Shown here: piece after piece, positions 1 through 64,000 of the stretch
Layout of the letters: the number at the start of each line of letters is the position of its first letter
Numbering within the stretch: the stretch's first letter is position 1
Notes under the pieces: generated by a model
Seen by the model: the letters and a program-made list of their open reading frames with translations, nothing else
The model's database searches: none
Told to the model about the DNA's origin: nothing
Translations under genes and position numbers: made by a program
Assembly: GCF_003289645.1 (NCBI RefSeq)
Contig: NZ_QLYX01000002.1
Location: 558,001 to 622,000, forward strand
From: Actinomadura craniellae
Lineage (GTDB): Bacteria > Actinomycetota > Actinomycetes > Streptosporangiales > Streptosporangiaceae
Direction of reading: 5' to 3'
DNA length: 64,000 nt

Positions 1-1293
1 GTCAAGAAGCCGCCCATCCAGCGGGCCGGTGACCCCGGCCCGCCGCCGGCGTCGCCGTCCGGTGGCAACGGCGTGTCCCCGCCCTCCAGCGCGAACCAGC
101 CGGGCCCGGCGGCACCCGCCGCCCGGCTCGGCAGGTACCTGGTGGGCAAGCTCGTCGGCGGCGACCACATCGAGGTGACCGAGAACGGCAAGACGTTCGT
201 CGACTACGACGCCACTGCCGACCTGGTGCTCGCCCTGCGCGCGCTGGACGAGCAGCCGCAGGCCGTCGCCCGCGCCACGCGCTTCCTGCTGCATCCGGAC
301 TCGGTCAAGGCGTACGCGCACGGCGCCCCCTACGAGAAGGGCACGGCGGCCTACGCCGAGCCGCTGGCGAAGCTGCAGATCATCGCCCGGTTCGCCCAGG
401 GGAGCGGCGGAGCGCCGGAGGGCGTCGCGGCGACGATCACCCGGCTGCACGACGCCCTGGTGGCGCTGCGGACCGCCGACGGCCGGTTCGCCGACATCGG
501 TGCCTACGCCGACGCGGACACCTCCGTCCGGCGCCAGGCGTGGGCGATCCTGGCGACCACCGCCGGATCGGCGACCGCCGCGACATCCCTCGACGTGCTG
601 ATCAGGAGCCGGTGCGCGGACGGCACCTTCCCCGCGGACCTGGCCGCCAGGAGCTGCGCGACCGGTGACCTCACCGCGACCGCCGCGGCGGTCATGGCGC
701 TGAACGGCACGGCGCGGGCGGCCTCCGCCACCCCGCCGGTCGCGGCCCCCACCCCGTCCGGCGCCGTCCCGACCGGCTGGTCACCCGCCCGGGCCGCCGC
801 GCTCACGGCCGCGGTCACGGCCCTCACCGCCAAGTCCACCGCCGCCGGGGTGGTCCTGGGCGCCGGAGGTCGCGTGGACGCGGTGCTCAGCGCCGCCGTC
901 GCGAGCGGGCGGCAGGCCGCGGGCCTGGACGCGAGCGGCACCACCCAGGCGCTGGGCGCGCTGCTGCTGGCCGACGGCGGGCTGGCGAAACCGCCGGGCA
1001 CCGGGAGCGACGTGCCGACCAGCATCGCCGCCGCGCCGGGCGTCGCCGGCCGGGCGTGGACGAGCGCCCCCGGCTCCCCGGTGACCCCGGCCGTGCGGCT
1101 GCCCGTCGCCGGCGGCACGCCGCCGCCGACGACGACGGCCCTGGCCCGCGCCGGCGGGGAGTTCCCGGCGGGGCCGGTCATCGGCGGGCTCGTCCTGGCC
1201 GTCGCGCTCGGTTTCGGGCTGCGGCACCTCCTCTTCCGCAAGCCCTCCCGCAAACCCTCCCGCAAGGCGACCTCCAAAGGAGTTTCGGCATGA
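1..1293 (+). CDS. Surface-anchored alpha/alpha-barrel (prenyltransferase-like) protein, 5' end outside window
   Basis: The frame is open from base 1, so the real start and any signal peptide lie upstream; the GTG at 73 is only the first start-like codon inside. The visible part has helical repeats with DG-F turns (ADGRF, ADGTF) and paired helices such as DYDATADLVLALRALDE, typical of the alpha6/alpha6 toroid of prenyltransferase, terpene cyclase and transcobalamin alpha domains. The C-terminus has a Pro/Thr-rich stalk, a membrane helix (about GPVIGGLVLAVALGFGL) and a basic tail with two RKPS units, fitting a cell-surface protein anchored in the membrane. Its stop overlaps the next start (ATGA), beginning an overlapping run through 6757. 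Role as an extracellular ligand-binding part of the ECF transporter is inferred. Confidence 0.75.
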   Translation, partial: VKKPPIQRAGDPGPPPASPSGGNGVSPPSSANQPGPAAPAARLGRYLVGKLVGGDHIEVTENGKTFVDYDATADLVLALRALDEQPQAVARATRFLLHPDSVKAYAHGAPYEKGTAAYAEPLAKLQIIARFAQGSGGAPEGVAATITRLHDALVALRTADGRFADIGAYADADTSVRRQAWAILATTAGSATAATSLDVLIRSRCADGTFPADLAARSCATGDLTATAAAVMALNGTARAASATPPVAAPTPSGAVPTGWSPARAAALTAAVTALTAKSTAAGVVLGAGGRVDAVLSAAVASGRQAAGLDASGTTQALGALLLADGGLAKPPGTGSDVPTSIAAAPGVAGRAWTSAPGSPVTPAVRLPVAGGTPPPTTTALARAGGEFPAGPVIGGLVLAVALGFGLRHLLFRKPSRKPSRKATSKGVSA

Positions 1294-2153
1294 GAAGGAT
1301 CCTGACCCTGCTCTCCGCCCTCGCCGTGCCGGCCGCGATGGCGGTGGCCGTCCCGGCTCCCGCCGCGGCCCTTGACCCGACGAAGGGATACTCCGGGATC
1401 TGCACCGGCGCCGACGCCCTGACCGGGGTCACCGTCGTCATCGACTTCCAGGAACTCGACGGCAACGGCGGCGTCGCCGCACCGACCATCACCCGGTGCT
1501 CGCCGAACGCGAACCCGGGCACCCAGCGGACCGGGGTCAAGGCCCTGCAGGACGCCGGCATCGCCGTGACGGGAACCGCCCAGTGGGGGCTGGGCTTCAT
1601 CTGCCGGCTGGAGAACCGGCCGTCGTCCACCGAGGCCATCCCGCGGCAGAGCAACCCCAACTACCACGAGGCGTGCGTGGTCACCCCGCCCGCCGAGGCC
1701 TACTGGTCGTACTGGCACGCCAGCGGCGCGGGCACCACGTGGACCTACAGCAGCTACGGCGCGCTCAACCGGAACGTGATCCCCGGCGGTTTCGAGGGCT
1801 GGTCGTTCTCCCTGAACAAGACCGCCACCACGAACCCGCCGCCCGGCGTGACCCCGCGGAACCCGGCGGTCAACCCGAGCAGCCCCACGGTGGGCCTGTC
1901 GGTCAACGACCTCGACCGCAGGATCAACCTCGGCCAGAGCACCAGCCTGACGTGGACCTCGACGAACTCGACGAGCGTCACCGCCCACGCGGTCTCCCCG
2001 GCCACGGGCGGCGGCTCCTGGTCCGGCGCGCTGGCCGTCCCCGGCGGCACGCGGACGATCACGCCGACGGCGCGGGGCACCTACACCTACACGGTCCGCG
2101 CCACCGGCACCGGAGGGACCGTGTACTCGACCGCGACACTGACCGTCCAATGA
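1290..2153 (+). CDS. Secreted SCO2322-like protein with DUF4430-like beta domain plus C-terminal beta-sandwich
   Basis: 287 residues, started at the ATG that overlaps the previous stop and follows an AAAGGA ribosome site. Residues 1-27 are a signal peptide ending APAAA. The mature protein opens LDPTKGYSGIC and carries a module of about 150 residues with four cysteines and the motifs FICRLENRPS, YWSYWHA and PGGFEGWSFSLN. The order of these motifs resembles DUF4430/transcobalamin beta domains, and I recall the family as SCO2322. After a Pro-rich linker comes an Ig-like stretch (GLSVNDLDRRINLG to the end). No membrane anchor is seen, so it should be secreted or held by partners. It is a paralogue of the next gene; binding function is inferred from context only. 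Confidence 0.75.
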   Translation: MRRILTLLSALAVPAAMAVAVPAPAAALDPTKGYSGICTGADALTGVTVVIDFQELDGNGGVAAPTITRCSPNANPGTQRTGVKALQDAGIAVTGTAQWGLGFICRLENRPSSTEAIPRQSNPNYHEACVVTPPAEAYWSYWHASGAGTTWTYSSYGALNRNVIPGGFEGWSFSLNKTATTNPPPGVTPRNPAVNPSSPTVGLSVNDLDRRINLGQSTSLTWTSTNSTSVTAHAVSPATGGGSWSGALAVPGGTRTITPTARGTYTYTVRATGTGGTVYSTATLTVQ

Positions 2154-3136
2154 TCCGGCCACCGCGGCGGACCCGGGTGGCGCGCCGCCTGGCCCGGCCG
2201 CTCGTCGTGCTGGCGGTGGCCGCCCTCCTGGCGCTTCCCGCCGGGGCGATGGCGCCCGGCGCGTACGCGATCGACCCGAGCAAGGGGCATCCCGGGTTCT
2301 GCAAGTCCGCCAAGGGCGTCACGGTCGTGGTCGACTTCCAGCAACTCGGCGGCACCACGATCGTGCGCTGCAACCCGCGGGGCACCCGCGGCACGGGCCT
2401 GGACGCGCTCAAGGGCGCCGGTTTCCAGATCGCCGGCGTCCAGCGGTGGGGCGAGGCGTTCATCTGCCGCATCGAGAACCGGCCGTCCGCGGTCGAGAAG
2501 ATCCCGATCAAGGGGAACAAGGACTACCAGGAGTCCTGCATCGACACGCCACCGGCCGCCGGGTACTGGTCGTACTGGCACGCGGGCAACAACTGCGCGT
2601 GGACCTACAGCCAGTGGGGCGTGAAGAACCGCGACTTCATCCCCGGCGGCTTCGAGGGCTGGTCGTTCTCGCTGAACGCGACCGCCGACACCAACCCCAA
2701 GCCGCGGATCGCCGCGGTCCGGCCCGGCACCGCGGGCCGGCCGTGCGTCGCGCGGTACGAGCCGAAGCCGACCTCCACCGACCCGAACGCCCGGCAGCCC
2801 GGGTCGGGCGGCCAGACCGCGGGGGCGGGCTCCGGCGGGAGCGGCGGCGGCGGAGGCGGGGGCGGCCAGACCACCGAGCCCGGATCGGGCGGGCGCGAAG
2901 GGGCGCTGCCGCCGCCCAGACCGCGCGCCCTGGCGACCGGCCGGCCGGCCGCCGACGACCCGGCCCGGAACGTCGCGTTCACCGGAGGCGAGAACGCCCC
3001 CGACGTCAACCAGCTGGTCAAGGAGCAGTCCGGCGCCAGCGACCTCGCGCCGTGGGCCGCCGGTGGCGCCGCCGTGCTGCTGGCGCTGCTGACCTGGCTG
3101 ACCGCGCGACGCCGCGGGCGGGCCCGGGACGCATGA
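2150..3136 (+). CDS. Membrane-anchored SCO2322-like protein with DUF4430-like beta domain
   Basis: 328 residues, beginning at the ATG that overlaps the preceding TGA. It has an Arg-rich n-region and signal peptide (about 1-40, ending GAYA). The mature part, from IDPSKGHPGFC, repeats the module of the upstream gene: FICRIENRPS, YWSYWHAG, and PGGFEGWSFSLN near residue 170. Instead of an Ig-like domain it carries a Gly/Ser-rich flexible linker (bases about 2815-2890), then a C-terminal membrane helix and RRRGRAR tail. It thus looks like the tethered version of its secreted sister. The pair probably arose by duplication and diverged in anchoring. Ligand unknown; cobalamin or another corrinoid is my guess from the neighbours. 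Confidence 0.75.
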   Translation: MIRPPRRTRVARRLARPLVVLAVAALLALPAGAMAPGAYAIDPSKGHPGFCKSAKGVTVVVDFQQLGGTTIVRCNPRGTRGTGLDALKGAGFQIAGVQRWGEAFICRIENRPSAVEKIPIKGNKDYQESCIDTPPAAGYWSYWHAGNNCAWTYSQWGVKNRDFIPGGFEGWSFSLNATADTNPKPRIAAVRPGTAGRPCVARYEPKPTSTDPNARQPGSGGQTAGAGSGGSGGGGGGGGQTTEPGSGGREGALPPPRPRALATGRPAADDPARNVAFTGGENAPDVNQLVKEQSGASDLAPWAAGGAAVLLALLTWLTARRRGRARDA

Positions 3137-4284
3137 TGCGCCGTGGTGCCCTCACCACCTATTTCCTGCCCCGTGACCTGCATCCGCTCGCCTGGTGGAC
3201 GTGGACGCTGGGCCTGGCGGTCGCCGCGAGCCGCACCACGAACCCGTGGCTGCTGCTGACGATCCTGGCCGTCGTCTGCCACGTCGTGGTGGCCCGCCGT
3301 TCGGACGCGCCCTGGGCGCTGGCGTTCCGGGTCTACCTCTACCTGGGCGCGGTGATCGTGCTGCTGCGGGTGGCCTTCCGGCTCGTCTTCGGCGGCGCCG
3401 AGGGCGCCACGATCATCCTGCGGCTGCCGGAGATCCCGCTGCCCGCCTGGGCCGCCGGCATCCGCCTGTTCGGCGCGGTGTCGGCCGAATCCCTGCTGGG
3501 CGGGTTCTACGACGGGCTGCGCCTGGCCACCATGGTGATCTGCCTGGGCGCGGGCAACGCGCTGGCCAACCCCAAGCGGCTGCTCAAGGCCATGCCCCCG
3601 GCGCTGTACGAGATCGGCACGGCCGTGACCGTCGCGCTGTCGGTGTTCCCGCAGCTGGCCGAGAGCGTGCTGCGGGTCCGGCGGGCGCGCAAGCTGCGCG
3701 GTGGCGGCGGGGGCGGCCGGGTCCGCGCCGTGCGCACCATCATCATCCCGGTGCTGGAGGACGCCCTCGACCGGTCCCTGCAACTCGCCGCCTCGATGGA
3801 CGCCCGCGGTTACGGCCGTGCCGGCACGGTCCAGGCCCGGGCGCGGTTCGTCACCGGGCTGCTCATGATCGTCGGCCTGATCGGCGTGTGCGTCGGCATC
3901 TACGCCACCCTGGACGGCTCGACACCGCGCTTCCTGGCCGCGCCCGTGCTGTTCTCCGGCCTGGCGGTCGCGCTGGTGGGGTTCCGGTTCGCCGGCCGGC
4001 GGGTCCACCGCACCCGGTACCGGCCGGACCGCTGGCACCTGGCCGAACTGGTCGTCGCCGCGAGCGGCGTCGCCGTGGCGGTCGCCCTGTTCGCCACCTC
4101 CAGCGTCGACCCGACCAACCTGAACCCCTCGCTGACCAACCTGTCCTGGCCGTTGCTGTCCTGGCCGCCGCTGTGCGGGGTGCTGCTCGGGGTCCTGCCC
4201 GCCTTCCTGTCCCCGCCGCCGGGAACCCCGTTCACCGCCGCCGACGGCGTTCCGGAACCCGCCGCCGAGAAAGTCCCCGCATGA
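3133..4284 (+). CDS. ECF transporter transmembrane T component
   Basis: 383 residues; the start overlaps the previous stop (GCATGATG, tandem ATGs). There are about seven hydrophobic segments and the two short cytoplasmic Ala-Arg-Gly coupling motifs of EcfT/CbiQ proteins: RRARKLRG near residue 183 and MDARGYG near residue 222, which contact the two ATPases in characterised ECF complexes. A Gly-run follows the first motif. Position between the surface proteins and the ATPase/S genes, all with 4-bp overlaps, indicates one complex. It forms the energy-coupling module in the cytoplasmic membrane. Confidence 0.9.
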   Translation: MMRRGALTTYFLPRDLHPLAWWTWTLGLAVAASRTTNPWLLLTILAVVCHVVVARRSDAPWALAFRVYLYLGAVIVLLRVAFRLVFGGAEGATIILRLPEIPLPAWAAGIRLFGAVSAESLLGGFYDGLRLATMVICLGAGNALANPKRLLKAMPPALYEIGTAVTVALSVFPQLAESVLRVRRARKLRGGGGGGRVRAVRTIIIPVLEDALDRSLQLAASMDARGYGRAGTVQARARFVTGLLMIVGLIGVCVGIYATLDGSTPRFLAAPVLFSGLAVALVGFRFAGRRVHRTRYRPDRWHLAELVVAASGVAVAVALFATSSVDPTNLNPSLTNLSWPLLSWPPLCGVLLGVLPAFLSPPPGTPFTAADGVPEPAAEKVPA

Positions 4285-5888
4285 TCGAATTGGACCACGT
4301 CACCTTCTGGTACCACGGGCACGCCGAACCGGTGCTGGCCGACGTCACCCTGTCCGTCGGCGAGGGCGAGCTCGTCCTGCTCACCGGACGGACCGGAGCC
4401 GGCAAGTCCACCCTGCTCGGCACCCTCAACGGCCTGGTCCCGCACTTCACCGGCGGCCACCTGGAGGGCACGGTCTCGGTCGGCGGCGTCACCACCCGCT
4501 CCCGCCCGCCCCGCGAGTTCGCCCACCTCGTCGGCATGGTCGGCCAGGACCCGCTCGCCGGCTTCGTGACCGACACCGTCGAGGAGGAACTCGCCTACGG
4601 GATGGAGCAGCTCGGCCTGCCGCCGCAGGTGATGCGCCGCCGCGTCGAGGAGACCCTCGACCTGCTCGGCATCGCCGACCTGCGCCGGCGGGCGCTGCGC
4701 ACCCTGTCCGGCGGGCAGCAGCAGCGGGTGGCGATCGGCTCGGTGCTGACCATGCATCCCCGGGTGCTGGTCCTGGACGAGCCCACCTCGGCGCTGGACC
4801 CGACCGCCGCCGAGGACGTCCTGGCCACCCTGGCCCGGCTCGTGCAGGACCTCGGCACCACGGTGCTCCTGGCCGAGCACCGGATGGAACGCGTCATCCC
4901 GTTCGCCGACCGGATGCTCTACGTTCCCGGTGACGGGACCGTCGTCGACGGGGCGCCGCCGGACGTGCTGCGGGACGTCCCGATCGTCCCGCCCATCGTC
5001 GCGCTCGGCCGGCTCGCCGGCTGGGAACCGCTGCCGATGTCGGTGCGCGACGCCCGGCGCCGGGCGGAGCCGCTGCGCGCCGGCCTGCGAGCCGCCCCCG
5101 CCCGCCCCGCGCCGACGGGCGACGGGCCGCCGCTGCTCACCAGCGCCGGCGTCGTCGTCCGCTACGGGCCGGTGGTCGCGGTGCGCGGCGTCGACCTCGA
5201 CCTGCACGGCGGCAAGGTCCTGGCCATGATGGGCCGCAACGGGTCGGGCAAGTCCTCCCTGCTGTGGGCGTTGCAGGGCACCGGCCCGCGCCAGGGCGGC
5301 ACGGTGCGGGCGGAAGGCACGGACCCCAGGGAACTGCCCGCCGCCAAGGCCCGCAAGATCGTCGGGCTGGTGCCGCAGACCGCGAGCGACCTGCTCTACC
5401 TGGAGAGCGTCGCCGACGAGTGCACCGCCGCCGACCTGGAATCGGGCGCCGAGCCCGGGTTCTGCCGGAACCTGCTCGACCGGATCGCGCCGGGCGTCGA
5501 ACCGGACCGGCACCCGCGCGACCTCTCCGAAGGGCAGCGCCTCGCGCTGGTACTCGCCGTCCAACTGTCGGCCGCGCCGCGGGTCGTGCTGCTCGACGAA
5601 CCCACCCGGGGGCTGGACTATCCGGCGAAGGCCGCCCTCGCCCGGGTGATCGCCACGCTCGCCGCGGAGGGGCGCGCGGTCGTGGTCGCCACCCATGACG
5701 TCGAGTTCGTCGCGGCCGTCGCCGACCGGGTCGTCGTCATGGCCGAGGGGGAGATCGTCTCCGACGGCCCCACCGCCGAGGTCCTGGGCGGGTCGCCGGC
5801 CTTCGCACCCCAGGTCACCAAGATCCTCGGCGCGGACTGGCTGACCGTCGACGACGTCCGGGCCGCCCTGCCCGAGGCGGTGCGATGA
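4281..5888 (+). CDS. ECF transporter ATPase, two ABC domains fused in one chain
   Basis: 535 residues, start ATGA-overlapped with the T gene. The first ABC domain has Walker A GRTGAGKST (about 36-44), signature LSGGQQQRVAIG and Walker B VLVLDEPTSALD. The second has Walker A GRNGSGKSS (about 317-325), a divergent signature LSEGQRLALVL and Walker B VVLLDEPTRGLD, followed by ATHD. Most ECF systems use two separate ATPases (A and A'); here one polypeptide supplies both. The non-canonical second signature (E instead of G) suggests two non-equivalent ATP sites. It drives uptake through the T component, with the S component binding substrate. Confidence 0.92.
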   Translation: MIELDHVTFWYHGHAEPVLADVTLSVGEGELVLLTGRTGAGKSTLLGTLNGLVPHFTGGHLEGTVSVGGVTTRSRPPREFAHLVGMVGQDPLAGFVTDTVEEELAYGMEQLGLPPQVMRRRVEETLDLLGIADLRRRALRTLSGGQQQRVAIGSVLTMHPRVLVLDEPTSALDPTAAEDVLATLARLVQDLGTTVLLAEHRMERVIPFADRMLYVPGDGTVVDGAPPDVLRDVPIVPPIVALGRLAGWEPLPMSVRDARRRAEPLRAGLRAAPARPAPTGDGPPLLTSAGVVVRYGPVVAVRGVDLDLHGGKVLAMMGRNGSGKSSLLWALQGTGPRQGGTVRAEGTDPRELPAAKARKIVGLVPQTASDLLYLESVADECTAADLESGAEPGFCRNLLDRIAPGVEPDRHPRDLSEGQRLALVLAVQLSAAPRVVLLDEPTRGLDYPAKAALARVIATLAAEGRAVVVATHDVEFVAAVADRVVVMAEGEIVSDGPTAEVLGGSPAFAPQVTKILGADWLTVDDVRAALPEAVR

Positions 5889-6757
5889 CCGCCCCCGCGC
5901 ACCCCCGGGCCAGGCGGTGGGGCCGCGCCGACCAGGCGGTGCGGATCGGTCCCCGCTCGGCCGTGGTCCTGGCTCTCGCCTCGCTGGCGGGGCTGATGAT
6001 GTTCGTCTGGCCGCTGCTGGTGCGCGTCGAGCCGCAGAGCATGCAGCACGGGCCGGACGCGCCGTTCATCTTCATCGGCATCCTGCCCATCCTGATCATC
6101 GTGGTGCTCGCCGAGCTGTCCGAGGGCGGCATGGACTCCAAGGCGCTGGCGATGCTCGGCGTGCTGTCGGCCGTCAACGCCGCGCTCCGGCCGCTGGGCG
6201 CGGGCACCGCGGGGATCGAGACGGTGTTCTTCATGCTCGTGCTCTCCGGGCGGGTCTTCGGCGCGGGGTTCGGCTTCGTGCTGGGCTGCACGTCGCTGTT
6301 CGCCTCGGCGCTGCTGACCGCCGGGGTCGGCCCCTGGCTGCCGTTCCAGATGATGTGCTCGGCGTGGATCGGGATGGGCGCCGGGCTGCTGCCCCGCAGG
6401 GTCACCGGCAGGGCGGAGATCGCCATGCTCGTCGGCTACGGCATCTTCGTGGCCTACGCCTTCGGTTTCCTGATGAACCTGTGGTTCTGGCCGTTCATCA
6501 CCGGCGCCGAGGTGCCCTACCACGACGGGCACATCTCCTACGTCCCCGGCGATCCGGTGCTGGAGAACCTGCACCGCTTCGCCGTCTTCACACTGCTGAC
6601 CTCCACCGCCGGATGGGACACCGGCCGCGCCATCACCAACACGGTCGCGATCCTCGTCCTCGGTCCGGCGGTGCTGGCGACCCTGCGCCGGGCCGCCCGC
6701 CGGGCCTCCTACGGCGCCGTCCCCACCTTCTCCGCCGGGGAGGCGAAGAAGACCTGA
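5885..6757 (+). CDS. ECF transporter substrate-binding S component
   Basis: 290 residues with about six membrane segments; the start overlaps the ATPase stop. The N-terminus is basic and cytoplasmic (RARRWGRADQ), then hydrophobic helices such as AVVLALASLAGLMMFVWPLL and FIFIGILPILIIVVLAELSE follow. A polar loop (HDGHISYVPGD) and the helix TSTAGWDTGRAITN precede the last helix, a pattern I associate with actinobacterial ECF S components of uncertain substrate, some annotated as cobalamin-type. It completes the T-A-S set. Substrate is inferred as corrinoid only from the transcobalamin-like surface proteins and the BtuF-like neighbour. Confidence 0.85.
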   Translation: MTAPAHPRARRWGRADQAVRIGPRSAVVLALASLAGLMMFVWPLLVRVEPQSMQHGPDAPFIFIGILPILIIVVLAELSEGGMDSKALAMLGVLSAVNAALRPLGAGTAGIETVFFMLVLSGRVFGAGFGFVLGCTSLFASALLTAGVGPWLPFQMMCSAWIGMGAGLLPRRVTGRAEIAMLVGYGIFVAYAFGFLMNLWFWPFITGAEVPYHDGHISYVPGDPVLENLHRFAVFTLLTSTAGWDTGRAITNTVAILVLGPAVLATLRRAARRASYGAVPTFSAGEAKKT

Positions 6758-6764
6758 GCGTTCC

Positions 6765-7658
6765 TCAGACCAGGCGGCGCGCCTCGGTGTCCCTGACCGG
6801 CTCCCCGACGATCACCCCGTGCAGGACGTGCGCGAGCACCTCCACCCCGCGCACCACCCGGGGGCCCGGACGGTTGAAGTACGCGGGGCCGTCCAGCACC
6901 CAGACCTGCTCGGCCCGCCCCGCCCAGTCGCCCGGTTTCGCCTCGCGCTCGGTCCGATCCGGCGAGAACCCGCAGGGCAGCAGGAGGATCACCGCGGGCC
7001 GGGCGGCGCTCAGCCGCTCCGCCGGCATCGGGCCGGTGTGCTCGCCGGGCTCGGCGAGCAGCGGCTCGCCGCCCGCCGCCCGGATCTGCTCGGGAACCCA
7101 GTGCCCGGCGGGCCACAGCGGGTCCAGCCATTCGATCGCCGCCACCCGCGGCCGGGGCGCCCCCGCGACGGCCTCGCGGACGCGCGCGAGCCGTTCCCCC
7201 AGCTCGCGCACCCGCGCCGCGGCGACCTCGGGGACGCCCAGGACCGTCCCGACCTGCACCACGCAGTCCAGCACCTCCGGCAGCGTGCTCGGCTCCAGGC
7301 TGACGACCCGGGGCGCGGTGCCCGTACCGCCGTCCATGACACGCAGCGCGCCGGCCACCCGCCGGTAGGAGACGGCGCAGACCTCGCACAGGTCCTGGGT
7401 CAGCACCACGTCCGGTGCGAGGCCGGCCAGCAGCTCCGCGTCCAGGCCGTACAGCGAGGAACCCCGGTGCTGCACGGCGGTGGAGATCTCCCGGCTGTTC
7501 AGGTCACCGGCGTCGAACCCGGCGGCGGTCACGACCGGGACGCCCGCGACGGCCTCCGGCGGCCAGTCGCACTCGTGCGTGCGCCCCACCAGGGCGCCGG
7601 CCAGGCCGAGTTCCGCCACGATGTCGGTCGCGGCGGGCAGCAACGACACGATGCGCAT
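6765..7658 (-). CDS. BtuF-like cobalamin-binding family protein without signal peptide
   Basis: 297 residues, beginning [14 protein letters not shown] with the HECDWPPEA block typical of the cobalamin-binding protein branch of the periplasmic-binding-protein-like superfamily (BtuF/FhuD fold). There is no signal peptide or lipobox, as is common for this soluble actinobacterial subgroup, so it is probably cytoplasmic rather than a classical uptake lipoprotein. It ends 7 bp from the end of the S-component gene on the other strand, so it is convergent and not part of that operon. Actual ligand and role are unknown; the family name rests on homology. Confidence 0.8.
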
Positions 7659-7710
7659 GTCCCCGACCCTAGCCGGGCACCCCCTTACGGCCGCACGTGC
7701 CCGGCCGCGC

Positions 7711-8688
7711 TCAGATGTTCGCGCTGCGCGGGGTCAGCCCGCGCAGCCGCCGGTCGAGTTCGCTCTGGTAGAAGTCGAAGAACCCGTCCGGGTCGGGGCC
7801 GCTGTTCATCATGACCAGGTGGTCGAAACCCGCGTCCACATACGGCTGCACCACTTCGACATGGCGGGCGGGGTCGGGGCCGCAGGCGAACCGCTCCCTG
7901 ATGTCGTCCTCGCGGACGAACGCGGTGGCCGCCGCGAAGTTCGCCGGGTTGGGCAGCTCGCTCATCACCTTCCAGCCCGTCACCAGGAAACGCGCGCCGG
8001 TCAGCGCGGCCTTGGCCGCAGCGGACTCGTCGGGCGCCCAGGCCAGCGGCGCCTCGGCGTAGCGGGGTCCCGAGCCGCCGGCCTCCCGGTACGCCTGGAT
8101 GATCTCGGGCTTGGGCTCGGTGGCGAACAGGCCGTCGCCGAGTTCGGCGGCGGTCCGCGCCGCCTTCCGGCCGCCAGCCGCCACCGCGATCACCGGTGGC
8201 CGCTCGGGCAGGTCGAACACCCGGGCGTCCCGCAGCTGCAGGTGCTTGCCCTCGTAGGAGCGGTAGCCGCCCTGCCACAGCAGCCGGATGATCTCCAGTG
8301 CCTCGCGGAGCATCTCGTGCCGCGTCGTGACGGAGTCGGGGAACCCGCCGACGACGTGCTCGTTGAGCCGTTCCCCCGCCCCGATGCCCAGGGTGAACCG
8401 GCCGTCGGACATCACCGCGAGCGTGGCGGCCGCCTGGGCGATGATCGCTGGGTGGTAGCGCACGGTCGGGCAGGTCACGCCGGTGGCCAGCCCGATGCGT
8501 TCGGTGCGCTCGGCGATCGCGCCGAGCACCGACCAGGCGAACGGGGAGTGCCCCTGGCTGTCCAGCCACGGGTGGTAGTGGTCGCTGATCTCCACGAAGT
8601 CGAACCCGGCCTGCTCGGCCCGTACCGCCTGGTGGATCAGCTCCGCCGGGCCGAACGCCTCCGCCGCCAGCTTGTAACCGATCTTCAT
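7711..8688 (-). CDS. F420-dependent luciferase-like oxidoreductase (TIGR03557-type)
   Basis: 325 residues. I chose the ATG at 8688 ([12 protein letters not shown]), which has a GGGAGGG ribosome site just upstream, rather than longer starts. The protein has the TIM-barrel pattern of the bacterial luciferase superfamily: [40 protein letters not shown] and the glycine-rich [16 protein letters not shown]. These match F420-dependent glucose-6-phosphate-dehydrogenase-like enzymes. Cofactor F420 rather than FMN is inferred from family and host type. Substrate unknown. It lies 82 bp downstream of a GNAT gene on the same strand. Confidence 0.85.
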
Positions 8689-8770
8689 CTGCCCTCCCGG
8701 GGTCGCTGAGCTCGATCGACACCTCACGCGTATCCGCGGCCGGGGGCGGTAAACGATCGAGGCGGGCGGC

Positions 8771-9256
8771 TCAGCGGCCGGGGTGGCGCATGGCCAGGCG
8801 GGGGCCGAGGGCGTGCAGGCCGGCGTCGATCTCGGCCTGCCAGTGCGCGCGCAGGCCCGGCCCCCACTCCACCGCCGGGAACCCGGCGAAGCCGTGCCGG
8901 GCGTACCAGGGGCCGTTCCACCGGACGTCGCGGAAGGTCAGCAGGGTGACGGGCCCGGCCGCGACATCGAGCACCCGCCCCAGCAGCACCCCGCCCAGGC
9001 CCCGGCCGGTGTGCCCGGCGCGCAGCGCGATCTGCTCCAGGTACGCACCACCGTCGAGTTCGGAGACCGCCGCGAAACCCACCGGCGGGTCACCCACCAC
9101 GAAGATCTCGGCCGCCCCGCCGATCAGCTCCTCGACGACCGTCGGACCGGGCGGGAAGACGATCCCGACCGACCCGAACATCCCGTCGGCGCTCCGCTCG
9201 ATACCGGGCAACAGCGGCAGGTCCCGCTCCTCGGCGGCGCGCACGGCAATGGACAC
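8771..9256 (-). CDS. GNAT family N-acetyltransferase
   Basis: 161 residues from a GTG at 9256 (VSIAVRAAEERDLPLL). Longer frames upstream lack GNAT character, so the shorter start is preferred. The acetyl-CoA motif A region is YLEQIALRAGHTGRGLGGVLLGRVLD, containing the RGLGG loop, followed by PWYARHGFAG, the usual C-terminal strand. Length and order are normal for single-domain GNAT enzymes. Substrate cannot be read from sequence. It is divergent from the toxin-antitoxin-like pair starting at 9477. Confidence 0.78.
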   Translation of the reverse strand: MSIAVRAAEERDLPLLPGIERSADGMFGSVGIVFPPGPTVVEELIGGAAEIFVVGDPPVGFAAVSELDGGAYLEQIALRAGHTGRGLGGVLLGRVLDVAAGPVTLLTFRDVRWNGPWYARHGFAGFPAVEWGPGLRAHWQAEIDAGLHALGPRLAMRHPGR

Positions 9257-9427
9257 CCGCCCGAGAATAGGCGGCCCGGCCTTCGAGCGCACGCCCGTTT
9301 CATCCGCGACCCGAACCGCCCCGAAGGTGGAAGGCCAGCGGTTGCAGGCGGTCTCCGGGGCCGCGCGGGCACGGCCGGCCACAGCCGATGAAGGCAGGAC
9401 TCACTCAAGATCATCCTATGCCAACGG

Positions 9428-9456
9428 TTGCGCCTACTTCGTTTGTTGCAGATACT
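9428..9456 (+). promoter_or_regulatory. Candidate promoter of the antitoxin/PIN operon
   Basis: A -35-like TTGCGC (9428-9433) is followed after 17 bp by GATACT (9451-9456). Transcription would begin near 9463, right at the AAAGGGGG ribosome site (9463-9470) of the antitoxin ATG at 9477, leaving almost no leader. Seen by eye only. Confidence 0.45.
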
Positions 9457-9476
9457 GCGAAGAAAGGGGGTGGGCC

Positions 9477-9932
9477 ATGGCCGACATTCAGGCCAAACGC
9501 GTGGAACCTGGAACCATCGACGCCGAGGTTGCCGGCCGCGCAGTTCGCCGCATCAAGGACTACCTCATGCGGCACCCCGATCAGGATGTCATCGCCGTCG
9601 CCGGGGAGCATGGGGTTGAGGACGCCCTGTTCCTGCCTCGCGAGGCCGTGAGCCTGCTCGCCTTCATCCTTGCTCAGGCGGCAGCGGGCCGAGGCATCAC
9701 GGTCATGCCCTCTCATGCCGAACTGACCACCCAGCAGGCCGCGGACATACTCAATGTTTCACGCCCTTACCTGATCAAGCTTTTGGAGTCGGGGGAAATA
9801 CCCTTCCGGCTGGTTGGAAAACACCGCCGAGTCACCTACGAAGCACTCCAGGAGTACAAGCGCCACGATGACGCCAGGCGCCGAACCGCCGCCGACGAAC
9901 TTTCCGCACTCGGCCAGGAACTGGGCCTCTGA
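9477..9932 (+). CDS. Antitoxin-like helix-turn-helix (excisionase-family) protein
   Basis: 151 residues from ATG 9477, preceded by AAAGGGGG. The centre contains ELTTQQAADILNVSRPYLIKLLESGEIPFRLVGKHRRV in pieces, the classic excisionase/MerR-like DNA-binding domain (about residues 82-125), ending in EALQEYKRHDD. The N-terminal half (IKDYLMRHPDQDVIAVAG) resembles antitoxins paired with PIN toxins in actinobacteria. The PIN gene follows 2 bp downstream. It probably represses its own operon and neutralises the toxin. Base composition is somewhat less GC-rich than the flanks, consistent with transfer. Confidence 0.8.
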   Translation: MADIQAKRVEPGTIDAEVAGRAVRRIKDYLMRHPDQDVIAVAGEHGVEDALFLPREAVSLLAFILAQAAAGRGITVMPSHAELTTQQAADILNVSRPYLIKLLESGEIPFRLVGKHRRVTYEALQEYKRHDDARRRTAADELSALGQELGL

Positions 9933-9934
9933 CC

Positions 9935-10375
9935 ATGGCATTCGTGGTGGTCTACGACGCCAACCGCCCGGACATCCCATCGCAGAAGCTCGACAACCTG
10001 CGCCGACTTATGAACTTGGCCGTGCGGGACTGTCTGGTGGAAAATTACGAACCGCTGATCGAAGGACTGAAGCTTCCCGACCCTGGTGATCGGCATGTGC
10101 TTGCTGCTGCCATTCGGGCGAACGCCCAGGTCATCGTCACATCCAACCTCAAGGACTTCCCTGCGGAGGACATGGATCCCTGGGGCATAGAAGCGAAGTC
10201 CCCAGACGACTTCGTTCTCGATCAGATCGGCCTCGACAGCCGGATCGTATGGGCATGCGTTCAACAGATCGCGGATTCACGAAACAACCCGCCTGAAACA
10301 GTCGACGATGTACTGGACGCCTTGGAGGCTGCGGGTCTCGTAGAGGCAGTCGCCGCCCTGCGCACCGGTTACTGA
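9935..10375 (+). CDS. PIN-domain toxin remnant with internal in-frame deletion
   Basis: 146 residues. It starts MAFVVVYDANRPDIP, where the first strand and catalytic Asp (D8) of a PIN nuclease are present, but the sequence jumps directly to the segment that normally lies about 40 residues later (RPDIPSQKLDNLRRLMN). The later parts are intact: LPDPGDRHVLAAAIRANAQVIVTSNLKDFP and the C-terminal extension SPDDFVLDQIGLD. From memory, homologues carry VLYP and a helix with a conserved acidic residue in the missing piece. The frame stays open, so a shortened protein is probably made but likely inactive. It follows the antitoxin by 2 bp. Confidence 0.75.
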   Translation: MAFVVVYDANRPDIPSQKLDNLRRLMNLAVRDCLVENYEPLIEGLKLPDPGDRHVLAAAIRANAQVIVTSNLKDFPAEDMDPWGIEAKSPDDFVLDQIGLDSRIVWACVQQIADSRNNPPETVDDVLDALEAAGLVEAVAALRTGY

Positions 10376-10398
10376 CCTGTGTAACACCCGCTGTGCGG

Positions 10399-12516
<2,118 letters not shown>

Positions 12517-12636
12517 GTCGGCCTCCCCCCATCGGTTGACCCGTCCACTCTACGTACGGGGTACGACAGTTCAGGTCGTGCCGGCCGCGACCCTCACCTC
12601 TTCGCTCACTCCGCGGACCACTCGTCCCTCATCGGC

Positions 12637-13794
12637 TCAGGTCGCCACCGCGGGGAGCGGGATGCGGGCGCGGACCGCGAACCCGCCCCGGTCGCAGGGG
12701 CCCGCCTCGAAGGTGCCGCCCAGCGCGACGACCCGTTCGCGCAGGCCGAGCAGACCGTTGCCGCCGCTGGGCAGCTCGTGGTCCGGGCCGGCCTCCGGCG
12801 GCCCGTTGCGCACCTCCACGTCGACGGCCTCCCGGAGCTCGATGGTCACGCCCGTGTCGACGTTGCCCGCGTGCTTGTGCACGTTGGTCAGCGCCTCCTG
12901 GACCACCCGGTACAGGGTCTGCGCCACCGTGGGGGGCGGCGGCCGGTGGTCGAGGCCCTCGATCCGCAGGGTGACGGGCAGGCCCGCCGCCGCGGACTGG
13001 TCGACCAGCCCCCGGATGTCGGTGAGGCCGGGGGTGTCCGGCAGTTCGGCGGCGTCGCCGAGCCGCAGCACGCCGATCACCTGGCGTAGCTCGTCCAGCG
13101 CCTGCCGGCCCATGTCGCCGATCACCGCCGCCGTCTCGGCCGCCTTGGCCGGATCGCGGGCCGCCACCGCGCGCAGCGCCCCGGCGTGCACCACCATCAC
13201 GCTCACCCGGTTGGCCACGACGTCGTGCATCTCCCGGGCGATCCGGGTGCGCTCCTCGATCCGGGCCTGCTCGGCGAGCAGGTTCCGCTCGCGCTCCAGC
13301 CGGGCGGCGCGCTCCTGCAACGAGGCGACCAGTTGCTTGCGGGTGCCCATGTACAGGCCGAGCAGCACCGGCGGCACGATGATCGCCACCCCCAGGATCA
13401 GCCGCCCCCAGAACGGCCCGCCCTCGCCCATCCCGGGGCCCGGCTGGATGATGAAAGCGACGTACGCCGCCACCGCCAGGCCGGTCACCAGCCGCCGCGT
13501 CGCGCAGTAGGCGCCCATCGAGTACAGGGCGATGAAGTAGGACAGGAACCCTCCGGCGACGAAACCGCCCGCGATGCTCAGCGTGGCAACGGCCACCGGG
13601 TACCGCCGCCGGGCGACCAGGATCAGCCCGATCAGCACGCTGGCGGCCGCGGACACCCACGAGGGGATGTAGAAGTCGCGGACCACGAACCACAGCAGGG
13701 TGCCGTCGAGCAACGCGGCGGTCAGCGCCAGCGAGATGTCGAGCACCCGAGAACGCCGTCGCGGCCACCATGCCGCACCCCGTCCCCAGCGCAT
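12637..13794 (-). CDS. NarL-family sensor histidine kinase, orphan
   Basis: 385 residues. Four or five membrane helices occupy residues about 18-165. A short coiled coil follows (LQERAARLERERNLLAEQARIEERTRIAREMHD), giving the HisKA_3 phospho-acceptor His in REMHDVVANRVSVM. The HATPase domain shows EALTNVHKHAG (N box) and GNGLLGLRERV (G box). This DesK/NarL-type layout is common for actinobacterial two-component sensors, but no response regulator gene is next to it: uvrB lies downstream and a glycerophosphodiesterase is divergent. Signal unknown. Confidence 0.9.
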   Translation of the reverse strand: MRWGRGAAWWPRRRSRVLDISLALTAALLDGTLLWFVVRDFYIPSWVSAAASVLIGLILVARRRYPVAVATLSIAGGFVAGGFLSYFIALYSMGAYCATRRLVTGLAVAAYVAFIIQPGPGMGEGGPFWGRLILGVAIIVPPVLLGLYMGTRKQLVASLQERAARLERERNLLAEQARIEERTRIAREMHDVVANRVSVMVVHAGALRAVAARDPAKAAETAAVIGDMGRQALDELRQVIGVLRLGDAAELPDTPGLTDIRGLVDQSAAAGLPVTLRIEGLDHRPPPPTVAQTLYRVVQEALTNVHKHAGNVDTGVTIELREAVDVEVRNGPPEAGPDHELPSGGNGLLGLRERVVALGGTFEAGPCDRGGFAVRARIPLPAVAT

Positions 13795-13936
13795 GAGGCG
13801 AGCCTAAATGACTCCACCGGGTGCAAGGCCATAGAACTGGGAGGGCCGGCGGCGCAGTGCCCGCCCGCTCACTCCCAGTAACGCGCTCCGCCGGATCCCG
13901 CCGGGCGCACGCCCGCCCTTCGGAGGAGACTCCCGC

Positions 13937-14878
13937 ATGTTCCGCAGGCTCGGTCCGGCCGCCGTCGCCGCCCTCACGCCGCTGCCGGTCCTCGCACCGG
14001 CCGCCCTGGCCCCGCCCGTCCCCACCGCCCAGACCGTTCCGGTCACCCAGGCGGTTCCGGCCGATCCCCTGCCGGACGTGCCAGCGGGAACGGCCCTGCC
14101 GGTGCTGCACCGGACCACCGGGCTGGTCAAGGTCGCTCACCGCGGCGCGTCCGCGCACGCCCCCGAGAACACCCTGGCCGCGTTCCGGCAGGCGCGGGCG
14201 ATGGGCGCCGACGTCTTCGAACTCGACGTCCGGCAGACCAAAGACGGGCGGCTGATCCTCATGCACGACACCACGCTGGCCAGGACGACCGACGCGGAGC
14301 GGGTCTTCCCCGCCCGGCGGCCGTGGCGGGTCCGGGACTTCACCCTGGCGGAGATCCGCAGGCTGGACGCCGGTTCCTGGTGGGGCCCGGCCCACCGCGG
14401 CGAGCGGGTGCCGACGCTGCGCGAGGCGCTGCGCGCGATGGGCGACGGCCCGATGGGCGTGCTCATCGAGGTGAAGCCCCCGGCGGGCCAGCCGGGCGTC
14501 GCCCGGCGCGTCGCCACCGAGCTCCGGGCCGGTCCCACCTGGCTGGGCACCGGGCGGACCGTCGTGCAGAGCTTCGACCGCGCCTTCGTGCGCTCCTTCC
14601 ACCGGATCGCGCCGGACGTGCCCACCGCGGTGCTCGGCAATCCCACCCCCGCCGAACTGCCCGGCATCCGGCGGTACGCCCGGTACGTCAACCCGCCGCA
14701 CCGCAACCTCACTCCCGCCTACGTCGCCAGCGCCCACCGGCACGGCCTGCGGGTGTACGCCTGGACGGTCGACGACGTCGCGACCATGCGACGGCTCGCC
14801 GCCGCGGACGTCGACGGCATCGTCACCAACCGGCCCGACCTGCTGTGGCAGGCCACCGACCCCGGCCTGCTGGCCTGA
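13937..14878 (+). CDS. Secreted glycerophosphodiester phosphodiesterase
   Basis: 313 residues with GGAGGA upstream of ATG 13937. An N-terminal signal peptide (MFRRLGPAAVAALTPLPVLAPAALA) and Pro/Val-rich spacer precede a GDPD TIM barrel. The catalytic blocks are HRGASAHAPENTL, FELDVRQTKDGRLILMHD and the C-terminal LRVYAWTVDD/VDGIVTNRPDL. The enzyme family hydrolyses glycerophosphodiesters to an alcohol and glycerol-3-phosphate; here it should act outside the membrane, possibly on phospholipid or teichoic-acid products. Divergent from the kinase gene with a 142-bp gap. Confidence 0.92.
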   Translation: MFRRLGPAAVAALTPLPVLAPAALAPPVPTAQTVPVTQAVPADPLPDVPAGTALPVLHRTTGLVKVAHRGASAHAPENTLAAFRQARAMGADVFELDVRQTKDGRLILMHDTTLARTTDAERVFPARRPWRVRDFTLAEIRRLDAGSWWGPAHRGERVPTLREALRAMGDGPMGVLIEVKPPAGQPGVARRVATELRAGPTWLGTGRTVVQSFDRAFVRSFHRIAPDVPTAVLGNPTPAELPGIRRYARYVNPPHRNLTPAYVASAHRHGLRVYAWTVDDVATMRRLAAADVDGIVTNRPDLLWQATDPGLLA

Positions 14879-14920
14879 TGGGCTACCGTCCGGCGCCGGT
14901 GACCCGTATCGTCGGCGGGT

Positions 14921-15313
14921 GTGAGCTACTGGACACCGCCACCCGGTGACGAGCCCGTGCTGTTCACCCTCGGCGACGTGGCGGTGACCAACACGTCGCT
15001 GATCCTCCCGCACGGCCGGTACCCGCTGCGCGGCACGGTCTGGACCGTCCACAACCAGACCTACGCCACCAGCGCGATCCCCGCCTGGGCGATCGTCGTG
15101 GCGATCGTCGGTTTCCTCTTCCTCTGCGTCTTCAGCCTGTTCTTCCTGCTGGCCAAGGAGACCCGGATGCAGGGCTACATCGAGGTCCACATCCAGAGCC
15201 CGGACGGCCTGCACCACGTCACCCGGATCGCCGCGGTCGACCCGTTCACCTTCGGCTGGGTCCAGCAGCAGGTCTCCCAGGCGCAGGCCCTCGCCAGCGG
15301 GCCCACCGCGTAA
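14921..15313 (+). CDS. Small conserved membrane protein
   Basis: 130 residues from GTG 14921. One strong membrane segment (WAIVVAIVGFLFLCVFSLFFLLA, about 55-78) separates an N-terminal domain (FTLGDVAVTNTSLILPHGRYPLRGTVWTVHN) from a C-terminal domain (MQGYIEVHIQSPDGLHHV) that both look beta-rich and probably cytosolic-facing or PH-like. I recognise the general type from actinobacterial genomes but not a named function. It precedes the three-gene set starting at 15384 by 70 bp and may be co-transcribed. Confidence 0.75.
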   Translation: MSYWTPPPGDEPVLFTLGDVAVTNTSLILPHGRYPLRGTVWTVHNQTYATSAIPAWAIVVAIVGFLFLCVFSLFFLLAKETRMQGYIEVHIQSPDGLHHVTRIAAVDPFTFGWVQQQVSQAQALASGPTA

Positions 15314-15383
15314 AAATCCGTGGTCCGCCCGGCGCGGCGGCGCCTACGATGTCGGGGCCGCCGACGGACGGAGACGCGCGCCC

Positions 15384-16397
15384 ATGACCCGGTTCGCCAT
15401 CTGGCTGGGGAAGAACGCCGACGCGGTCATCGCGCTGGTGCTCGCCGTGGTGGTCGCCGTGCTCGGGCTGGGGGTCGAGCTCGGCGACGGTGTGGTCGAG
15501 AGCGCGATCCTGCTGGTGATGGGCCTGCTGTCCAGCGCGCTGCTGCGGGACCGATCCCGTCGGGAGCCGGTCGAGGCCGAGGTCCGTGACGTGTTGCTGG
15601 GTTCGTCCCACACCCTCGCGGGGCTGAGCGAGCGGCTCTCCCACATCGAGCGCTTCGAGGGCGTGGTCGCCGACACCAAGCGGGCCCTGGACGAGACCAC
15701 CGCCGTCCGGATCATCGACGGCGCCCAGGTCGAGCCGGTGCTCGCGGCGGCCCGGCGCACCACCGACCGCTGGGTCTTCAAGGGCGGCACCGGCACCTAC
15801 ATCCGCGCCAAGACGCTGCCCGAGTGCGTGGCGACCGCCCGCCGGGAGCGCCGCACCCTGCTGTTCCGGCTGGAGATCATCGACCCGACCGACACGGAGG
15901 TCTGCGACACCTACGCCCGGCACCGCCGGTCGGTGTCGGAGGACCCCGACGGCACCGGTGAACCGTGGACCCTCGACCGCACCCGCAAGGAGTCGTACGC
16001 GACGATCCTGGCCGCCTGCTGGAACCGGCAGCGGTTCAACATGCTCGACATCGACATCGGCCTGTCCTCGGTGATGACGACGCTGCGCTGGGACCTGTCG
16101 GCCGGCTGCGTGGTGATCACCCGGGACGATCCGCGCGGCCCCGCCCTGGTCGTCGACAGCGAGAAGTTCTACTACGGCTGGTGCAGCGCCGAACTGCAGA
16201 ACAGCCTCGACCAGGCCCGCCGGGTACCGATCGAGCAGGCCAGGGCCGTCGAGCTGAGCGACGAGCCGACCGTGGACGAGGTGCGCCGGCTCTTCACCGC
16301 CCTCGGGGTCGCGCTGCCCGGCACCTACGGCGACCGGGACGTCGTCGACATCACCCGGCGGGCGCTGCGCCCGCGCAACCCCTTCCCCACACCCTGA
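15384..16397 (+). CDS. Membrane-anchored protein of unknown function with PLD-like-looking core
   Basis: 337 residues, ATG 15384. Residues about 14-52 form two membrane helices (ADAVIALVLAVVVAVLGLGV, VVESAILLVMGLLSSALL). A charged helical linker with SHTLAGLSERLSHIERF follows. The soluble core shows WVFKGGTGTYIRAKTLPECV, RLEIIDPTDTEVCDTYARHR and SVMTTLRWDLSAGCVVITRDDP. This strand/helix order reminds me of phospholipase-D-like sensor domains that lack HKD catalytic motifs, but I cannot assign a family. The cupin gene starts 7 bp downstream and an IMPase-family gene follows, so the three likely act together. Confidence 0.75.
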   Translation: MTRFAIWLGKNADAVIALVLAVVVAVLGLGVELGDGVVESAILLVMGLLSSALLRDRSRREPVEAEVRDVLLGSSHTLAGLSERLSHIERFEGVVADTKRALDETTAVRIIDGAQVEPVLAAARRTTDRWVFKGGTGTYIRAKTLPECVATARRERRTLLFRLEIIDPTDTEVCDTYARHRRSVSEDPDGTGEPWTLDRTRKESYATILAACWNRQRFNMLDIDIGLSSVMTTLRWDLSAGCVVITRDDPRGPALVVDSEKFYYGWCSAELQNSLDQARRVPIEQARAVELSDEPTVDEVRRLFTALGVALPGTYGDRDVVDITRRALRPRNPFPTP

Positions 16398-16404
16398 TGC
16401 CGCC

Positions 16405-17064
16405 ATGCGCTACGAAGACGTCCACGCGGAGATCGACGCCGGGACCGCCCGGGACGTCCTGCCGCACTGGGCCCGCGGGCTGCTCGACGACATCGCGCAC
16501 GGCCGGCGGGTGACGGCCGCCGTACGCCACCCGCTGGGGTTCCTGTGCCTGCCGGTGGAGCGCCGCGGCCCGTACGGCATGTGCCTGCACCTGTGGTCGG
16601 CGGAGCTGCCGGCCGGCCGTGTCACCACCTCCCAGGTGCACTGCCACAGCTGGGACCTGGTCAGCTACGTGCTGTACGGGTCGCTGCGGAACGTGCGGTT
16701 CCAGATCGTCGACGACCCCGCCGCCGCCACCCACCGGGTGTTCGAGGTGATCAGCCGGGGCGACGTGGACGAGCTCCGGGCCACCGACCGGACGGTGCGC
16801 TGCGCGCCGGGCCGCGACTCGATGCACCGGACAGGCGAGTCCTACGCGCTGCCCGCGGGGGTCTTCCACAGCACCGTCCTCGACGACGGCCCCGAGGCGG
16901 CGACGGTCGCGCTGGGCCTGGAGGTACCGGCCGCCGGCGACCTGTCGTTGGGCGGGCTCGGCACCCCGACGCACCGCGTCCACCGCCTGCCGCACGGGCC
17001 GGCCGAGACGGCCCGGGCGGCCTTACTGTCGTCCCGGCGGATCGCGGCGGTCCATGCGGACTGA
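16405..17064 (+). CDS. Cupin-fold (cysteine-dioxygenase-like) protein
   Basis: 219 residues. The metal-binding half-motif 1 is seen as TSQVHCHSWDLVSYVLYGSL (two His), and half-motif 2 as ESYALPAGVFHSTV (His), fitting a double-stranded beta-helix of the cysteine-dioxygenase/cupin superfamily. No defined catalytic signature for cysteine dioxygenase is visible, so substrate is open. The gene sits 7 bp after the membrane-anchored protein and 42 bp before the IMPase-family gene, all on one strand, implying an operon. Confidence 0.72.
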   Translation: MRYEDVHAEIDAGTARDVLPHWARGLLDDIAHGRRVTAAVRHPLGFLCLPVERRGPYGMCLHLWSAELPAGRVTTSQVHCHSWDLVSYVLYGSLRNVRFQIVDDPAAATHRVFEVISRGDVDELRATDRTVRCAPGRDSMHRTGESYALPAGVFHSTVLDDGPEAATVALGLEVPAAGDLSLGGLGTPTHRVHRLPHGPAETARAALLSSRRIAAVHAD

Positions 17065-17106
17065 CACGACGGCCGATCAGCACCCGTACCGCCCTCGGAG
17101 GCGCCC

Positions 17107-17964
17107 ATGGAACCCCCGTCCGATCCGGTGGACCTCGCCCGGGCCCTCGGGGTCGCGATCGACGCCGCGGAGGCCGCCGGCATCCTGTTGCGGACGGGCG
17201 CCCGCGGCCCGGTGGAGGCCTGGGCGAAGGGCACCTCGGGCGACGTGGTCACCGCACTGGACCTGGCCGCCGAGGACCTGATCCTGCGGCGGCTGCGCGG
17301 CGCCTACCCCGAGCACCGGATCATCTCCGAGGAGGCCGGCGTGGTGGGGTCCGCCGACGGGCGGCTGACCTGGCTGGTGGACCCCCTCGACGGCACCAAC
17401 AACGTGGCGGTCGGGCTGCCGGTGTACGCGGTCGGGCTGGCGCTGTGCGCCGGCTCGGTACCGGTGCTCGGCGTGGTGCACGACCCGCTCACCGCCCGCA
17501 CCTGGTCGGCGACCTGCGGCGGCGGCGCCCGGGGGCCGGACGGCGCCCTGTCCGGCCCCTCCGGCCCGGGCCGCGACCGTCCCGTCATCGCCTGGACGCA
17601 GGGGCACGCGGTCGGCCGGGACGACCCGGCGGCCCGGGCGCTCAAAATGGTCCTGGAGGCCAGGTCGGGCCGGCTGCTCCAGCTGTGGGCGCCCCTGGTG
17701 GCGTGGGTGATGCTCGCCCGCGGCGACATCGACGGTGTCGTCGGTTACCGCACCGAGATGGTCGACCTACCGGCGGGGGCGCTGATCGCGCGGGAGGCCG
17801 GGGCGGTGTTCCGCGGCGCCGACGGCGGCCCCTACGAGGTGCGTCTCGACGAGCCCGAGCCGACGTTCGTGGCCGCCCGGCCCGCCCTGGTCGACCGCCT
17901 GCTGGAAACCGTGGCGGACGCGGCCCGGCTGGCCCCCCGGCTGGCCGGGCTGGGCCCGCCGTAG
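17107..17964 (+). CDS. Inositol monophosphatase / CysQ superfamily phosphatase
   Basis: 285 residues. Mg-dependent phosphatase motifs are present: SEEAG (metal-binding Glu), VDPLDGTNN (consensus DPxDGTxNF, with N for F) and a C-terminal TEMVDLPAGALIAREAGA replacing the usual WDxAAG block but keeping the Asp. Family members hydrolyse inositol phosphate, 3'-phosphoadenosine-5'-phosphate or sugar phosphates; the sequence does not settle which. It closes the operon with the cupin and membrane genes and ends 7 bp from the convergent permease gene. Confidence 0.85.
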   Translation: MEPPSDPVDLARALGVAIDAAEAAGILLRTGARGPVEAWAKGTSGDVVTALDLAAEDLILRRLRGAYPEHRIISEEAGVVGSADGRLTWLVDPLDGTNNVAVGLPVYAVGLALCAGSVPVLGVVHDPLTARTWSATCGGGARGPDGALSGPSGPGRDRPVIAWTQGHAVGRDDPAARALKMVLEARSGRLLQLWAPLVAWVMLARGDIDGVVGYRTEMVDLPAGALIAREAGAVFRGADGGPYEVRLDEPEPTFVAARPALVDRLLETVADAARLAPRLAGLGPP

Positions 17965-17971
17965 GCCCGGG

Positions 17972-19240
17972 TCAGCCGGTCAGCAGCAGCGCGCCCACCG
18001 CCGCAGCGCAGCCCGCCACCGCGAGCGCGGCCCCGGTGAGCACGAACCGGACGATCGGCACCTGGACGTCCCGGCGGCGGCACCACTCGAACCACAGCAG
18101 GGTGGCCAGCGACCCCCAGGGCGTGATCACCGGCCCGACGTTCGTGCCGATCAGCAGGGCGAGCAACTGGTCGCGGTCGCCCACCGGAACGACGGCCTCA
18201 CCGGCGACGTAGGCGGGCAGGTTGTTGAGCAGGTTGGACAGTCCGGCCCCGGCCGCGGCGGCCCGGAGCGCGCCCGCCACACCCCCCTCGGAGCCGATCA
18301 GGGCGGTCATCACCGCGTCGAGGCCGTACCGGCTGAGCGTCGGCACCACCAGGAACAGCCCGGTGACGAAGACCAGCAGCCGCCACGGGATCAGCGCCGG
18401 CCGCAGCGCGGACCGGTCGCGGACCGCGAACGCCAGCACGGCCACCGCCGCCGCGGCCGTCGCGGCCACGCCGATCTCGACCCCGGCCAGGATCGCGGCG
18501 ATGAACAGCAGGCAGGCCAGGCCGGTGGCCGAGAACAGCACCCGGTCGCGCACCGGGGACGGCTCGGGCGGGTCGTACCGGTCGGCGCCGCGCGCCCCGC
18601 GCCGCCAGTACCAGACCCACAGCAGCACCATCGTCACCGCCACGGACGCCGCCTGCGGCGCCCACATCCGGGCGGCGAACCCCGGCCCCTCCAGGGCCAC
18701 CCGGTCGGCGGCCAGCAGGTTGGTCAGGTTCGACACCGGCAGCAGGAGGCTGGCGGTGTTGGCCAGCCACACGGTCGTCATGGCCAGCGGCAGCGGGGCG
18801 ATCCGCGCCTTCGGGGCCAGCGCCAGCATCACCGGGGTGAGCAGCACCGCGGTGGTGTCGAGGTTCAGGAAGGTCGTCGTCAGCGCGGCGAAGGCGACGC
18901 ACAGCAGGAACAGCGCGCCGTAGCCGCCGCGCCCCAGCCGCGCCATCCGCTCGGCGATGAGGTCGAAGACCCCGGCCTCCTTGGTCAGCTCGGCCAGCAC
19001 GATGACGCTGCCCAGGAACACCAGCAGCGGGCCGATCCGGCGGATGCTCGCCTCGGCCTCCGCGACCGGCAGCAAGCCGGTGACCACGAAGAGCAACCCC
19101 AGGAACAACAGGCCGAACCGTACCCCGTCGAGCGGGTTCAGCAGACCGCGCAGGGGGCCACGGGAGGGCGGCACGGCCGCCATGATCTCACGACCGGCTG
19201 GTGAACTCTCCTGTTCCGGCGGACTTGTCCGCGACTCCAT
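17972..19240 (-). CDS. SLC13/ArsB-NhaD superfamily anion permease
   Basis: 422 residues from ATG 19240, which has GGGAGG seven bases upstream. About ten to eleven hydrophobic helices are seen. The typical SLC13/ArsB motifs are FAALTTTFLNLDTTAVLLTPVM (first re-entrant loop) and the C-terminal counterpart GLSNLLNNLPAYVAGEAV followed by GTNVGPVITPWGSLATLLW. Known relatives move arsenite, Na+ or dicarboxylates. No ars regulator or reductase gene is nearby, so arsenite is not supported. It is divergent from the TIR-NACHT gene, sharing a 119-bp intergenic region. Confidence 0.88.
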   Translation of the reverse strand: MESRTSPPEQESSPAGREIMAAVPPSRGPLRGLLNPLDGVRFGLLFLGLLFVVTGLLPVAEAEASIRRIGPLLVFLGSVIVLAELTKEAGVFDLIAERMARLGRGGYGALFLLCVAFAALTTTFLNLDTTAVLLTPVMLALAPKARIAPLPLAMTTVWLANTASLLLPVSNLTNLLAADRVALEGPGFAARMWAPQAASVAVTMVLLWVWYWRRGARGADRYDPPEPSPVRDRVLFSATGLACLLFIAAILAGVEIGVAATAAAAVAVLAFAVRDRSALRPALIPWRLLVFVTGLFLVVPTLSRYGLDAVMTALIGSEGGVAGALRAAAAGAGLSNLLNNLPAYVAGEAVVPVGDRDQLLALLIGTNVGPVITPWGSLATLLWFEWCRRRDVQVPIVRFVLTGAALAVAGCAAAVGALLLTG

Positions 19241-19346
19241 GCGCGTGCCTCCCGTCGCCTGCGATCGTGGCGCCGCCGCCGGAGGGCGTCCCGGATCGAC
19301 GCGCGTGAGCGGGGAAATTCTTACATCGGAGATCGCCCCTGCGGGT

Positions 19347-19360
19347 GATACTGGCCCCTA
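19347..19360 (+). promoter_or_regulatory. Candidate -10 for leaderless transcription of the TIR-NACHT gene
   Basis: GATACT at 19347-19352 lies seven bases before the ATG at 19360, and no ribosome site is visible before that ATG. This matches the leaderless pattern common in actinobacteria. A convincing -35 at 17-18 bp is not seen (TTACAT at 19321 is 20 bp away). The alternative GTG at 19345 would overlap this element. Confidence 0.35.
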
Positions 19361-22300
19361 TGACCCCTCGGGACGACACCCCCCGGCAGGATCGCCCGAC
19401 CGACTTCTTCATCAGCTACAACCCGGCCGACGAGCGCTGGGCGGCGTGGATCGCCTGGGAGCTGGAGTCCGCGGGCTTCCGGACGATGATGCAGGCCTGG
19501 CATTTCGTCCCCGGCACCAACTTCATCGACTTCATGGACCGCGGCCTGTCCGAGGCCAAGGTCGTGGTGGCGGTGCTCTCGGGCAACTACCTGCGCTCCC
19601 GGTACGGCCGGCTGGAGTGGATGACCGCGCTGCGCGCCGACCCCGACGACCCGGCCCGCAAGCTCGTCACCGTCCGGGTCGAGGACTGCGAGATCGAGGG
19701 CCTGCTGTCCACCATCACCTACGTGGACCTGGTCGGGGTGACCGACCCGCAGGAGGCCCGGGCGCTGCTGGTGCGCAGGATCGGTGAGGCCCTGGCCGGC
19801 CACGCGATGCCCGCGGTGGAGCCCGGCTTCCCCCGGACGGTCCGCGCGGCCGTCGAGCCGGCCCCGGCCGGGCCGGCGCCCACCGGGGAGCGCCCCTACC
19901 GGCGGACTCCGGTGGCCGCGCCGCCGTTCCCCGCCGGGACGGCCCTGGCGAGCGGGCCGCGCGAGCACCTGTCGGTGCTGCACGTGGGCGGGCCGCGGTT
20001 CGGCCGGACGCTGGCCGCCGCCGACGAGCCGGTGACCGCCGAGGAGTTGCAGGAGCGCATCTGGAGCGAGGTCACCCGGCTGGCCGACGAGGGCGTCCCC
20101 CGCCCCGACCTGCTGGTGGTCTCGGGCGACCTGACCGAGTCGGGGGGCCGCCGCGAGTTCGGCGAGGCGCTGTCCTTCCTGGCCGGTCTGCGGGCCCTGC
20201 TCGGGCTGGACGCGCAGCGGGTGGTGGTGGTGCCCGGCGAGCGCGACGTGACCCGCGCGGCCTGCCAGGCGTACTTCAACAACTGCGAGGCCGACGACAT
20301 CGAGCCGAAGCCGCCGTACTGGCCCAAGTGGCGGCACTTCGCCGGCCTGTTCGAGGAGCTCTACCAGGGGGTCGGCGGTGTCCTCTTCGACAGCGCCCAG
20401 CCCTGGACGCTGTTCGCCGTCCCGGACCTGAAGGTGGCGGTGGCCGGGCTCAATTCCACGCTCGCCCAGACCCACCGGCCCGAGGACCGTCACGGGTGGA
20501 TCGGCCGGGCCCAGGCCGCCTGGTTCGCCGAGCGGCTGCGTCCCTACGAGGAGGACGGCTGGCTGCGGCTGGGCGCGGTGCGGCACACCCCGGTGCGCGG
20601 CGAGCCCGGCGCGGTCCGGGACGCCGCCGCGGTCGAGGCGCTGCTGGGCGGTCACCTGAACCTGGTCTTCCAGGGGGTCCCGGCGCACCCGGGCCTGGTC
20701 CCGGAGCTGCCCTCGGGCGTCCCCTGCCTGCCCGCGCCGGGCCCGGGCGGCCACGAGATCTCGGTGATCACCGCGGCCGGGCTGACCCGCTGGTCACCCG
20801 ACCCGCCCGGCCGGGAGCCGCACCGGCTGGCCCGCGGCTGGCAGGGGGCGGGCGGCACCTTCCGCACGGCGCCGGAGCGGCCGCCCGAGCCGCAGCTGCC
20901 GGCCGGCGACCCCGATCCGGTCGCCGAGCCCGAACCCGACCCGGCGTCCCTGCTGCTGGAGCGCATCGCGGAGGCGTGCGAGACCCGGTTCGAGCGGGCC
21001 GGCATCCGGCGGATCGACGCCGACCCGCCGCACCTGCTGGTGACCCGGCTGGAGGACGGGTTCATCCGGCAGTACCTGATCGCCGCGCACGTCGGCGAGG
21101 TCACCGAGGCCGAGGTCGACGCGTTCCTCCAGCACGTCCACGCCGCCGAGACCTACCACGGCTCCGAGCTCGTCTACACCGGCCCGCCGCCGGCCCGGTC
21201 GCTGCGCTCGGAGGCGCTGCGCCGCGGTGTCCGGCTGCGCAGCTTCGTGGAGTTCCAGGGCCTGCTGGACCTGTCGGGCTACGTCGCCCGGCAGACCGCC
21301 GAGCTGACCTCGGGCCGGCTGTACCCGCCGGGCCTGTACGTGCCGCAGCGGTTCCGTGAGCTCGACCGTCCCGCTGCGAACGCGCGCGACGACCTGGTCG
21401 GCGAGATGCTCCAGTTGCTGACCGCCGACCACGGCCGGTTCGTGCTGCTGCTCGGCGACTTCGGTCGGGGCAAGACGTTCGCCCTGCGGGAGCTGGCCCG
21501 GCGGATCCCGGTGGAGCTGCCGCATGTCATCCCGATCCTGATCGAGCTGCGCACCCTCGACAAGGCGCAGTCGGTCGACGCGCTCGTCGCCGCGCACCTG
21601 GCCACCCACGGCGAGGAGCTGATCGACCTCAAGGCGTTCCACTACATGCTCGGCCAGGGCCGGGTGGTCCTGCTGTTCGACGGGTTCGACGAGCTGGTCA
21701 CCCGGGTGACCTACGACCGGGCCGCCGAGCACCTGGACACCCTGCTCCAGGCCGCCCGCGACAAGGCCAAGATCATCGTCGCCAGCCGCACCCAGCACTT
21801 CAAGTCCCAGGCGCAGATCCTCACCGCGCTCGGCGAGCGGGTCGGCGTGCTGCCGCACCGCCGGGTGCTGTCCATCGAGGACTTCAGCCGGGCGCAGATC
21901 CGGGCCTACCTGGTCAACCGGTACGGCGACGAGGACGCCGCGGACGCCCGGCTGCAGACGCTCAGCGGCATCGAGGACCTGCTCGGGCTGTCCAGCAACC
22001 CGCGGATGCTCGGCTTCATCGCCGACCTCCCCGAGGAGCGGCTGCGCGCCGTCGCCACCGCCTCCCAGACCGTCAGCGCCGCCCACCTCTACCGCGAGAT
22101 CCTGGACTTCTGGCTGTCGGTCGAGGCCGACCGGATGCGCCAGGCCGGCTCGGCCGGCGGGCTCGGCCTCACCGATCTCTGGCAGGCGGTGCGCGTCCTG
22201 GCGGTGCGGCTGTGGGAGGGCGACGAGCGCTCCCTGGGGCTGGCCGAGCTCTCCGACGTCGCCGCGGCGCTCACCGGGCTGGCCGAGGGGCAGATGTCGG

Positions 22301-25095
22301 CCCCCCAGGTCGCCCACGCGGTGGGCGGCGGCAGCCTGCTGGTGCACACCGCGGACGAGCGGTTCGGGTTCATCCACCGCTCGGTGACGGAATGGCTGAT
22401 CGCCGAGCGGATCGCCACCGAACTCGCCGTCGGGGCGCCCGCCCCGGCCATGCTGGGACGCCGGGCGCTGTCCCAGCTCACCGTGGAGTTCCTGTGCGAC
22501 CTCGCCGACACCCGCGCCTGCCAGGAATGGGCCGCCGGCGTCCTCGGCGACCCCGCCGCCGACGACGTCGAGCGCGCCAACGCCATCAAGGTCACCACCC
22601 GGCTGCGCACCCCGGCCCGGTCCGACCTGCGCGGCGCCAACCTGCAGGGCGAGGACCTGTCCCACCGCGACCTGCGCGAGGTCGACCTGACCGGGGCCAA
22701 CCTCGCCGACACCCAGCTCGTCGGGGCCAACCTCGCCCAGGCCGTGCTGCGGGACGCCGTCCTCACCGGCGCCCGGCTGGACGAGGCCCGGCTGACCGGC
22801 GCCGACCTGAGCGGCGCCGACCTGAGCCGGGCCCGGCTGACCCGGACGGACCTGCGGGACGTCACCCTCGACGGAAGCACCTGGACCCGCGCCGCCCTGA
22901 TCGACGCCGCCGTGTCCGACCGGGTCGCCGCCGCCCCCGAACTACACGACGCCGCCATCGCCCCGGGCCGGCCGGTGGAGGCCCAGTTCGCCCCCGCGGC
23001 GATCGGCGTCCCCTACGGGTTCCGGTTCCACGGCAGGACCAGCCGGCTCCCCCAGCCCCTCGCCTACTCCCCCGACGGCGCGAGCCTGGCGATCGGCAGC
23101 ATCGACGGCGGGGTGCTCGTCTGCGACCCGGTCACCGGGCAGCCGCTGCGCACCCTGCAGGGGCACCGCGACCGCACCTACGCGGTCACCTTCGGTCCGG
23201 CCGGCGGGCCGCTGGCCACCGGCTCCGCCGACGGCACCGTGCGGCTGTGGGATCCGGGCTCCGGTGTCTGCACCCGGGTCATCGACGTCCACCCGGAGGG
23301 GGTGTGGCCGCTGGTGGTCGGCCCGGACGGGACCACGGTGGTCGCCGGGGCCGCCGACGGCGTCCTGCGCGTCTGGGACGCCGCGACCGGCGAGCTCCGG
23401 CACAGCCTGCCCGGCCACACCTCGCCGGTCTACACCGCCGTGTTCAACGCCGAGGGAACGTCCCTGGTCACCGGCGACTCGCAGGGCGTCCTGCGCGTCT
23501 GGGACGTGCCCACCGGTGCGCTGCTGCGCACCCTCACCGGGCACCGGGGCGCGGTCTTCCAGATCCGGTTCACCCCCGACGGCACGCTGCTCGCCGCCGG
23601 CGACGAGGCCGGCACCGTCCGGCTGTGGGACATCGTCAGCGGCGAGGTGCGGCGGGAGCTGACCGGCCACACCGGCCGGATCTACTCGCTGGCCTTCCAT
23701 CCCGCCGGGCACCTGATGGTGACCGGCGACACCGACGGCGGCGTCCGGCTGTGGGCCGGCGAGCGCGGATCCCGGCCCCTGGTCGGCCACACCGGCGCGA
23801 TCTACCAGGCCGTCTTCAGCTCCGACGGCGGCACCCTCGCCACCGCCGACAGCGACGGCTCGATCCGGCTGTGGGATCCGGTGACCGGCCGGCAGCGGCT
23901 GGAGCTCACCGGGCACCGGGGCGCCGTCTGGCCGATCGCCTTCCGGCCCGACGGCGCGCAACTGGCCACCACCGGCAACGACGACAGCTTCCGGCTGTGG
24001 GACGTCGCCACCGGCCAGTGCCGGGTGGTGCGGCGCGGGCACGGGCGCCGGGTGGTCTCGGTGCGTTTCAGCACGGGCGGCGGGCTGCTGGCCAGCAGCG
24101 GCAACGACGGCGTGGTCCGGCTGTGGGAGCCCCGCAGCGGGCGCCTGGTGCGGACCCTGACCGGTGCCGCCGACCGCCTCACCTCGGCCGTGTTCGGCCC
24201 CGTGGGCGGGCAGCTGGCCACCGCCAGCAACGACGGCGGCGTGCACCTGTGGCAGGCGGGCACCGGCACGTTCGAGCGGGAGCTGGACGTGGAGACCGAG
24301 CACGTGTGGGCCCAGGCGTTCAGCCCCGACGGCGAGGTGCTGGCCACCGCCAACGACGACGACAGCGTGCGGCTGTGGTACCGGCTCAGCGGGCGTGAGA
24401 TCCGCAACCTGGCCGACCACCGCGGCCGGGTCCGCTCCATCGACTTCCACCCCGGCGGGACACTGGTCGCCACCGGATGCGACGACTCCCTGGTCCGGCT
24501 CTGGGACGCCGACACCGGCGCCTGCGTCCGGGTGCTGCGCGGCCATACCGACCGGGTGTACCAGGTGGCCTTCGACCGCACCGGCGACGTGCTCGCCACC
24601 GCCTCCAACGACGGCACCGCCCGGCTGTGGGACCCCTGGACGGGCGAGCCGCGGCACGTGCTCGCCCGGCACACCGGCCGGCTGTGGAGCGTCGCGTTCC
24701 ACCCCGACGGGGCGATGCTGGCCACCGCCGGCGACGACCTCGTCGTCCGGCTGTGGAACGCCGCCACCGGCGAGCACCTGCACACCCTGCCCGGGCACAC
24801 CCGCCGCGTCTCCTCGGTGGCCTTCAGCCCCGACGGGACCCTGCTGGCCAGCTGCGGCGACGACGGCGCGATCATCCTGTGGAGCCTGGACACCCCCGGC
24901 GAGCCGGCCCGCCGGGTGACGCTGCTGGGGCTCGCCGAGGGATGGGCCGCGCTGGCGCCCGACGGCCGCTACAAGCGGGCCGGGGAGACCGCGGGCGAGT
25001 TCTGGTACGCGATCGGCATGTGCCGGTTCGAGCCGGCCGAACTCGACCCCTACCTGTCCTCGGTGCGGCAGATCCCGCTCGACGCCGACTTCTGA
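19360..25095 (+). CDS. TIR / pseudo-metallophosphoesterase / NACHT / pentapeptide / WD40 STAND protein
   Basis: 1,911 residues. Domain order: TIR (about 14-150; DFFISYNPADERW, and LSGNYLRS then E86 in the NADase-Glu position); calcineurin-like metallophosphoesterase fold (about 203-480) with metal ligands replaced (HVGGPRFG, GDLTE, PGERD); restriction-endonuclease-like segment (about 530-650); NACHT ATPase (Walker A GDFGRGKT 699-706, Walker B LLFDGFDEL around 774); pentapeptide repeats (about 1089-1180; DLRGANLQGEDL); 15 WD40 repeats (about 1232-1843) with repeated RLWD ends; and a conserved tail (GEFWYAIGMCRFEP). TIR, NACHT and repeat sensors together match bacterial NLR-like immune proteins: repeats sense, NACHT oligomerises, TIR consumes NAD+. 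That function is inferred. No second system gene is directly adjacent on the same strand. Confidence 0.92.
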   Translation: MTPRDDTPRQDRPTDFFISYNPADERWAAWIAWELESAGFRTMMQAWHFVPGTNFIDFMDRGLSEAKVVVAVLSGNYLRSRYGRLEWMTALRADPDDPARKLVTVRVEDCEIEGLLSTITYVDLVGVTDPQEARALLVRRIGEALAGHAMPAVEPGFPRTVRAAVEPAPAGPAPTGERPYRRTPVAAPPFPAGTALASGPREHLSVLHVGGPRFGRTLAAADEPVTAEELQERIWSEVTRLADEGVPRPDLLVVSGDLTESGGRREFGEALSFLAGLRALLGLDAQRVVVVPGERDVTRAACQAYFNNCEADDIEPKPPYWPKWRHFAGLFEELYQGVGGVLFDSAQPWTLFAVPDLKVAVAGLNSTLAQTHRPEDRHGWIGRAQAAWFAERLRPYEEDGWLRLGAVRHTPVRGEPGAVRDAAAVEALLGGHLNLVFQGVPAHPGLVPELPSGVPCLPAPGPGGHEISVITAAGLTRWSPDPPGREPHRLARGWQGAGGTFRTAPERPPEPQLPAGDPDPVAEPEPDPASLLLERIAEACETRFERAGIRRIDADPPHLLVTRLEDGFIRQYLIAAHVGEVTEAEVDAFLQHVHAAETYHGSELVYTGPPPARSLRSEALRRGVRLRSFVEFQGLLDLSGYVARQTAELTSGRLYPPGLYVPQRFRELDRPAANARDDLVGEMLQLLTADHGRFVLLLGDFGRGKTFALRELARRIPVELPHVIPILIELRTLDKAQSVDALVAAHLATHGEELIDLKAFHYMLGQGRVVLLFDGFDELVTRVTYDRAAEHLDTLLQAARDKAKIIVASRTQHFKSQAQILTALGERVGVLPHRRVLSIEDFSRAQIRAYLVNRYGDEDAADARLQTLSGIEDLLGLSSNPRMLGFIADLPEERLRAVATASQTVSAAHLYREILDFWLSVEADRMRQAGSAGGLGLTDLWQAVRVLAVRLWEGDERSLGLAELSDVAAALTGLAEGQMSAPQVAHAVGGGSLLVHTADERFGFIHRSVTEWLIAERIATELAVGAPAPAMLGRRALSQLTVEFLCDLADTRACQEWAAGVLGDPAADDVERANAIKVTTRLRTPARSDLRGANLQGEDLSHRDLREVDLTGANLADTQLVGANLAQAVLRDAVLTGARLDEARLTGADLSGADLSRARLTRTDLRDVTLDGSTWTRAALIDAAVSDRVAAAPELHDAAIAPGRPVEAQFAPAAIGVPYGFRFHGRTSRLPQPLAYSPDGASLAIGSIDGGVLVCDPVTGQPLRTLQGHRDRTYAVTFGPAGGPLATGSADGTVRLWDPGSGVCTRVIDVHPEGVWPLVVGPDGTTVVAGAADGVLRVWDAATGELRHSLPGHTSPVYTAVFNAEGTSLVTGDSQGVLRVWDVPTGALLRTLTGHRGAVFQIRFTPDGTLLAAGDEAGTVRLWDIVSGEVRRELTGHTGRIYSLAFHPAGHLMVTGDTDGGVRLWAGERGSRPLVGHTGAIYQAVFSSDGGTLATADSDGSIRLWDPVTGRQRLELTGHRGAVWPIAFRPDGAQLATTGNDDSFRLWDVATGQCRVVRRGHGRRVVSVRFSTGGGLLASSGNDGVVRLWEPRSGRLVRTLTGAADRLTSAVFGPVGGQLATASNDGGVHLWQAGTGTFERELDVETEHVWAQAFSPDGEVLATANDDDSVRLWYRLSGREIRNLADHRGRVRSIDFHPGGTLVATGCDDSLVRLWDADTGACVRVLRGHTDRVYQVAFDRTGDVLATASNDGTARLWDPWTGEPRHVLARHTGRLWSVAFHPDGAMLATAGDDLVVRLWNAATGEHLHTLPGHTRRVSSVAFSPDGTLLASCGDDGAIILWSLDTPGEPARRVTLLGLAEGWAALAPDGRYKRAGETAGEFWYAIGMCRFEPAELDPYLSSVRQIPLDADF

Positions 25096-25132
25096 GCCGG
25101 CCCCGGCCGGGGCACGGTCCGGTGCGCCGGGC

Positions 25133-26035
25133 TCAGCCGGCGCCGGAGATCTCGGCGGCGAACCGGTCGATCTCCGGCCGGCCGGGCATCGCGGTGGCCG
25201 CGCCGCGCCGCTGGACGACCAACGTCGCCGCCGCGGTGGCCGTCCGCAGGGCGTCCTCGACGGGGGCGCCCTCGGCGAGGGCCACGCCCAGCACCCCGGC
25301 GAAGCAGTCGCCGGCCCCGGTGGTCTCGACGACGGGGACGGCGGGCGCCGCCACCCGGACGCGCTCGCCCGCCCGGGTCCCGTACACGCAGCCCGCCGGG
25401 CCCAGCGTGACGACCGCCCGGGAGACCAGGTCCAGCAGCCCGCCGAGCGGGTCCTTGTCCCCGCCCAGTTCGGTCGCCTCGTGCTCGTTGGCGACGATCA
25501 GGTCGATGTCGGAGAGCAGTTCCGGCGGCAGCGGACGGGCCGGCGAGGGGGTCAGCACGGCGGGCACCCGGTTGGCCCGGGCCACCGCGGCCCCGGCGCG
25601 CACCACCGGCAGCGGGACCTCCAACTGCAGCAGCAGCGCCCGGCTCGCCGCGATGACCGCCTCGTCGGCGTCGTCGAGCCCCATCACCGTGGCGTTCGCG
25701 CCGGGCACCACCACGATCGCGTTGGCGCCGGAGCCGTCCACGGTGATGTGCGCGGTGCCGGTCGGCCCGGCCACGGTGCGCACCCGCCCGGTGCCAACCC
25801 CGGACTCCTCCAGCACCGCTCGCAGCCGCGCCCCGTAGTGGTCGTCGCCCACCGCGCCGATCATGGACACCCGGCCGCCGGCCCGGGCCGCCGCGACCGC
25901 CTGGTTGGCGCCCTTGCCGCCGGGCGCGGTTTCGAACCGGTCCCCCGCCACCGTCTCGCCCAGCCCGGGCGCCCGGGCGGTGTAGGCGACCAGGTCCATG
26001 TTGCAGCTGCCCAGCACGCTGATCCGCGGCTTCAT
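25133..26035 (-). CDS. rbsK: Ribokinase (PfkB family)
   Basis: 300 residues. ATG at 26035 is preferred over the adjacent GTG 26038 because GGGG lies five bases upstream of it. Ribokinase motifs: N-terminal GSCNMDLVAYTARAPGLGET, GGKGANQAVAAARAGG, and the ATP/anion-hole block VETTGAGDCFAGVLGVALAEG with the catalytic Asp. It phosphorylates ribose (or a similar sugar) at O5. The start overlaps the stop of the PP2C-like gene (TGATG), so the two are translationally coupled; it ends 37 bp from the convergent TIR-NACHT gene. No ribose transporter is nearby. Confidence 0.88.
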   Translation of the reverse strand: MKPRISVLGSCNMDLVAYTARAPGLGETVAGDRFETAPGGKGANQAVAAARAGGRVSMIGAVGDDHYGARLRAVLEESGVGTGRVRTVAGPTGTAHITVDGSGANAIVVVPGANATVMGLDDADEAVIAASRALLLQLEVPLPVVRAGAAVARANRVPAVLTPSPARPLPPELLSDIDLIVANEHEATELGGDKDPLGGLLDLVSRAVVTLGPAGCVYGTRAGERVRVAAPAVPVVETTGAGDCFAGVLGVALAEGAPVEDALRTATAAATLVVQRRGAATAMPGRPEIDRFAAEISGAG

Positions 26036-26811
26036 CACGTCCCCGAGCCTGCCCCGGAAAAGTCGCAGTACGCCACCGTGGCGTCATCGTGGCGCTTGCC
26101 GCGCGGCCAGCGGACGCCGTCGGGGTCGGCGTACTCGGTCTCCCGGGTCCGCTCGATCAGCGCCATCGGGCCGTAGGTCTCGACCAGCCGGAGCAGTTCC
26201 CGCCAGTCGAGGGTGTGGAAGCGGTCGGCCGGCCGGCTGGCGCCGTCGGTCATCAGGATCGCCCGCCGCACCTCGCGCAGCGGCACGGTACCGGTGATCG
26301 CCCGTTCGGCCACCGCCGGGTCGGCGGCGGCGTAGGGGGTGATCCGGCCCGGCGGCTCCGTCACCGCGTCCAGCCGGCCCGCGGTGTGCAGCAGCAGCGT
26401 CGAGTCGCCGAGCACCAGGTAGTCGAGCGCGTCCCCGCGCACCCGCAGCGCGACCACCGTCGCCGCCGGGGTCTGCGGGTGATTCAGGTCGCAGTCGCCG
26501 CGGTGCGCCGCCGCCACGTCCGCGATCGCCCCGGCCAGCCGGCCGACCAGCGGGCGGGACGCCGGGCGGTGCGCCCCCTCGGGCGGGCCCACCGGCGGCC
26601 GGGCGGCGGGGCCGTGGCCGTCCGTCAGCCGGGCGAGCAGCCGGGTGCCCAGCGACCGCGAGAACCAGGCCGTGCCGTGCGCGCAGCCCAGGTCGGTGCC
26701 CAGCGGCAGGCTGCACCCGTCGAGTACCACCACCGCGCCCGGCGCGGCGGCCACGAAGTCCTCGTTGGGACGGGCCGGGCTGCCCGGTTCGGTCGCCCAG
26801 GAGATGCGCAC
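26035..26811 (-). CDS. PP2C-like phosphatase family protein
   Basis: 258 residues from GTG 26811, preceded by GAGAGGGG. The start VRISWATEPGSPARPNEDF is the typical opening of bacterial PP2C-like proteins (the NEDF/NEDR block), followed by VVVLDGCSLP (usual DGMGG replaced), LDYLVLGDSTLLL (GDSR-like) and RRAILMTDGASR (DGxx), ending HDDATVAYCDF (DD). Some metal-binding positions are kept, others changed, so activity on phospho-Ser/Thr is uncertain. It lies between coaE (13 bp upstream) and ribokinase (overlapping). A longer start would run into coaE. Confidence 0.75.
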   Translation of the reverse strand: MRISWATEPGSPARPNEDFVAAAPGAVVVLDGCSLPLGTDLGCAHGTAWFSRSLGTRLLARLTDGHGPAARPPVGPPEGAHRPASRPLVGRLAGAIADVAAAHRGDCDLNHPQTPAATVVALRVRGDALDYLVLGDSTLLLHTAGRLDAVTEPPGRITPYAAADPAVAERAITGTVPLREVRRAILMTDGASRPADRFHTLDWRELLRLVETYGPMALIERTRETEYADPDGVRWPRGKRHDDATVAYCDFSGAGSGT

Positions 26812-26824
26812 GCGATGACCCCTC

Positions 26825-27424
26825 TCAGCCGGTGGCCTGTGCGACCAGCTTCGCCCAGACCTCCTCGACACGGGTGTCGAGGTCATCCAGCGAACCCGAG
26901 TTGTCGATCACATGGTCGGCGATCGCCAGCCGCTGCTCCCGGGTGGCCTGGGCGGCGATCCGGGCTCGCGCGTCCTCCTCGGGCATCCCGCGCCGGGACA
27001 CCAGCCGCTCCAGTTGCGTCTCCACCGGAACGTCGACCACCACGACCACGGCGTACACCGGCGCCAGCCCGTTCTCGGCCAGCAGCGGGACGTCGAACAC
27101 CACGATCGCGTCCGGCGGGGCCGCGGCCAGCAGCTCCTCCGACCGCTTCCCGACCAGCGGGTGGGTGATGGCGTTCAGCTTCGCCAGCCGCTCCGGATCG
27201 GAGAACACGATCTTTCCCAGGGCGGGCCGGTCGAGCCACCCGTCGGGCAGCAGCACACCCTCGCCGAACTCGGCCACGATCGCGGCCAGCCCGGGAGTGC
27301 CCGGCTCGACCACCTCCCGGGCCATCTGGTCGGAGTCGATGAGGACGGCGCCCCGGGCGACGAACCGCCGGGACACCTCGCTCTTGCCGGACCCGATCCC
27401 ACCGGTCAAACCCACGCGCAGCAC
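26825..27424 (-). CDS. coaE: Dephospho-CoA kinase
   Basis: 199 residues, GTG start at 27424. CoaE makes the last step of coenzyme A synthesis, phosphorylating the 3' hydroxyl of dephospho-CoA with ATP. Seen: P-loop [14 protein letters not shown] at residues 5-18, [37 protein letters not shown] and [20 protein letters not shown]. Length matches single-domain bacterial enzymes; the GrpB-like C-terminal fusion of mycobacterial CoaE is absent. It follows the GNAT gene by 10 bp. Confidence 0.95.
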
Positions 27425-27434
27425 GCGAACCAGC

Positions 27435-27944
27435 CTACTGACGTCCGGCCCCAGCGGACCGGGCGGGTTGCACCAGGGGTTTACGCATGTGCACGAGGGT
27501 GAGGTGGGCGGCGACCCGCTCCCGGTGCGTCTCGGTGTACCCGAGCCGCCGGCAGAGCCGGAGGTTGCCGTCGCTGAGGTGGCCGGTGAACAGCACGCAC
27601 GCGTCGACCCGCCCGGACACCCGCTCCTCCACGGCCTCCATCAGCCGCCGGCCGATCCCCTGGCCCTGCCGGTCGGGAACCACCGAGAGGCGGCCGATCA
27701 GGCACGTCCGCTCGCTCAGCCGGGCGCGCACCGCGCCCACGAGGCGCTGCCCGGCCGTCGCCTTGAGCACTAGCGCCGCACCGGAGATCGCCTGGCGCAC
27801 CTGGTCGCAGGACTCCACCAGCGGCGGGATGAACGGGTCGCCGTACAGCTGGGCCTCGGTGAGGTACGCGGCCCGCTGCACGGTGAGGATCTCTCCCGCG
27901 TCGGCCGGGCCGGCCTGCTCGATCAGTACGGGCTCAGCGCTCAT
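27435..27944 (-). CDS. GNAT family N-acetyltransferase
   Basis: 169 residues, ATG 27944. N-terminal [25 protein letters not shown], then the CoA-binding motif [24 protein letters not shown] (QGQGIG loop), and the late strand [14 protein letters not shown]. These are characteristic of small-molecule or protein GNATs; substrate unknown. It is the first gene of a four-gene minus-strand run (GNAT, coaE, PP2C-like, ribokinase) with gaps of about 10 bp or overlaps. Confidence 0.85.
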
Positions 27945-28025
27945 CGGTCGCTCCGCTCCCTGCCGGCGGGCGGTCCCGCCCCGCCGCGACTCTACCGGGA
28001 GCCGGGGTGTCCGGTCCGGCGGAGT

Positions 28026-29978
28026 TCACTGCCCGAAGCGAACCGTGACCGCGACCGGGTGGTGGTCGGAGGCCGGGGAGGGGCGCACCGAGTGGTCGGA
28101 GAACAGCAGATCGTCGGTGCCCAGCACCCAGTCGTACTTCTCGCCCGACGCGGTGGTCGGGGCCGCGTCGGCACTGATCGCGGCGCTGCGCAGGCCGGTG
28201 CCGTCGGTGAGCAGGCCCAGCTCCGGGCTGCCGGGACCCGCGTTCAGGTCACCGGCGATGATCGTCCGGGGGGCGTCGCCCCATGCCTTGAGCAGGGCCG
28301 TGATCTCCCTGGCCCGGGCGTCGGCCTGGTCGGCGCCGTCCTCCAGGTGGGTCGACCAGACGTCGACCGTGCGGTTCCCGACGGCCAGCCGGGCCCACAC
28401 GTACCCGCGGATCTGGGACCAGTCGCCGCGCGGCATCCGGGCGCCGCCCGAGGACCGCACCGGGTAGGAGGTCAGGATCGCGTTGCCGAACTGGCCGTCG
28501 GCGGCCGGACCCCACACCAGCCGCATCCCGAGCCGCCGCGACAACCAGACCGCCAGGTCGGTGGTGCCGGAGGTCAGCGACCCCCGGCTCACCTCCTGGA
28601 GCAGCACCACGTTGGGACGTTCGGCCTCGATGGCCGCGGCGGTCGCGGCCGGGTCGAGCTTGCCGTCGCGCCCGACGGCCTCGTGGATGTTGTAGGTGAC
28701 CACCCGCAGCGCCTCGGGGTTCTGCGGCGCGGGGGCGTGCTCGGGCACGGTCAGGCTGAACACGCCGATCGCCAGCAGCAGCACCAGGGGCACCGCCCCG
28801 CCGATCAGGGCGCGCAGCGGCGCCCGGGCCGGCAGCGGGCCGCCCCGGGCGGCGGCGATGGCGGCCAGCGCGCCCAGGCCGATTCCGGCCAGTCCCGGCA
28901 GCACGTTGTTGGGCAGCGGGATCGTCTCGACCGTGCCCAGCTGGTAGGCGACCAGGACCAGGGCGATCAGGAACCCGCCGAGGGCGGCGCCGACGTCGAT
29001 CCGCCACACCGGCCCGCCCCGGCCGGCCCGGCGCAGCGGGGCCCGGCAGGCGACGGCCAGCAGCCAGGCCGACAGCACCTGGCCGAGCACGGCGATGACC
29101 GGCACCGGCCAGCCGGTGAGCGCGTAGGTGCCCGCGACGGTCCCGGTGAGCACGCCCAGCACCGTCCCGCCCAGGACGGCGACGCCGCCGGGCACGGCCC
29201 GGACCGCCACGCCCGAGGCCAGGAACGCCAGCGCCAGGGCCTGGCCGATCAGGACGGCCGCTCCGGCGGCGGTCAGCGACCGCCATCCGGAGGAGGCCAC
29301 GAACGCCGGGTTGGCGAACACCAGCGCCTGCAACGCCAGGAACGGTCCCAGGGCGGCGGCGCCCAGCGCGTCCCGCCAGGAGATGCCGGGCGGCGGCACC
29401 AGGCCGGTGCTCAGCTCCCGCACCAGGGCGGCGGCGCCCAGCCCGACCAGCGCCAGGCAGACCAGCCAGGGGCCGATCCCGGACCGCCAGACGGGGTCCC
29501 AGGTGGCGAACGTCATCCGCACCGCGGTGTCGACCGCGAGCCCGGCCACCACGGCGGTGGCGAAGCCGACCCCGGACAGCCCGCGGGCGCTCTCGTAGAG
29601 CGCCGCGATCGCGATCATGGCGAGGGCGGTGCCGAGGCAGGCCAACCACAGCTGCGGTGACAGCACCTGCGCGAGCAGCCGGACCGCGAGCAGCCCGCCC
29701 ACACCGGCGACGATCAGACCCTTCGGGCCCGCCGCCCGGCGTACGGCCGGGGCCAGCAGGCCGGCCAGGTAGACCAGCAGCACGACCGCCGCGGCGGCCG
29801 CCACGCCGCTGGACTCGGCGAACCGGTCGAACAGCGGCAGGGAGAAGCGCAGGGTCTGCGCGAGCACCACGGTGGTCACCGCGATGAGGGTGAGCCGCGC
29901 GGGACCCTGGGGGACGATCGTCGGTCCGGCCTCTTCGGCCGAGCCTCCGGCCTGCGTGCCAACGTCGGTGGTGGCCAC
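28026..29978 (-). CDS. Polytopic membrane protein fused to endonuclease/exonuclease/phosphatase domain
   Basis: 650 residues from GTG 29978 (GGGAG ten bases upstream). Residues about 25-395 are a run of roughly a dozen membrane helices (for example TLIAVTTVVLAQTLRFSLPLF and LVLLLAIGVFSLTVPEH). Residues about 425-650 form an EEP-superfamily domain with RVVTYNIHEAVG, VVLLQEVSRG, RTIIAGDLNAG and SDHHPVAVTV, so the Asn, Glu, Asp/Asn and Asp-His catalytic set is complete. The enzymatic half probably faces outside after the last helix; possible substrates are phospholipids, nucleic acids or sugar phosphates. Its start lies 157 bp downstream of rpsA, beyond the terminator. Confidence 0.85.
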   Translation of the reverse strand: MATTDVGTQAGGSAEEAGPTIVPQGPARLTLIAVTTVVLAQTLRFSLPLFDRFAESSGVAAAAAVVLLVYLAGLLAPAVRRAAGPKGLIVAGVGGLLAVRLLAQVLSPQLWLACLGTALAMIAIAALYESARGLSGVGFATAVVAGLAVDTAVRMTFATWDPVWRSGIGPWLVCLALVGLGAAALVRELSTGLVPPPGISWRDALGAAALGPFLALQALVFANPAFVASSGWRSLTAAGAAVLIGQALALAFLASGVAVRAVPGGVAVLGGTVLGVLTGTVAGTYALTGWPVPVIAVLGQVLSAWLLAVACRAPLRRAGRGGPVWRIDVGAALGGFLIALVLVAYQLGTVETIPLPNNVLPGLAGIGLGALAAIAAARGGPLPARAPLRALIGGAVPLVLLLAIGVFSLTVPEHAPAPQNPEALRVVTYNIHEAVGRDGKLDPAATAAAIEAERPNVVLLQEVSRGSLTSGTTDLAVWLSRRLGMRLVWGPAADGQFGNAILTSYPVRSSGGARMPRGDWSQIRGYVWARLAVGNRTVDVWSTHLEDGADQADARAREITALLKAWGDAPRTIIAGDLNAGPGSPELGLLTDGTGLRSAAISADAAPTTASGEKYDWVLGTDDLLFSDHSVRPSPASDHHPVAVTVRFGQ

Positions 29979-30050
29979 CAGTCTGTCGCTCCCGAGGAAG
30001 AGCAGTTCGGAACAGGATCGTGGGCGGGCGGTCCGCCGCGCAACGGAGCG

Positions 30051-30092
30051 CGGCCGGTCGGTGGCCCCTCGAAAAGGGCCACCGACCGGCCG
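30051..30092 (-). terminator. Terminator of rpsA
   Basis: Perfect 17-bp inverted repeat (30051-30067 and 30076-30092) with an 8-base loop CTCGAAAA, 43 bases past the rpsA stop. There is no U-tract, as often in actinobacteria. Because the stem is symmetric it could also work on the other strand. Confidence 0.8.
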
Positions 30093-30135
30093 CGATCACC
30101 AGGTCACGGCCGTGTCAGCAGCGACCCGGAGGTGC

Positions 30136-31605
30136 TCACTGACCGCCGGACAGCTTCTCGCGCAGCGCCGCGAGGGCCTCGTCGGAGGCCAGGGCGCCAC
30201 CCGAGGCGGCCTCGGGCTCGGCACCGCCGGAGTACGACGTGTCGCCGCCCCCGCCGGCCGCCTCGGCCTCGGCCTTGCGGGCCTCCTCGACCTGCTTGCG
30301 GTGGGCGTCGAAGCGGGTGCGCGCCTCGGCGTACTGCCGCTCCCAGGTCTCCCGCTGGTCGTCGAAGCCCTCGAGCCACTCGCCGGTCTCGGAGTCGAAG
30401 CCCTCGGGGTACTTGTAGTTGCCCTCGGCGTCGTACTCGGCGGGCATGCCGTAGAGGGTCGGGTCGAAGTCCTCCTCGTCGATGCCGGCCGCGCTCTCGT
30501 TGGCCTGCTTGAGCGAGAGGCTGATCCGGCGCCGGTCGAGGTCGATGTCGATGATCTTCACGAAGATCTCGTCGCCGACCTGGACGACCTGCTCGGGGAT
30601 CTCGACGTGCCGCTCCGCGAGCTCGGAGATGTGCACCAGACCCTCGATGCCCTCCTCGACCCGGACGAACGCGCCGAACGGCACCAGCTTGGTGACCCGG
30701 CCGGGCACGACCTGGCCGATCTGGTGGGTGCGGGCGAACTGCTGCCAGGGGTCTTCCTGCGTCGCCTTGAGCGACAGCGAGACCCGCTCGCGCTCCATGT
30801 CGACGTCGAGGACCTCGACCGTGACCTCCTGGCCGACCTCGACGACCTCGGAGGGGTGGTCGATGTGCTTCCAGGACAGCTCGGAGACGTGCACCAGACC
30901 ATCGACGCCGCCGAGGTCGACGAACGCGCCGAAGTTGACGATCGAGGAGACGACGCCCTTGCGGACCTGGCCCTTCTGCAGGGTGTTGAGGAAGGTCTGG
31001 CGGACCTCGCTCTGGGTCTGCTCCAGCCAGGCGCGCCGGGACAGGACCACGTTGTTGCGGTTCTTGTCCAGCTCGATGATCTTGGCCTCGAGCTCGCGGC
31101 CGACGTAGGGCTGCAGGTCGCGGACCCGGCGCATCTCCACCAGCGAAGCGGGGAGGAAGCCGCGCAGCCCGATGTCGAGGATGAGACCGCCCTTGACGAC
31201 CTCGATGACCGTACCGGTGACGATGCCGTCCTCGTCCTTGATCTTCTCGATCGTGCCCCAGGCGCGCTCGTACTGGGCGCGCTTCTTGGAGAGGATCAGC
31301 CGACCTTCCTTGTCCTCCTTCTGGAGGACCAGGGCCTCGACGTGGTCTCCGACCTTGACGACCTCGTTGGGGTCGACGTCGTGCTTGATCGACAGCTCGC
31401 GCGAGGGGATGACGCCCTCGGTCTTGTAGCCGATGTCGAGCAAGACCTCGTCTCGGTCGACCTTGACGACGGTGCCTTCGACAATGTCGCCGTCGTTGAA
31501 GTACTTGATGGTCTCGTCAATCGCGGCGAGGAAGGCTTCCTCTGACCCGATGTCGTTGACCGCTACCTGCGGGGTGGTCGAGGTGGCCTCGGTGCTGCTC
31601 GTCAT
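30136..31605 (-). CDS. rpsA: 30S ribosomal protein S1
   Basis: 489 residues from ATG 31605 (MTSSTEATSTTPQVAVNDIG); longer in-frame starts upstream have no S1 character. Four S1/OB repeats are visible: around residues 36-105 (GTVVKVDRDEVLLDIGYKTEG), 122-187 (GLILDIGLRGFLPASLVE), 207-277 (IVNFGAFVDLGGVDGLVHVSEL) and 292-364 (LVPFGAFVRVEEGIEGLVHISEL). The last two have canonical RNA-binding surfaces. The acidic/Gly-rich C-terminal tail (AEAEAAGGGGDTSYSG) is typical of actinobacteria. It binds mRNA and helps initiation on the 30S subunit. The terminator follows at 30051-30092. Confidence 0.97.
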   Translation of the reverse strand: MTSSTEATSTTPQVAVNDIGSEEAFLAAIDETIKYFNDGDIVEGTVVKVDRDEVLLDIGYKTEGVIPSRELSIKHDVDPNEVVKVGDHVEALVLQKEDKEGRLILSKKRAQYERAWGTIEKIKDEDGIVTGTVIEVVKGGLILDIGLRGFLPASLVEMRRVRDLQPYVGRELEAKIIELDKNRNNVVLSRRAWLEQTQSEVRQTFLNTLQKGQVRKGVVSSIVNFGAFVDLGGVDGLVHVSELSWKHIDHPSEVVEVGQEVTVEVLDVDMERERVSLSLKATQEDPWQQFARTHQIGQVVPGRVTKLVPFGAFVRVEEGIEGLVHISELAERHVEIPEQVVQVGDEIFVKIIDIDLDRRRISLSLKQANESAAGIDEEDFDPTLYGMPAEYDAEGNYKYPEGFDSETGEWLEGFDDQRETWERQYAEARTRFDAHRKQVEEARKAEAEAAGGGGDTSYSGGAEPEAASGGALASDEALAALREKLSGGQ

Positions 31606-31837
31606 GTGTCGACTGACTCCGGATACGGACATAGTAGGTGTCTGGTGTTCGCGCGGAGGGCCCCTGTCCGCCCTGCCGAGAACCGGAGGATGGCAAATGA
31701 CTACTTCGCCGTTGAACCGATGCCGACCTGACCGAGCGCGAGCCTGCTCCGTCTGAAGCGCGCGCAAGCCCACAGCGCAACGATCAGCATATTGGACCAG
31801 GCGCGCAGGGTCAATCCGGAGCCCGGCGCGCGACCGC

Positions 31838-32923
31838 TCAGTACGAGCGTCCCCAGGCGAGGAGGCCCTTGTGCAACCGGTCGGACTCCATCGCGGGGAA
31901 AGCGATCGTCTTCGGGTCGCCGTCAGAGGTGTACCGCTTGCCCGGGTTCTTGTCCAGCCATTCCAGCCAGGCCGTGGAGCAGAACTTCATGCAGTCACCC
32001 TCCTTGATCTTGCCCTTGGAGCGGATCCGGGAGATCGCCGTCCGGTCGAAGTCCGTGCTGAACGGCGACGGGGACGGCCGCCAGCCGGCCAGGAAGAGGC
32101 CCTGGAACTCGTAGGCGCCCGCCTTGCGGCGCGCCCACTCGGGCTTCTTGGGGGCCGACCCGAACGGGAAGGCCAGGGTGGTCGCGTGCGCGCCGCCCAG
32201 GGACACGATCAGGCTCTCCACCCGGGAGATCTCCTCCTCGACCTTCTCGCGCGACAGCCGGGACAGGTCCGCATGGGTGAAGGTGTGGTTGGCGATCTCG
32301 TGCCCGCGCTGCCGCAGCCAGCGCAGCCCCGGGCCCGCCCGCTCGGCCAACTGGAAGGGCTCGGCGTTGATGAAGAAGGTGGCCACCGGGCGGAAGCCCG
32401 GGTGCCGCTTGCCGACCTCGTCCAGGATCGCCACGGCGCTGTCGCGGTTGGGGTTGCCGTGCCCGTCCAGCCCGAACTGGCTGGGGCTGGCGTCGTCGAA
32501 GGTCAGCACCACCGGATGGCGGCCCGCCGGCACGTTGAACCGGCCGGAGACGAACTCGGCCGCGGTGATCGGGACGTAGCCGCCCTTGGCCAGTTGCTCC
32601 AGTTCGGCCCGCAGCTCGGCCGGGGTGCGGTCGAGCGACGTCTCGACCTTGGGCACGATCCGGTGGTACATCAGCACCGGGATCTCGCCCAGCTCGTTGG
32701 CGCGGACCCGTTTGGCGGTGGCCGACGCCACGCCGATCTTGGCGGGGGGCCGCGGCGCCGGGCGGGCCGGTTTGGCGGCGGCCGGGCCGCCCGGGGCGGA
32801 CCCCGCCGCCTGGGTGGCCGGGCGTTCACGGTCGGGCGCCAGGAACAGCCCGGCGACGAACGCGCAGACGATCATGATGCCGGCGAGCTTATGCAGATGC
32901 GGCACGACTCCCCCGTCGATCAT
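31838..32923 (-). CDS. Membrane-anchored polysaccharide deacetylase
   Basis: About 361 residues if started at ATG 32923; GTG 32950 and ATG 32935 are in frame but lie inside a hairpin (32925-32959), and GTG 32905 after GGGGGAG is another option. A hydrophobic N-terminal helix (LAGIMIVCAFVAGLFLAP) anchors or exports it, then a Pro/Ala-rich stalk. The NodB-homology domain shows LMYHRIV, VVLTFDDAS (catalytic/metal Asp pair) and HTFTHADLSRL (HxxxH zinc site), with TLAFPFGS near the end. It probably removes acetyl groups from cell-wall or extracellular polysaccharide. Confidence 0.85.
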   Translation of the reverse strand: MIDGGVVPHLHKLAGIMIVCAFVAGLFLAPDRERPATQAAGSAPGGPAAAKPARPAPRPPAKIGVASATAKRVRANELGEIPVLMYHRIVPKVETSLDRTPAELRAELEQLAKGGYVPITAAEFVSGRFNVPAGRHPVVLTFDDASPSQFGLDGHGNPNRDSAVAILDEVGKRHPGFRPVATFFINAEPFQLAERAGPGLRWLRQRGHEIANHTFTHADLSRLSREKVEEEISRVESLIVSLGGAHATTLAFPFGSAPKKPEWARRKAGAYEFQGLFLAGWRPSPSPFSTDFDRTAISRIRSKGKIKEGDCMKFCSTAWLEWLDKNPGKRYTSDGDPKTIAFPAMESDRLHKGLLAWGRSY

Positions 32924-32924
32924 G

Positions 32925-33050
32925 GACCTGGCCATGCCGGAACGCGGCACGGCCAGGTCGACCGGGTGCTGTAAGGATCTCCCACGTTCTACCCCGATCA
33001 GGGGATCCGCAGCAGCCCCCTACCCCATGATCGTGTAATTCTCCAGTCAC
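32925..33050 (-). promoter_or_regulatory. Structured 5' leader of the polysaccharide deacetylase gene
   Basis: Upstream of the deacetylase, the transcript can form a 15-bp hairpin (32925-32939 with 32945-32959, one G-U, 5-base loop) that would hide the AGG before ATG 32923. Further upstream is a nested element: an outer GGATC/GATCC pair enclosing CCCC-TGATC-GGGG. I do not recognise a named riboswitch; the folds are read by eye. Confidence 0.4.
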
Positions 33051-33103
33051 ACACACCGAAGCGATCCGATCACTTTCCGTTGTCGGTTTCGGGCCGGCCG
33101 CCG

Positions 33104-35791
33104 CTAGTGGCCGGCGTCCTGCCAGGTGCGGCCGGTGCCCATGGAGACGTCGAGGGGGGCGCGCAGCTCGTAGGCGCCGCACATCTGCTCGCGGGCCAGC
33201 GCCTGCAGCTCGTCGAGCTCGCCGGGGGCCACCTCGAAGACCAGTTCGTCGTGCACCTGGAGCAGCATCCGCGAGGCCAGCCCGCGCTCGCGCAGCGCCC
33301 GGTCCACCCGCAGGCTCGCCACCTTGATGATGTCGGCGGCCGACCCCTGGATCGGCGCGTTCAGCGCCATCCGCTCGGCCATCTCCCGGCGCTGCCGGTT
33401 GTCGGAGTTCAGGTCGGGCAGGTAGCGGCGGCGGCCGAGGATGGTCTCGGTGTACCCGTCCTGCCGGGCCTGCCGGACCACGTCCTGCAGGTAGTCGCGG
33501 ACCCCGCCGAACTGCTGGAAGTACTCCTCCATCAGCGCGCGGGCCTCGTCCGGCGGGATGCGCAGCTGCTGGGACAGGCCGAACGGGGACAGCCCGTAGG
33601 CCAGCCCGTAGTTCATCGCCTTGATGCGGCTGCGCAGCTCGCCGTCGACCTGCTCGGGCGGCACGTCGAACACCCGGGCCGCGGTGATCGTGTGGAAGTC
33701 GGCCCCCGAGGTGAACGCGTCGATCAGCGCCTCGTCGCCCGACAGGTGCGCCATGATGCGCAGCTCGATCTGGCTGTAGTCGGCGGTGAGCAGGCACTCA
33801 TAGCCCTTGCCCACCACGAACGCCTCACGGATCTGCCGCCCCTCGGCGGTACGGATCGGGATGTTCTGCAGGTTGGGGTCGGTGGACGACAGCCGGCCGG
33901 TGGCCGCGATCATCTGGTTGAACGTGGTGTGGATGCGCCCGGCGTCGTCGACCATCGGCATCAGCGAGTCGACGATGCTCTTGAGCTTGGCCACCTCGCG
34001 CCAGCGCAGGATGTGCTCCAGCACCGGGTGCCCGTTACTCACCAGCAGGTTCGTCAGCGCCTCGGAGTCGGTGGTGTACCCGGTCTTGGTGCGCTTGGTC
34101 TTGGGCAGCCCCAGCTCGTCGAACAGCACCTGCTGCACCTGCTTGGGCGACCCCAGGTTGAACTCGCGGCCGACCGCGGTGTGCGCGTGCTGCTCGACGT
34201 CCTTGACCTGACCGCCCAGAGACGCCGACAACCCCGCCAGGTGGTCGACGTCGACCGCGATACCCGCCCGCTCCATCTCGGCGAGCACCTGCACCAGCGG
34301 CAGCTCCACCTCGTGCAGCAACCGCGCCGCACCGCGCCGCTCCAGGTCGCGGTCGAGCGCGTCGGCCAGCTCGGCCACCGCACGGGCCCGCACCGCCAGG
34401 TCGCGGGCGACCTCCTCCTCACCGGAGCCGTCCAGGGTGAGCTGCCCCGAGGGGTCGGCCTCGCCGCGCAGCTCACGCCGCAGGTAGCGCAGCACCAGAT
34501 CACCCAGGTCGAAGGTGCGCTGTCCGGGCAGCGCCAGGTAGGCGGCCAGCGCCGTGTCGCTGGTGACCCCGGCCAGGGTCAGGCCACGGGCGGCGAACGC
34601 CAGCGCCGGCCCCTTGACGTCGTGCAGCGCCTTGGGCCGGGCCGGGTCGGCCAGCCAGCCGGCCAGCGCCTGCTCGTCCTCGGCCACCAGCGCCGCCGGG
34701 TCCAGGTGCACCGCCGGGCCCTTCTTGCTGGCCAGCGCGACCCCGGTCAGCTCACCGGTGCCCCGCCCCCAGCTGCCGGTGACGGCCACCCCCACCCGGT
34801 CGGGCCCCGCGGCGTGCTCGGCCAGCCAGGCCGCCAGCTCACCCGGGCCGGGCAGGGTCAGGTCGACCTCGAATCCCTCGTCGGCCTCCGGCTGCACCGC
34901 CGACAGGCTGGCGTACAGCCGCTCGCGCAGCGCCCGGAACTCCAGGCTGTCGAAGAGGGTGTGGATCGCCTCGCGGTCCCACTGGCCCATCTGCAGCTGC
35001 GGCGGGGCCGCCTCCAGCGGCACCGCGCAGTCGAGCTTGTTGATCTGCTGGTTGCGCAGCACGTCGCCGAGGTGCTCGCGCAGGTTGTCGCCCGCCTTGC
35101 CCTTGATCTCGTCGACATGCGCGACCAGCGTGTCGAGATCGCCGTACTTGATCAGCCACTTGGCCGCGGTCTTGGGCCCCACCCCCGGCACCCCGGGTAG
35201 GTTGTCGCTGGTCTCACCGACCAGCGCGGCCAGCTCGCGGTAACGCTCGGGCGGTACCCCGTACTTCTGGGTCACCGCCGGCGGGTCCATCCGGCTCAGC
35301 TCGGAAACGCCCCTGACCGGGTACAGCACGGTGACGTGCTCGCCGACGAGCTGGAAGGCGTCGCGGTCACCGGTGACGATCAGTGTCTCGTAGCCCAGGC
35401 CGGCCCCCTGCGTCGCCAGCGTCGCGATCAGGTCGTCGGCCTCGAAGCCCGCCACCGACAGCCGCGGGATGCGCAGCACGTCGAGCACCTCGAAGATCAG
35501 GCTCATCTGGCTGCGGAAGTCGTCGGGCGTCTCGCGCCGCCCCGCCTTGTACTCGACGTACTGCTCGTGCCGGAAGGTCGGCTCGGAGCGGTCGAAGCAC
35601 ACCGCGATATGGGTGGGCCGCTCGTCGCGCAGCACGTTGATCAGCATCGAGGTGAACCCGAACACCGCGTTGGTGGGCTGCCCGGTGACGGTCGAGAAGT
35701 TCTCCAGAGGGAGCGCGAAGAACGCCCGATATGCCAGGGAATGCCCGTCCAGCAGGAGAAGACGGTTCTTGTCAGGGGTCGCTTCCATCAT
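33104..35791 (-). CDS. polA: DNA polymerase I
   Basis: 895 residues. ATG 35791 is chosen because AGGG lies five bases before it; GTG 35797 has no spacing. The N-terminal 5'-nuclease (about 10-290) begins LLLLDGHSLAYRAFFALP. The middle exonuclease-fold region (about 310-500) has lost the Asp/Glu metal ligands (VGVAVTGSWGRGTGELTG), as is usual in actinobacterial PolA. The polymerase has motif A DYSQIELRIMAHLSG, motif B region RIKAMNYGLAYGLSPFG and motif C LLQVHDELVFE. It fills gaps and removes primers in replication and repair. It is divergent from the thioesterase gene. Confidence 0.97.
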   Translation of the reverse strand: MMEATPDKNRLLLLDGHSLAYRAFFALPLENFSTVTGQPTNAVFGFTSMLINVLRDERPTHIAVCFDRSEPTFRHEQYVEYKAGRRETPDDFRSQMSLIFEVLDVLRIPRLSVAGFEADDLIATLATQGAGLGYETLIVTGDRDAFQLVGEHVTVLYPVRGVSELSRMDPPAVTQKYGVPPERYRELAALVGETSDNLPGVPGVGPKTAAKWLIKYGDLDTLVAHVDEIKGKAGDNLREHLGDVLRNQQINKLDCAVPLEAAPPQLQMGQWDREAIHTLFDSLEFRALRERLYASLSAVQPEADEGFEVDLTLPGPGELAAWLAEHAAGPDRVGVAVTGSWGRGTGELTGVALASKKGPAVHLDPAALVAEDEQALAGWLADPARPKALHDVKGPALAFAARGLTLAGVTSDTALAAYLALPGQRTFDLGDLVLRYLRRELRGEADPSGQLTLDGSGEEEVARDLAVRARAVAELADALDRDLERRGAARLLHEVELPLVQVLAEMERAGIAVDVDHLAGLSASLGGQVKDVEQHAHTAVGREFNLGSPKQVQQVLFDELGLPKTKRTKTGYTTDSEALTNLLVSNGHPVLEHILRWREVAKLKSIVDSLMPMVDDAGRIHTTFNQMIAATGRLSSTDPNLQNIPIRTAEGRQIREAFVVGKGYECLLTADYSQIELRIMAHLSGDEALIDAFTSGADFHTITAARVFDVPPEQVDGELRSRIKAMNYGLAYGLSPFGLSQQLRIPPDEARALMEEYFQQFGGVRDYLQDVVRQARQDGYTETILGRRRYLPDLNSDNRQRREMAERMALNAPIQGSAADIIKVASLRVDRALRERGLASRMLLQVHDELVFEVAPGELDELQALAREQMCGAYELRAPLDVSMGTGRTWQDAGH

Positions 35792-35871
35792 GGCCACCCT
35801 GTGAGCCTAGCCTTCGGTTACGACACTTACCGGCAGGTCGCCCGGCCTGCCGCCACCATGAAGGGGAAAGC

Positions 35872-36303
35872 GTGACGGCGAACACCTCCGACGAGGAACG
35901 GCAAGCCCTGATCGACCAGTACGGCATCGACCCCTACGGCGATCTCACCCGCAGCATGGGCGTCGAACTCGTGGAGATCTCCGCCGAACGCATGGTCGGC
36001 CGGATGCCGGTCAAGGGCAACACCCAGCCCTTCGGGCTACTGCACGGCGGCGCCTCCTGCGTCCTCGCCGAATCGCTCGGTTCCGTCGGCGCCGCCCTCT
36101 CCGCCGGACCCGGCAAGATCGCCCTCGGCATCGAGATCAACGCCACCCACCACCGCGCCGCCGCCGACGGCTTCGTCACCGGCGTCGCCACCCGCGTCCA
36201 CGGCGGCCGCACCCTCGTCACCTACGACATCGTCATCACCGACGACCGCGACCGGCGGGTCTGCACCGCCCGCCTCACCTGCATGATCCGCGACGCCGGC
36301 TGA
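35872..36303 (+). CDS. Hotdog-fold (PaaI/EntH-like) thioesterase
   Basis: 143 residues from GTG 35872, which is preceded by AAGGGG; the nearby ATG 35858 is out of frame and stops after five codons. The family signature is GRMPVKGNTQPFGLLHGGASCVLAESLGS in pieces: Gln/His and HGG with catalytic Glu. This form is close to menaquinone-pathway DHNA-CoA thioesterases and general acyl-CoA hydrolases. Substrate is open. Divergent from polA with 80 bp between; a hairpin terminator follows 17 bp after the stop. Confidence 0.88.
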   Translation: MTANTSDEERQALIDQYGIDPYGDLTRSMGVELVEISAERMVGRMPVKGNTQPFGLLHGGASCVLAESLGSVGAALSAGPGKIALGIEINATHHRAAADGFVTGVATRVHGGRTLVTYDIVITDDRDRRVCTARLTCMIRDAG

Positions 36304-36320
36304 ACACCGCCCGGGACGGC

Positions 36321-36354
36321 CCGCCGAAATCGCGATCAGATCGCGATTCGGCGG
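36321..36354 (+). terminator. Terminator after the thioesterase gene
   Basis: Arms at 36321-36335 (CCGCCGAAATCGCGA) and 36341-36354 (TCGCGATTCGGCGG) pair over 14 bp with one bulged A and a TCAGA loop. No T-run follows. Confidence 0.65.
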
Positions 36355-36394
36355 AGCCGGTGACCGCGGCCGCCCCGGCAACCTAAATTGGATC

Positions 36395-36937
36395 ATGCGC
36401 ACCCTCACGGCGGTCGCCGGCATCGCAATCCTCCTGGCCGCCACCACCGCGGCCTGCAGCGACGACGCACCCGCCACCACCACCTACGACCTGCCCGCCC
36501 GCAAGGTCCGCGACGGCGAGAAAGCCCTCCACACCGGAACCGTGCAGAGCGGGTTCCTCGCCTTCACCGTGATCGGCTACACCGGCGGCATGAAGGTCCT
36601 CGCCGGCAGCCACGCCGACAAACCGCCCCGCGGCCTCTACACCCGCGTCCGCCTCGTCGTCGAGAACCGCGACCGCAGCACCCAAACCCTCGACGTCCGC
36701 AAGCAGTTCCTGATCACCTCGGACGGCACCGCGCACACCCGCGACCGCCAGTCCACCCTCATCAAGCGGCAACCCGCGACCACCCTCGACATCGGCGCCG
36801 CCATGCGCATCGAGTTCGACCTGTGGTACGACGTCCCCCACGGCGCCAAGCCCGTCGCGGTCCGCCTGCACGGCACCCCGTCGATCTTCAGCCCCGCCGA
36901 CGCGCTACCACCACCCGCCGAAGTCCGGCTCGGCTAA
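36395..36937 (+). CDS. Putative lipoprotein of unknown function
   Basis: 180 residues. The N-terminus MRTLTAVAGIAILLAATTAACSDD is a lipoprotein signal with Cys21 after a TAA tripeptide (acceptable lipobox). The rest is beta-rich: FLAFTVIGYTGGMKVLAG, GLYTRVRLVVENRDRSTQTLDV, KQFLITSDGTAHTRDR and RIEFDLWYDVPHGAKPVAVRLHG. This pattern (accessory Ig-like strand order, VENRDxxxQ) resembles DUF4352-type immunoprotective domains of Gram-positive lipoproteins. Function not known. It runs towards livF with a shared terminator. Confidence 0.78.
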   Translation: MRTLTAVAGIAILLAATTAACSDDAPATTTYDLPARKVRDGEKALHTGTVQSGFLAFTVIGYTGGMKVLAGSHADKPPRGLYTRVRLVVENRDRSTQTLDVRKQFLITSDGTAHTRDRQSTLIKRQPATTLDIGAAMRIEFDLWYDVPHGAKPVAVRLHGTPSIFSPADALPPPAEVRLG

Positions 36938-36943
36938 CGAACA

Positions 36944-36970
36944 GGGCCCGGCCGTCAGCCGGCCGGGCCC
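36944..36970. terminator. Bidirectional terminator between lipoprotein gene and livF
   Basis: Perfect 11-bp stem GGGCCCGGCCG / CGGCCGGGCCC with loop TCAGC, located in the 50-bp gap between two convergent genes, 6 bases after one stop and 17 after the other. Confidence 0.8.
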
Positions 36971-36987
36971 CGCACGTCATTCCTCAC

Positions 36988-37770
36988 TCACTCCTCGTCA
37001 GGAGCCTCCCGCGCCTCCGGAACGGAGGTCTCCGCCGGAGCCGCCGCCACCGCGGCCTCCCCGCCGGCACCACCGCCCAGATAGGCCGCCCGCACCTCCG
37101 GGTCGTCCAGCAGCGCGTGCGCCTGCGCCGACTTCACCACATGACCGGTCTCCAGGACGTACGCCCGGTTCGCGATCTGCAGCGCCTGCTGCGCGTTCTG
37201 CTCCACCAGCAGCACCGTCGTGCCCCGGCGGTTGATCTCCACGATGATCGAGAAGATCTGCTGGACGAGCTTGGGCGCCAACCCCATCGACGGCTCGTCG
37301 AGCAGCAGCACCTTCGGCCGGGCCATCAGCGCCCGCCCGATCGCCAGCATCTGCTGCTCACCGCCCGACATCGTCCCCCCGGCCTGCGTCTTACGCTCGG
37401 CCAGCCGCGGGAACAGCTCGTACACCTCCGCCAGTTCCTTGGACAGGTCCCCGCTCCGGGCGTACGCGCCCATGTACAGGTTGTCCTCGACCGTCATGCC
37501 AGGGAAGATCCCCCGGCCCTCCGGCGACTGGCCGATCCCCACGAGCACCCGCTTGTGCCCCGGCATCCGGCTGATGTCGTCGCCGTTGAAACGCACCCGG
37601 CCCGACGTCAGCGGCCGCAGCCCGGAGATCGTCTTCAGCGTCGTCGTCTTGCCCGCGCCATTGGCGCCGATCAGCGTGACGATCTCGCCCTCGTCGACCT
37701 CCAGCGTGATGCCCTTGAGCGCAGCAATCTTCCCGTAGTGGACGTGGATGTCCTGAATCTCAAGAAGCAT
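36988..37770 (-). CDS. livF: Branched-chain amino acid ABC transporter ATPase
   Basis: 260 residues, ATG 37770. Walker A GANGAGKTTTLKTISG (near residue 37), Q-loop GIGQSPEGRGIFPGMTVEDNL (with the LivF-type PEGR), signature TMSGGEQQMLAIGRAL and Walker B KVLLLDEPSMGLAP. LivF and LivG form the ATPase pair of HAAT transporters. The C-terminus has an extra Ala/Glu-rich tail (AGGEAAVAAAPAETSV). Overlaps the livG end by 11 bp, last gene of livKHMGF. Confidence 0.94.
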   Translation of the reverse strand: MLLEIQDIHVHYGKIAALKGITLEVDEGEIVTLIGANGAGKTTTLKTISGLRPLTSGRVRFNGDDISRMPGHKRVLVGIGQSPEGRGIFPGMTVEDNLYMGAYARSGDLSKELAEVYELFPRLAERKTQAGGTMSGGEQQMLAIGRALMARPKVLLLDEPSMGLAPKLVQQIFSIIVEINRRGTTVLLVEQNAQQALQIANRAYVLETGHVVKSAQAHALLDDPEVRAAYLGGGAGGEAAVAAAPAETSVPEAREAPDEE

Positions 37771-38611
37771 CGGCCGGAGCCCCCAAATACGCCTCGATGA
37801 CCCGCGGGTCGTTCTGCACCTCCGCCGGCAGCCCTTCGGCGATCTTCTGACCGAAGTCGATCACCGCCACCCGGTCGCTGATGCCCATCACCAGGCTCAT
37901 GTCGTGCTCGATCAGCAGCACCGTGCGACCCGAGTCCCGGATCTTCCCGATCAGCTCGCTCAGGGACTCCTTCTCCGACGGGTTCATGCCCGCCGCCGGC
38001 TCGTCCAGCAGCAACAGCCGCGGATCGGTGGCCAGCGCCCGGGCGATCTCCAGCCGACGCTGGTCACCGTAGGGCAGGTTCTTGGCCATCTCCTCCTGCC
38101 GCTGCCCGACACCGACGAAGTCCAGCAGCTCCCGCGCCTGCTCCCGGCCCTCGCGCTCCTCGCGCCGGTGCCACGGCAACCCCAGGGCCGCCCCGACGAA
38201 ACCGGTGCGGTGATGCGCGTCCGCGCCCACCATGACGTTCTCCAACGCCGTCATGTTGTGGAACAGCCGGACGTTCTGGAACGTGCGGGCCACGCCCAGC
38301 TTCGTCACCTGGAACCGCTTGCGGCCGCTGATCCGCAGCATGCCGGGCGACTCACCGCCGGACCCCCCGGGCAGGCCGAACGGCCGCCCGGCGGACTTGG
38401 CGAGGCCGAACACCACCTCACCCTGGGTCGGCTTGTACACCCCGGTGATCACGTTGAACACCGTGGTCTTCCCGGCCCCGTTCGGCCCGATCAGGGCGAA
38501 GATCTCGCCCTCCCGGAGCGCCAGGTCCAGGCCGTTGATCGCGACCACGCCGCCGAACCGCATCGTGATACCGCGCAGTTCCAGCGCGGACACGGGCTTC
38601 TCGTCGCTCAC
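37760..38611 (-). CDS. livG: Branched-chain amino acid ABC transporter ATPase
   Basis: 283 residues from GTG 38611, overlapping the livM stop (GTGA). Walker A GPNGAGKTTVFNVITG, then a LivG-type long insertion (about 60-95) that includes KRFQVTKLGVARTFQNVRLF, NLPYGDQRRLEIARAL as the degenerate C-loop (LPYGDQR instead of LSGGQ, normal for LivG) and Walker B RLLLLDEPAAGMNPSE. It energises uptake together with LivF. Confidence 0.94.
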   Translation of the reverse strand: MSDEKPVSALELRGITMRFGGVVAINGLDLALREGEIFALIGPNGAGKTTVFNVITGVYKPTQGEVVFGLAKSAGRPFGLPGGSGGESPGMLRISGRKRFQVTKLGVARTFQNVRLFHNMTALENVMVGADAHHRTGFVGAALGLPWHRREEREGREQARELLDFVGVGQRQEEMAKNLPYGDQRRLEIARALATDPRLLLLDEPAAGMNPSEKESLSELIGKIRDSGRTVLLIEHDMSLVMGISDRVAVIDFGQKIAEGLPAEVQNDPRVIEAYLGAPADAS

Positions 38612-39843
38612 TTGCCCACCTCCGCGGTCTCCGGCCGGTCGTCCGGCGTGTCATCCGGGGCATCGCCCAGCGCCTCGTCCGCGACGCTCGGCGTCGGACC
38701 GCCGACCTCGGCGCCCAGGCTGCCCATGCCGCCCGTGCCCTCCGCCAGCTCGGCCTTACGCCGCCGCGACGGCAGCAGGCCCTCCGGCCGCAGCGCCATC
38801 ATCAGCACCAGCGCACCACCGAACACCAGGATCCGGTAGTCCTGCAGGCCCCGGAAACGCTCCGGCAGCCACGCGATCAGGAACGCGCCCAAGATGACCC
38901 CGGGCAGGTTGCCCGAACCACCCAGCACCACCGCCGCCAGAATGATCGCCGACACGATGAACGGGAAGTTCGCCGGAATGATCGACGTCGCCTGGGCGCC
39001 GTACAACACCCCGGCCGCACCACCGATCGACGCGCCGATCGCGAACGCCGCCAGCTTGAACTTGAACGTCGGCACGCCCATCAGCTCGGCCGCGTCCTCG
39101 TCCTCCCGGATCGACGCCCACGCCCGGCCCACCCGGCTGCTCTCCAGCCGCTTCACGAAGATGATCACGATGATGATCGTGATCAGCATCAGGTAGTAGT
39201 ACGGGCGCATGTCCAGAGCCCCGTACTTGAGCGGCGCCATCCCGCCCAGACCCAGCGAAGTGAGCGGCTCCACATCCGGGAACTCCCACTCCGACAGCGT
39301 CGGCGGGTGCGGAATCCCCGAAATCCCGTTCGGCCCACCGATCGAATCGGTGTTCCGCGCGGTGATCCGGATGATCTCACCGAAGCCCAACGTCACGATC
39401 GCCAGGTAGTCACCCCGCAACCGCAGCGTCGGCGCCCCCAGGATCACCCCCGACAAGGCCGCCAGGAAGATCCCGACCGGCAGGACCTCCCAGAAGTTCC
39501 AGCCGTGCATCTTGCCGAGGATCGCCATCGTGTACGCGCCGATCGCGAAGAACGCCACGTACCCCAGGTCCAGCAGACCCGCCTGCCCGACCACCACGTT
39601 CAACCCGATCGCCAGCAGGATGTACCCGCCGATCGGGAAGAACAGCAACGTCGTCCAGTCGCTGTGCGGCGACATCACGTTACCCACCGTCTCCGACGGC
39701 AGGATCACCGCACCGATGATCAGCAGGATGTAGACAGCCCACCGGGCCGCGCCCGGAGCGTGCGCCCAGCGATCCCGGACCACCTCCAGGCCATCCGAGA
39801 CACCCTTGAGCGGATTCCTGTTACTCGAAACCTTTGTGTTCAT
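38608..39843 (-). CDS. livM: Branched-chain amino acid ABC transporter permease
   Basis: 411 residues; the ATG overlaps the livH stop. A non-hydrophobic N-terminal stretch precedes about ten membrane helices, including IGLNVVVGQAGLLDLGYVAFFAIGAY, the hallmark of LivM. The EAA-like loop SSRVGRAWASIREDEDAAELMGV precedes the helix FKLAAFAIGASIGGAAGVLYG. The C-terminal tail (about 50 residues, Glu/Asp/Pro-rich) is longer than in enteric LivM and cytoplasmic. Pairs with LivH. Confidence 0.94.
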   Translation of the reverse strand: MNTKVSSNRNPLKGVSDGLEVVRDRWAHAPGAARWAVYILLIIGAVILPSETVGNVMSPHSDWTTLLFFPIGGYILLAIGLNVVVGQAGLLDLGYVAFFAIGAYTMAILGKMHGWNFWEVLPVGIFLAALSGVILGAPTLRLRGDYLAIVTLGFGEIIRITARNTDSIGGPNGISGIPHPPTLSEWEFPDVEPLTSLGLGGMAPLKYGALDMRPYYYLMLITIIIVIIFVKRLESSRVGRAWASIREDEDAAELMGVPTFKFKLAAFAIGASIGGAAGVLYGAQATSIIPANFPFIVSAIILAAVVLGGSGNLPGVILGAFLIAWLPERFRGLQDYRILVFGGALVLMMALRPEGLLPSRRRKAELAEGTGGMGSLGAEVGGPTPSVADEALGDAPDDTPDDRPETAEVGK

Positions 39844-40811
39844 GCGCGCGCCTGCTGGAGAGACTCACCGAGGATTCCGGTGGGACGGAACATCAGGACC
39901 AGGACCAGAACCGAGAACGCGATGACATCCCGCCACTCGGAGCCGAACGCCGCCGAACCGTACATCTCGATCAGGCCGAGCACCATGCCGCCCGCCAGGG
40001 CGCCCCGCAGGTTCCCGATACCGCCCAGCACCGCGGCGGTGAACGCCTTGATGCCCAGCAGGAAGCCCACGAAGTACTCGGTCTCCTCGAACCGCATCAG
40101 GTACAGGGCCGCGGCCACACCCGCCATCGCCCCACCCAGCATGAACGTCGCCGTCACGATCCGGTCGATGTTGACCCCCATCAACACCGCCGTCTCCGGA
40201 TCCTGCGCCGTCGCCCGGATCCCCCGGCCCAGCTTCGTCCGGTTCACGAACATGTCCAGCGCCACCATCATCAGGATCGCCCCGACGAAGATGATCAGCT
40301 TGTCGCTACGGATGTCGATCGGACCGATCGAGAACAGGTTCACCGGCTCCACGAAGTCCGCCGACTGCACCGGCAGCCGACCGCCCTCCTTCGGCCGGTC
40401 GAACATCCACGGAATCACCACCAGGGCGAACAGCTGCTGCAAGAACAGCGAAGCACCGATCGCCGAGATGAGCGCCGCCAACCGCGACGCCCCGCGCCGC
40501 CGCAACGGCCGGTACGCCACGAACTCCAGCGCCACGGCGGTACCGCCCGACACCAGCCCCGCCACTAGGGCCAGCAGCAGAACGAACGCGATCAACGGCA
40601 CCGTGCCCAGCGGGGAGGTGATCCCCGTGAGCTCCACCGTCAGTAGCGCCGCGAACGTACCGATCATGAACACTTCGGAATGCGCGAAGTTGATGAGTCG
40701 CAGCACGCCGTACACCATCGTGTACCCGAGTGCGACAAGCGAATAGATTGCGCCCAGCGACAGACCATCGACGGTCGCGGGCCAGAACTGATTCAGAAAA
40801 CTATCAAGCAC
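39840..40811 (-). CDS. livH: Branched-chain amino acid ABC transporter permease
   Basis: 323 residues if started at GTG 40811 (VLDSFLNQFWPATVDGLSLG), with GAAGGCG ten bases before; a longer start exists but adds a charged segment inside the intercistronic hairpin. Motifs: GAIYSLVALGYTMVYGVLRLINFAHSE in pieces, the conserved LivH opening, and TKLGRGIRATAQDPETAVLMGVNIDR, the EAA-like coupling loop. Eight to nine helices are expected. The start lies 102 bp after livK. Confidence 0.93.
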   Translation of the reverse strand: MLDSFLNQFWPATVDGLSLGAIYSLVALGYTMVYGVLRLINFAHSEVFMIGTFAALLTVELTGITSPLGTVPLIAFVLLLALVAGLVSGGTAVALEFVAYRPLRRRGASRLAALISAIGASLFLQQLFALVVIPWMFDRPKEGGRLPVQSADFVEPVNLFSIGPIDIRSDKLIIFVGAILMMVALDMFVNRTKLGRGIRATAQDPETAVLMGVNIDRIVTATFMLGGAMAGVAAALYLMRFEETEYFVGFLLGIKAFTAAVLGGIGNLRGALAGGMVLGLIEMYGSAAFGSEWRDVIAFSVLVLVLMFRPTGILGESLQQARA

Positions 40812-40831
40812 GTATCGGTCGCCTTCGTCGA

Positions 40832-40863
40832 AGGGGCGGGAGCGCCGCAACACTCCCGCCCCT
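40832..40863 (-). promoter_or_regulatory. Intercistronic hairpin between livK and livH
   Basis: Perfect 11-bp stem AGGGGCGGGAG / CTCCCGCCCCT with a 10-base loop, 51 bases past the livK stop and 21 before the livH start. No U-tract. Such stems often stabilise the upstream message or partly terminate, giving more binding protein than permease. Confidence 0.65.
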
Positions 40864-40913
40864 GCGTCTCTCCTGACATCACCCGCCGCTACCTTGAGGC
40901 GGGCAACGGAGTA

Positions 40914-42107
40914 CTAACCCTCGACCTTCGCGGTCTTGGAGCTGCCCAGCAGCGGCAGCGCCTGCCCCTTGGCCTGGTAGATGTAGACGTCCGTCGCAGT
41001 CGGCTCACCATTCGGGCCGAACTTGATCTGCTTCGAGACACCCGGGACATCGACCGTCTTGAGGAACTCGTTGATCTTCTCCGCCGTGGTGTTACCGGCC
41101 TTGATCGCCTCGATGAAGGCCGTCGCCGCGTCGTAACCCTCAGCCGAGTAGATCGCCGTGTCCGCGTTGAACTTCTTCTTGTACGCGTCAGAGAAGGTCT
41201 TGCTCTTCGGACCCGCAGTACCCGTCGGGTCGATCAGGCAGGCGCAGCCCACCAGCGAACCCTCGGCGTTCGTCCCACCCGCGCCCTTGATCAGACCCGG
41301 GTCCAGCGAACCGTCCGCCGACAGGAACCGCGCGTCGACACCCGCCTCACGCAGCTGCTTGATCAGCTTGCCGCCCTCGGCGTAGTACCCGCCGAAGAAG
41401 ATCGCGTCCGGGTCGAACGCCTTCGCCTTGTTCACCGTCGCCGCGTAGTCCGACGCCTCAGGGTCGATCGACTCGGTCTCCACCCGCGCACCGGCGTTCT
41501 TCACCGTCTGCGCCAGCTTCTCCGCCAGCGGCTTGCCGTACTCGGAGTTGTCGTTGATGACGAAGACCTTCTTGGCCTTCAGCGTCGCCCCGATGAACTC
41601 ACCGATGCCCGACCCCTGAACATCGTCGTCCGCGACGATCCGGTGCCAGTACTTCCAGTTGTTGTCACCGAGCTTCACGTTCGTCGCCGACGGCGACACA
41701 CTCGGGATCTTGCCCTCTTCGAGGACCGGCGCGACCTGCTGCGACTCACCCGAGAACGCCGGGCCGATCAGGCCGACGATCTTGTCCTTCGTGATCGCGT
41801 TCTTCGCCAGCGGCACCGCCTGCTCGCCCTTGCCCTGGCTGTCGTAGGTCTTGAGAACGATCTTGACCTTGGGGTTCGTCGCGTTGTACTCGTCGATCGC
41901 CATCTGAGCGCCCTTGCTGGGCGGAATGACGATCCCGGAGTTCTCCCCGGTCAGGTCGCCCATGAAGCCGATCGTGACGCTGTCGCCGCCGCCGGCACCG
42001 CCGTCGTCGCCACCGCACGCGGACGCGCCGAGCGCAAGCACCGCGCTCAGCGCCACAGCGCCGGTAACCCTCATCATGTTGCGCCGCAAGGTGCCCAACC
42101 TTTCCAT
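40914..42107 (-). CDS. livK: Branched-chain amino acid (or amide) ABC transporter substrate-binding lipoprotein
   Basis: 397 residues. The signal MERLGTLRRNMMRVTG...LGASAC ends in an ASAC lipobox (Cys31). The mature type-I periplasmic binding fold shows TIGFMGDLTGENSG, MAIDEYNATNPKVKIVLKTYDSQG, VGLIGPAFSGESQQVAPVLEEG and IPSVSPSATNVKLG, all characteristic of HAAT-family binding proteins. Ligand could be leucine, isoleucine, valine, urea or short amides. It begins the livKHMGF operon; GlnR-like repeats lie 140-165 bp upstream. Confidence 0.93.
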   Translation of the reverse strand: MERLGTLRRNMMRVTGAVALSAVLALGASACGGDDGGAGGGDSVTIGFMGDLTGENSGIVIPPSKGAQMAIDEYNATNPKVKIVLKTYDSQGKGEQAVPLAKNAITKDKIVGLIGPAFSGESQQVAPVLEEGKIPSVSPSATNVKLGDNNWKYWHRIVADDDVQGSGIGEFIGATLKAKKVFVINDNSEYGKPLAEKLAQTVKNAGARVETESIDPEASDYAATVNKAKAFDPDAIFFGGYYAEGGKLIKQLREAGVDARFLSADGSLDPGLIKGAGGTNAEGSLVGCACLIDPTGTAGPKSKTFSDAYKKKFNADTAIYSAEGYDAATAFIEAIKAGNTTAEKINEFLKTVDVPGVSKQIKFGPNGEPTATDVYIYQAKGQALPLLGSSKTAKVEG

Positions 42108-42243
42108 CCTGATCCGTTGGGATCGGGTACGAGTGACGATCCCCAGGGGACGGAACTCGCGCGGTAGCGCGAAAACCGGTCACGGGGACCCAGTCCGTAG
42201 TACACCGATCATTGCGCCTAGATCGGCACCCCAGAGCAGAAGG

Positions 42244-42270
42244 GTTACTGCTTCGTTACTGCTCCGTAGC
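42244..42270 (-). promoter_or_regulatory. Candidate GlnR-type operator upstream of livK
   Basis: On the plus strand GTTAC occurs at 42244-42248 and 42255-42259 and GTAGC at 42266-42270, an 11-bp spacing (GTnAC-n6-GTnAC-n6-). Actinobacterial GlnR boxes have the same geometry (gTnAC-n6-GaAAC). A further pair, GTAAC at 42309-42313 and 42324-42328, lies upstream. Nitrogen control of the operon is inferred. Confidence 0.5.
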
Positions 42271-42393
42271 CAGATCAGACCCGCGAATTAAAACCGGATT
42301 CACCATCCGTAACCTGCGGTGACGTAACGACGATCACCCCTCGGGCACCCGAAAACCCCCCGAACCCCGATCACTCTCCGTAGACCACCCGGC

Positions 42394-42993
42394 TCACTCC
42401 CCCGGGCGCTCGGAACCCCCCGCCAGAACCGCCTCCGCCACCGCACGCATCGTCATCCGCCGATCCATCGACGTCTTCTGGATCCACCGGAACGCCTCCG
42501 GCTCCGTCCACCCGTGCGCCACCTGCAGCAGACCCTTGGCCCGATCCACCACCTTGCGCGTCTCCAACCGCTCCTGCAAGGTGCCGACCTCGGCCTCCAG
42601 CGCCCTGATCTCCTGGAAGCGGTACACCGCCATCTCGATCGCCGGCACCAGATCGGCCTTCGTGAACGGCTTCACCAGGTACGCCATCGCACCCGCCTCG
42701 GTCGCCCGCCGCACCAGCTCCCGCTGCGAGAACGCCGTCAGGATCACGATCGGGGCCACCCGCTCCGCCGAGAGCCGCTCCGCCGCCGAGATACCGTCCA
42801 GGACCGGCATCTTGACGTCGAGGATCACCAGATCGGGCCGGAGCTCGGTGGCCAGCTTGACCGCGGTCTCACCGTCCCCCGCCTCCCCCACGACGGCGTA
42901 ACCGTCCTCTTCCAGCATCTCCTTGAGGTCCAGGCGGATCAAAGCCTCGTCCTCAGCGATCACTACTCGTCGAGCGCTCTCCGTCACGCGCAC
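42394..42993 (-). CDS. ANTAR-domain response regulator (PdtaR-like)
   Basis: 199 residues from GTG 42993 (VRVTESARRVVIAEDEALIRLD); GTG 42987 is an alternative. The receiver domain has the acidic pocket AEDE, phospho-acceptor Asp in LVILDVKMPVLDG, the Thr in VILTAFSQ and Lys in YLVKPFTKADL. A short coiled coil (ALEAEVGTLQERLETRKVVDRAKGLL) leads into the ANTAR RNA-binding domain (MTEPEA-like WTEPEAFRWIQKTSMDRRMTM). These regulators bind two-hairpin RNA and prevent termination. The partner kinase is not in the window. It is divergent from the tRNA gene. Confidence 0.92.
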   Translation of the reverse strand: MRVTESARRVVIAEDEALIRLDLKEMLEEDGYAVVGEAGDGETAVKLATELRPDLVILDVKMPVLDGISAAERLSAERVAPIVILTAFSQRELVRRATEAGAMAYLVKPFTKADLVPAIEMAVYRFQEIRALEAEVGTLQERLETRKVVDRAKGLLQVAHGWTEPEAFRWIQKTSMDRRMTMRAVAEAVLAGGSERPGE

Positions 42994-43036
42994 GAGACTA
43001 CCGGGACCCGGTAAGCTAGGACTCTCCAGGTGGACC

Positions 43037-43064
43037 TTGTCCAACTTCTACTGGTCAATAATCG
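43037..43064 (+). promoter_or_regulatory. Candidate tRNA promoter
   Basis: TTGTCC (43037-43042), a 16-bp gap and TAATCG (43059-43064), giving a start about 17 bases before the tRNA 5' end. The stretch is markedly AT-rich compared with surroundings. Confidence 0.4.
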
Positions 43065-43087
43065 AATATCTGGTTCATCCCGAAGAT

Positions 43088-43163
43088 GCCCCGGTAGCCC
43101 AATCGGCAGACAGGCAGCACCCTCAAAAGGTGAACAGTGTGGGTTCGAGTCCCACCCGGGGCA
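43088..43163 (+). tRNA. tRNA-Leu (anticodon CAA), short variable loop
   Basis: 76 bases. Acceptor stem GCCCCGG/CCGGGGC with discriminator A; TA at 8-9; D arm GCC...GGC with a loop of 13; anticodon stem GCACC/GGTGA around loop CTCAAAA, giving anticodon CAA (codon UUG); variable loop only ACAGT; T arm GTGGG-TTCGAGT-CCCAC. CCA is not encoded. The top anticodon pair would be G-A, a mismatch. Bacterial tRNA-Leu normally has a long variable arm, which this one lacks, although I recall similar Leu(CAA) annotations in actinomycetes. A terminator follows directly. Confidence 0.85.
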
Positions 43164-43170
43164 CTCTGTA

Positions 43171-43199
43171 ACCGCCACTCCACGTTGAGTGGCGGTTTT
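43171..43199 (+). terminator. Intrinsic terminator of the tRNA
   Basis: Perfect 10-bp stem ACCGCCACTC/GAGTGGCGGT (43171-43180, 43187-43196), loop CACGTT, followed by TTTT-like run ending at 43199. One of the few T-tailed terminators in the window. Confidence 0.85.
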
Positions 43200-43226
43200 G
43201 TCGTACCCGGGCGAGATACTCGACGC

Positions 43227-43997
43227 ATGTACCCCCAAGAAACCGTGGAACGAGCTCTTCGTCTCGCGAGCCAAGGTGTTCCCGACCACGAGAACGCTTA
43301 TATCTGTGGCGTCTCAGTGAGCGCCATCCGCAAATGGCGACGAGGTGAACGACGCAATCCTGAGCACGAAGATCAACGCAATAAGAGCACCTGCCCACGC
43401 TGCGACAGCCGCGAACTGGACGCTCCCCGCTACGCCTACCTGTTAGGCCTCTATCTCGGCGACGGACACATCGCTCGTACACATCGGGCAGATGTTTACC
43501 GACTAGAGATCGCCTGCTGTGACGACTGGCCAGGCCTCATGGACATGACAGAGCAAGCGATATCCGCCGTCATGCCAGGCCTTAAAGTGGGACGTCGCCG
43601 CAGTACCGGATGCACGAATGTGGGCGCGTACTCAAAGCACTGGCCTTGTGTGCTCCCCCAACATGGGCCAGGAAAGAAGCACGCCCGGAAGATCGAAATC
43701 GTTCCCTGGCAGCAGCCGATCGTCAACGAGCATCGTGCTGAATTGGTACGGGGGCTGATTCATTCGGATGGGTGCCGGGTGACCAACCGGGTAAGGCGGC
43801 CCTGCAAGGACGGAGACCGCTGGTACGAGTACCCGCGCTACTTCTTCACCAACGCATCAGACGATATCCGACAAATATTCACCGATTCGCTCGATGAACT
43901 GGGCATCGCCTGGAAGCGATCCAACGCCCGTAACATCTCGGTGGCGCGGAAGGACGCGGTGGCGCGGTTGGACGGTTTCGTGGGGCCGAAGTACTGA
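43227..43997 (+). CDS. LAGLIDADG homing-endonuclease-like protein with N-terminal HTH
   Basis: 256 residues from ATG 43227. An N-terminal helix-turn-helix (ETVERALRLASQGVPD...VSVSAIRKWRRG) is followed by a zinc-finger-like CPRCDS and two LAGLIDADG-type helices: YLLGLYLGDGHI and LVRGLIHSDGCRV, each with the metal-binding Asp. Between them lie the DNA-binding beta segments. Such free-standing genes sit beside tRNA genes in other actinobacteria (from memory). It starts 64 bp past the tRNA. Its composition is visibly less GC-rich than the neighbours, a sign of transfer. Nuclease activity is not proven; it could be a regulator. Confidence 0.85.
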   Translation: MYPQETVERALRLASQGVPDHENAYICGVSVSAIRKWRRGERRNPEHEDQRNKSTCPRCDSRELDAPRYAYLLGLYLGDGHIARTHRADVYRLEIACCDDWPGLMDMTEQAISAVMPGLKVGRRRSTGCTNVGAYSKHWPCVLPQHGPGKKHARKIEIVPWQQPIVNEHRAELVRGLIHSDGCRVTNRVRRPCKDGDRWYEYPRYFFTNASDDIRQIFTDSLDELGIAWKRSNARNISVARKDAVARLDGFVGPKY

Positions 43998-44006
43998 GCC
44001 GTCGTC

Positions 44007-44051
44007 GAGGCGGGTGCGCGGTGGCAGGGCGCTCCACCGCGTACCCGCCTC
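44007..44051. terminator. Terminator between the LAGLIDADG gene and pyk
   Basis: 18-bp stem (44007-44024 with 44034-44051, one G-U pair) around a 9-base loop CAGGGCGCT, located 9 bases after the LAGLIDADG-gene stop and about 75 past the pyk stop. Convergent genes, so it may serve both. Confidence 0.75.
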
Positions 44052-44126
44052 TTCGGTCCCGGGCTCCCGGCGCGGCCGGTCGCGGGCGCGGTCGTGCGAC
44101 CGCGGGGGTCCGGGGTGTCTGGCAGG

Positions 44127-45560
44127 TCAGGGGCGGTTGCCGGCGATGGCGTCGCCGATGCGGTGGACGCGGAGGGCGTTGGTGGAGCCGGCGGTGCCGG
44201 GGGGTGAGCCGGCGACGATGACGACGCGGTCGCCCTTCTGGCAGCGGCCGATTTCGAGGAGGGCCTGTTCGACCTGGCGGACCATCTCGTCGGTGTGGTC
44301 GACGTGGGGGACGAGGAAGGTTTCGACGCCCCAGACGAGGGAGAGCCGGCTGCGGGTGGTCTGCACGGCGGTGAAGGCGAGGAGGGGGATGGGTGAGCGG
44401 TAGCGGGAGAGCCGGCGGGCGGTTTCGCCGGACATGGTGAAGGCGACGAGGGCTTTGGCGTTGACGGTGGCGCCGACTTCGGCGGCGGCGCGGGCGATGG
44501 CGCCGCCGACGGTTTCGGGGACGCGGGAGAGGGAGTGGGTGGCCTGGAGGTGGGCTTCTTCGGCGGCGCGGACGATGCGTCCCATGGTGCGGACGGATTC
44601 GATGGGGTACTGGCCGACGCTGGTTTCGCCGGAGAGCATGACGGCGTCGGCGCCGTCGAAGACGGCGTTGGCGACGTCGGAGGTCTCGGCCCGGGTGGGG
44701 CGGGGGGCGGAGATCATGGATTCGAGCATCTGGGTGGCGACGATGACGGGTCGTGCCTTCTCGCGGCAGAGTTCGATGGCGCGTTTTTGGACGATGGGGA
44801 CCTGTTCGAGGGGGAGTTCGACGCCGAGGTCGCCGCGGGCGACCATGAGGCCGTCGAAGGCGGCGACGATTTCGGGGAGGCGTTCGACGGCTTGGGGTTT
44901 TTCGAGTTTGCCGATGAGGGGGACGCGGGCGCCTTCTTCTTCCATGATGCGGTGGCAGGCGGTGGCGTCTTCGGGGGTGCGGACGAAGGAGAGGGCGACC
45001 ATGTCGACGCCGAGGCGGAGGGCCCAGCGGAGGTCGGTTTCGTCTTTTTCGGTGAGGGCGGGGACGCTGACGGCGACGCCGGGGAGGTTGAGGCCCTTGT
45101 TGTCGGAGATCATGCCGCCGACGAGGACTTTGGTGTGGACGCGGGGGCCGTCGACGTCGGTGACTTCGAGGGCGACGCGGCCGTCGTCGATGAGGACGGT
45201 GTCGCCGGGGGCGACGTCGCCGGGGAGGCCGTGGTAGCCGGTGGAGACTTCTTTGCGGGTGCCGGGGACGTCGTCGGTGGTGATGGTGAACTCGTCGCCG
45301 AGGGTGAGCCGGACGGGGCCTTCGGCGAACCGGCCGATTCTGATCTTGGGGCCCTGGAGGTCGGCGAGGATGCCGACGCCGCGGCCGGTGACGTCGGCGG
45401 CTTCGCGCAGGTAGCGGTAGACCTGCTCGTGCTGGGCGTGGTCGCCGTGGCTCATGTTGAGGCGGGCGACGTCGATGCCGGCTTCGACGAGGGCGCGGAT
45501 CTGGGCGCGGCTGGAGCAGGCGGGGCCGATGGTGCTGACGATTTTCGCTCGACGGTTCAC
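44127..45560 (-). CDS. pyk: Pyruvate kinase
   Basis: 477 residues from GTG 45560 (MNRRAKIVSTIGPAC). Converts phosphoenolpyruvate and ADP to pyruvate and ATP. Motifs: RLNMSHGDHAQHEQ near residue 32, GILADLQGPKIRIG, VDMVALSFVRTPED, LIGKLEKPQAVERL (catalytic Lys), MVARGDLGVELP and VATQMLESMI, then the regulatory C-terminal domain with ALVAFTMSGETARRLSRYR. Length is normal. A DasR-like palindrome lies 72-83 bp upstream of the start. Confidence 0.97.
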   Translation of the reverse strand: MNRRAKIVSTIGPACSSRAQIRALVEAGIDVARLNMSHGDHAQHEQVYRYLREAADVTGRGVGILADLQGPKIRIGRFAEGPVRLTLGDEFTITTDDVPGTRKEVSTGYHGLPGDVAPGDTVLIDDGRVALEVTDVDGPRVHTKVLVGGMISDNKGLNLPGVAVSVPALTEKDETDLRWALRLGVDMVALSFVRTPEDATACHRIMEEEGARVPLIGKLEKPQAVERLPEIVAAFDGLMVARGDLGVELPLEQVPIVQKRAIELCREKARPVIVATQMLESMISAPRPTRAETSDVANAVFDGADAVMLSGETSVGQYPIESVRTMGRIVRAAEEAHLQATHSLSRVPETVGGAIARAAAEVGATVNAKALVAFTMSGETARRLSRYRSPIPLLAFTAVQTTRSRLSLVWGVETFLVPHVDHTDEMVRQVEQALLEIGRCQKGDRVVIVAGSPPGTAGSTNALRVHRIGDAIAGNRP

Positions 45561-45631
45561 GTGTTCAACACTAAGTAGTTACTGGCGGGTAGGTAGCCGC
45601 TATCCAGGCATGTCGGCCAAGATTCACCCAT

Positions 45632-45643
45632 TGGTCTAGACCC
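45632..45643 (-). promoter_or_regulatory. DasR-like (GntR family) operator upstream of pyk
   Basis: TGGTCTAGACCC contains the perfect 10-bp palindrome GGTCTAGACC and matches 11 of 12 core bases of the DasR site TGGTCTAGACCA (consensus from memory). A second copy stands upstream of gltB at 54100-54111. Regulation is inferred. Confidence 0.55.
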
Positions 45644-45649
45644 ATCTCA

Positions 45650-45683
45650 CTGCGTGGCGGGGCCGGTCGGCCCCGCCGCGCAG
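45650..45683 (-). terminator. Terminator of the PfpI-family gene
   Basis: 15-bp stem (45650-45664 with 45669-45683, one G-U) and loop GGTC, starting 11 bases past the stop of the gene at 45695. No U-tract. Confidence 0.75.
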
Positions 45684-45694
45684 CGGTCCGGAGG

Positions 45695-46249
45695 TCAGCC
45701 GCGGAAGGCGTCGACGGCGGCCTGGCAGAAGGCCTTGAGGTCGTCGGGGCGGCGGCTGCTGACGAGCGTATTGGGTCCGTCGGTGCAGCTGTGCACCTCC
45801 TCGTCGACCCAGGTGGCGCCCGCGTTGCGCAGGTCGGTCCGGAGGCTGGGCCAGGAGGTGAGGGTGCGGCCGCGGACGACGTCGGCCTCGATCAGCGTCC
45901 AGGGGCCGTGGCAGATGACGGCCACGGGCTTGCCGGCGGTGAAGAACCCCTTGACGAACGCGACGGCCTTGGGGTCCGTGCGCAGGAAGTCGGGGTTGGC
46001 GACGCCGCCGGGCAGGGCGAGGCCGTCGAAGTCGTCCGGGGTGACGTCGTCGACCGTGGTGTCGACCTCGAAGGTGTCGGCCTTGTCGAGGTGGTCGAAG
46101 GCCTGGACGCGGCCGGGTTCGGTGGAGACCAGCCGGGGTCGTCCGCCCGCCTGCTCGACCGCCTGCCAGGGTTCGGTGAGTTCGACCTGCTCCGCGCCCT
46201 CGGGGGCGACCAGGAAGGCGATGGTCTTGTTCCTCAGGTCGGTGGCCAT
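45695..46249 (-). CDS. DJ-1/PfpI family protein (YhbO-like)
   Basis: 184 residues, ATG 46249, with AAGGAGG seven bases upstream. Motifs: FLVAPEGAEQVELTEPW, the DxxxLPGG block (DGLALPGGVANPDFL), and the nucleophile elbow VAVICHGPWTLIEADVV with the reactive Cys, then RTLTSWPSLRTDLRNAG and DGPNTLVSSRRPDDL. This is typical of PfpI/YhbO class-I glutamine-amidotransferase-like proteins linked to stress and to repair of glyoxal-modified molecules. It is divergent from an AraC regulator 55 bp away, which may control it. Confidence 0.92.
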   Translation of the reverse strand: MATDLRNKTIAFLVAPEGAEQVELTEPWQAVEQAGGRPRLVSTEPGRVQAFDHLDKADTFEVDTTVDDVTPDDFDGLALPGGVANPDFLRTDPKAVAFVKGFFTAGKPVAVICHGPWTLIEADVVRGRTLTSWPSLRTDLRNAGATWVDEEVHSCTDGPNTLVSSRRPDDLKAFCQAAVDAFRG

Positions 46250-46304
46250 GGTGTGGCCTCCTTCCTTCTGGTGATGTGCGCCGTACTCGTGTACGAGGCG
46301 GGCC

Positions 46305-47021
46305 ATGCCCAGCGATCGGGATGGTATGCACGTGAACGTGTATGAAGAGTTCGCGTTGTCTCCCGCGACGGGTCTGGTGTGCGCCTGGGTCCGTGAGCCG
46401 GAGCCGGCGGCCCCGGTGGCGCGGGTGGTGCCGGACGGTTGCGTGGATCTGATCTGGTGGTCGGGGCGGGGCGAGGTGATGGTGGCGGGGCCGGACACCG
46501 GCCCGCATCTGTCGGCGGTGCCGGCCGGTGAGCGGCTGGTGGGGGTGCGGTTCCGGCCGGGGCAGGCGCCGCCGGCGTTGGGTGTGCCGGCGGACGCGGT
46601 GCGGGACGCCCGGGTTCCGCTGGCGCGGCTGTGGGGTGATCCGGCGCTGCGGCTGGCGGACCGGCTGGCCGGGGCCGGGGATCCGCGGCGGGTGCTGGTG
46701 GCGGCGGTGGCGGGCCGGGGCGGTCCCGCGGATCCGGTGGTGCCGGCCGTGGTGGCGGGGCTGGCGGAGGGTGCCTCGGTCGGGGAGGTGGCCGGCCGGC
46801 TGGGGTTGAGCGAGCGGCAGTTGCGGCGGCGGTCCGTGGCGGCGTTCGGGTACGGCCCGAAGACGTTGCAGCGGATCCTGCGGTTCCGGCGGGCGGTGCG
46901 GCTGGCCCGGGCGGGCGTGCCGTTCGCGGTGGCGGCGGACGCGGCCGGGTACGCCGACCAGGCGCATCTCTCGCGTGAGGTGCGGGATCTGGCGGGCGTC
47001 CCGCTACGGGGGTTGTTGTGA
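46305..47021 (+). CDS. AraC-family transcriptional regulator
   Basis: 238 residues from ATG 46305 (GAGGCGGGCC before); ATG 46326 is an alternative. An N-terminal ligand-type domain (VVPDGCVDLIWWSGRGEVMVAGPDTG) of the DUF6597 kind is followed by two HTHs: ASVGEVAGRLGLSERQLRRRSVAAFGYGPKTL and FAVAADAAGYADQAHLSREVRDLAG, the second with the Arg-rich AraC signature. Divergent from the PfpI gene, suggesting local control; it ends 22 bp from the convergent GNAT gene. Confidence 0.88.
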   Translation: MPSDRDGMHVNVYEEFALSPATGLVCAWVREPEPAAPVARVVPDGCVDLIWWSGRGEVMVAGPDTGPHLSAVPAGERLVGVRFRPGQAPPALGVPADAVRDARVPLARLWGDPALRLADRLAGAGDPRRVLVAAVAGRGGPADPVVPAVVAGLAEGASVGEVAGRLGLSERQLRRRSVAAFGYGPKTLQRILRFRRAVRLARAGVPFAVAADAAGYADQAHLSREVRDLAGVPLRGLL

Positions 47022-47043
47022 CGCGGCGGGCGCCGGGTGGGGG

Positions 47044-47619
47044 TCAGCGGGCGCCGGGCCAGGGGCCGGGGATGTCGAGGGGGATGGGTTGGGTGGCGGT
47101 GTGGGTGTCGTGCAGGCGGAAGCCGCGGGCTTGGTAGTTGCGCAGGGCGGCGGGGCCGTCGAGGGAGCAGGTGTGGACGTGGACGCGGGTGGTGGGTTCG
47201 CGGTCGGGCCAGCGGGTGGCCAGGTCCCAGGCGCGGGCGGTGCCGGTGGCGAGGAGGGGGCCGCCGAGGCCGCGGCCGAGGAAGGCGGGGAGCATCCCGA
47301 AGTAGGCGATCTCCACCTGGCCGCCGGTCTGGGGGTCGAGTTCGAGGTAGCCGGCGGGGACGCCGGAGGTGTAGGCCACCCAGGTCTCGACGCCGGGGCG
47401 TTCGAGCCAGCTGCGCCACTGGTCGTAGGTCCAGGTGAGGCGGTCGGTCCAGTACCAGTCGCCGCCGACGGCGGTGTAGAGGAAGCGGCTGAACTCCGGG
47501 CTGGGGGTGCCGGCCCGGACGATCTCGGTGGGGAGGTCGGCGGGTTCGGCGGGGCGGAGGTCGCCGGGGTCGCGCTGCTCGAGGTACCAGGTGGTGACCT
47601 CGGCCGGGCGGAGGGACAT
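47044..47619 (-). CDS. GNAT family N-acetyltransferase
   Basis: 191 residues. GNAT motif A is seen as EIAYFGMLPAFLGRGLGGPLLATGTARAW, with the RGLGG pyrophosphate loop, and the late strand LRNYQARGFRLHDT. The N-terminal 90 residues (LYTAVGGDWYWTDRLTWTYDQWRSWL) are more like the large-substrate subfamily. Acceptor unknown. Downstream of gltD by about 200 bp on the same strand, probably separate. Confidence 0.85.
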   Translation of the reverse strand: MSLRPAEVTTWYLEQRDPGDLRPAEPADLPTEIVRAGTPSPEFSRFLYTAVGGDWYWTDRLTWTYDQWRSWLERPGVETWVAYTSGVPAGYLELDPQTGGQVEIAYFGMLPAFLGRGLGGPLLATGTARAWDLATRWPDREPTTRVHVHTCSLDGPAALRNYQARGFRLHDTHTATQPIPLDIPGPWPGAR

Positions 47620-47817
47620 GCGGCGTCTCCCGGGATGGTGGGTGGCCGGTGGCGGAAAAGGCTCCGCCGTGACCGCACGATCGTCGCATGAACGACCGGG
47701 TGGTCACGGCGGGTCGGTGAATCTCAGGCGCTGCTCATGATCGCGTGACCCTCCTCGTTCGCTACACGGCCCGCTCGTCCCTCACGGTCCGCTCCGCTCA
47801 CTCGTCAGGTCAGGCGA

Positions 47818-49278
<1,461 letters not shown>

Positions 49279-49295
49279 GTTCGGAGTTCCCCCTT

Positions 49296-52200
49296 TCAGC
49301 CCTGGGAGGCGGCCATGACGGCCTCGTCGATGTCGCGGCCCTCGGCTTCGGCCCGGGCCCGGGCGGCGAGCACCCGCTTGTAGTCGCGCGGCATGATCTT
49401 GGCGAACCGTTCGGCGGAGGCGTCCCAGTCGGCGAGGAGTTTCTCGGCGACGGTGGATCCGGTCTCGGTGAGGTGCCGTTCGATCATGTCGTGCAGGAAG
49501 TCGCGGTCCTCGTCGGTGAGCGGGTCGAGGTCGACCATCTCGGGGTTGACCCGGCCGGGGGCCAGGTCGAGGACGTAGGCGATGCCGCCGGACATGCCGG
49601 CGGCGAAGTTGCGGCCGGTGGGTCCGAGGACGACGGCGCGCCCGCCGGTCATGTACTCGCAGCCGTGGTCGCCGACGCCTTCGACGACGGCGGTGGCGCC
49701 GGAGTTGCGGACGCAGAACCGTTCGCCGACGACGCCGCGGGCGAACACTTCGCCGGAGGTGGCGCCGTAGAGCATGACGTTGCCGCCGATGATCTGGTTT
49801 TCCGCGGCGAAGGGCGCTTCGGGGTGCGGGCGGACGGTGAGGCGCCCGCCGGACAGGCCCTTGCCGATGTAGTCGTTGGCGTCGCCGGTGAGCCGGAGGG
49901 TGATGCCCTTGGGCACGAACGCGCCGAAGGAGTTGCCGGCCGAGCCGGTGAAGGTGACGTCGATGGTGTCCTCGGGCAGGCCGGCGCCGCCCCACTTGCG
50001 GGTCACCCGGTGGCCGAGCATGGTGCCGACGGTCCGGTTGACGTTGCGGATGGGCAGTTCGAGCTTGACCTTGTCGCCGAACGCGAGGGCGCCCTCGGCG
50101 AGCTGGATCAGGGTGTTGTCGAGGGCTTTGTCGAGCCCGTGGTCCTGGACGGTGACCCGGCGCAGCGGGGTGCCCTCGGGCAGGTCGGGTCGGTGCAGGA
50201 TGGGGGTGAGGTCGAGCCCGGCGGCCTTCCAGTGCTCGACGGCGTCCCGGGTGTCGAGGGCCTGGACCTGGCCGATGGCCTCGTCGAGGGAGCGGAAGCC
50301 GAGCGCGGCGAGGTACTCGCGGACCTCTTCGGCGACGAACTCGAAGTAGTTGACGACGAATTCGGGTTTGCCGGTGAACCGCTCGCGCAGCACGGGGTTC
50401 TGGGTGGCGACGCCGACGGGGCAGGTGTCGAGGTGGCAGACCCGCATCATGACGCAGCCGGAGACGACGAGCGGCGCGGTGGCGAAGCCGTACTCCTCGG
50501 CGCCGAGGAGGGCGGCGATGACGACGTCGCGGCCGGTCTTCATCTGCCCGTCGGTCTGCACGACGATGCGGTCGCGCAGCCCGTTGAGCAGCAGGGTCTG
50601 CTGGGTTTCGGCGAGGCCGAGCTCCCAGGGCGCCCCGGCGTGCTTGAGGGAGGTCAGCGGGGAGGCGCCGGTGCCGCCGTCGTGCCCGGAGATGAGCACC
50701 ACGTCGGCGTGGGCCTTGGACACGCCGGCCGCGACGGTGCCGACCCCGACCTCGGCGACGAGCTTGACGTGGACGCGCGCCGCGGGGTTGGAGTTCTTGA
50801 GGTCGTGGATGAGCTGGGCGAGGTCCTCGATGGAGTAGATGTCGTGGTGCGGGGGTGGTGAGATGAGGCCGACGCCGGGGGTGGAGTGCCGGGTCTTGGC
50901 GATCCACGGGTAGACCTTGTGGCCGGGCAGTTGGCCGCCCTCGCCGGGCTTGGCGCCTTGGGCCATCTTGATCTGGATGTCGTCGGCGTTGGTGAGGTAT
51001 TCGGAGGTGACGCCGAACCGGCCGGAGGCCACCTGCTTGATGGCGCTGCGGCGCAGGTCGCCGTTGGCGTCGGGGGTGAACCGGTCGGGGTCCTCGCCGC
51101 CCTCGCCGGTGTTGGACTTGCCGCCGAGGCGGTTCATCGCGATGGCGAGGGTCTCGTGTGCTTCGGCGGAGATGGAGCCGTAGGACATGGCGCCGGTGGA
51201 GAACCGCTTGACGATCTCGGCGACGGGTTCGACCTCGTCGATCGGGACCGGCGGGCGCTGCCCCTCGCGGAGTTTGAACAGGCCGCGCAGCGTCATGAGC
51301 TGCTGGGACTGGGAGTCCACCAGGGAGGTGTACTCCTTGTAGATCTCGTAGCGGCGGGTGCGGGTGGCGTGCTGGAGCTTGAACACGGTGTCCGGGTTGA
51401 ACAGGTGCGGTTCGCCCTCGCGGCGCCACTGGTACTCGCCGCCGACCTCCAGGGTGCGGTGCGCCGCCTCGTTGCCGCCGGGCGGGTAGGCGCGGCGGTG
51501 CCGTTCGGCGGCCTCGCGGGCGATGACGTCGAAGCCGACGCCGCCGAGCCGGGAGGTGGTGCCGGTGAAGCAGCGGGCGATGACGTCCTCGCCGAGGCCG
51601 ATCGCCTCGAAGATCTGCGCGCCGGTGTAGGACGCGACGGTGGACACCCCCATCTTGGACATGACCTTGAGGACGCCCTTGCCGTACGCCTTGACGAGGT
51701 TGCGGGCGGCGGTGCGTTCGTCGATGCCGGTGATGGCGCCGGTCCGGACCAGGTCCTCGACGGTCTCCAGGGCGAGGTAGGGGTTGATCGCGGAGGCGCC
51801 GTAGCCGATGAGCAGTGCCATGTGGTGGCACTCGCGGGCTTCGGCGGTCTCGATGACGAGGCCGACCTGGGTGCGGGTCTTCTCCCGGATCAGGTGGTGG
51901 TGGACGGCCCCGGTGAGCAGGAGGGACGGGATGGCCGCCCGGGCGGAGTCGGAGCCGCGGTCCGACAGCACGATGATGCGCGCGCCGGCGGCGATGGCGC
52001 GGGAGACCTCGCCGCAGATCTCCTCCAGCCGTGCCTCCAGGGCCTCTCCCCCGCCGGCGACGTCGTAGCGGCCGTGCACGACGTGGGCCTGCAGGTGCGG
52101 CAGGGAGCCCTCGTCGTCAATGTGGATGATCTTGGCGAGTTCGTCGTTGTCGAGGATGGGGGTGGGCAGCACGAGCCGCCGGCACGAGTGCGGGCCGGGG

Positions 52201-53852
52201 TCGAGCAGGTTGCTTTCCGGGCCCAGCGTCGACTGCAGGGAGGTGACGAGCTCTTCGCGGATGGCGTCCAGCGGCGGGTTGGTGACCTGGGCGAACAGTT
52301 GCTTGAAGTAGTCGAACAGCAGCCGGGGCCGGGTCGAGAGCACCGCGATGGGGGTGTCGGTGCCCATGGAGCCGATCGGCTCGGCGCCGGTCTTGGCCAT
52401 CGGGGTGAGGATGATCCGCTGCTCTTCGAGGGTGTACCCGAAGGTCTGCTGTCGCCTGACCAGCGTCTCGTGGGTGGGGACCTCGCGTTCGCGCTGCGGC
52501 AGTTCCTCGAACCGGACGAGCCCCTGCTGGAGCCATTCGGCGTAGGGGTGCTCGGCGGCCAGTTCGGCCTTGATCTCGTCGTCTTCGATGATGCGGCCGG
52601 CGGCCGTGTCGACGAGGAAGATCTTGCCGGGCTGCAGGCGGCCCTTGCGGACGACCTTGGCGGGGTCGATGTCGAGGACGCCGGCCTCGCTGGCCAGCAC
52701 GACGAAGCCGTCCTCGGTCACCCAGAAGCGGCCGGGGCGCAGCCCGTTGCGGTCGAGGACCGCGCCGACGACGGTGCCGTCGGTGAAGGTCACGCTGGCG
52801 GGGCCGTCCCAGGCCTCCATCAGGGTGGAGTGGAACTCGTAGAAGGCGCGCCGGGCGGGGTCCATCTCGGCGTGGTTTTCCCACGCCTCGGGGATCATCA
52901 TGAGCACGGCGTGCGGCAGGGAGCGGCCGCCCAGGTGCAGCAGTTCCAGGCACTCGTCGAACGAGGCGGTGTCGCTGGCCTCGATGTCGATGACCGGGTA
53001 GATGCGGGACAGGTCGCCGGGCAGCAGGTCGGAGGCGAGCAGGGCCTCGCGGGCGCGCATCCAGTTCCGGTTGCCCTTGACCGTGTTGATCTCGCCGTTG
53101 TGGGCGATGAACCGGTACGGGTGGGCCAGTTCCCAGGCCGGGAAGGTGTTGGTGGAGAACCGGGAGTGCACCAGCGCGATGGCGCTGCCGAAGCGCCGGT
53201 CGGACAGGTCGGGGAAGAACGGCTCCAGCTGCGGGGTGGTGAGCATCCCCTTGTAGACGATGGTGCGGCTGGACAGGCTCGGGAAGTAGACCCGGACGTC
53301 CTGCTCGGCGCGCTCGCGCATGCAGAACACGACCCGGTCGAGTTCCAGGCCGGTCAGCTCGGCGTGCGGGCCGGCGGGGTCGGGGGCGACGAACATCTGG
53401 GCGAAGTGCGGCATGACCCGGCGGGCCGCGGGGCCGCAGAAGGTGGGGTCGTGCGGCAGCGCCCGCCAGCCGAGGACGGTCAGGCCCTCCTCGGCGCACA
53501 GCGCGGCGATGTGGTCCACGGCGCTGGAACGCTCCGTCGCGTCGACGGGGAGGAAGGCGATGCCCGCCGCGTAGGCCCCGGGGTCGGGCAGGGGGAAGTC
53601 GCAGACCTCGCGGAAGAACGCGTCGGGGATCTGGGTCATGATGCCGACGCCGTCGCCGTCGTCGGGCTCGGCGCCCACGGCGCCGCGGTGGTCGAGGTTG
53701 CGCAGTACGGTCAGGGCCTGCTCGACGATGTCATGGCTTTTGCGACCATGTAGGTCCGCCACCATTCCGACACCGCACGCGTCATGCTCGTTGGCCGGGT
53801 CGTAGAGCCCCTGGGATTCGGGCCGACCTGGTGTGAGGGCAGCAGCCGCCAT
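49296..53852 (-). CDS. gltB: Glutamate synthase large subunit
   Basis: 1,518 residues from ATG 53852, which has GGGAGGG before it; a longer start 15 bases upstream is weaker. The class-II glutaminase nucleophile is Cys26 in [10 protein letters not shown], exposed after propeptide removal. The FMN synthase domain carries [15 protein letters not shown] and the 3Fe-4S cysteines [18 protein letters not shown]. The C-terminal beta-helix has [17 protein letters not shown]. It converts glutamine and 2-oxoglutarate to two glutamates with electrons from GltD. The leader (53853-54198) has palindromes and a DasR-like site. Confidence 0.97.
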
Positions 53853-54052
53853 CAACCCTCCCGTCATCGTGTCACTGCTTCTCAGGTCAGTGCAGTCGGG
53901 GACGGCGTTGGCCCTGCTGCGGTGCTACGAGGTTACATCACTGCCGGGATCATGCCCGACTGCACCAGATCGCGAAACTCCTCCGCAAGCATGGCCTGTA
54001 ATGCCAGGTACCGCCGGGTTCGGAGCCACGGAGGAACGGCGCGTCACAACGT

Positions 54053-54070
54053 GTCGACCGGTCGACCGGT
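54053..54070. promoter_or_regulatory. Overlapping palindromes in the gltB leader
   Basis: GTCGACCGGTCGAC (54053-54066) and ACCGGTCGACCGGT (54057-54070) are both perfect 14-bp palindromes, made from repeated GTCGACCG units about 200 bp before the gltB start. They could bind a dimeric regulator or form an RNA hairpin. No known consensus recognised. Confidence 0.4.
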
Positions 54071-54099
54071 ACGGCCCCAGGACGGCACCGTCCCCTGTG

Positions 54100-54116
54100 T
54101 GGTTTAGACCAGAATA
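54100..54116 (-). promoter_or_regulatory. DasR-like operator overlapping the gltB promoter
   Basis: 54100-54111 reads TGGTTTAGACCA (TGGTCTAAACCA on the gene strand), matching 11 of 12 core positions of the DasR consensus. The -10 candidate TATTCT (54111-54116) adjoins it, so a bound repressor would cover the start of transcription. No clear -35 is seen. Confidence 0.5.
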
Positions 54117-54198
54117 GCCCGGACTTGTACCATCAAAACCCCCACCAGAGGGCGATCTGTGCCGATGGGGACCTAATTGGACAAACTTGCCCGTGGCC

Positions 54199-55476
54199 TT
54201 ACCCGGCTTGCCCGGCGCGGGCGGCGCGGCCCAGCACCGCCGGAGACTTCCCGCCCTCGATCAGCAGGGACAGCAGCCCCTCGTCGGTCTCGGTGCCCTT
54301 CCCGTCCAGCCGCTGCGCCCAGCTCACCACCACGTAGTGGCCCAGCGCCAGGCCGCGCGCCATGCTGAAGCCCGTGCCGAACCGGTCCAGCGGCGCCGCC
54401 CCGGACAGCGGCTTGACGAACCCGCCGCCGCGGCCCCGGCCGAGCGCCTCGACCGCCCGGTCGGCGTCCTCGACCGAGGCCAGGTTGAAGACGGCGGTGG
54501 TGAGGGCGTATCCCGCCCGGGTGTCGGCGTACAGCGTGCGGGCGGCCTGCGTGCAGCCGCCCCGGCGCAGCTCCTCGCCCAGCGCCCGGCCCCAGATCGC
54601 CTCGGCGCAGTCGTGGTCGAGCCGCTTGCCGCGCAGGGCCAGCCGCGCACCGGTCTGCGCGTCGGGGAGGGCCGCGGCCTCCTTGGGGAAGACCTCGGCC
54701 TCGTACAGCGGGGCGGGGTCGTCCGCGCGCCGGGCCAGCGGGGCGTACACCCCGGTGGACGGCGAACTGGAATAGGACGCGGGGCCGACCCCGGTGTCCA
54801 CCGGTACGCCCATCGCGACGGCCGGGGCCGCCGACCGGGGCTTCTCCTCGTCGGAGCCCAACCCCACCACCGCGACCAGGCCCGCGGCCACGGCCACCAG
54901 CGCCGCCGCGGCAACGAAGAACAGCACCGGCCGGCCCCCGCGCCGCTTCCCGCCGGAGGGCCGGTCCGGGGCTGGCCGTTCCTCCCGCGGGCGCCCGCGG
55001 GGCGGCGGGCGGCGATCCCGGGAAGGCCCCCCGTCCCGGGCCCGCTCCGGCGCGGGCCGGTCGGCGGGAGGCCGCTCGGGCCCGCGCTTGCGGCCCCCGA
55101 ACAGGCCGCCGGTCTTCCGCGGCTTCTTCGGCTTCGGCCGGGCGCCGGGCGGCAGCTCCTTCGGCCGCGCGCCCGAAGAGCGTTCCGGAGGACGGCGGCC
55201 GGGCGGTCGCGGCCGGTTCGCGGCCCCGGGCGGCTGCTCGCCCTCACGCGGCCGGCGGCCGGAGCCGCGGCGCGGCGCGCGGCGCTCCCCGGGGTCCTCA
55301 CCGCCGCGCCCGGCACCCCCCGGCGGCTGCTCGCCGGGTGGGCGGCGGGCCGGGGACCGTCCCGGCATCCCCTGGCCGCCCTGGCCCGGCGGGGCCGGAC
55401 GGCGGGGACGGCCGCCGGCGGGCGGGCGGCGGGGGCGGCCGCGCCCTGACCCGGCGTGGGGATCGTCGTGGTTCAC
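54199..55476 (-). CDS. Single-pass membrane protein with long Pro/Arg/Gly-rich cytoplasmic tail
   Basis: 425 residues from GTG 55476 (VNHDDPHAGSGRGRPRRPP); an upstream frame continues but is low-complexity. Residues 1-190 are Pro/Arg/Gly-rich and likely disordered, then a membrane helix (PVLFFVAAAALVAVAAGLVAVV). The extracytoplasmic domain (about 215-425) includes CAEAIWGRALGEELRRGGCTQAARTLYADTRAGY and FGTGFSMARGLALGHYVVVSWAQR. The last part is paralogous to the next gene. Two Cys suggest one disulfide. Function unknown. Confidence 0.75.
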   Translation of the reverse strand: MNHDDPHAGSGRGRPRRPPAGGRPRRPAPPGQGGQGMPGRSPARRPPGEQPPGGAGRGGEDPGERRAPRRGSGRRPREGEQPPGAANRPRPPGRRPPERSSGARPKELPPGARPKPKKPRKTGGLFGGRKRGPERPPADRPAPERARDGGPSRDRRPPPRGRPREERPAPDRPSGGKRRGGRPVLFFVAAAALVAVAAGLVAVVGLGSDEEKPRSAAPAVAMGVPVDTGVGPASYSSSPSTGVYAPLARRADDPAPLYEAEVFPKEAAALPDAQTGARLALRGKRLDHDCAEAIWGRALGEELRRGGCTQAARTLYADTRAGYALTTAVFNLASVEDADRAVEALGRGRGGGFVKPLSGAAPLDRFGTGFSMARGLALGHYVVVSWAQRLDGKGTETDEGLLSLLIEGGKSPAVLGRAARAGQAG

Positions 55477-55523
55477 GTCGGGCGAGGTTACTGCGGAGTC
55501 GGCGGTGCGGCGGCCATCGGCGG

Positions 55524-56315
55524 CTAGCGTCCCGCGCCGGTGGCGCCGTCGAGCAGGGACAGCCTGCCCCACACGAAGTCGGCGGGCTTCTCGACCGGGA
55601 TGCTCACGTCGATCATCTCGTTCAGCGAGGCCGGCTTCCCGCCGCCCGCGCGCTGCACCCAGACGACGACCGCGTAGTGGCCGTACGCCTGCCCGTAGGC
55701 GGCGCTGAAGCCCGCGCCGAAACCCTCGACGCCGGGCGCCCGCAGCGGCAGCACGAACCCGCTGGTGGCCCCCTGACCCAGATACTGGACGATCTGGTCG
55801 GCGCCCTCCTGCCGGTCCAGGTTGAGGGCGATGAACTGGCCGACGTGCCGCTTGTCCTTGCTGACGTAGGCGCCGCGCACGACCTGGGTGCAGTTGTACT
55901 TGGCCAGGTCCCCGTGCAGCCTGCTCCCCCAGGTGACGGACTTGCAGTCGGTGGAGATCTCGGACTTCACCAGCGAGAAGGAGTAGGTCTTGTAGCCGAC
56001 GCTCTTCGCCTGCGGGGTGAAGACCTCGCCCGCGTTGAGCGGCCGGGCGTCGGCGCTGCGCAGCTTCAGCGCGGCGGTTCCCGGGTCGGCGTCGCCCGGC
56101 GTGTAGACCGTGGGCACCGGCCGGCCGTCACCGGCCGCGGTCTCGCCGTCGCGGAGGAGGAAGAAGGCCGTGGCCGCCGCGACCGCGAGCACGACCACCA
56201 CGGCCGCCGCGATCAGCAGCTTCCGCCGGGACCCGGACCTCTCGCTCCGGTCGGCCGGCCAGAAGTCCTCGTCGTCGTCCCTGCGCGTACGGGTCCGTGA
56301 GCCCGTGTCGCTCAC
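55524..56315 (-). CDS. Single-pass membrane protein, paralogue of the downstream gene
   Basis: 263 residues from GTG 56315, preceded by GGAGG and a 4-base gap, chosen over an upstream ATG at 56354. A short charged cytoplasmic N-terminus (DDDEDFWPADRSERSGSRRK) leads to a helix (LLIAAAVVVVLAVAAATAFFLL). The extracytoplasmic domain has CKSVTWGSRLHGDLAKYNCTQVVRGAYV and FGAGFSAAYGQAYGHYAVVVWVQR, the same spacing of two Cys and the GHYxVVxWxQR block as the neighbour. Tandem duplication is likely; start 47 bp upstream of the neighbour's start-side. Function unknown. Confidence 0.78.
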   Translation of the reverse strand: MSDTGSRTRTRRDDDEDFWPADRSERSGSRRKLLIAAAVVVVLAVAAATAFFLLRDGETAAGDGRPVPTVYTPGDADPGTAALKLRSADARPLNAGEVFTPQAKSVGYKTYSFSLVKSEISTDCKSVTWGSRLHGDLAKYNCTQVVRGAYVSKDKRHVGQFIALNLDRQEGADQIVQYLGQGATSGFVLPLRAPGVEGFGAGFSAAYGQAYGHYAVVVWVQRAGGGKPASLNEMIDVSIPVEKPADFVWGRLSLLDGATGAGR

Positions 56316-56549
56316 CGCGCCTCCAAGCTCGCTCACCGGGTGATCGTTGGTCATCGAGAGGTGACGGTGCCCGGGCCGCCGCCCTGGAGAGAGCCCACGG
56401 GCGACCGGCGGGAGAGCCGTGGACGAGGTCCACGACGTTCTCCGTCACTGTCCGGTGAGCTTAGTGGCACGCAGGGGTTTCGCGCATGAAAAGGGACCAT
56501 TCATCCCACTTCATACCGGCGGGTCACAAGCCAGGCCGGCCGCTGGAGG

Positions 56550-58127
<1,578 letters not shown>

Positions 58128-58218
58128 GAGGGTTGACGCTACCTTCCGGACCGTCGAGCGCGCCGCGGATCTCCCTGTATCGGGTGATTTGCCGCGTGAC
58201 TGCGCATCAGTCTGCCGA

Positions 58219-59007
58219 CTAGCTGTTCTTCTTCGGCGTCGCCGAAGGGCTGGCGGCCGGTGCGGCCGACGCCGCGAGGATGGCCTGCTCCAGCCCCTGC
58301 GCGGTGAACGCCGTGTCCCCCAGCTCCTTGCCGTTCAGACGCACCGACGGAGTTCCTTCGATCCGTTGCTGCTGCGCGTACTGGGTGGCCGCATCGACCG
58401 TCGAGCCCTTCTCCCCGCCGTTGACGCACTTCTCGAAGCCGGCTCCGGTGATGCCGACCGAGCCCGCCCAGTCGATCAGATCCTTGTTGGCGAACCCGGC
58501 CTGGCCCTCCGGCGGCTGCTCCTTGAAGACCTTGTCGTGGAAGCGGATCCACTTGTCGGCGGGAGCGCACGCCGCGGCGTTGGCGGCACGCTGCGAGTTG
58601 GACTTCAACGGCTCCTGCTGGAACAGCCGGAACGGCCGGTACACGACCTTGACCTTACCGTCGGCCGCCAGCCGCTTGACCGTGTCGCCGGTGGTCTCCT
58701 CGAACTTCGCGCAGGCCGGGCACTGGAAGTCCTCGTACACCTCCAGCACCGGCCCCTGCACACCCGGCCTGGCCATCACGACCGAGCCGTCGGCCTGGCG
58801 GGTCTGCGGGGCCAGCGGGCCGGCGTAGCCGTCGGGCTTGTTCCGGTTGGACTGCACGACCACGAACACGGCGACCACGACGCCGATCACCGCGAGCGCG
58901 GTCAGGCTGATCAGCAGTGCCCTGAACCGGCGCTGCCGATCGGCCTGCCGCCGGCGTTCCTCCGCAAGCCTCTCCCGGGCGGACTTCTGCCGCGCGGCCT
59001 TGCTCAT
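58219..59007 (-). CDS. Membrane-anchored DsbA-like thioredoxin-fold protein
   Basis: 262 residues from ATG 59007, with GGAGGGG six bases upstream. A charged Arg-rich N-terminus (RERLAEERRRQADRQRR) precedes one membrane helix (LLISLTALAVIGVVVAVFVVV). The outside domain has YEDFQCPACAKFEET with the redox CPAC motif, then a helical insert and the cis-Pro region EGTPSVRLNGKELG. It should catalyse disulfide exchange in exported proteins. The MauE-like gene is 64 bp upstream on the same strand and may reoxidise or support it. Confidence 0.92.
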   Translation of the reverse strand: MSKAARQKSARERLAEERRRQADRQRRFRALLISLTALAVIGVVVAVFVVVQSNRNKPDGYAGPLAPQTRQADGSVVMARPGVQGPVLEVYEDFQCPACAKFEETTGDTVKRLAADGKVKVVYRPFRLFQQEPLKSNSQRAANAAACAPADKWIRFHDKVFKEQPPEGQAGFANKDLIDWAGSVGITGAGFEKCVNGGEKGSTVDAATQYAQQQRIEGTPSVRLNGKELGDTAFTAQGLEQAILAASAAPAASPSATPKKNS

Positions 59008-59071
59008 CTGGTTCCCCTCCGAAGACATGTCACCGCTGGCCGGGGCCTCCTGCGGTGGCCCCGGTTCCCCT

Positions 59072-59596
59072 TCAACGGCGGTAGAGCAGAATGTTGTCCA
59101 GCGCGGCCCTGCTGCGCGGCCATACCGTGATCCAGACCGCCAGCGCCAGGAAACCGATGTCCCGAAGGATCTCCTGGAGATAGCGGGTCTCCCCCGCGGC
59201 CACCTGCCCGCCGCCGCCGAAGCAGCCGCAGTCGATGGTGAGCCCCCGGCTCCAGGCGGAGATGATCGCAGCGATGAAGACGAGCATCAGCAGCGCGGAG
59301 ACCGCGGCGGTGAACCGGGTGGCGAAACCGACCAGGAGGAAGGCCGCCAGCAGCAGTTCCGCCAGGGGCAGGCCGATGCCGACCGGCCCGGCCACGCCGT
59401 GCGGCAGGAGCTGGTAGGCCTCGACGGAGAGTTCCTGCTTGTAGGTCGGCAGCGTGAATTTGGCCCAGCCGGCCCAGGCCAGGACCACCGCGAGGGCGAC
59501 CCGCGCGGCAGTGCTGAGCCAGGGCTGGAGGACCGGCCAGTCGCGGAGCCGGCCGGGCTCTTCGGTGACGGCCTCCGCCGCCTTCTCGGTCACCAC
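59072..59596 (-). CDS. MauE/DoxX-like membrane protein
   Basis: 174 residues from GTG 59596 (GAGG upstream), four helices expected: LSTAARVALAVVLAWAGWAKF, VAGPVGIGLPLAELLLAAFLL and VSALLMLVFIAAIISAWSRG. The Cys-containing loop LTIDCGCFGGGGQVAAGE is the MauE signature (CxC). MauE-family proteins help disulfide formation or redox maturation of exported enzymes. Its partner is probably the CPAC protein downstream. It is followed upstream by trpA on the same strand with 165 bp between. Confidence 0.85.
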   Translation of the reverse strand: MVTEKAAEAVTEEPGRLRDWPVLQPWLSTAARVALAVVLAWAGWAKFTLPTYKQELSVEAYQLLPHGVAGPVGIGLPLAELLLAAFLLVGFATRFTAAVSALLMLVFIAAIISAWSRGLTIDCGCFGGGGQVAAGETRYLQEILRDIGFLALAVWITVWPRSRAALDNILLYRR

Positions 59597-59761
59597 CGTG
59601 TCCTCGTCTTCCGTCGATCGGGGTCGCTGCGCGACGCACGCTACGCGAACCCCCATAAGCGGGCTGTCAGAACGCGGTCACCCATCCTGCCACGTGAGAG
59701 GCGGTCCGCACCGCCGATGACGCGTGTTCACCCGACGGTGCGGCCCTCCGATCGGCACTGC

Positions 59762-60574
59762 TCAGCGCCCCTGGCGCACGCCCTCGGCGAGTTCGGCGGC
59801 GAGGCTCCGCACGGCGTCCAGCCCGGCGCGCTCGGACGGGGCGTCGAGCAGCCTGCGGATGAACGCCGAGCCGACGATGACGCCGTCGGCGAAGCCGGCG
59901 ACCTCCGCGGCCTGCGCTCCGGTGCCGACGCCCAGGCCCAGCCCGACGGGCAGGTCGTCGCCCTGCTTCTCCAGCACCGCCCTGGTCCGCTCCACCAGCC
60001 GCGCGGCCCCGGTGTCGACCGCGCTGCGGGCGCCGGTGACGCCCATCAGGGACGCGGCGTAGACGAAGCCCCGGCAGGCTCCGGTGATGGTCTCCAGCCG
60101 CTCGTCGGTGGAGCTCAGCGCAACGAGGAAGACCCGGTCCAGATCGTGCTCGTCGGCGGCGGCGATCCACTCGCCGCCCTCCTCGGGCGTGAGGTCCGGG
60201 GTGATCAGGCCGACGCCGCCGGCGGACTTCAGGTCTCGCGCGAACGCGCCGACGCCGTAGCGGTCGACCGGGTTGTAGTAGGTCATGACGAGAGTGGGCG
60301 CGCCGGTGGCCGCGACCGCCTCGACGGTGCGGAACACGTCGGCCAGCCGGACCCCGCCGACCAGCGCGCGGTGCACGGCGTCCTGGATGGTGGGGCCGTC
60401 CATCAGCGGGTCGGTGTAGGGCAGGCCGATCTCGATGATGTCGCAGCCGCCCTCGACCATGGCGGTGGCGGCCCGGACCGAACCCTCGATCGAGGGGAAG
60501 CCCGCCGGCAGGTAGCCGACCAGCGCCGCCCGTCCCTCGGCGGCCGCCCGCTCGTACGCCCGCGCGACGCTCAT
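59762..60574 (-). CDS. trpA: Tryptophan synthase alpha subunit
   Basis: 270 residues; ATG 60574 overlaps the trpB stop (ATGA). TIM barrel with [37 protein letters not shown] (catalytic Glu and Asp), [15 protein letters not shown] and [16 protein letters not shown]. Here [10 protein letters not shown] carries Tyr where many have Phe. It splits indole-3-glycerol phosphate and hands indole to TrpB. Confidence 0.97.
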
Positions 60575-61851
60575 CGGGCCGCTCCCTCGTCCTCGTTCTC
60601 GTTCTCGCCCACCAGGCCGAACCAGGTGGCGGCCGTGTGCATGTCCTTGTCGCCGCGGCCGGAGAGGCTGACCAGGACGGTGCCGCCCTCACCCAGTTCC
60701 CGGCCCACCTTGAGCGCCCCGGCCAGGGCGTGCGCGGACTCGATCGCCGGGATGATGCCCTCGGTGCGGCACAGCAGCGCGAACGCGTCCATCGCCTCCG
60801 CGTCGGTGATCTCCCGGTAGGTCGCGCGGCCGGTGTCGTAGAGCCAGGAGTGCTCGGGGCCGACGCCGGGGTAGTCGAGCCCGGCGGAGATCGAGTGCGA
60901 CTCCAGGGTCTGCCCCTCGTCGTCCTGCAGCAGGTAGGTGCGCATCCCGTGGATGACGCCGAGGGAGCCGCCGACCAGGGTGGCCGCGTGCCGGCCGGTG
61001 GCGACCCCGTCGCCGCCGGCCTCGAACCCGCACAGCCGCACCGACTCGTCGGGGATGAACGCGTGGAAGATGCCGATGGCGTTGGAGCCGCCGCCGACGC
61101 AGGCGACCACGGCGTCGGGCAGGCGGCCGGTCAGTTCCAGGACCTGTGCCCGGGCCTCCACGCCGATGATGCGCTGGAAGTCGCGGACCATCATCGGGAA
61201 CGGGTGCGGGCCCATCACCGAGCCGATGCAGTAGTGGGTGTCGTCGACCGTGGCGACCCAGTCGCGGAACGCCTCGTTGCAGGCGTCCTTGAGGGTGCGG
61301 CTGCCGGTCTTGACCGGGATCACCTGGGCGCCGAGCATTCGCATCCGGGCGACGTTCAGGGCCTGCCGCTCGGTGTCGACCTCGCCCATGTAGACGGTGC
61401 ATTCGAGGCCGAGCAGCGCGGCGGCGGTGGCGGTGGCGACGCCGTGCTGGCCGGCGCCGGTCTCGGCGATCACCCGCCGCTTGCCCATCCGCCGGGTGAG
61501 CAGCGCCTGCCCGAGCACATTGTTGATCTTGTGTGAGCCGGTGTGGTTGAGGTCCTCGCGCTTGAGGAGGATGCGCGCGCCGCCCGCGTGCTCGGCGAAG
61601 CGCTTCGCCTCGGTGAGCAGGCTGGGCCGGCCGGCGTAGTTGGCGAGCAGGTCGTCGAGTTCGGCGACGAAGGCGGGGTCCTGGCGGGCGGCCTCGAACT
61701 CGGTGGTGAGCTCGTCGAGGGCGGCCATGAGGGCCTCGGGGGCGAAGCGTCCGCCGAAGCGGCCGAAATGGCCCGTCGAAGTGGGTATCGCGGTGGGCAC
61801 GGCGTCGGTCAGGGCGCCGGAAAGGGCGCCGCGCGCGGCGTCGATGGTCAT
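60571..61851 (-). CDS. trpB: Tryptophan synthase beta subunit
   Basis: 426 residues from ATG 61851. PLP lysine in [41 protein letters not shown], and the phosphate-binding [15 protein letters not shown], with the C-terminal [13 protein letters not shown]. It condenses indole with serine to tryptophan. A hairpin and 16-codon reading frame lie in the 130-bp gap before the gene. Last two genes of trpCBA. Confidence 0.98.
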
Positions 61852-61898
61852 CTGAGGTGTCCTGTCGTGATGGAAGGGACCGATCCGGTCGGCGTGGC

Positions 61899-61916
61899 CG
61901 CGCCCCGGTGGGCGCG
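61899..61916 (-). promoter_or_regulatory. Hairpin between trpC and trpB
   Basis: Perfect 7-bp G+C-only stem CGCGCCC/GGGCGCG with tetraloop CGGT (plus strand), 6 bases after the stop of the 16-codon frame. It could attenuate or stabilise the trpBA message. Confidence 0.5.
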
Positions 61917-61921
61917 CCCGC

Positions 61922-61972
61922 TCAGTGCGACGTCGGATATACCCGCCATCGTTCGCGCAGCGGCTCAGGCAT
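61922..61972 (-). CDS. Possible 16-residue peptide between trpC and trpB
   Basis: ATG 61972 starts 9 bases after the trpC stop and codes [16 protein letters not shown], ending just before the hairpin. The location matches that of TrpM in Streptomyces (from memory, 63 residues), but the product is far shorter and I see no homology. One Trp codon is present. Coupled translation from trpC is plausible; the AT-free context makes a chance frame possible. Confidence 0.4.
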
Positions 61973-61981
61973 GGCCCGAGT

Positions 61982-62788
61982 TTACTTTCCCTGACGCAAC
62001 GCGGGGTGTGCCCCGGCCGCGACCAGATCGGCGACTGCGGACCGCGGGTCGCGGCCGGTGACCAGGCTCTCGCCGACCAGCACCGCGTCGGCGCCGGCGG
62101 AGGCGTAGGCCAGCAGGTCGTGCGGGCCGCGCACCCCGGACTCCGCGATCTTGACGACGTCCCTGGGGATGAGCGGCGCCAGCCGGGCGAAGACGCCCCG
62201 GTCGACCTTGAGGGTCTTCAGGTCGCGGGCGTTGACGCCGATGATCTGGGCGCCCGCGTCGAGCGCGCGCGCCACCTCGTCCTCGGTGTGCACCTCGACC
62301 AGCGGGGTGAGACCGATGGACGTGGCCCGCTCCACCAGCGACACCAGGGCCTCCTGGTCGAGCGCGGCGACGATGAGCAGGGCCAGGTCGGCGCCGTACG
62401 CCCGGGCCTCCCACAGCTGGTAGGCGGAGACGATGAAGTCCTTGCGCAGGATCGCGACGTCCACGTTGGCCCGGACGGCCGCCAGGTCGTCGAGACCACC
62501 GCCGAAGCGGCGGCGCTCGGTCAGCACGCTGATCACCTTGGCCCCGCCGGCCTCGTAGTCGCGGGCCAGCGCCGCCGGGTCGGCGATCGCGGCCAGCGCG
62601 CCCTTGGAGGGGCTGCTGCGCTTGACCTCGGCGATGACCGAGACCCCGTCGCCGCGGAGCGCGGACAGCGCGTCGCGCGGCGGTGCGGCCAAGGCGGCCT
62701 TCTCCTTCAGCGCGTCGAGCGAAACCTCTCGCCGCCGATCGGCGAGATCCGCTCGAACGCCGTCCAGGATCTCGTCGAGCACACTCAC
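61982..62788 (-). CDS. trpC: Indole-3-glycerol phosphate synthase
   Basis: 268 residues from GTG 62788 (GAGGGG upstream). Motifs: [16 protein letters not shown] (catalytic Lys), [63 protein letters not shown], and [28 protein letters not shown] in pieces. It converts CdRP to indole-3-glycerol phosphate, the substrate of TrpA. trpE and trpD are not in the window. Confidence 0.97.
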
Positions 62789-62939
62789 GCGTGGCCCCCT
62801 CGTCTGCGGTCTGTGCGTGCACCGATCGTAGCCGTAGCGTCCCCCCGGCGACGCACCCGGGCGGAAGATCGTGGGCCTGTCGTGGTCTCAACCGCGAGTT
62901 ACACCTGGTCACAGCCTCATTACGGTCATCGGCGCGCGA

Positions 62940-63368
62940 TCACGGGGCGAGTGCCTGCCCGAAGGGCAGGTTGCGGACGACCCCGTACACGACGATGACC
63001 GCGAGCAACGCACCGATCGCCCCTGGGGACAGCAGCCGGGAGCGCATCGGCTCGCCCCGGGCGCGCAGGGTCAGCCAGCGCGCCCACAGGTAGCCGAGCA
63101 CCGGCAGCGTCAGGAAGGTCAGCGGGTTGGAACCGAACGCCTCGCCGAACCGGCCGTGCGCCGCCGAGTTGACCATGCGCAGCGCCCCGCAGCCCGGACA
63201 GTACAGCCCGGTCAGCGCGAGGAACGGGCAGGTCGGGTAGTGGCCCGGCTCGTGCGGGTCGACGGCGGCCACATACGCCACCGCGGCGCCCACCCCGGCG
63301 AGCACGCCCAGCGGGAGCAGTGCCGCCCGGGCGAGGGGCCGGCGGACGGGAACGGGTGCCTGCGTCAC
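62940..63368 (-). CDS. DUF2752 family membrane protein
   Basis: 142 residues from GTG 63368, with three or four helices. The family signature is YPTCPFLALTGLYCPGCGALRMVNSAAHG: a CP and CPGCG cysteine cluster next to a membrane helix. Function is unknown; the cysteines might bind metal or take part in redox steps. It precedes trpC by 150 bp on the same strand, a neighbourhood seen in other actinobacteria. Confidence 0.88.
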   Translation of the reverse strand: MTQAPVPVRRPLARAALLPLGVLAGVGAAVAYVAAVDPHEPGHYPTCPFLALTGLYCPGCGALRMVNSAAHGRFGEAFGSNPLTFLTLPVLGYLWARWLTLRARGEPMRSRLLSPGAIGALLAVIVVYGVVRNLPFGQALAP

Positions 63369-63400
63369 GCGTCCAGCCTACGGCCGTCCGGGCGCGCGGG

Positions 63401-64000
63401 TCAGGGACCGGCGGCGTAGCCGACGCCGCGGACGGTCCGGATGGGGCTGGCCGGGCCGAGTTTGCCGCGCAGCTGGGCGATGTGCACGTCGACGGTGCGG
63501 GCGCCCGCGCTGGCCTCCGGCCCCCAGGCCGCGGCCAGCAACTGCTCCCGGCTGAACACCCGTCCCGGGCTGGCCACCAGGAACGCCAGCAGGTCGAACT
63601 CGGTCGCGGTGAGGGCGACCGGCCGGTCCCCCACGTGGACCGTGCGCGTGCGGGGGTCGATCGTCACACCGCCCAGCCGGAGCAGGCCCGGCCCCTCGCC
63701 CTCACCCTCGCCGCGCAGCGCCTCGCCGACGGCCGCCACCAGCAACCGGGGGCCGTACGGCCGGGACACCCGGTGTTCACCCACCCCCGGGGGCACCGAG
63801 TCATCGACCACGCACACCACGGGCGCGGCCCCGGCGGCGGCGGCCACCTTCCGGTAGAGCTCGGCGGGCCGGGGGGTACCGGTCAGGTCGAGGACCACCG
63901 CGTCGGGGCGGACCCGGGCGGCCGCGGGACCCGCCTGCGCGGGATCTCCCTCGATCCGGACGTCGAACCCCTCGCGGGCGAGGTAGAGCCGGGCGAGTTC
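63401..64000 (-). CDS. OmpR/PhoB-type response regulator, 5' end outside window
   Basis: The frame is open through base 64000 (ELARLYLAREGFDVRIEG at the edge), so the true start is beyond it; a GTG at 63898 is internal. The receiver domain shows PDAVVLDLTGTP with an Asp at the phospho-acceptor place, but later positions are degenerate: the usual Lys-Pro is Arg-Pro (VSRPYGPRLL) and the Thr strand ends VVCVVDDS. The winged-helix effector is intact: VALTATEFDLLAFLVASPGRVFSREQLL and RTVDVHIAQLRGKLG, ending IRTVRGVGYAAGP. Phosphorylation-independent control is possible. Confidence 0.85.
   Translation of the reverse strand, partial: ELARLYLAREGFDVRIEGDPAQAGPAAARVRPDAVVLDLTGTPRPAELYRKVAAAAGAAPVVCVVDDSVPPGVGEHRVSRPYGPRLLVAAVGEALRGEGEGEGPGLLRLGGVTIDPRTRTVHVGDRPVALTATEFDLLAFLVASPGRVFSREQLLAAAWGPEASAGARTVDVHIAQLRGKLGPASPIRTVRGVGYAAGP

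What the first reader, a model, noticed from the sequence alone, without database searches (positions are those of the whole stretch)
19360..25095. TIR-pseudophosphoesterase-NACHT-pentapeptide-WD40 protein, a candidate new bacterial NLR architecture
One 1,911-residue chain joins an effector (TIR with E86 in the usual catalytic position), a NACHT ATPase and a very large repeat sensor (pentapeptides plus 15 WD40). TIR-STAND and NACHT immune proteins are established, but this order with an extra phosphoesterase-like module and a restriction-enzyme-like segment between TIR and NACHT is one I do not know. It fits a single-gene abortive-infection system in which the sensor repeats recognise a phage or cell signal and the TIR consumes NAD+.
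Basis: partly seen in the sequence, partly recalled or inferred. Interest (0 to 1): 0.88.

Follow-up and report, generated by a model that had tools for sequence, protein, structure and literature searches.

The report
Bacterial immune receptor with retired enzyme
A very large immune-receptor-like protein, inherited at a fixed chromosomal place in one group of soil bacteria, still carries a second, disabled enzyme that its simpler relatives keep intact, which suggests that such receptors can change weapons while keeping the old one as a structural part.

Summary
The 1,911-residue ORF (19360-25095 +) reads TIR - calcineurin-like phosphoesterase (MPE) without most metal ligands - NA-iREase3 - NACHT - pentapeptides - about 15 WD40 blades - C-terminal cap. 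The best reading is a TIR-effector, NLR-like STAND receptor.

The 'defence-island, single-gene' picture needs correction. All 81 relatives fetched first keep the layout as far as their contigs reach. They sit in a core-chromosome neighbourhood and track core genes. In 76 of 76 checkable cases the next gene is a divergent ArsB/CitMHS-type permease.

The new part is the history of the phosphoesterase. Six relatives without any N-terminal effector keep 7 of 7 ligand positions; four of them lie beside a SLATT_2 membrane protein. Where a second effector precedes the MPE the site is mostly lost: 101 of 106 TIR forms keep at most 3 of 7. Of two trypsin-like forms one keeps the site, one has lost it. 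The dead MPE is still under purifying selection (dN/dS 0.17; linkers 0.41-0.49). So this looks like repeated effector take-over with the old effector kept as a pseudoenzyme. The contrast test is underpowered. Anti-phage action, NADase activity and the permease's role are untested.

The parts
19360..25095 (+). whole gene, 1,911 aa (GTG start at 19345 also possible)
19347..19354 (+). GATACTGG, a conserved -10-like box directly before ATG 19360; suggests a leaderless transcript (inferred)
   Evidence: pattern found in 41 of 76 relatives
19399..19809 (+). TIR domain (residues 14-150); E86 codon at 19615-19617
   Evidence: Pfam TIR_2 E=4e-34; E86 in 77 of 77 rows
19957..20799 (+). calcineurin-like phosphoesterase fold (residues 200-480) without most metal ligands
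   Evidence: Foldseek and VIA-align to Rv0805 and others; ligand positions
20950..21273 (+). NA-iREase3, NACHT-associated inactive restriction-endonuclease-like domain (residues 531-638)
   Evidence: PF22739 E=1.4e-41
21436..21918 (+). NACHT NTPase (residues 693-853), Walker A 21454-21477, Walker B 21670-21693
   Evidence: PF05729 E=2.6e-11; K705 and D774 in 82 of 82 rows
22621..22929 (+). pentapeptide repeats (about residues 1088-1190)
   Evidence: PF00805 E=2e-22; NCBIfam pentapeptide models
23044..24885 (+). WD40 blades, 14 counted plus a degenerate first one (about residues 1229-1842)
24886..25092 (+). conserved C-terminal cap (residues 1843-1911), no Pfam family above its cut-off
17972..19240 (-). 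divergent ArsB/CitMHS-type permease, possible partner
   Evidence: CitMHS E=1e-38, ArsB E=1e-24; adjacent in 76 of 76 checkable loci
19241..19359 (.). intergenic region between the divergent pair

Best explanation
A core-genome, vertically inherited NLR-like STAND receptor. WD40 and pentapeptide repeats sense a cue (inferred). The NACHT module exchanges ATP and oligomerises (inferred from the family). The N-terminal TIR domains are brought together and cleave NAD+, stopping growth or making a nucleotide signal (inferred from the intact glutamate). The phosphoesterase between TIR and NACHT is the effector of the ancestral design. After the TIR was added in front it lost its metal site and was kept as a folded pseudoenzyme, probably as a scaffold or nucleotide-binding regulatory part. 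Shown here: the domain order, the family-wide loss of ligands, purifying selection on the dead domain, intact ligands in effector-less relatives, vertical inheritance and the linked permease. Inferred: that the MPE-only form is ancestral. Not shown: the trigger, NADase activity, phage defence, the permease's role.
For: Domains. Same chain in 81 of 81 relatives as far as contigs reach: 4 are cut before the TIR, and in L089 the TIR lies in a shifted frame. Ligand table, 120 of 124 rows with at most one gap: no N-terminal effector 6 of 6 with 7/7 ligands; TIR 4 with 7/7, 1 with 5/7, 101 with at most 3/7; trypsin-like 1 intact, 1 lost; 6 rows cut or frame-shifted before the MPE, each at most 3/7. 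NACHT tree of 60 rows, drawn with L094 as outgroup: effector-less, MPE-intact L095/L140/L141/L142 are the sister group of the window's clade (95/94); at least 5 changes of MPE state and 4 of N-terminal effector. dN/dS medians over up to 548 (not independent) pairs: TIR 0.08, MPE 0.17, iREase 0.18, NACHT 0.23, WD40 0.28, linkers 0.41 and 0.49. Partner genes differ by effector: SLATT_2 beside 4 of 6 effector-less genes, Trypco1 beside 1 of 2 protease genes, the permease beside TIR orthologues; no SLATT_2 gene was found beside a TIR form among the held loci.
Against: No activity, trigger or phage phenotype was tested. Only 3 independent contrasts exist on the tree and the sign test is not significant (median p 0.5, range 0.25-1). 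Five proteins keep an intact MPE despite a second effector, so loss is not automatic. Even intact MPEs read DxQ instead of the usual DxH. Two of 6 effector-less forms (L105, L142) have no SLATT_2 match in their genomes. Five orthologues of family f87 with upstream sequence have no permease match in the fetched stretch. The root of the tree is assumed, so 'ancestral' is an inference.
Confidence: 0.6

Rival explanations
1. It is not an anti-phage device but a core regulator of stress or development in filamentous actinomycetes that uses the NLR design, perhaps tied to the ion or anion transport of the divergent permease.
For: Usually one copy per genome at a fixed core locus, tracking core genes; 0 of 10 neighbours hit PADLOC; the divergent ArsB/CitMHS permease in 76 of 76 checkable loci; WD40 region colinear in the pair aligned and under purifying selection. 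A precedent that NLR-like genes serve the host's own programme: LypABC in Caulobacter (PMC13236601, abstract and outline seen).
Against: Patchy presence (26 of 101; 148 of 345) fits a dispensable system. TIR with intact glutamate and modules typical of conflict systems. G074 keeps the permease at the core locus without the NLR.
Confidence: 0.3
2. The phosphoesterase is not dead but works with a non-canonical site, or binds a nucleotide as sensor of the TIR product.
For: One His (H409) is invariant and D257 is D or N; the domain is under strong purifying selection.
Against: Motif I Asp is Gly in 82 of 82 rows; the Asn of the GNH motif and the GHxH motif are lost in the window and the family rows shown; Metallophos score below the family cut-off. 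The binding half of this rival is not excluded.
Confidence: 0.2
3. The association of a second effector with MPE loss is accidental: a few ancient losses inherited by many genomes.
For: Only 5 changes of MPE state on the tree and 3 independent contrasts, not significant.
Against: If a lost seven-ligand site is never regained, the tree needs about 8 separate losses (counted by eye), every one in proteins that have a second effector, including one with a trypsin-like effector.
Confidence: 0.3

Closest known systems
Bacterial NACHT (bNACHT) antiphage proteins
   Same: Tripartite plan: N-terminal effector, central NACHT, C-terminal sensor (PMC12169576, passages).
   Different: bNACHT25 and bNACHT32 there carry a DNase effector and NCH1; here TIR plus dead MPE plus iREase, and a WD40/pentapeptide sensor. 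Placement in the bNACHT clades was not tested.
STAND NTPase and related conflict systems with TIR, calcineurin, trypsin or caspase effectors (Aravind group)
   Same: The same effector repertoire in front of STAND NTPases (PMC8195603, passages); SLATT and Trypco partner genes in the GAP1-N1 and VMAP systems (PMC7159879, passages).
   Different: In the passages read the effectors alternate. I saw no mention there of two stacked with the inner one inactivated, nor of the permease; neither paper was read whole.
DS9_1 anti-phage phosphoesterase (NCBIfam NF053862)
   Same: Best-scoring named phosphoesterase model in NCBIfam: E=7e-14 for the window MPE, 2e-30 for an intact relative.
   Different: 51.5 and 106 bits against a cut-off of 420.
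Class III cyclic-nucleotide phosphodiesterase Rv0805
   Same: Fold: Z 20.9, 3.0 A over 220 residues (the top row, 9a6c_B, has Z 22.6). The enzyme's class is recalled.
   Different: The metal ligands are mostly missing here.

Membership tests
NACHT-type STAND / NLR-like receptor | NACHT domain with Walker A and Walker B | tested here: met
   PF05729 44.1 bits, cut-off 26.7; K705 and D774 in 82 of 82 rows
NACHT-type STAND / NLR-like receptor | C-terminal repeat sensor and N-terminal effector in one chain | tested here: met
   domain order only
NACHT-type STAND / NLR-like receptor | ligand-induced, ATP-dependent oligomerisation | not testable with these tools
   needs biochemistry
TIR NADase | TIR fold with the catalytic-type glutamate | tested here: met
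   TIR_2 E=4e-34; TIR chains matched by Foldseek; E86 77 of 77
TIR NADase | NAD+ cleavage | not testable with these tools
   needs assay
Active calcineurin-like phosphoesterase | fold | tested here: met
   Z 20.9 to Rv0805
Active calcineurin-like phosphoesterase | DxH, GD, GNH, H and GHxH metal ligands | tested here: not met
   window has 2 of 7 scored positions (from the motifs); motif I Asp is Gly in 82 of 82
NA-iREase3 (PF22739) | score over the curated cut-off | tested here: met
   142 bits, cut-off 27
DS9_1 anti-phage phosphoesterase | score over the NCBIfam cut-off of 420 bits | tested here: not met
   51.5 bits
EruA NACHT antiphage protein | score over the NCBIfam cut-off of 1000 bits | tested here: not met
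   34.5 bits
Mobile or defence-island antiphage system | neighbourhood of defence or mobile genes | tested here: not met
   core genes around it; 0 of 10 neighbours hit PADLOC
Mobile or defence-island antiphage system | protects against phage | not testable with these tools
   needs phage challenge

The most novel reading that the evidence does not exclude
Bacterial NLRs change weapons by stacking. The ancestral receptor used a phosphoesterase with a SLATT pore. TIR (perhaps more than once) or a trypsin-like protease was added in front; the phosphoesterase then lost catalysis and became a conserved nucleotide-reading or gating part, and the partner gene was exchanged too (SLATT to Trypco1, or to an ArsB-like permease acting as membrane partner). 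The window's gene and its permease would be a two-gene, core-genome immune module.
Probability: 0.2. Interest if true: 0.85.

Novelty: new variant of a known kind. Interest (0 to 1): 0.62.

Why it matters
It offers a natural series (phosphoesterase alone, two intact effectors, one intact plus one dead) in which to ask how immune receptors replace an effector without breaking the receptor. It also shows an NLR-like gene that is vertically inherited at a core locus rather than mobile. The intact and dead versions make the role of the pseudoenzyme directly testable.

Tried and rejected
Viral contigs gave no relative (32 pattern matches, 0 confirmed). Phage records gave 2 partial matches with the effector-less relative. 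Of 26 plasmid records matched by residues 1-1087, one covers at least 80% of the query: an 11.85 Mb Nonomuraea record filed as a plasmid; the effector-less query matched 24 plasmid records, again only that one over 80%. PF22739 was found over its cut-off in 1 of 296 genomes across the phylum, the window's own, plus one sub-threshold match, so that search did not widen the set. In the divergent intergenic region no operator common to both genes was made out; the alignment was printed only in part. The independent-contrast test was underpowered. Literature searches (open-licence PMC papers only; listings of at most 20 papers) showed no description of this chain; most subscription papers were not searched, so absence from print is not claimed. 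The second structure job and one genome search were not used. The phosphoesterase filled the VIA-align list, so the TIR fold rests on Pfam and Foldseek and the iREase on Pfam alone.

Rows dropped before the ligand count: L138 (contig already held as L085), L096 and L148 (one gene of G061, frame-shifted within the TIR, MPE decayed), L144 (contig already held as L086), and 4 rows with more than one gap (L119, L134, L136, L137). Other near-duplicates were not removed. In the tree three rows with unknown N-terminus (L119, L123, L137) had been labelled TIR; leaving them out gives the same 4 changes. The loci were picked by similarity to MPE queries, which biases the sample.
Full report
What is there. 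The ORF at 19360-25095 (+) is real: 1,911 codons, GC3 0.98. Pfam gives TIR_2, a sub-threshold Metallophos, NA-iREase3, NACHT, pentapeptides and 14 WD40 stretches in that order. A predicted structure of residues 1-690 from 34 sequences (mean pLDDT 75, pTM 0.53) matches calcineurin-like phosphoesterases over residues 200-481 (Rv0805, Z 20.9, 3.0 A, 220 aligned) and TIR domains of MyD88, SARM1 and SPARTA (Foldseek). In its genome the other 16 matches all begin at residue 1080 or later, so there is one copy of the N-terminal part.

Where it sits. The window is core chromosome: uvrB (10399-12516 -), coaE (26825-27424 -), rpsA (30136-31773 -) and polA (33104-35797 -), named by me from their translations, keep their order in many relatives. 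The gene lies back to back with an ArsB/CitMHS-type permease. One scan of bacterial genomes returned 221 relatives, of which the best 80 were kept. With one Nonomuraea record that is 81 proteins. All share the chain from MPE through iREase and NACHT into the pentapeptides; four lack the TIR because the contig ends there (L024, L036, L059, L086), L089 has the TIR in a shifted frame, and L018, L031, L086 and L089 run off the contig at the other end. The permease is the immediate divergent neighbour in 76 of the 76 loci with enough upstream sequence, gap 34-465 bases. A GATACTGG box stands directly before the start codon in the window and in 41 of those 76, as expected of a leaderless transcript. 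Distances between the NLRs follow those of RpsA, UvrB, CoaE and the permease (Mantel r 0.80, 0.92, 0.89, 0.92 on 51, 37, 65 and 75 loci; 0 of 500 permutations reach any of them). This is what vertical inheritance predicts.

How widespread. With the window's MPE, 26 of 101 genomes of the order match. The permease query matches 52 of the same 101 at E <= 0.001, 31 of them below 1e-80. By my reading of the two tables, 24 of the 26 have such a strong permease match and 7 of the 75 others have one. Leaving out the TIR-less G064 and G095, 24 matches remain (TIR not checked one by one): 22 have the permease directly beside them, G091 about 1.3 kb away, and G061 lacks it; G061's gene is frame-shifted within the TIR. 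G074 keeps the permease between coaE and uvrB with no NLR. With an intact relative's MPE, 148 of 345 genomes of the order match, four of them twice. In family f87, five orthologues (L112, L120, L121, L122, L126) have one or more of the genes matching window 15384, 16405 and 17107 nearby but no permease match in the fetched stretch, so the pair is not universal.

The phosphoesterase story. In the window's family the motif I Asp is Gly in 82 of 82 rows and the His of DxH is Arg in 81 of 82; the Asn of GNH is replaced and GHxH is lost in the rows shown. H409 is invariant, D257 is D (48) or N (34). Searching outward found relatives in which the MPE is the N-terminal domain: L094, L095, L105, L140, L141, L142. 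All six keep 7 of 7 scored ligand positions, though motif I reads DxQ rather than DxH. Four TIR-bearing proteins (L106-L109) keep all seven. L110 keeps five. The other 101 TIR rows keep at most three. Two proteins carry a Trypsin_2 domain in place of TIR (E=3e-14 and 2e-11): L143 keeps seven, L147 has lost the site. Six further rows, cut or frame-shifted before the MPE, have at most three (120 of 124 rows counted). On a 60-row tree of the iREase-NACHT region, drawn with L094 as outgroup, the four effector-less L095, L140, L141 and L142 are sister to the window's clade (support 95/94). MPE state changes at least 5 times and N-terminal effector at least 4 times. The formal contrast test has 3 pairs; the MPE goes the expected way in 2.3 of them on average, never the other way, and the test is not significant.

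Is the dead domain kept? Yes. Median dN/dS over 548 pairs of orthologues (not independent) is 0.17 for the MPE, like the iREase (0.18) and below NACHT (0.23), against 0.41 and 0.49 for the linkers; TIR is the most constrained (0.08, 513 usable pairs) and WD40 shows no sign of diversifying selection at this level (0.28). The estimate is my own Nei-Gojobori-type script; median dS is 0.29-0.58.

Partners. SLATT_2 (PF18183, E between 2e-33 and 1e-43) is encoded next to 4 of the 6 effector-less genes (L094, L095, L140, L141). In a search of 14 chosen genomes, SLATT_2 relatives at E below 1e-30 occur only in those four; L142's and L105's genomes have none, L142 being at a contig end. Among the 151 sequences then held, no other locus has a convincing SLATT_2 match; two weak ones, in L027 and L054, lie at the end of the NLR gene. 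The gene beside L143 encodes Trypco1 (E=2e-25); none was found beside L147. Kaur et al. 2020 describe SLATT beside calcineurin and other nucleotide effectors, and Trypco beside trypsin (PMC7159879, passages). One relative, L094, is split into two overlapping genes after the NACHT.

Mechanism. By analogy with NLRs and bNACHT proteins (PMC12169576, passages): the repeats sense, the NACHT assembles, the TIRs act on NAD+. The dead MPE and the iREase between them are most simply a spacer or scaffold that positions the TIRs, or a nucleotide-binding regulatory part. None of these steps was tested. The permease could be a membrane partner, as SLATT is thought to be, or only a regulatory neighbour.

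Novelty. TIR-STAND and calcineurin-STAND proteins are known kinds; the passages I read list these effectors as alternatives. The stacked order with a family-wide dead phosphoesterase, the graded series of relatives, the partner change and the core-genome permease pair are what I add. My literature check covers only open-licence PMC papers.

Noticed in passing
window 43137-43997 + and 43088-43164 +: An ORF of unusually low GC3 (0.66) overlaps the end of a tRNA-Leu(CAA) gene and has a weak LAGLIDADG_3 match (E=0.001, below cut-off); possibly a homing endonuclease remnant or insertion at a tRNA.
   Followed up: partly
window 9935-10375 +: A PIN-domain ORF (PIN_3 E=7e-6) of low GC3 (0.70) next to uvrB, possibly an acquired toxin gene.
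   Followed up: partly
L094 9465-14698: A relative split into two overlapping genes, MPE-iREase-NACHT and pentapeptide-WD40-cap, with strikingly uniform WD40 blades; a natural two-part receptor.
   Followed up: partly
L141 and L146 (genome G778): One genome holds both the effector-less, MPE-intact relative with SLATT_2 and a TIR orthologue with the permease.
   Followed up: partly
L118 3115-9225 -: A relative whose TIR is of a visibly different type (TIR_2 only E=1.6e-9), suggesting a separate TIR acquisition.
   Followed up: partly
L149 1403-7467 +: A Nostoc plasmid typed as conjugative carries a 1,443-residue metallophosphoesterase gene directly followed by a NACHT gene, so the pairing exists outside actinobacteria.
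   Followed up: no
L148 3562-9269 - (genome G061): TIR-NLR gene frame-shifted within the TIR in a single-contig genome that also lacks the neighbouring permease.
   Followed up: partly
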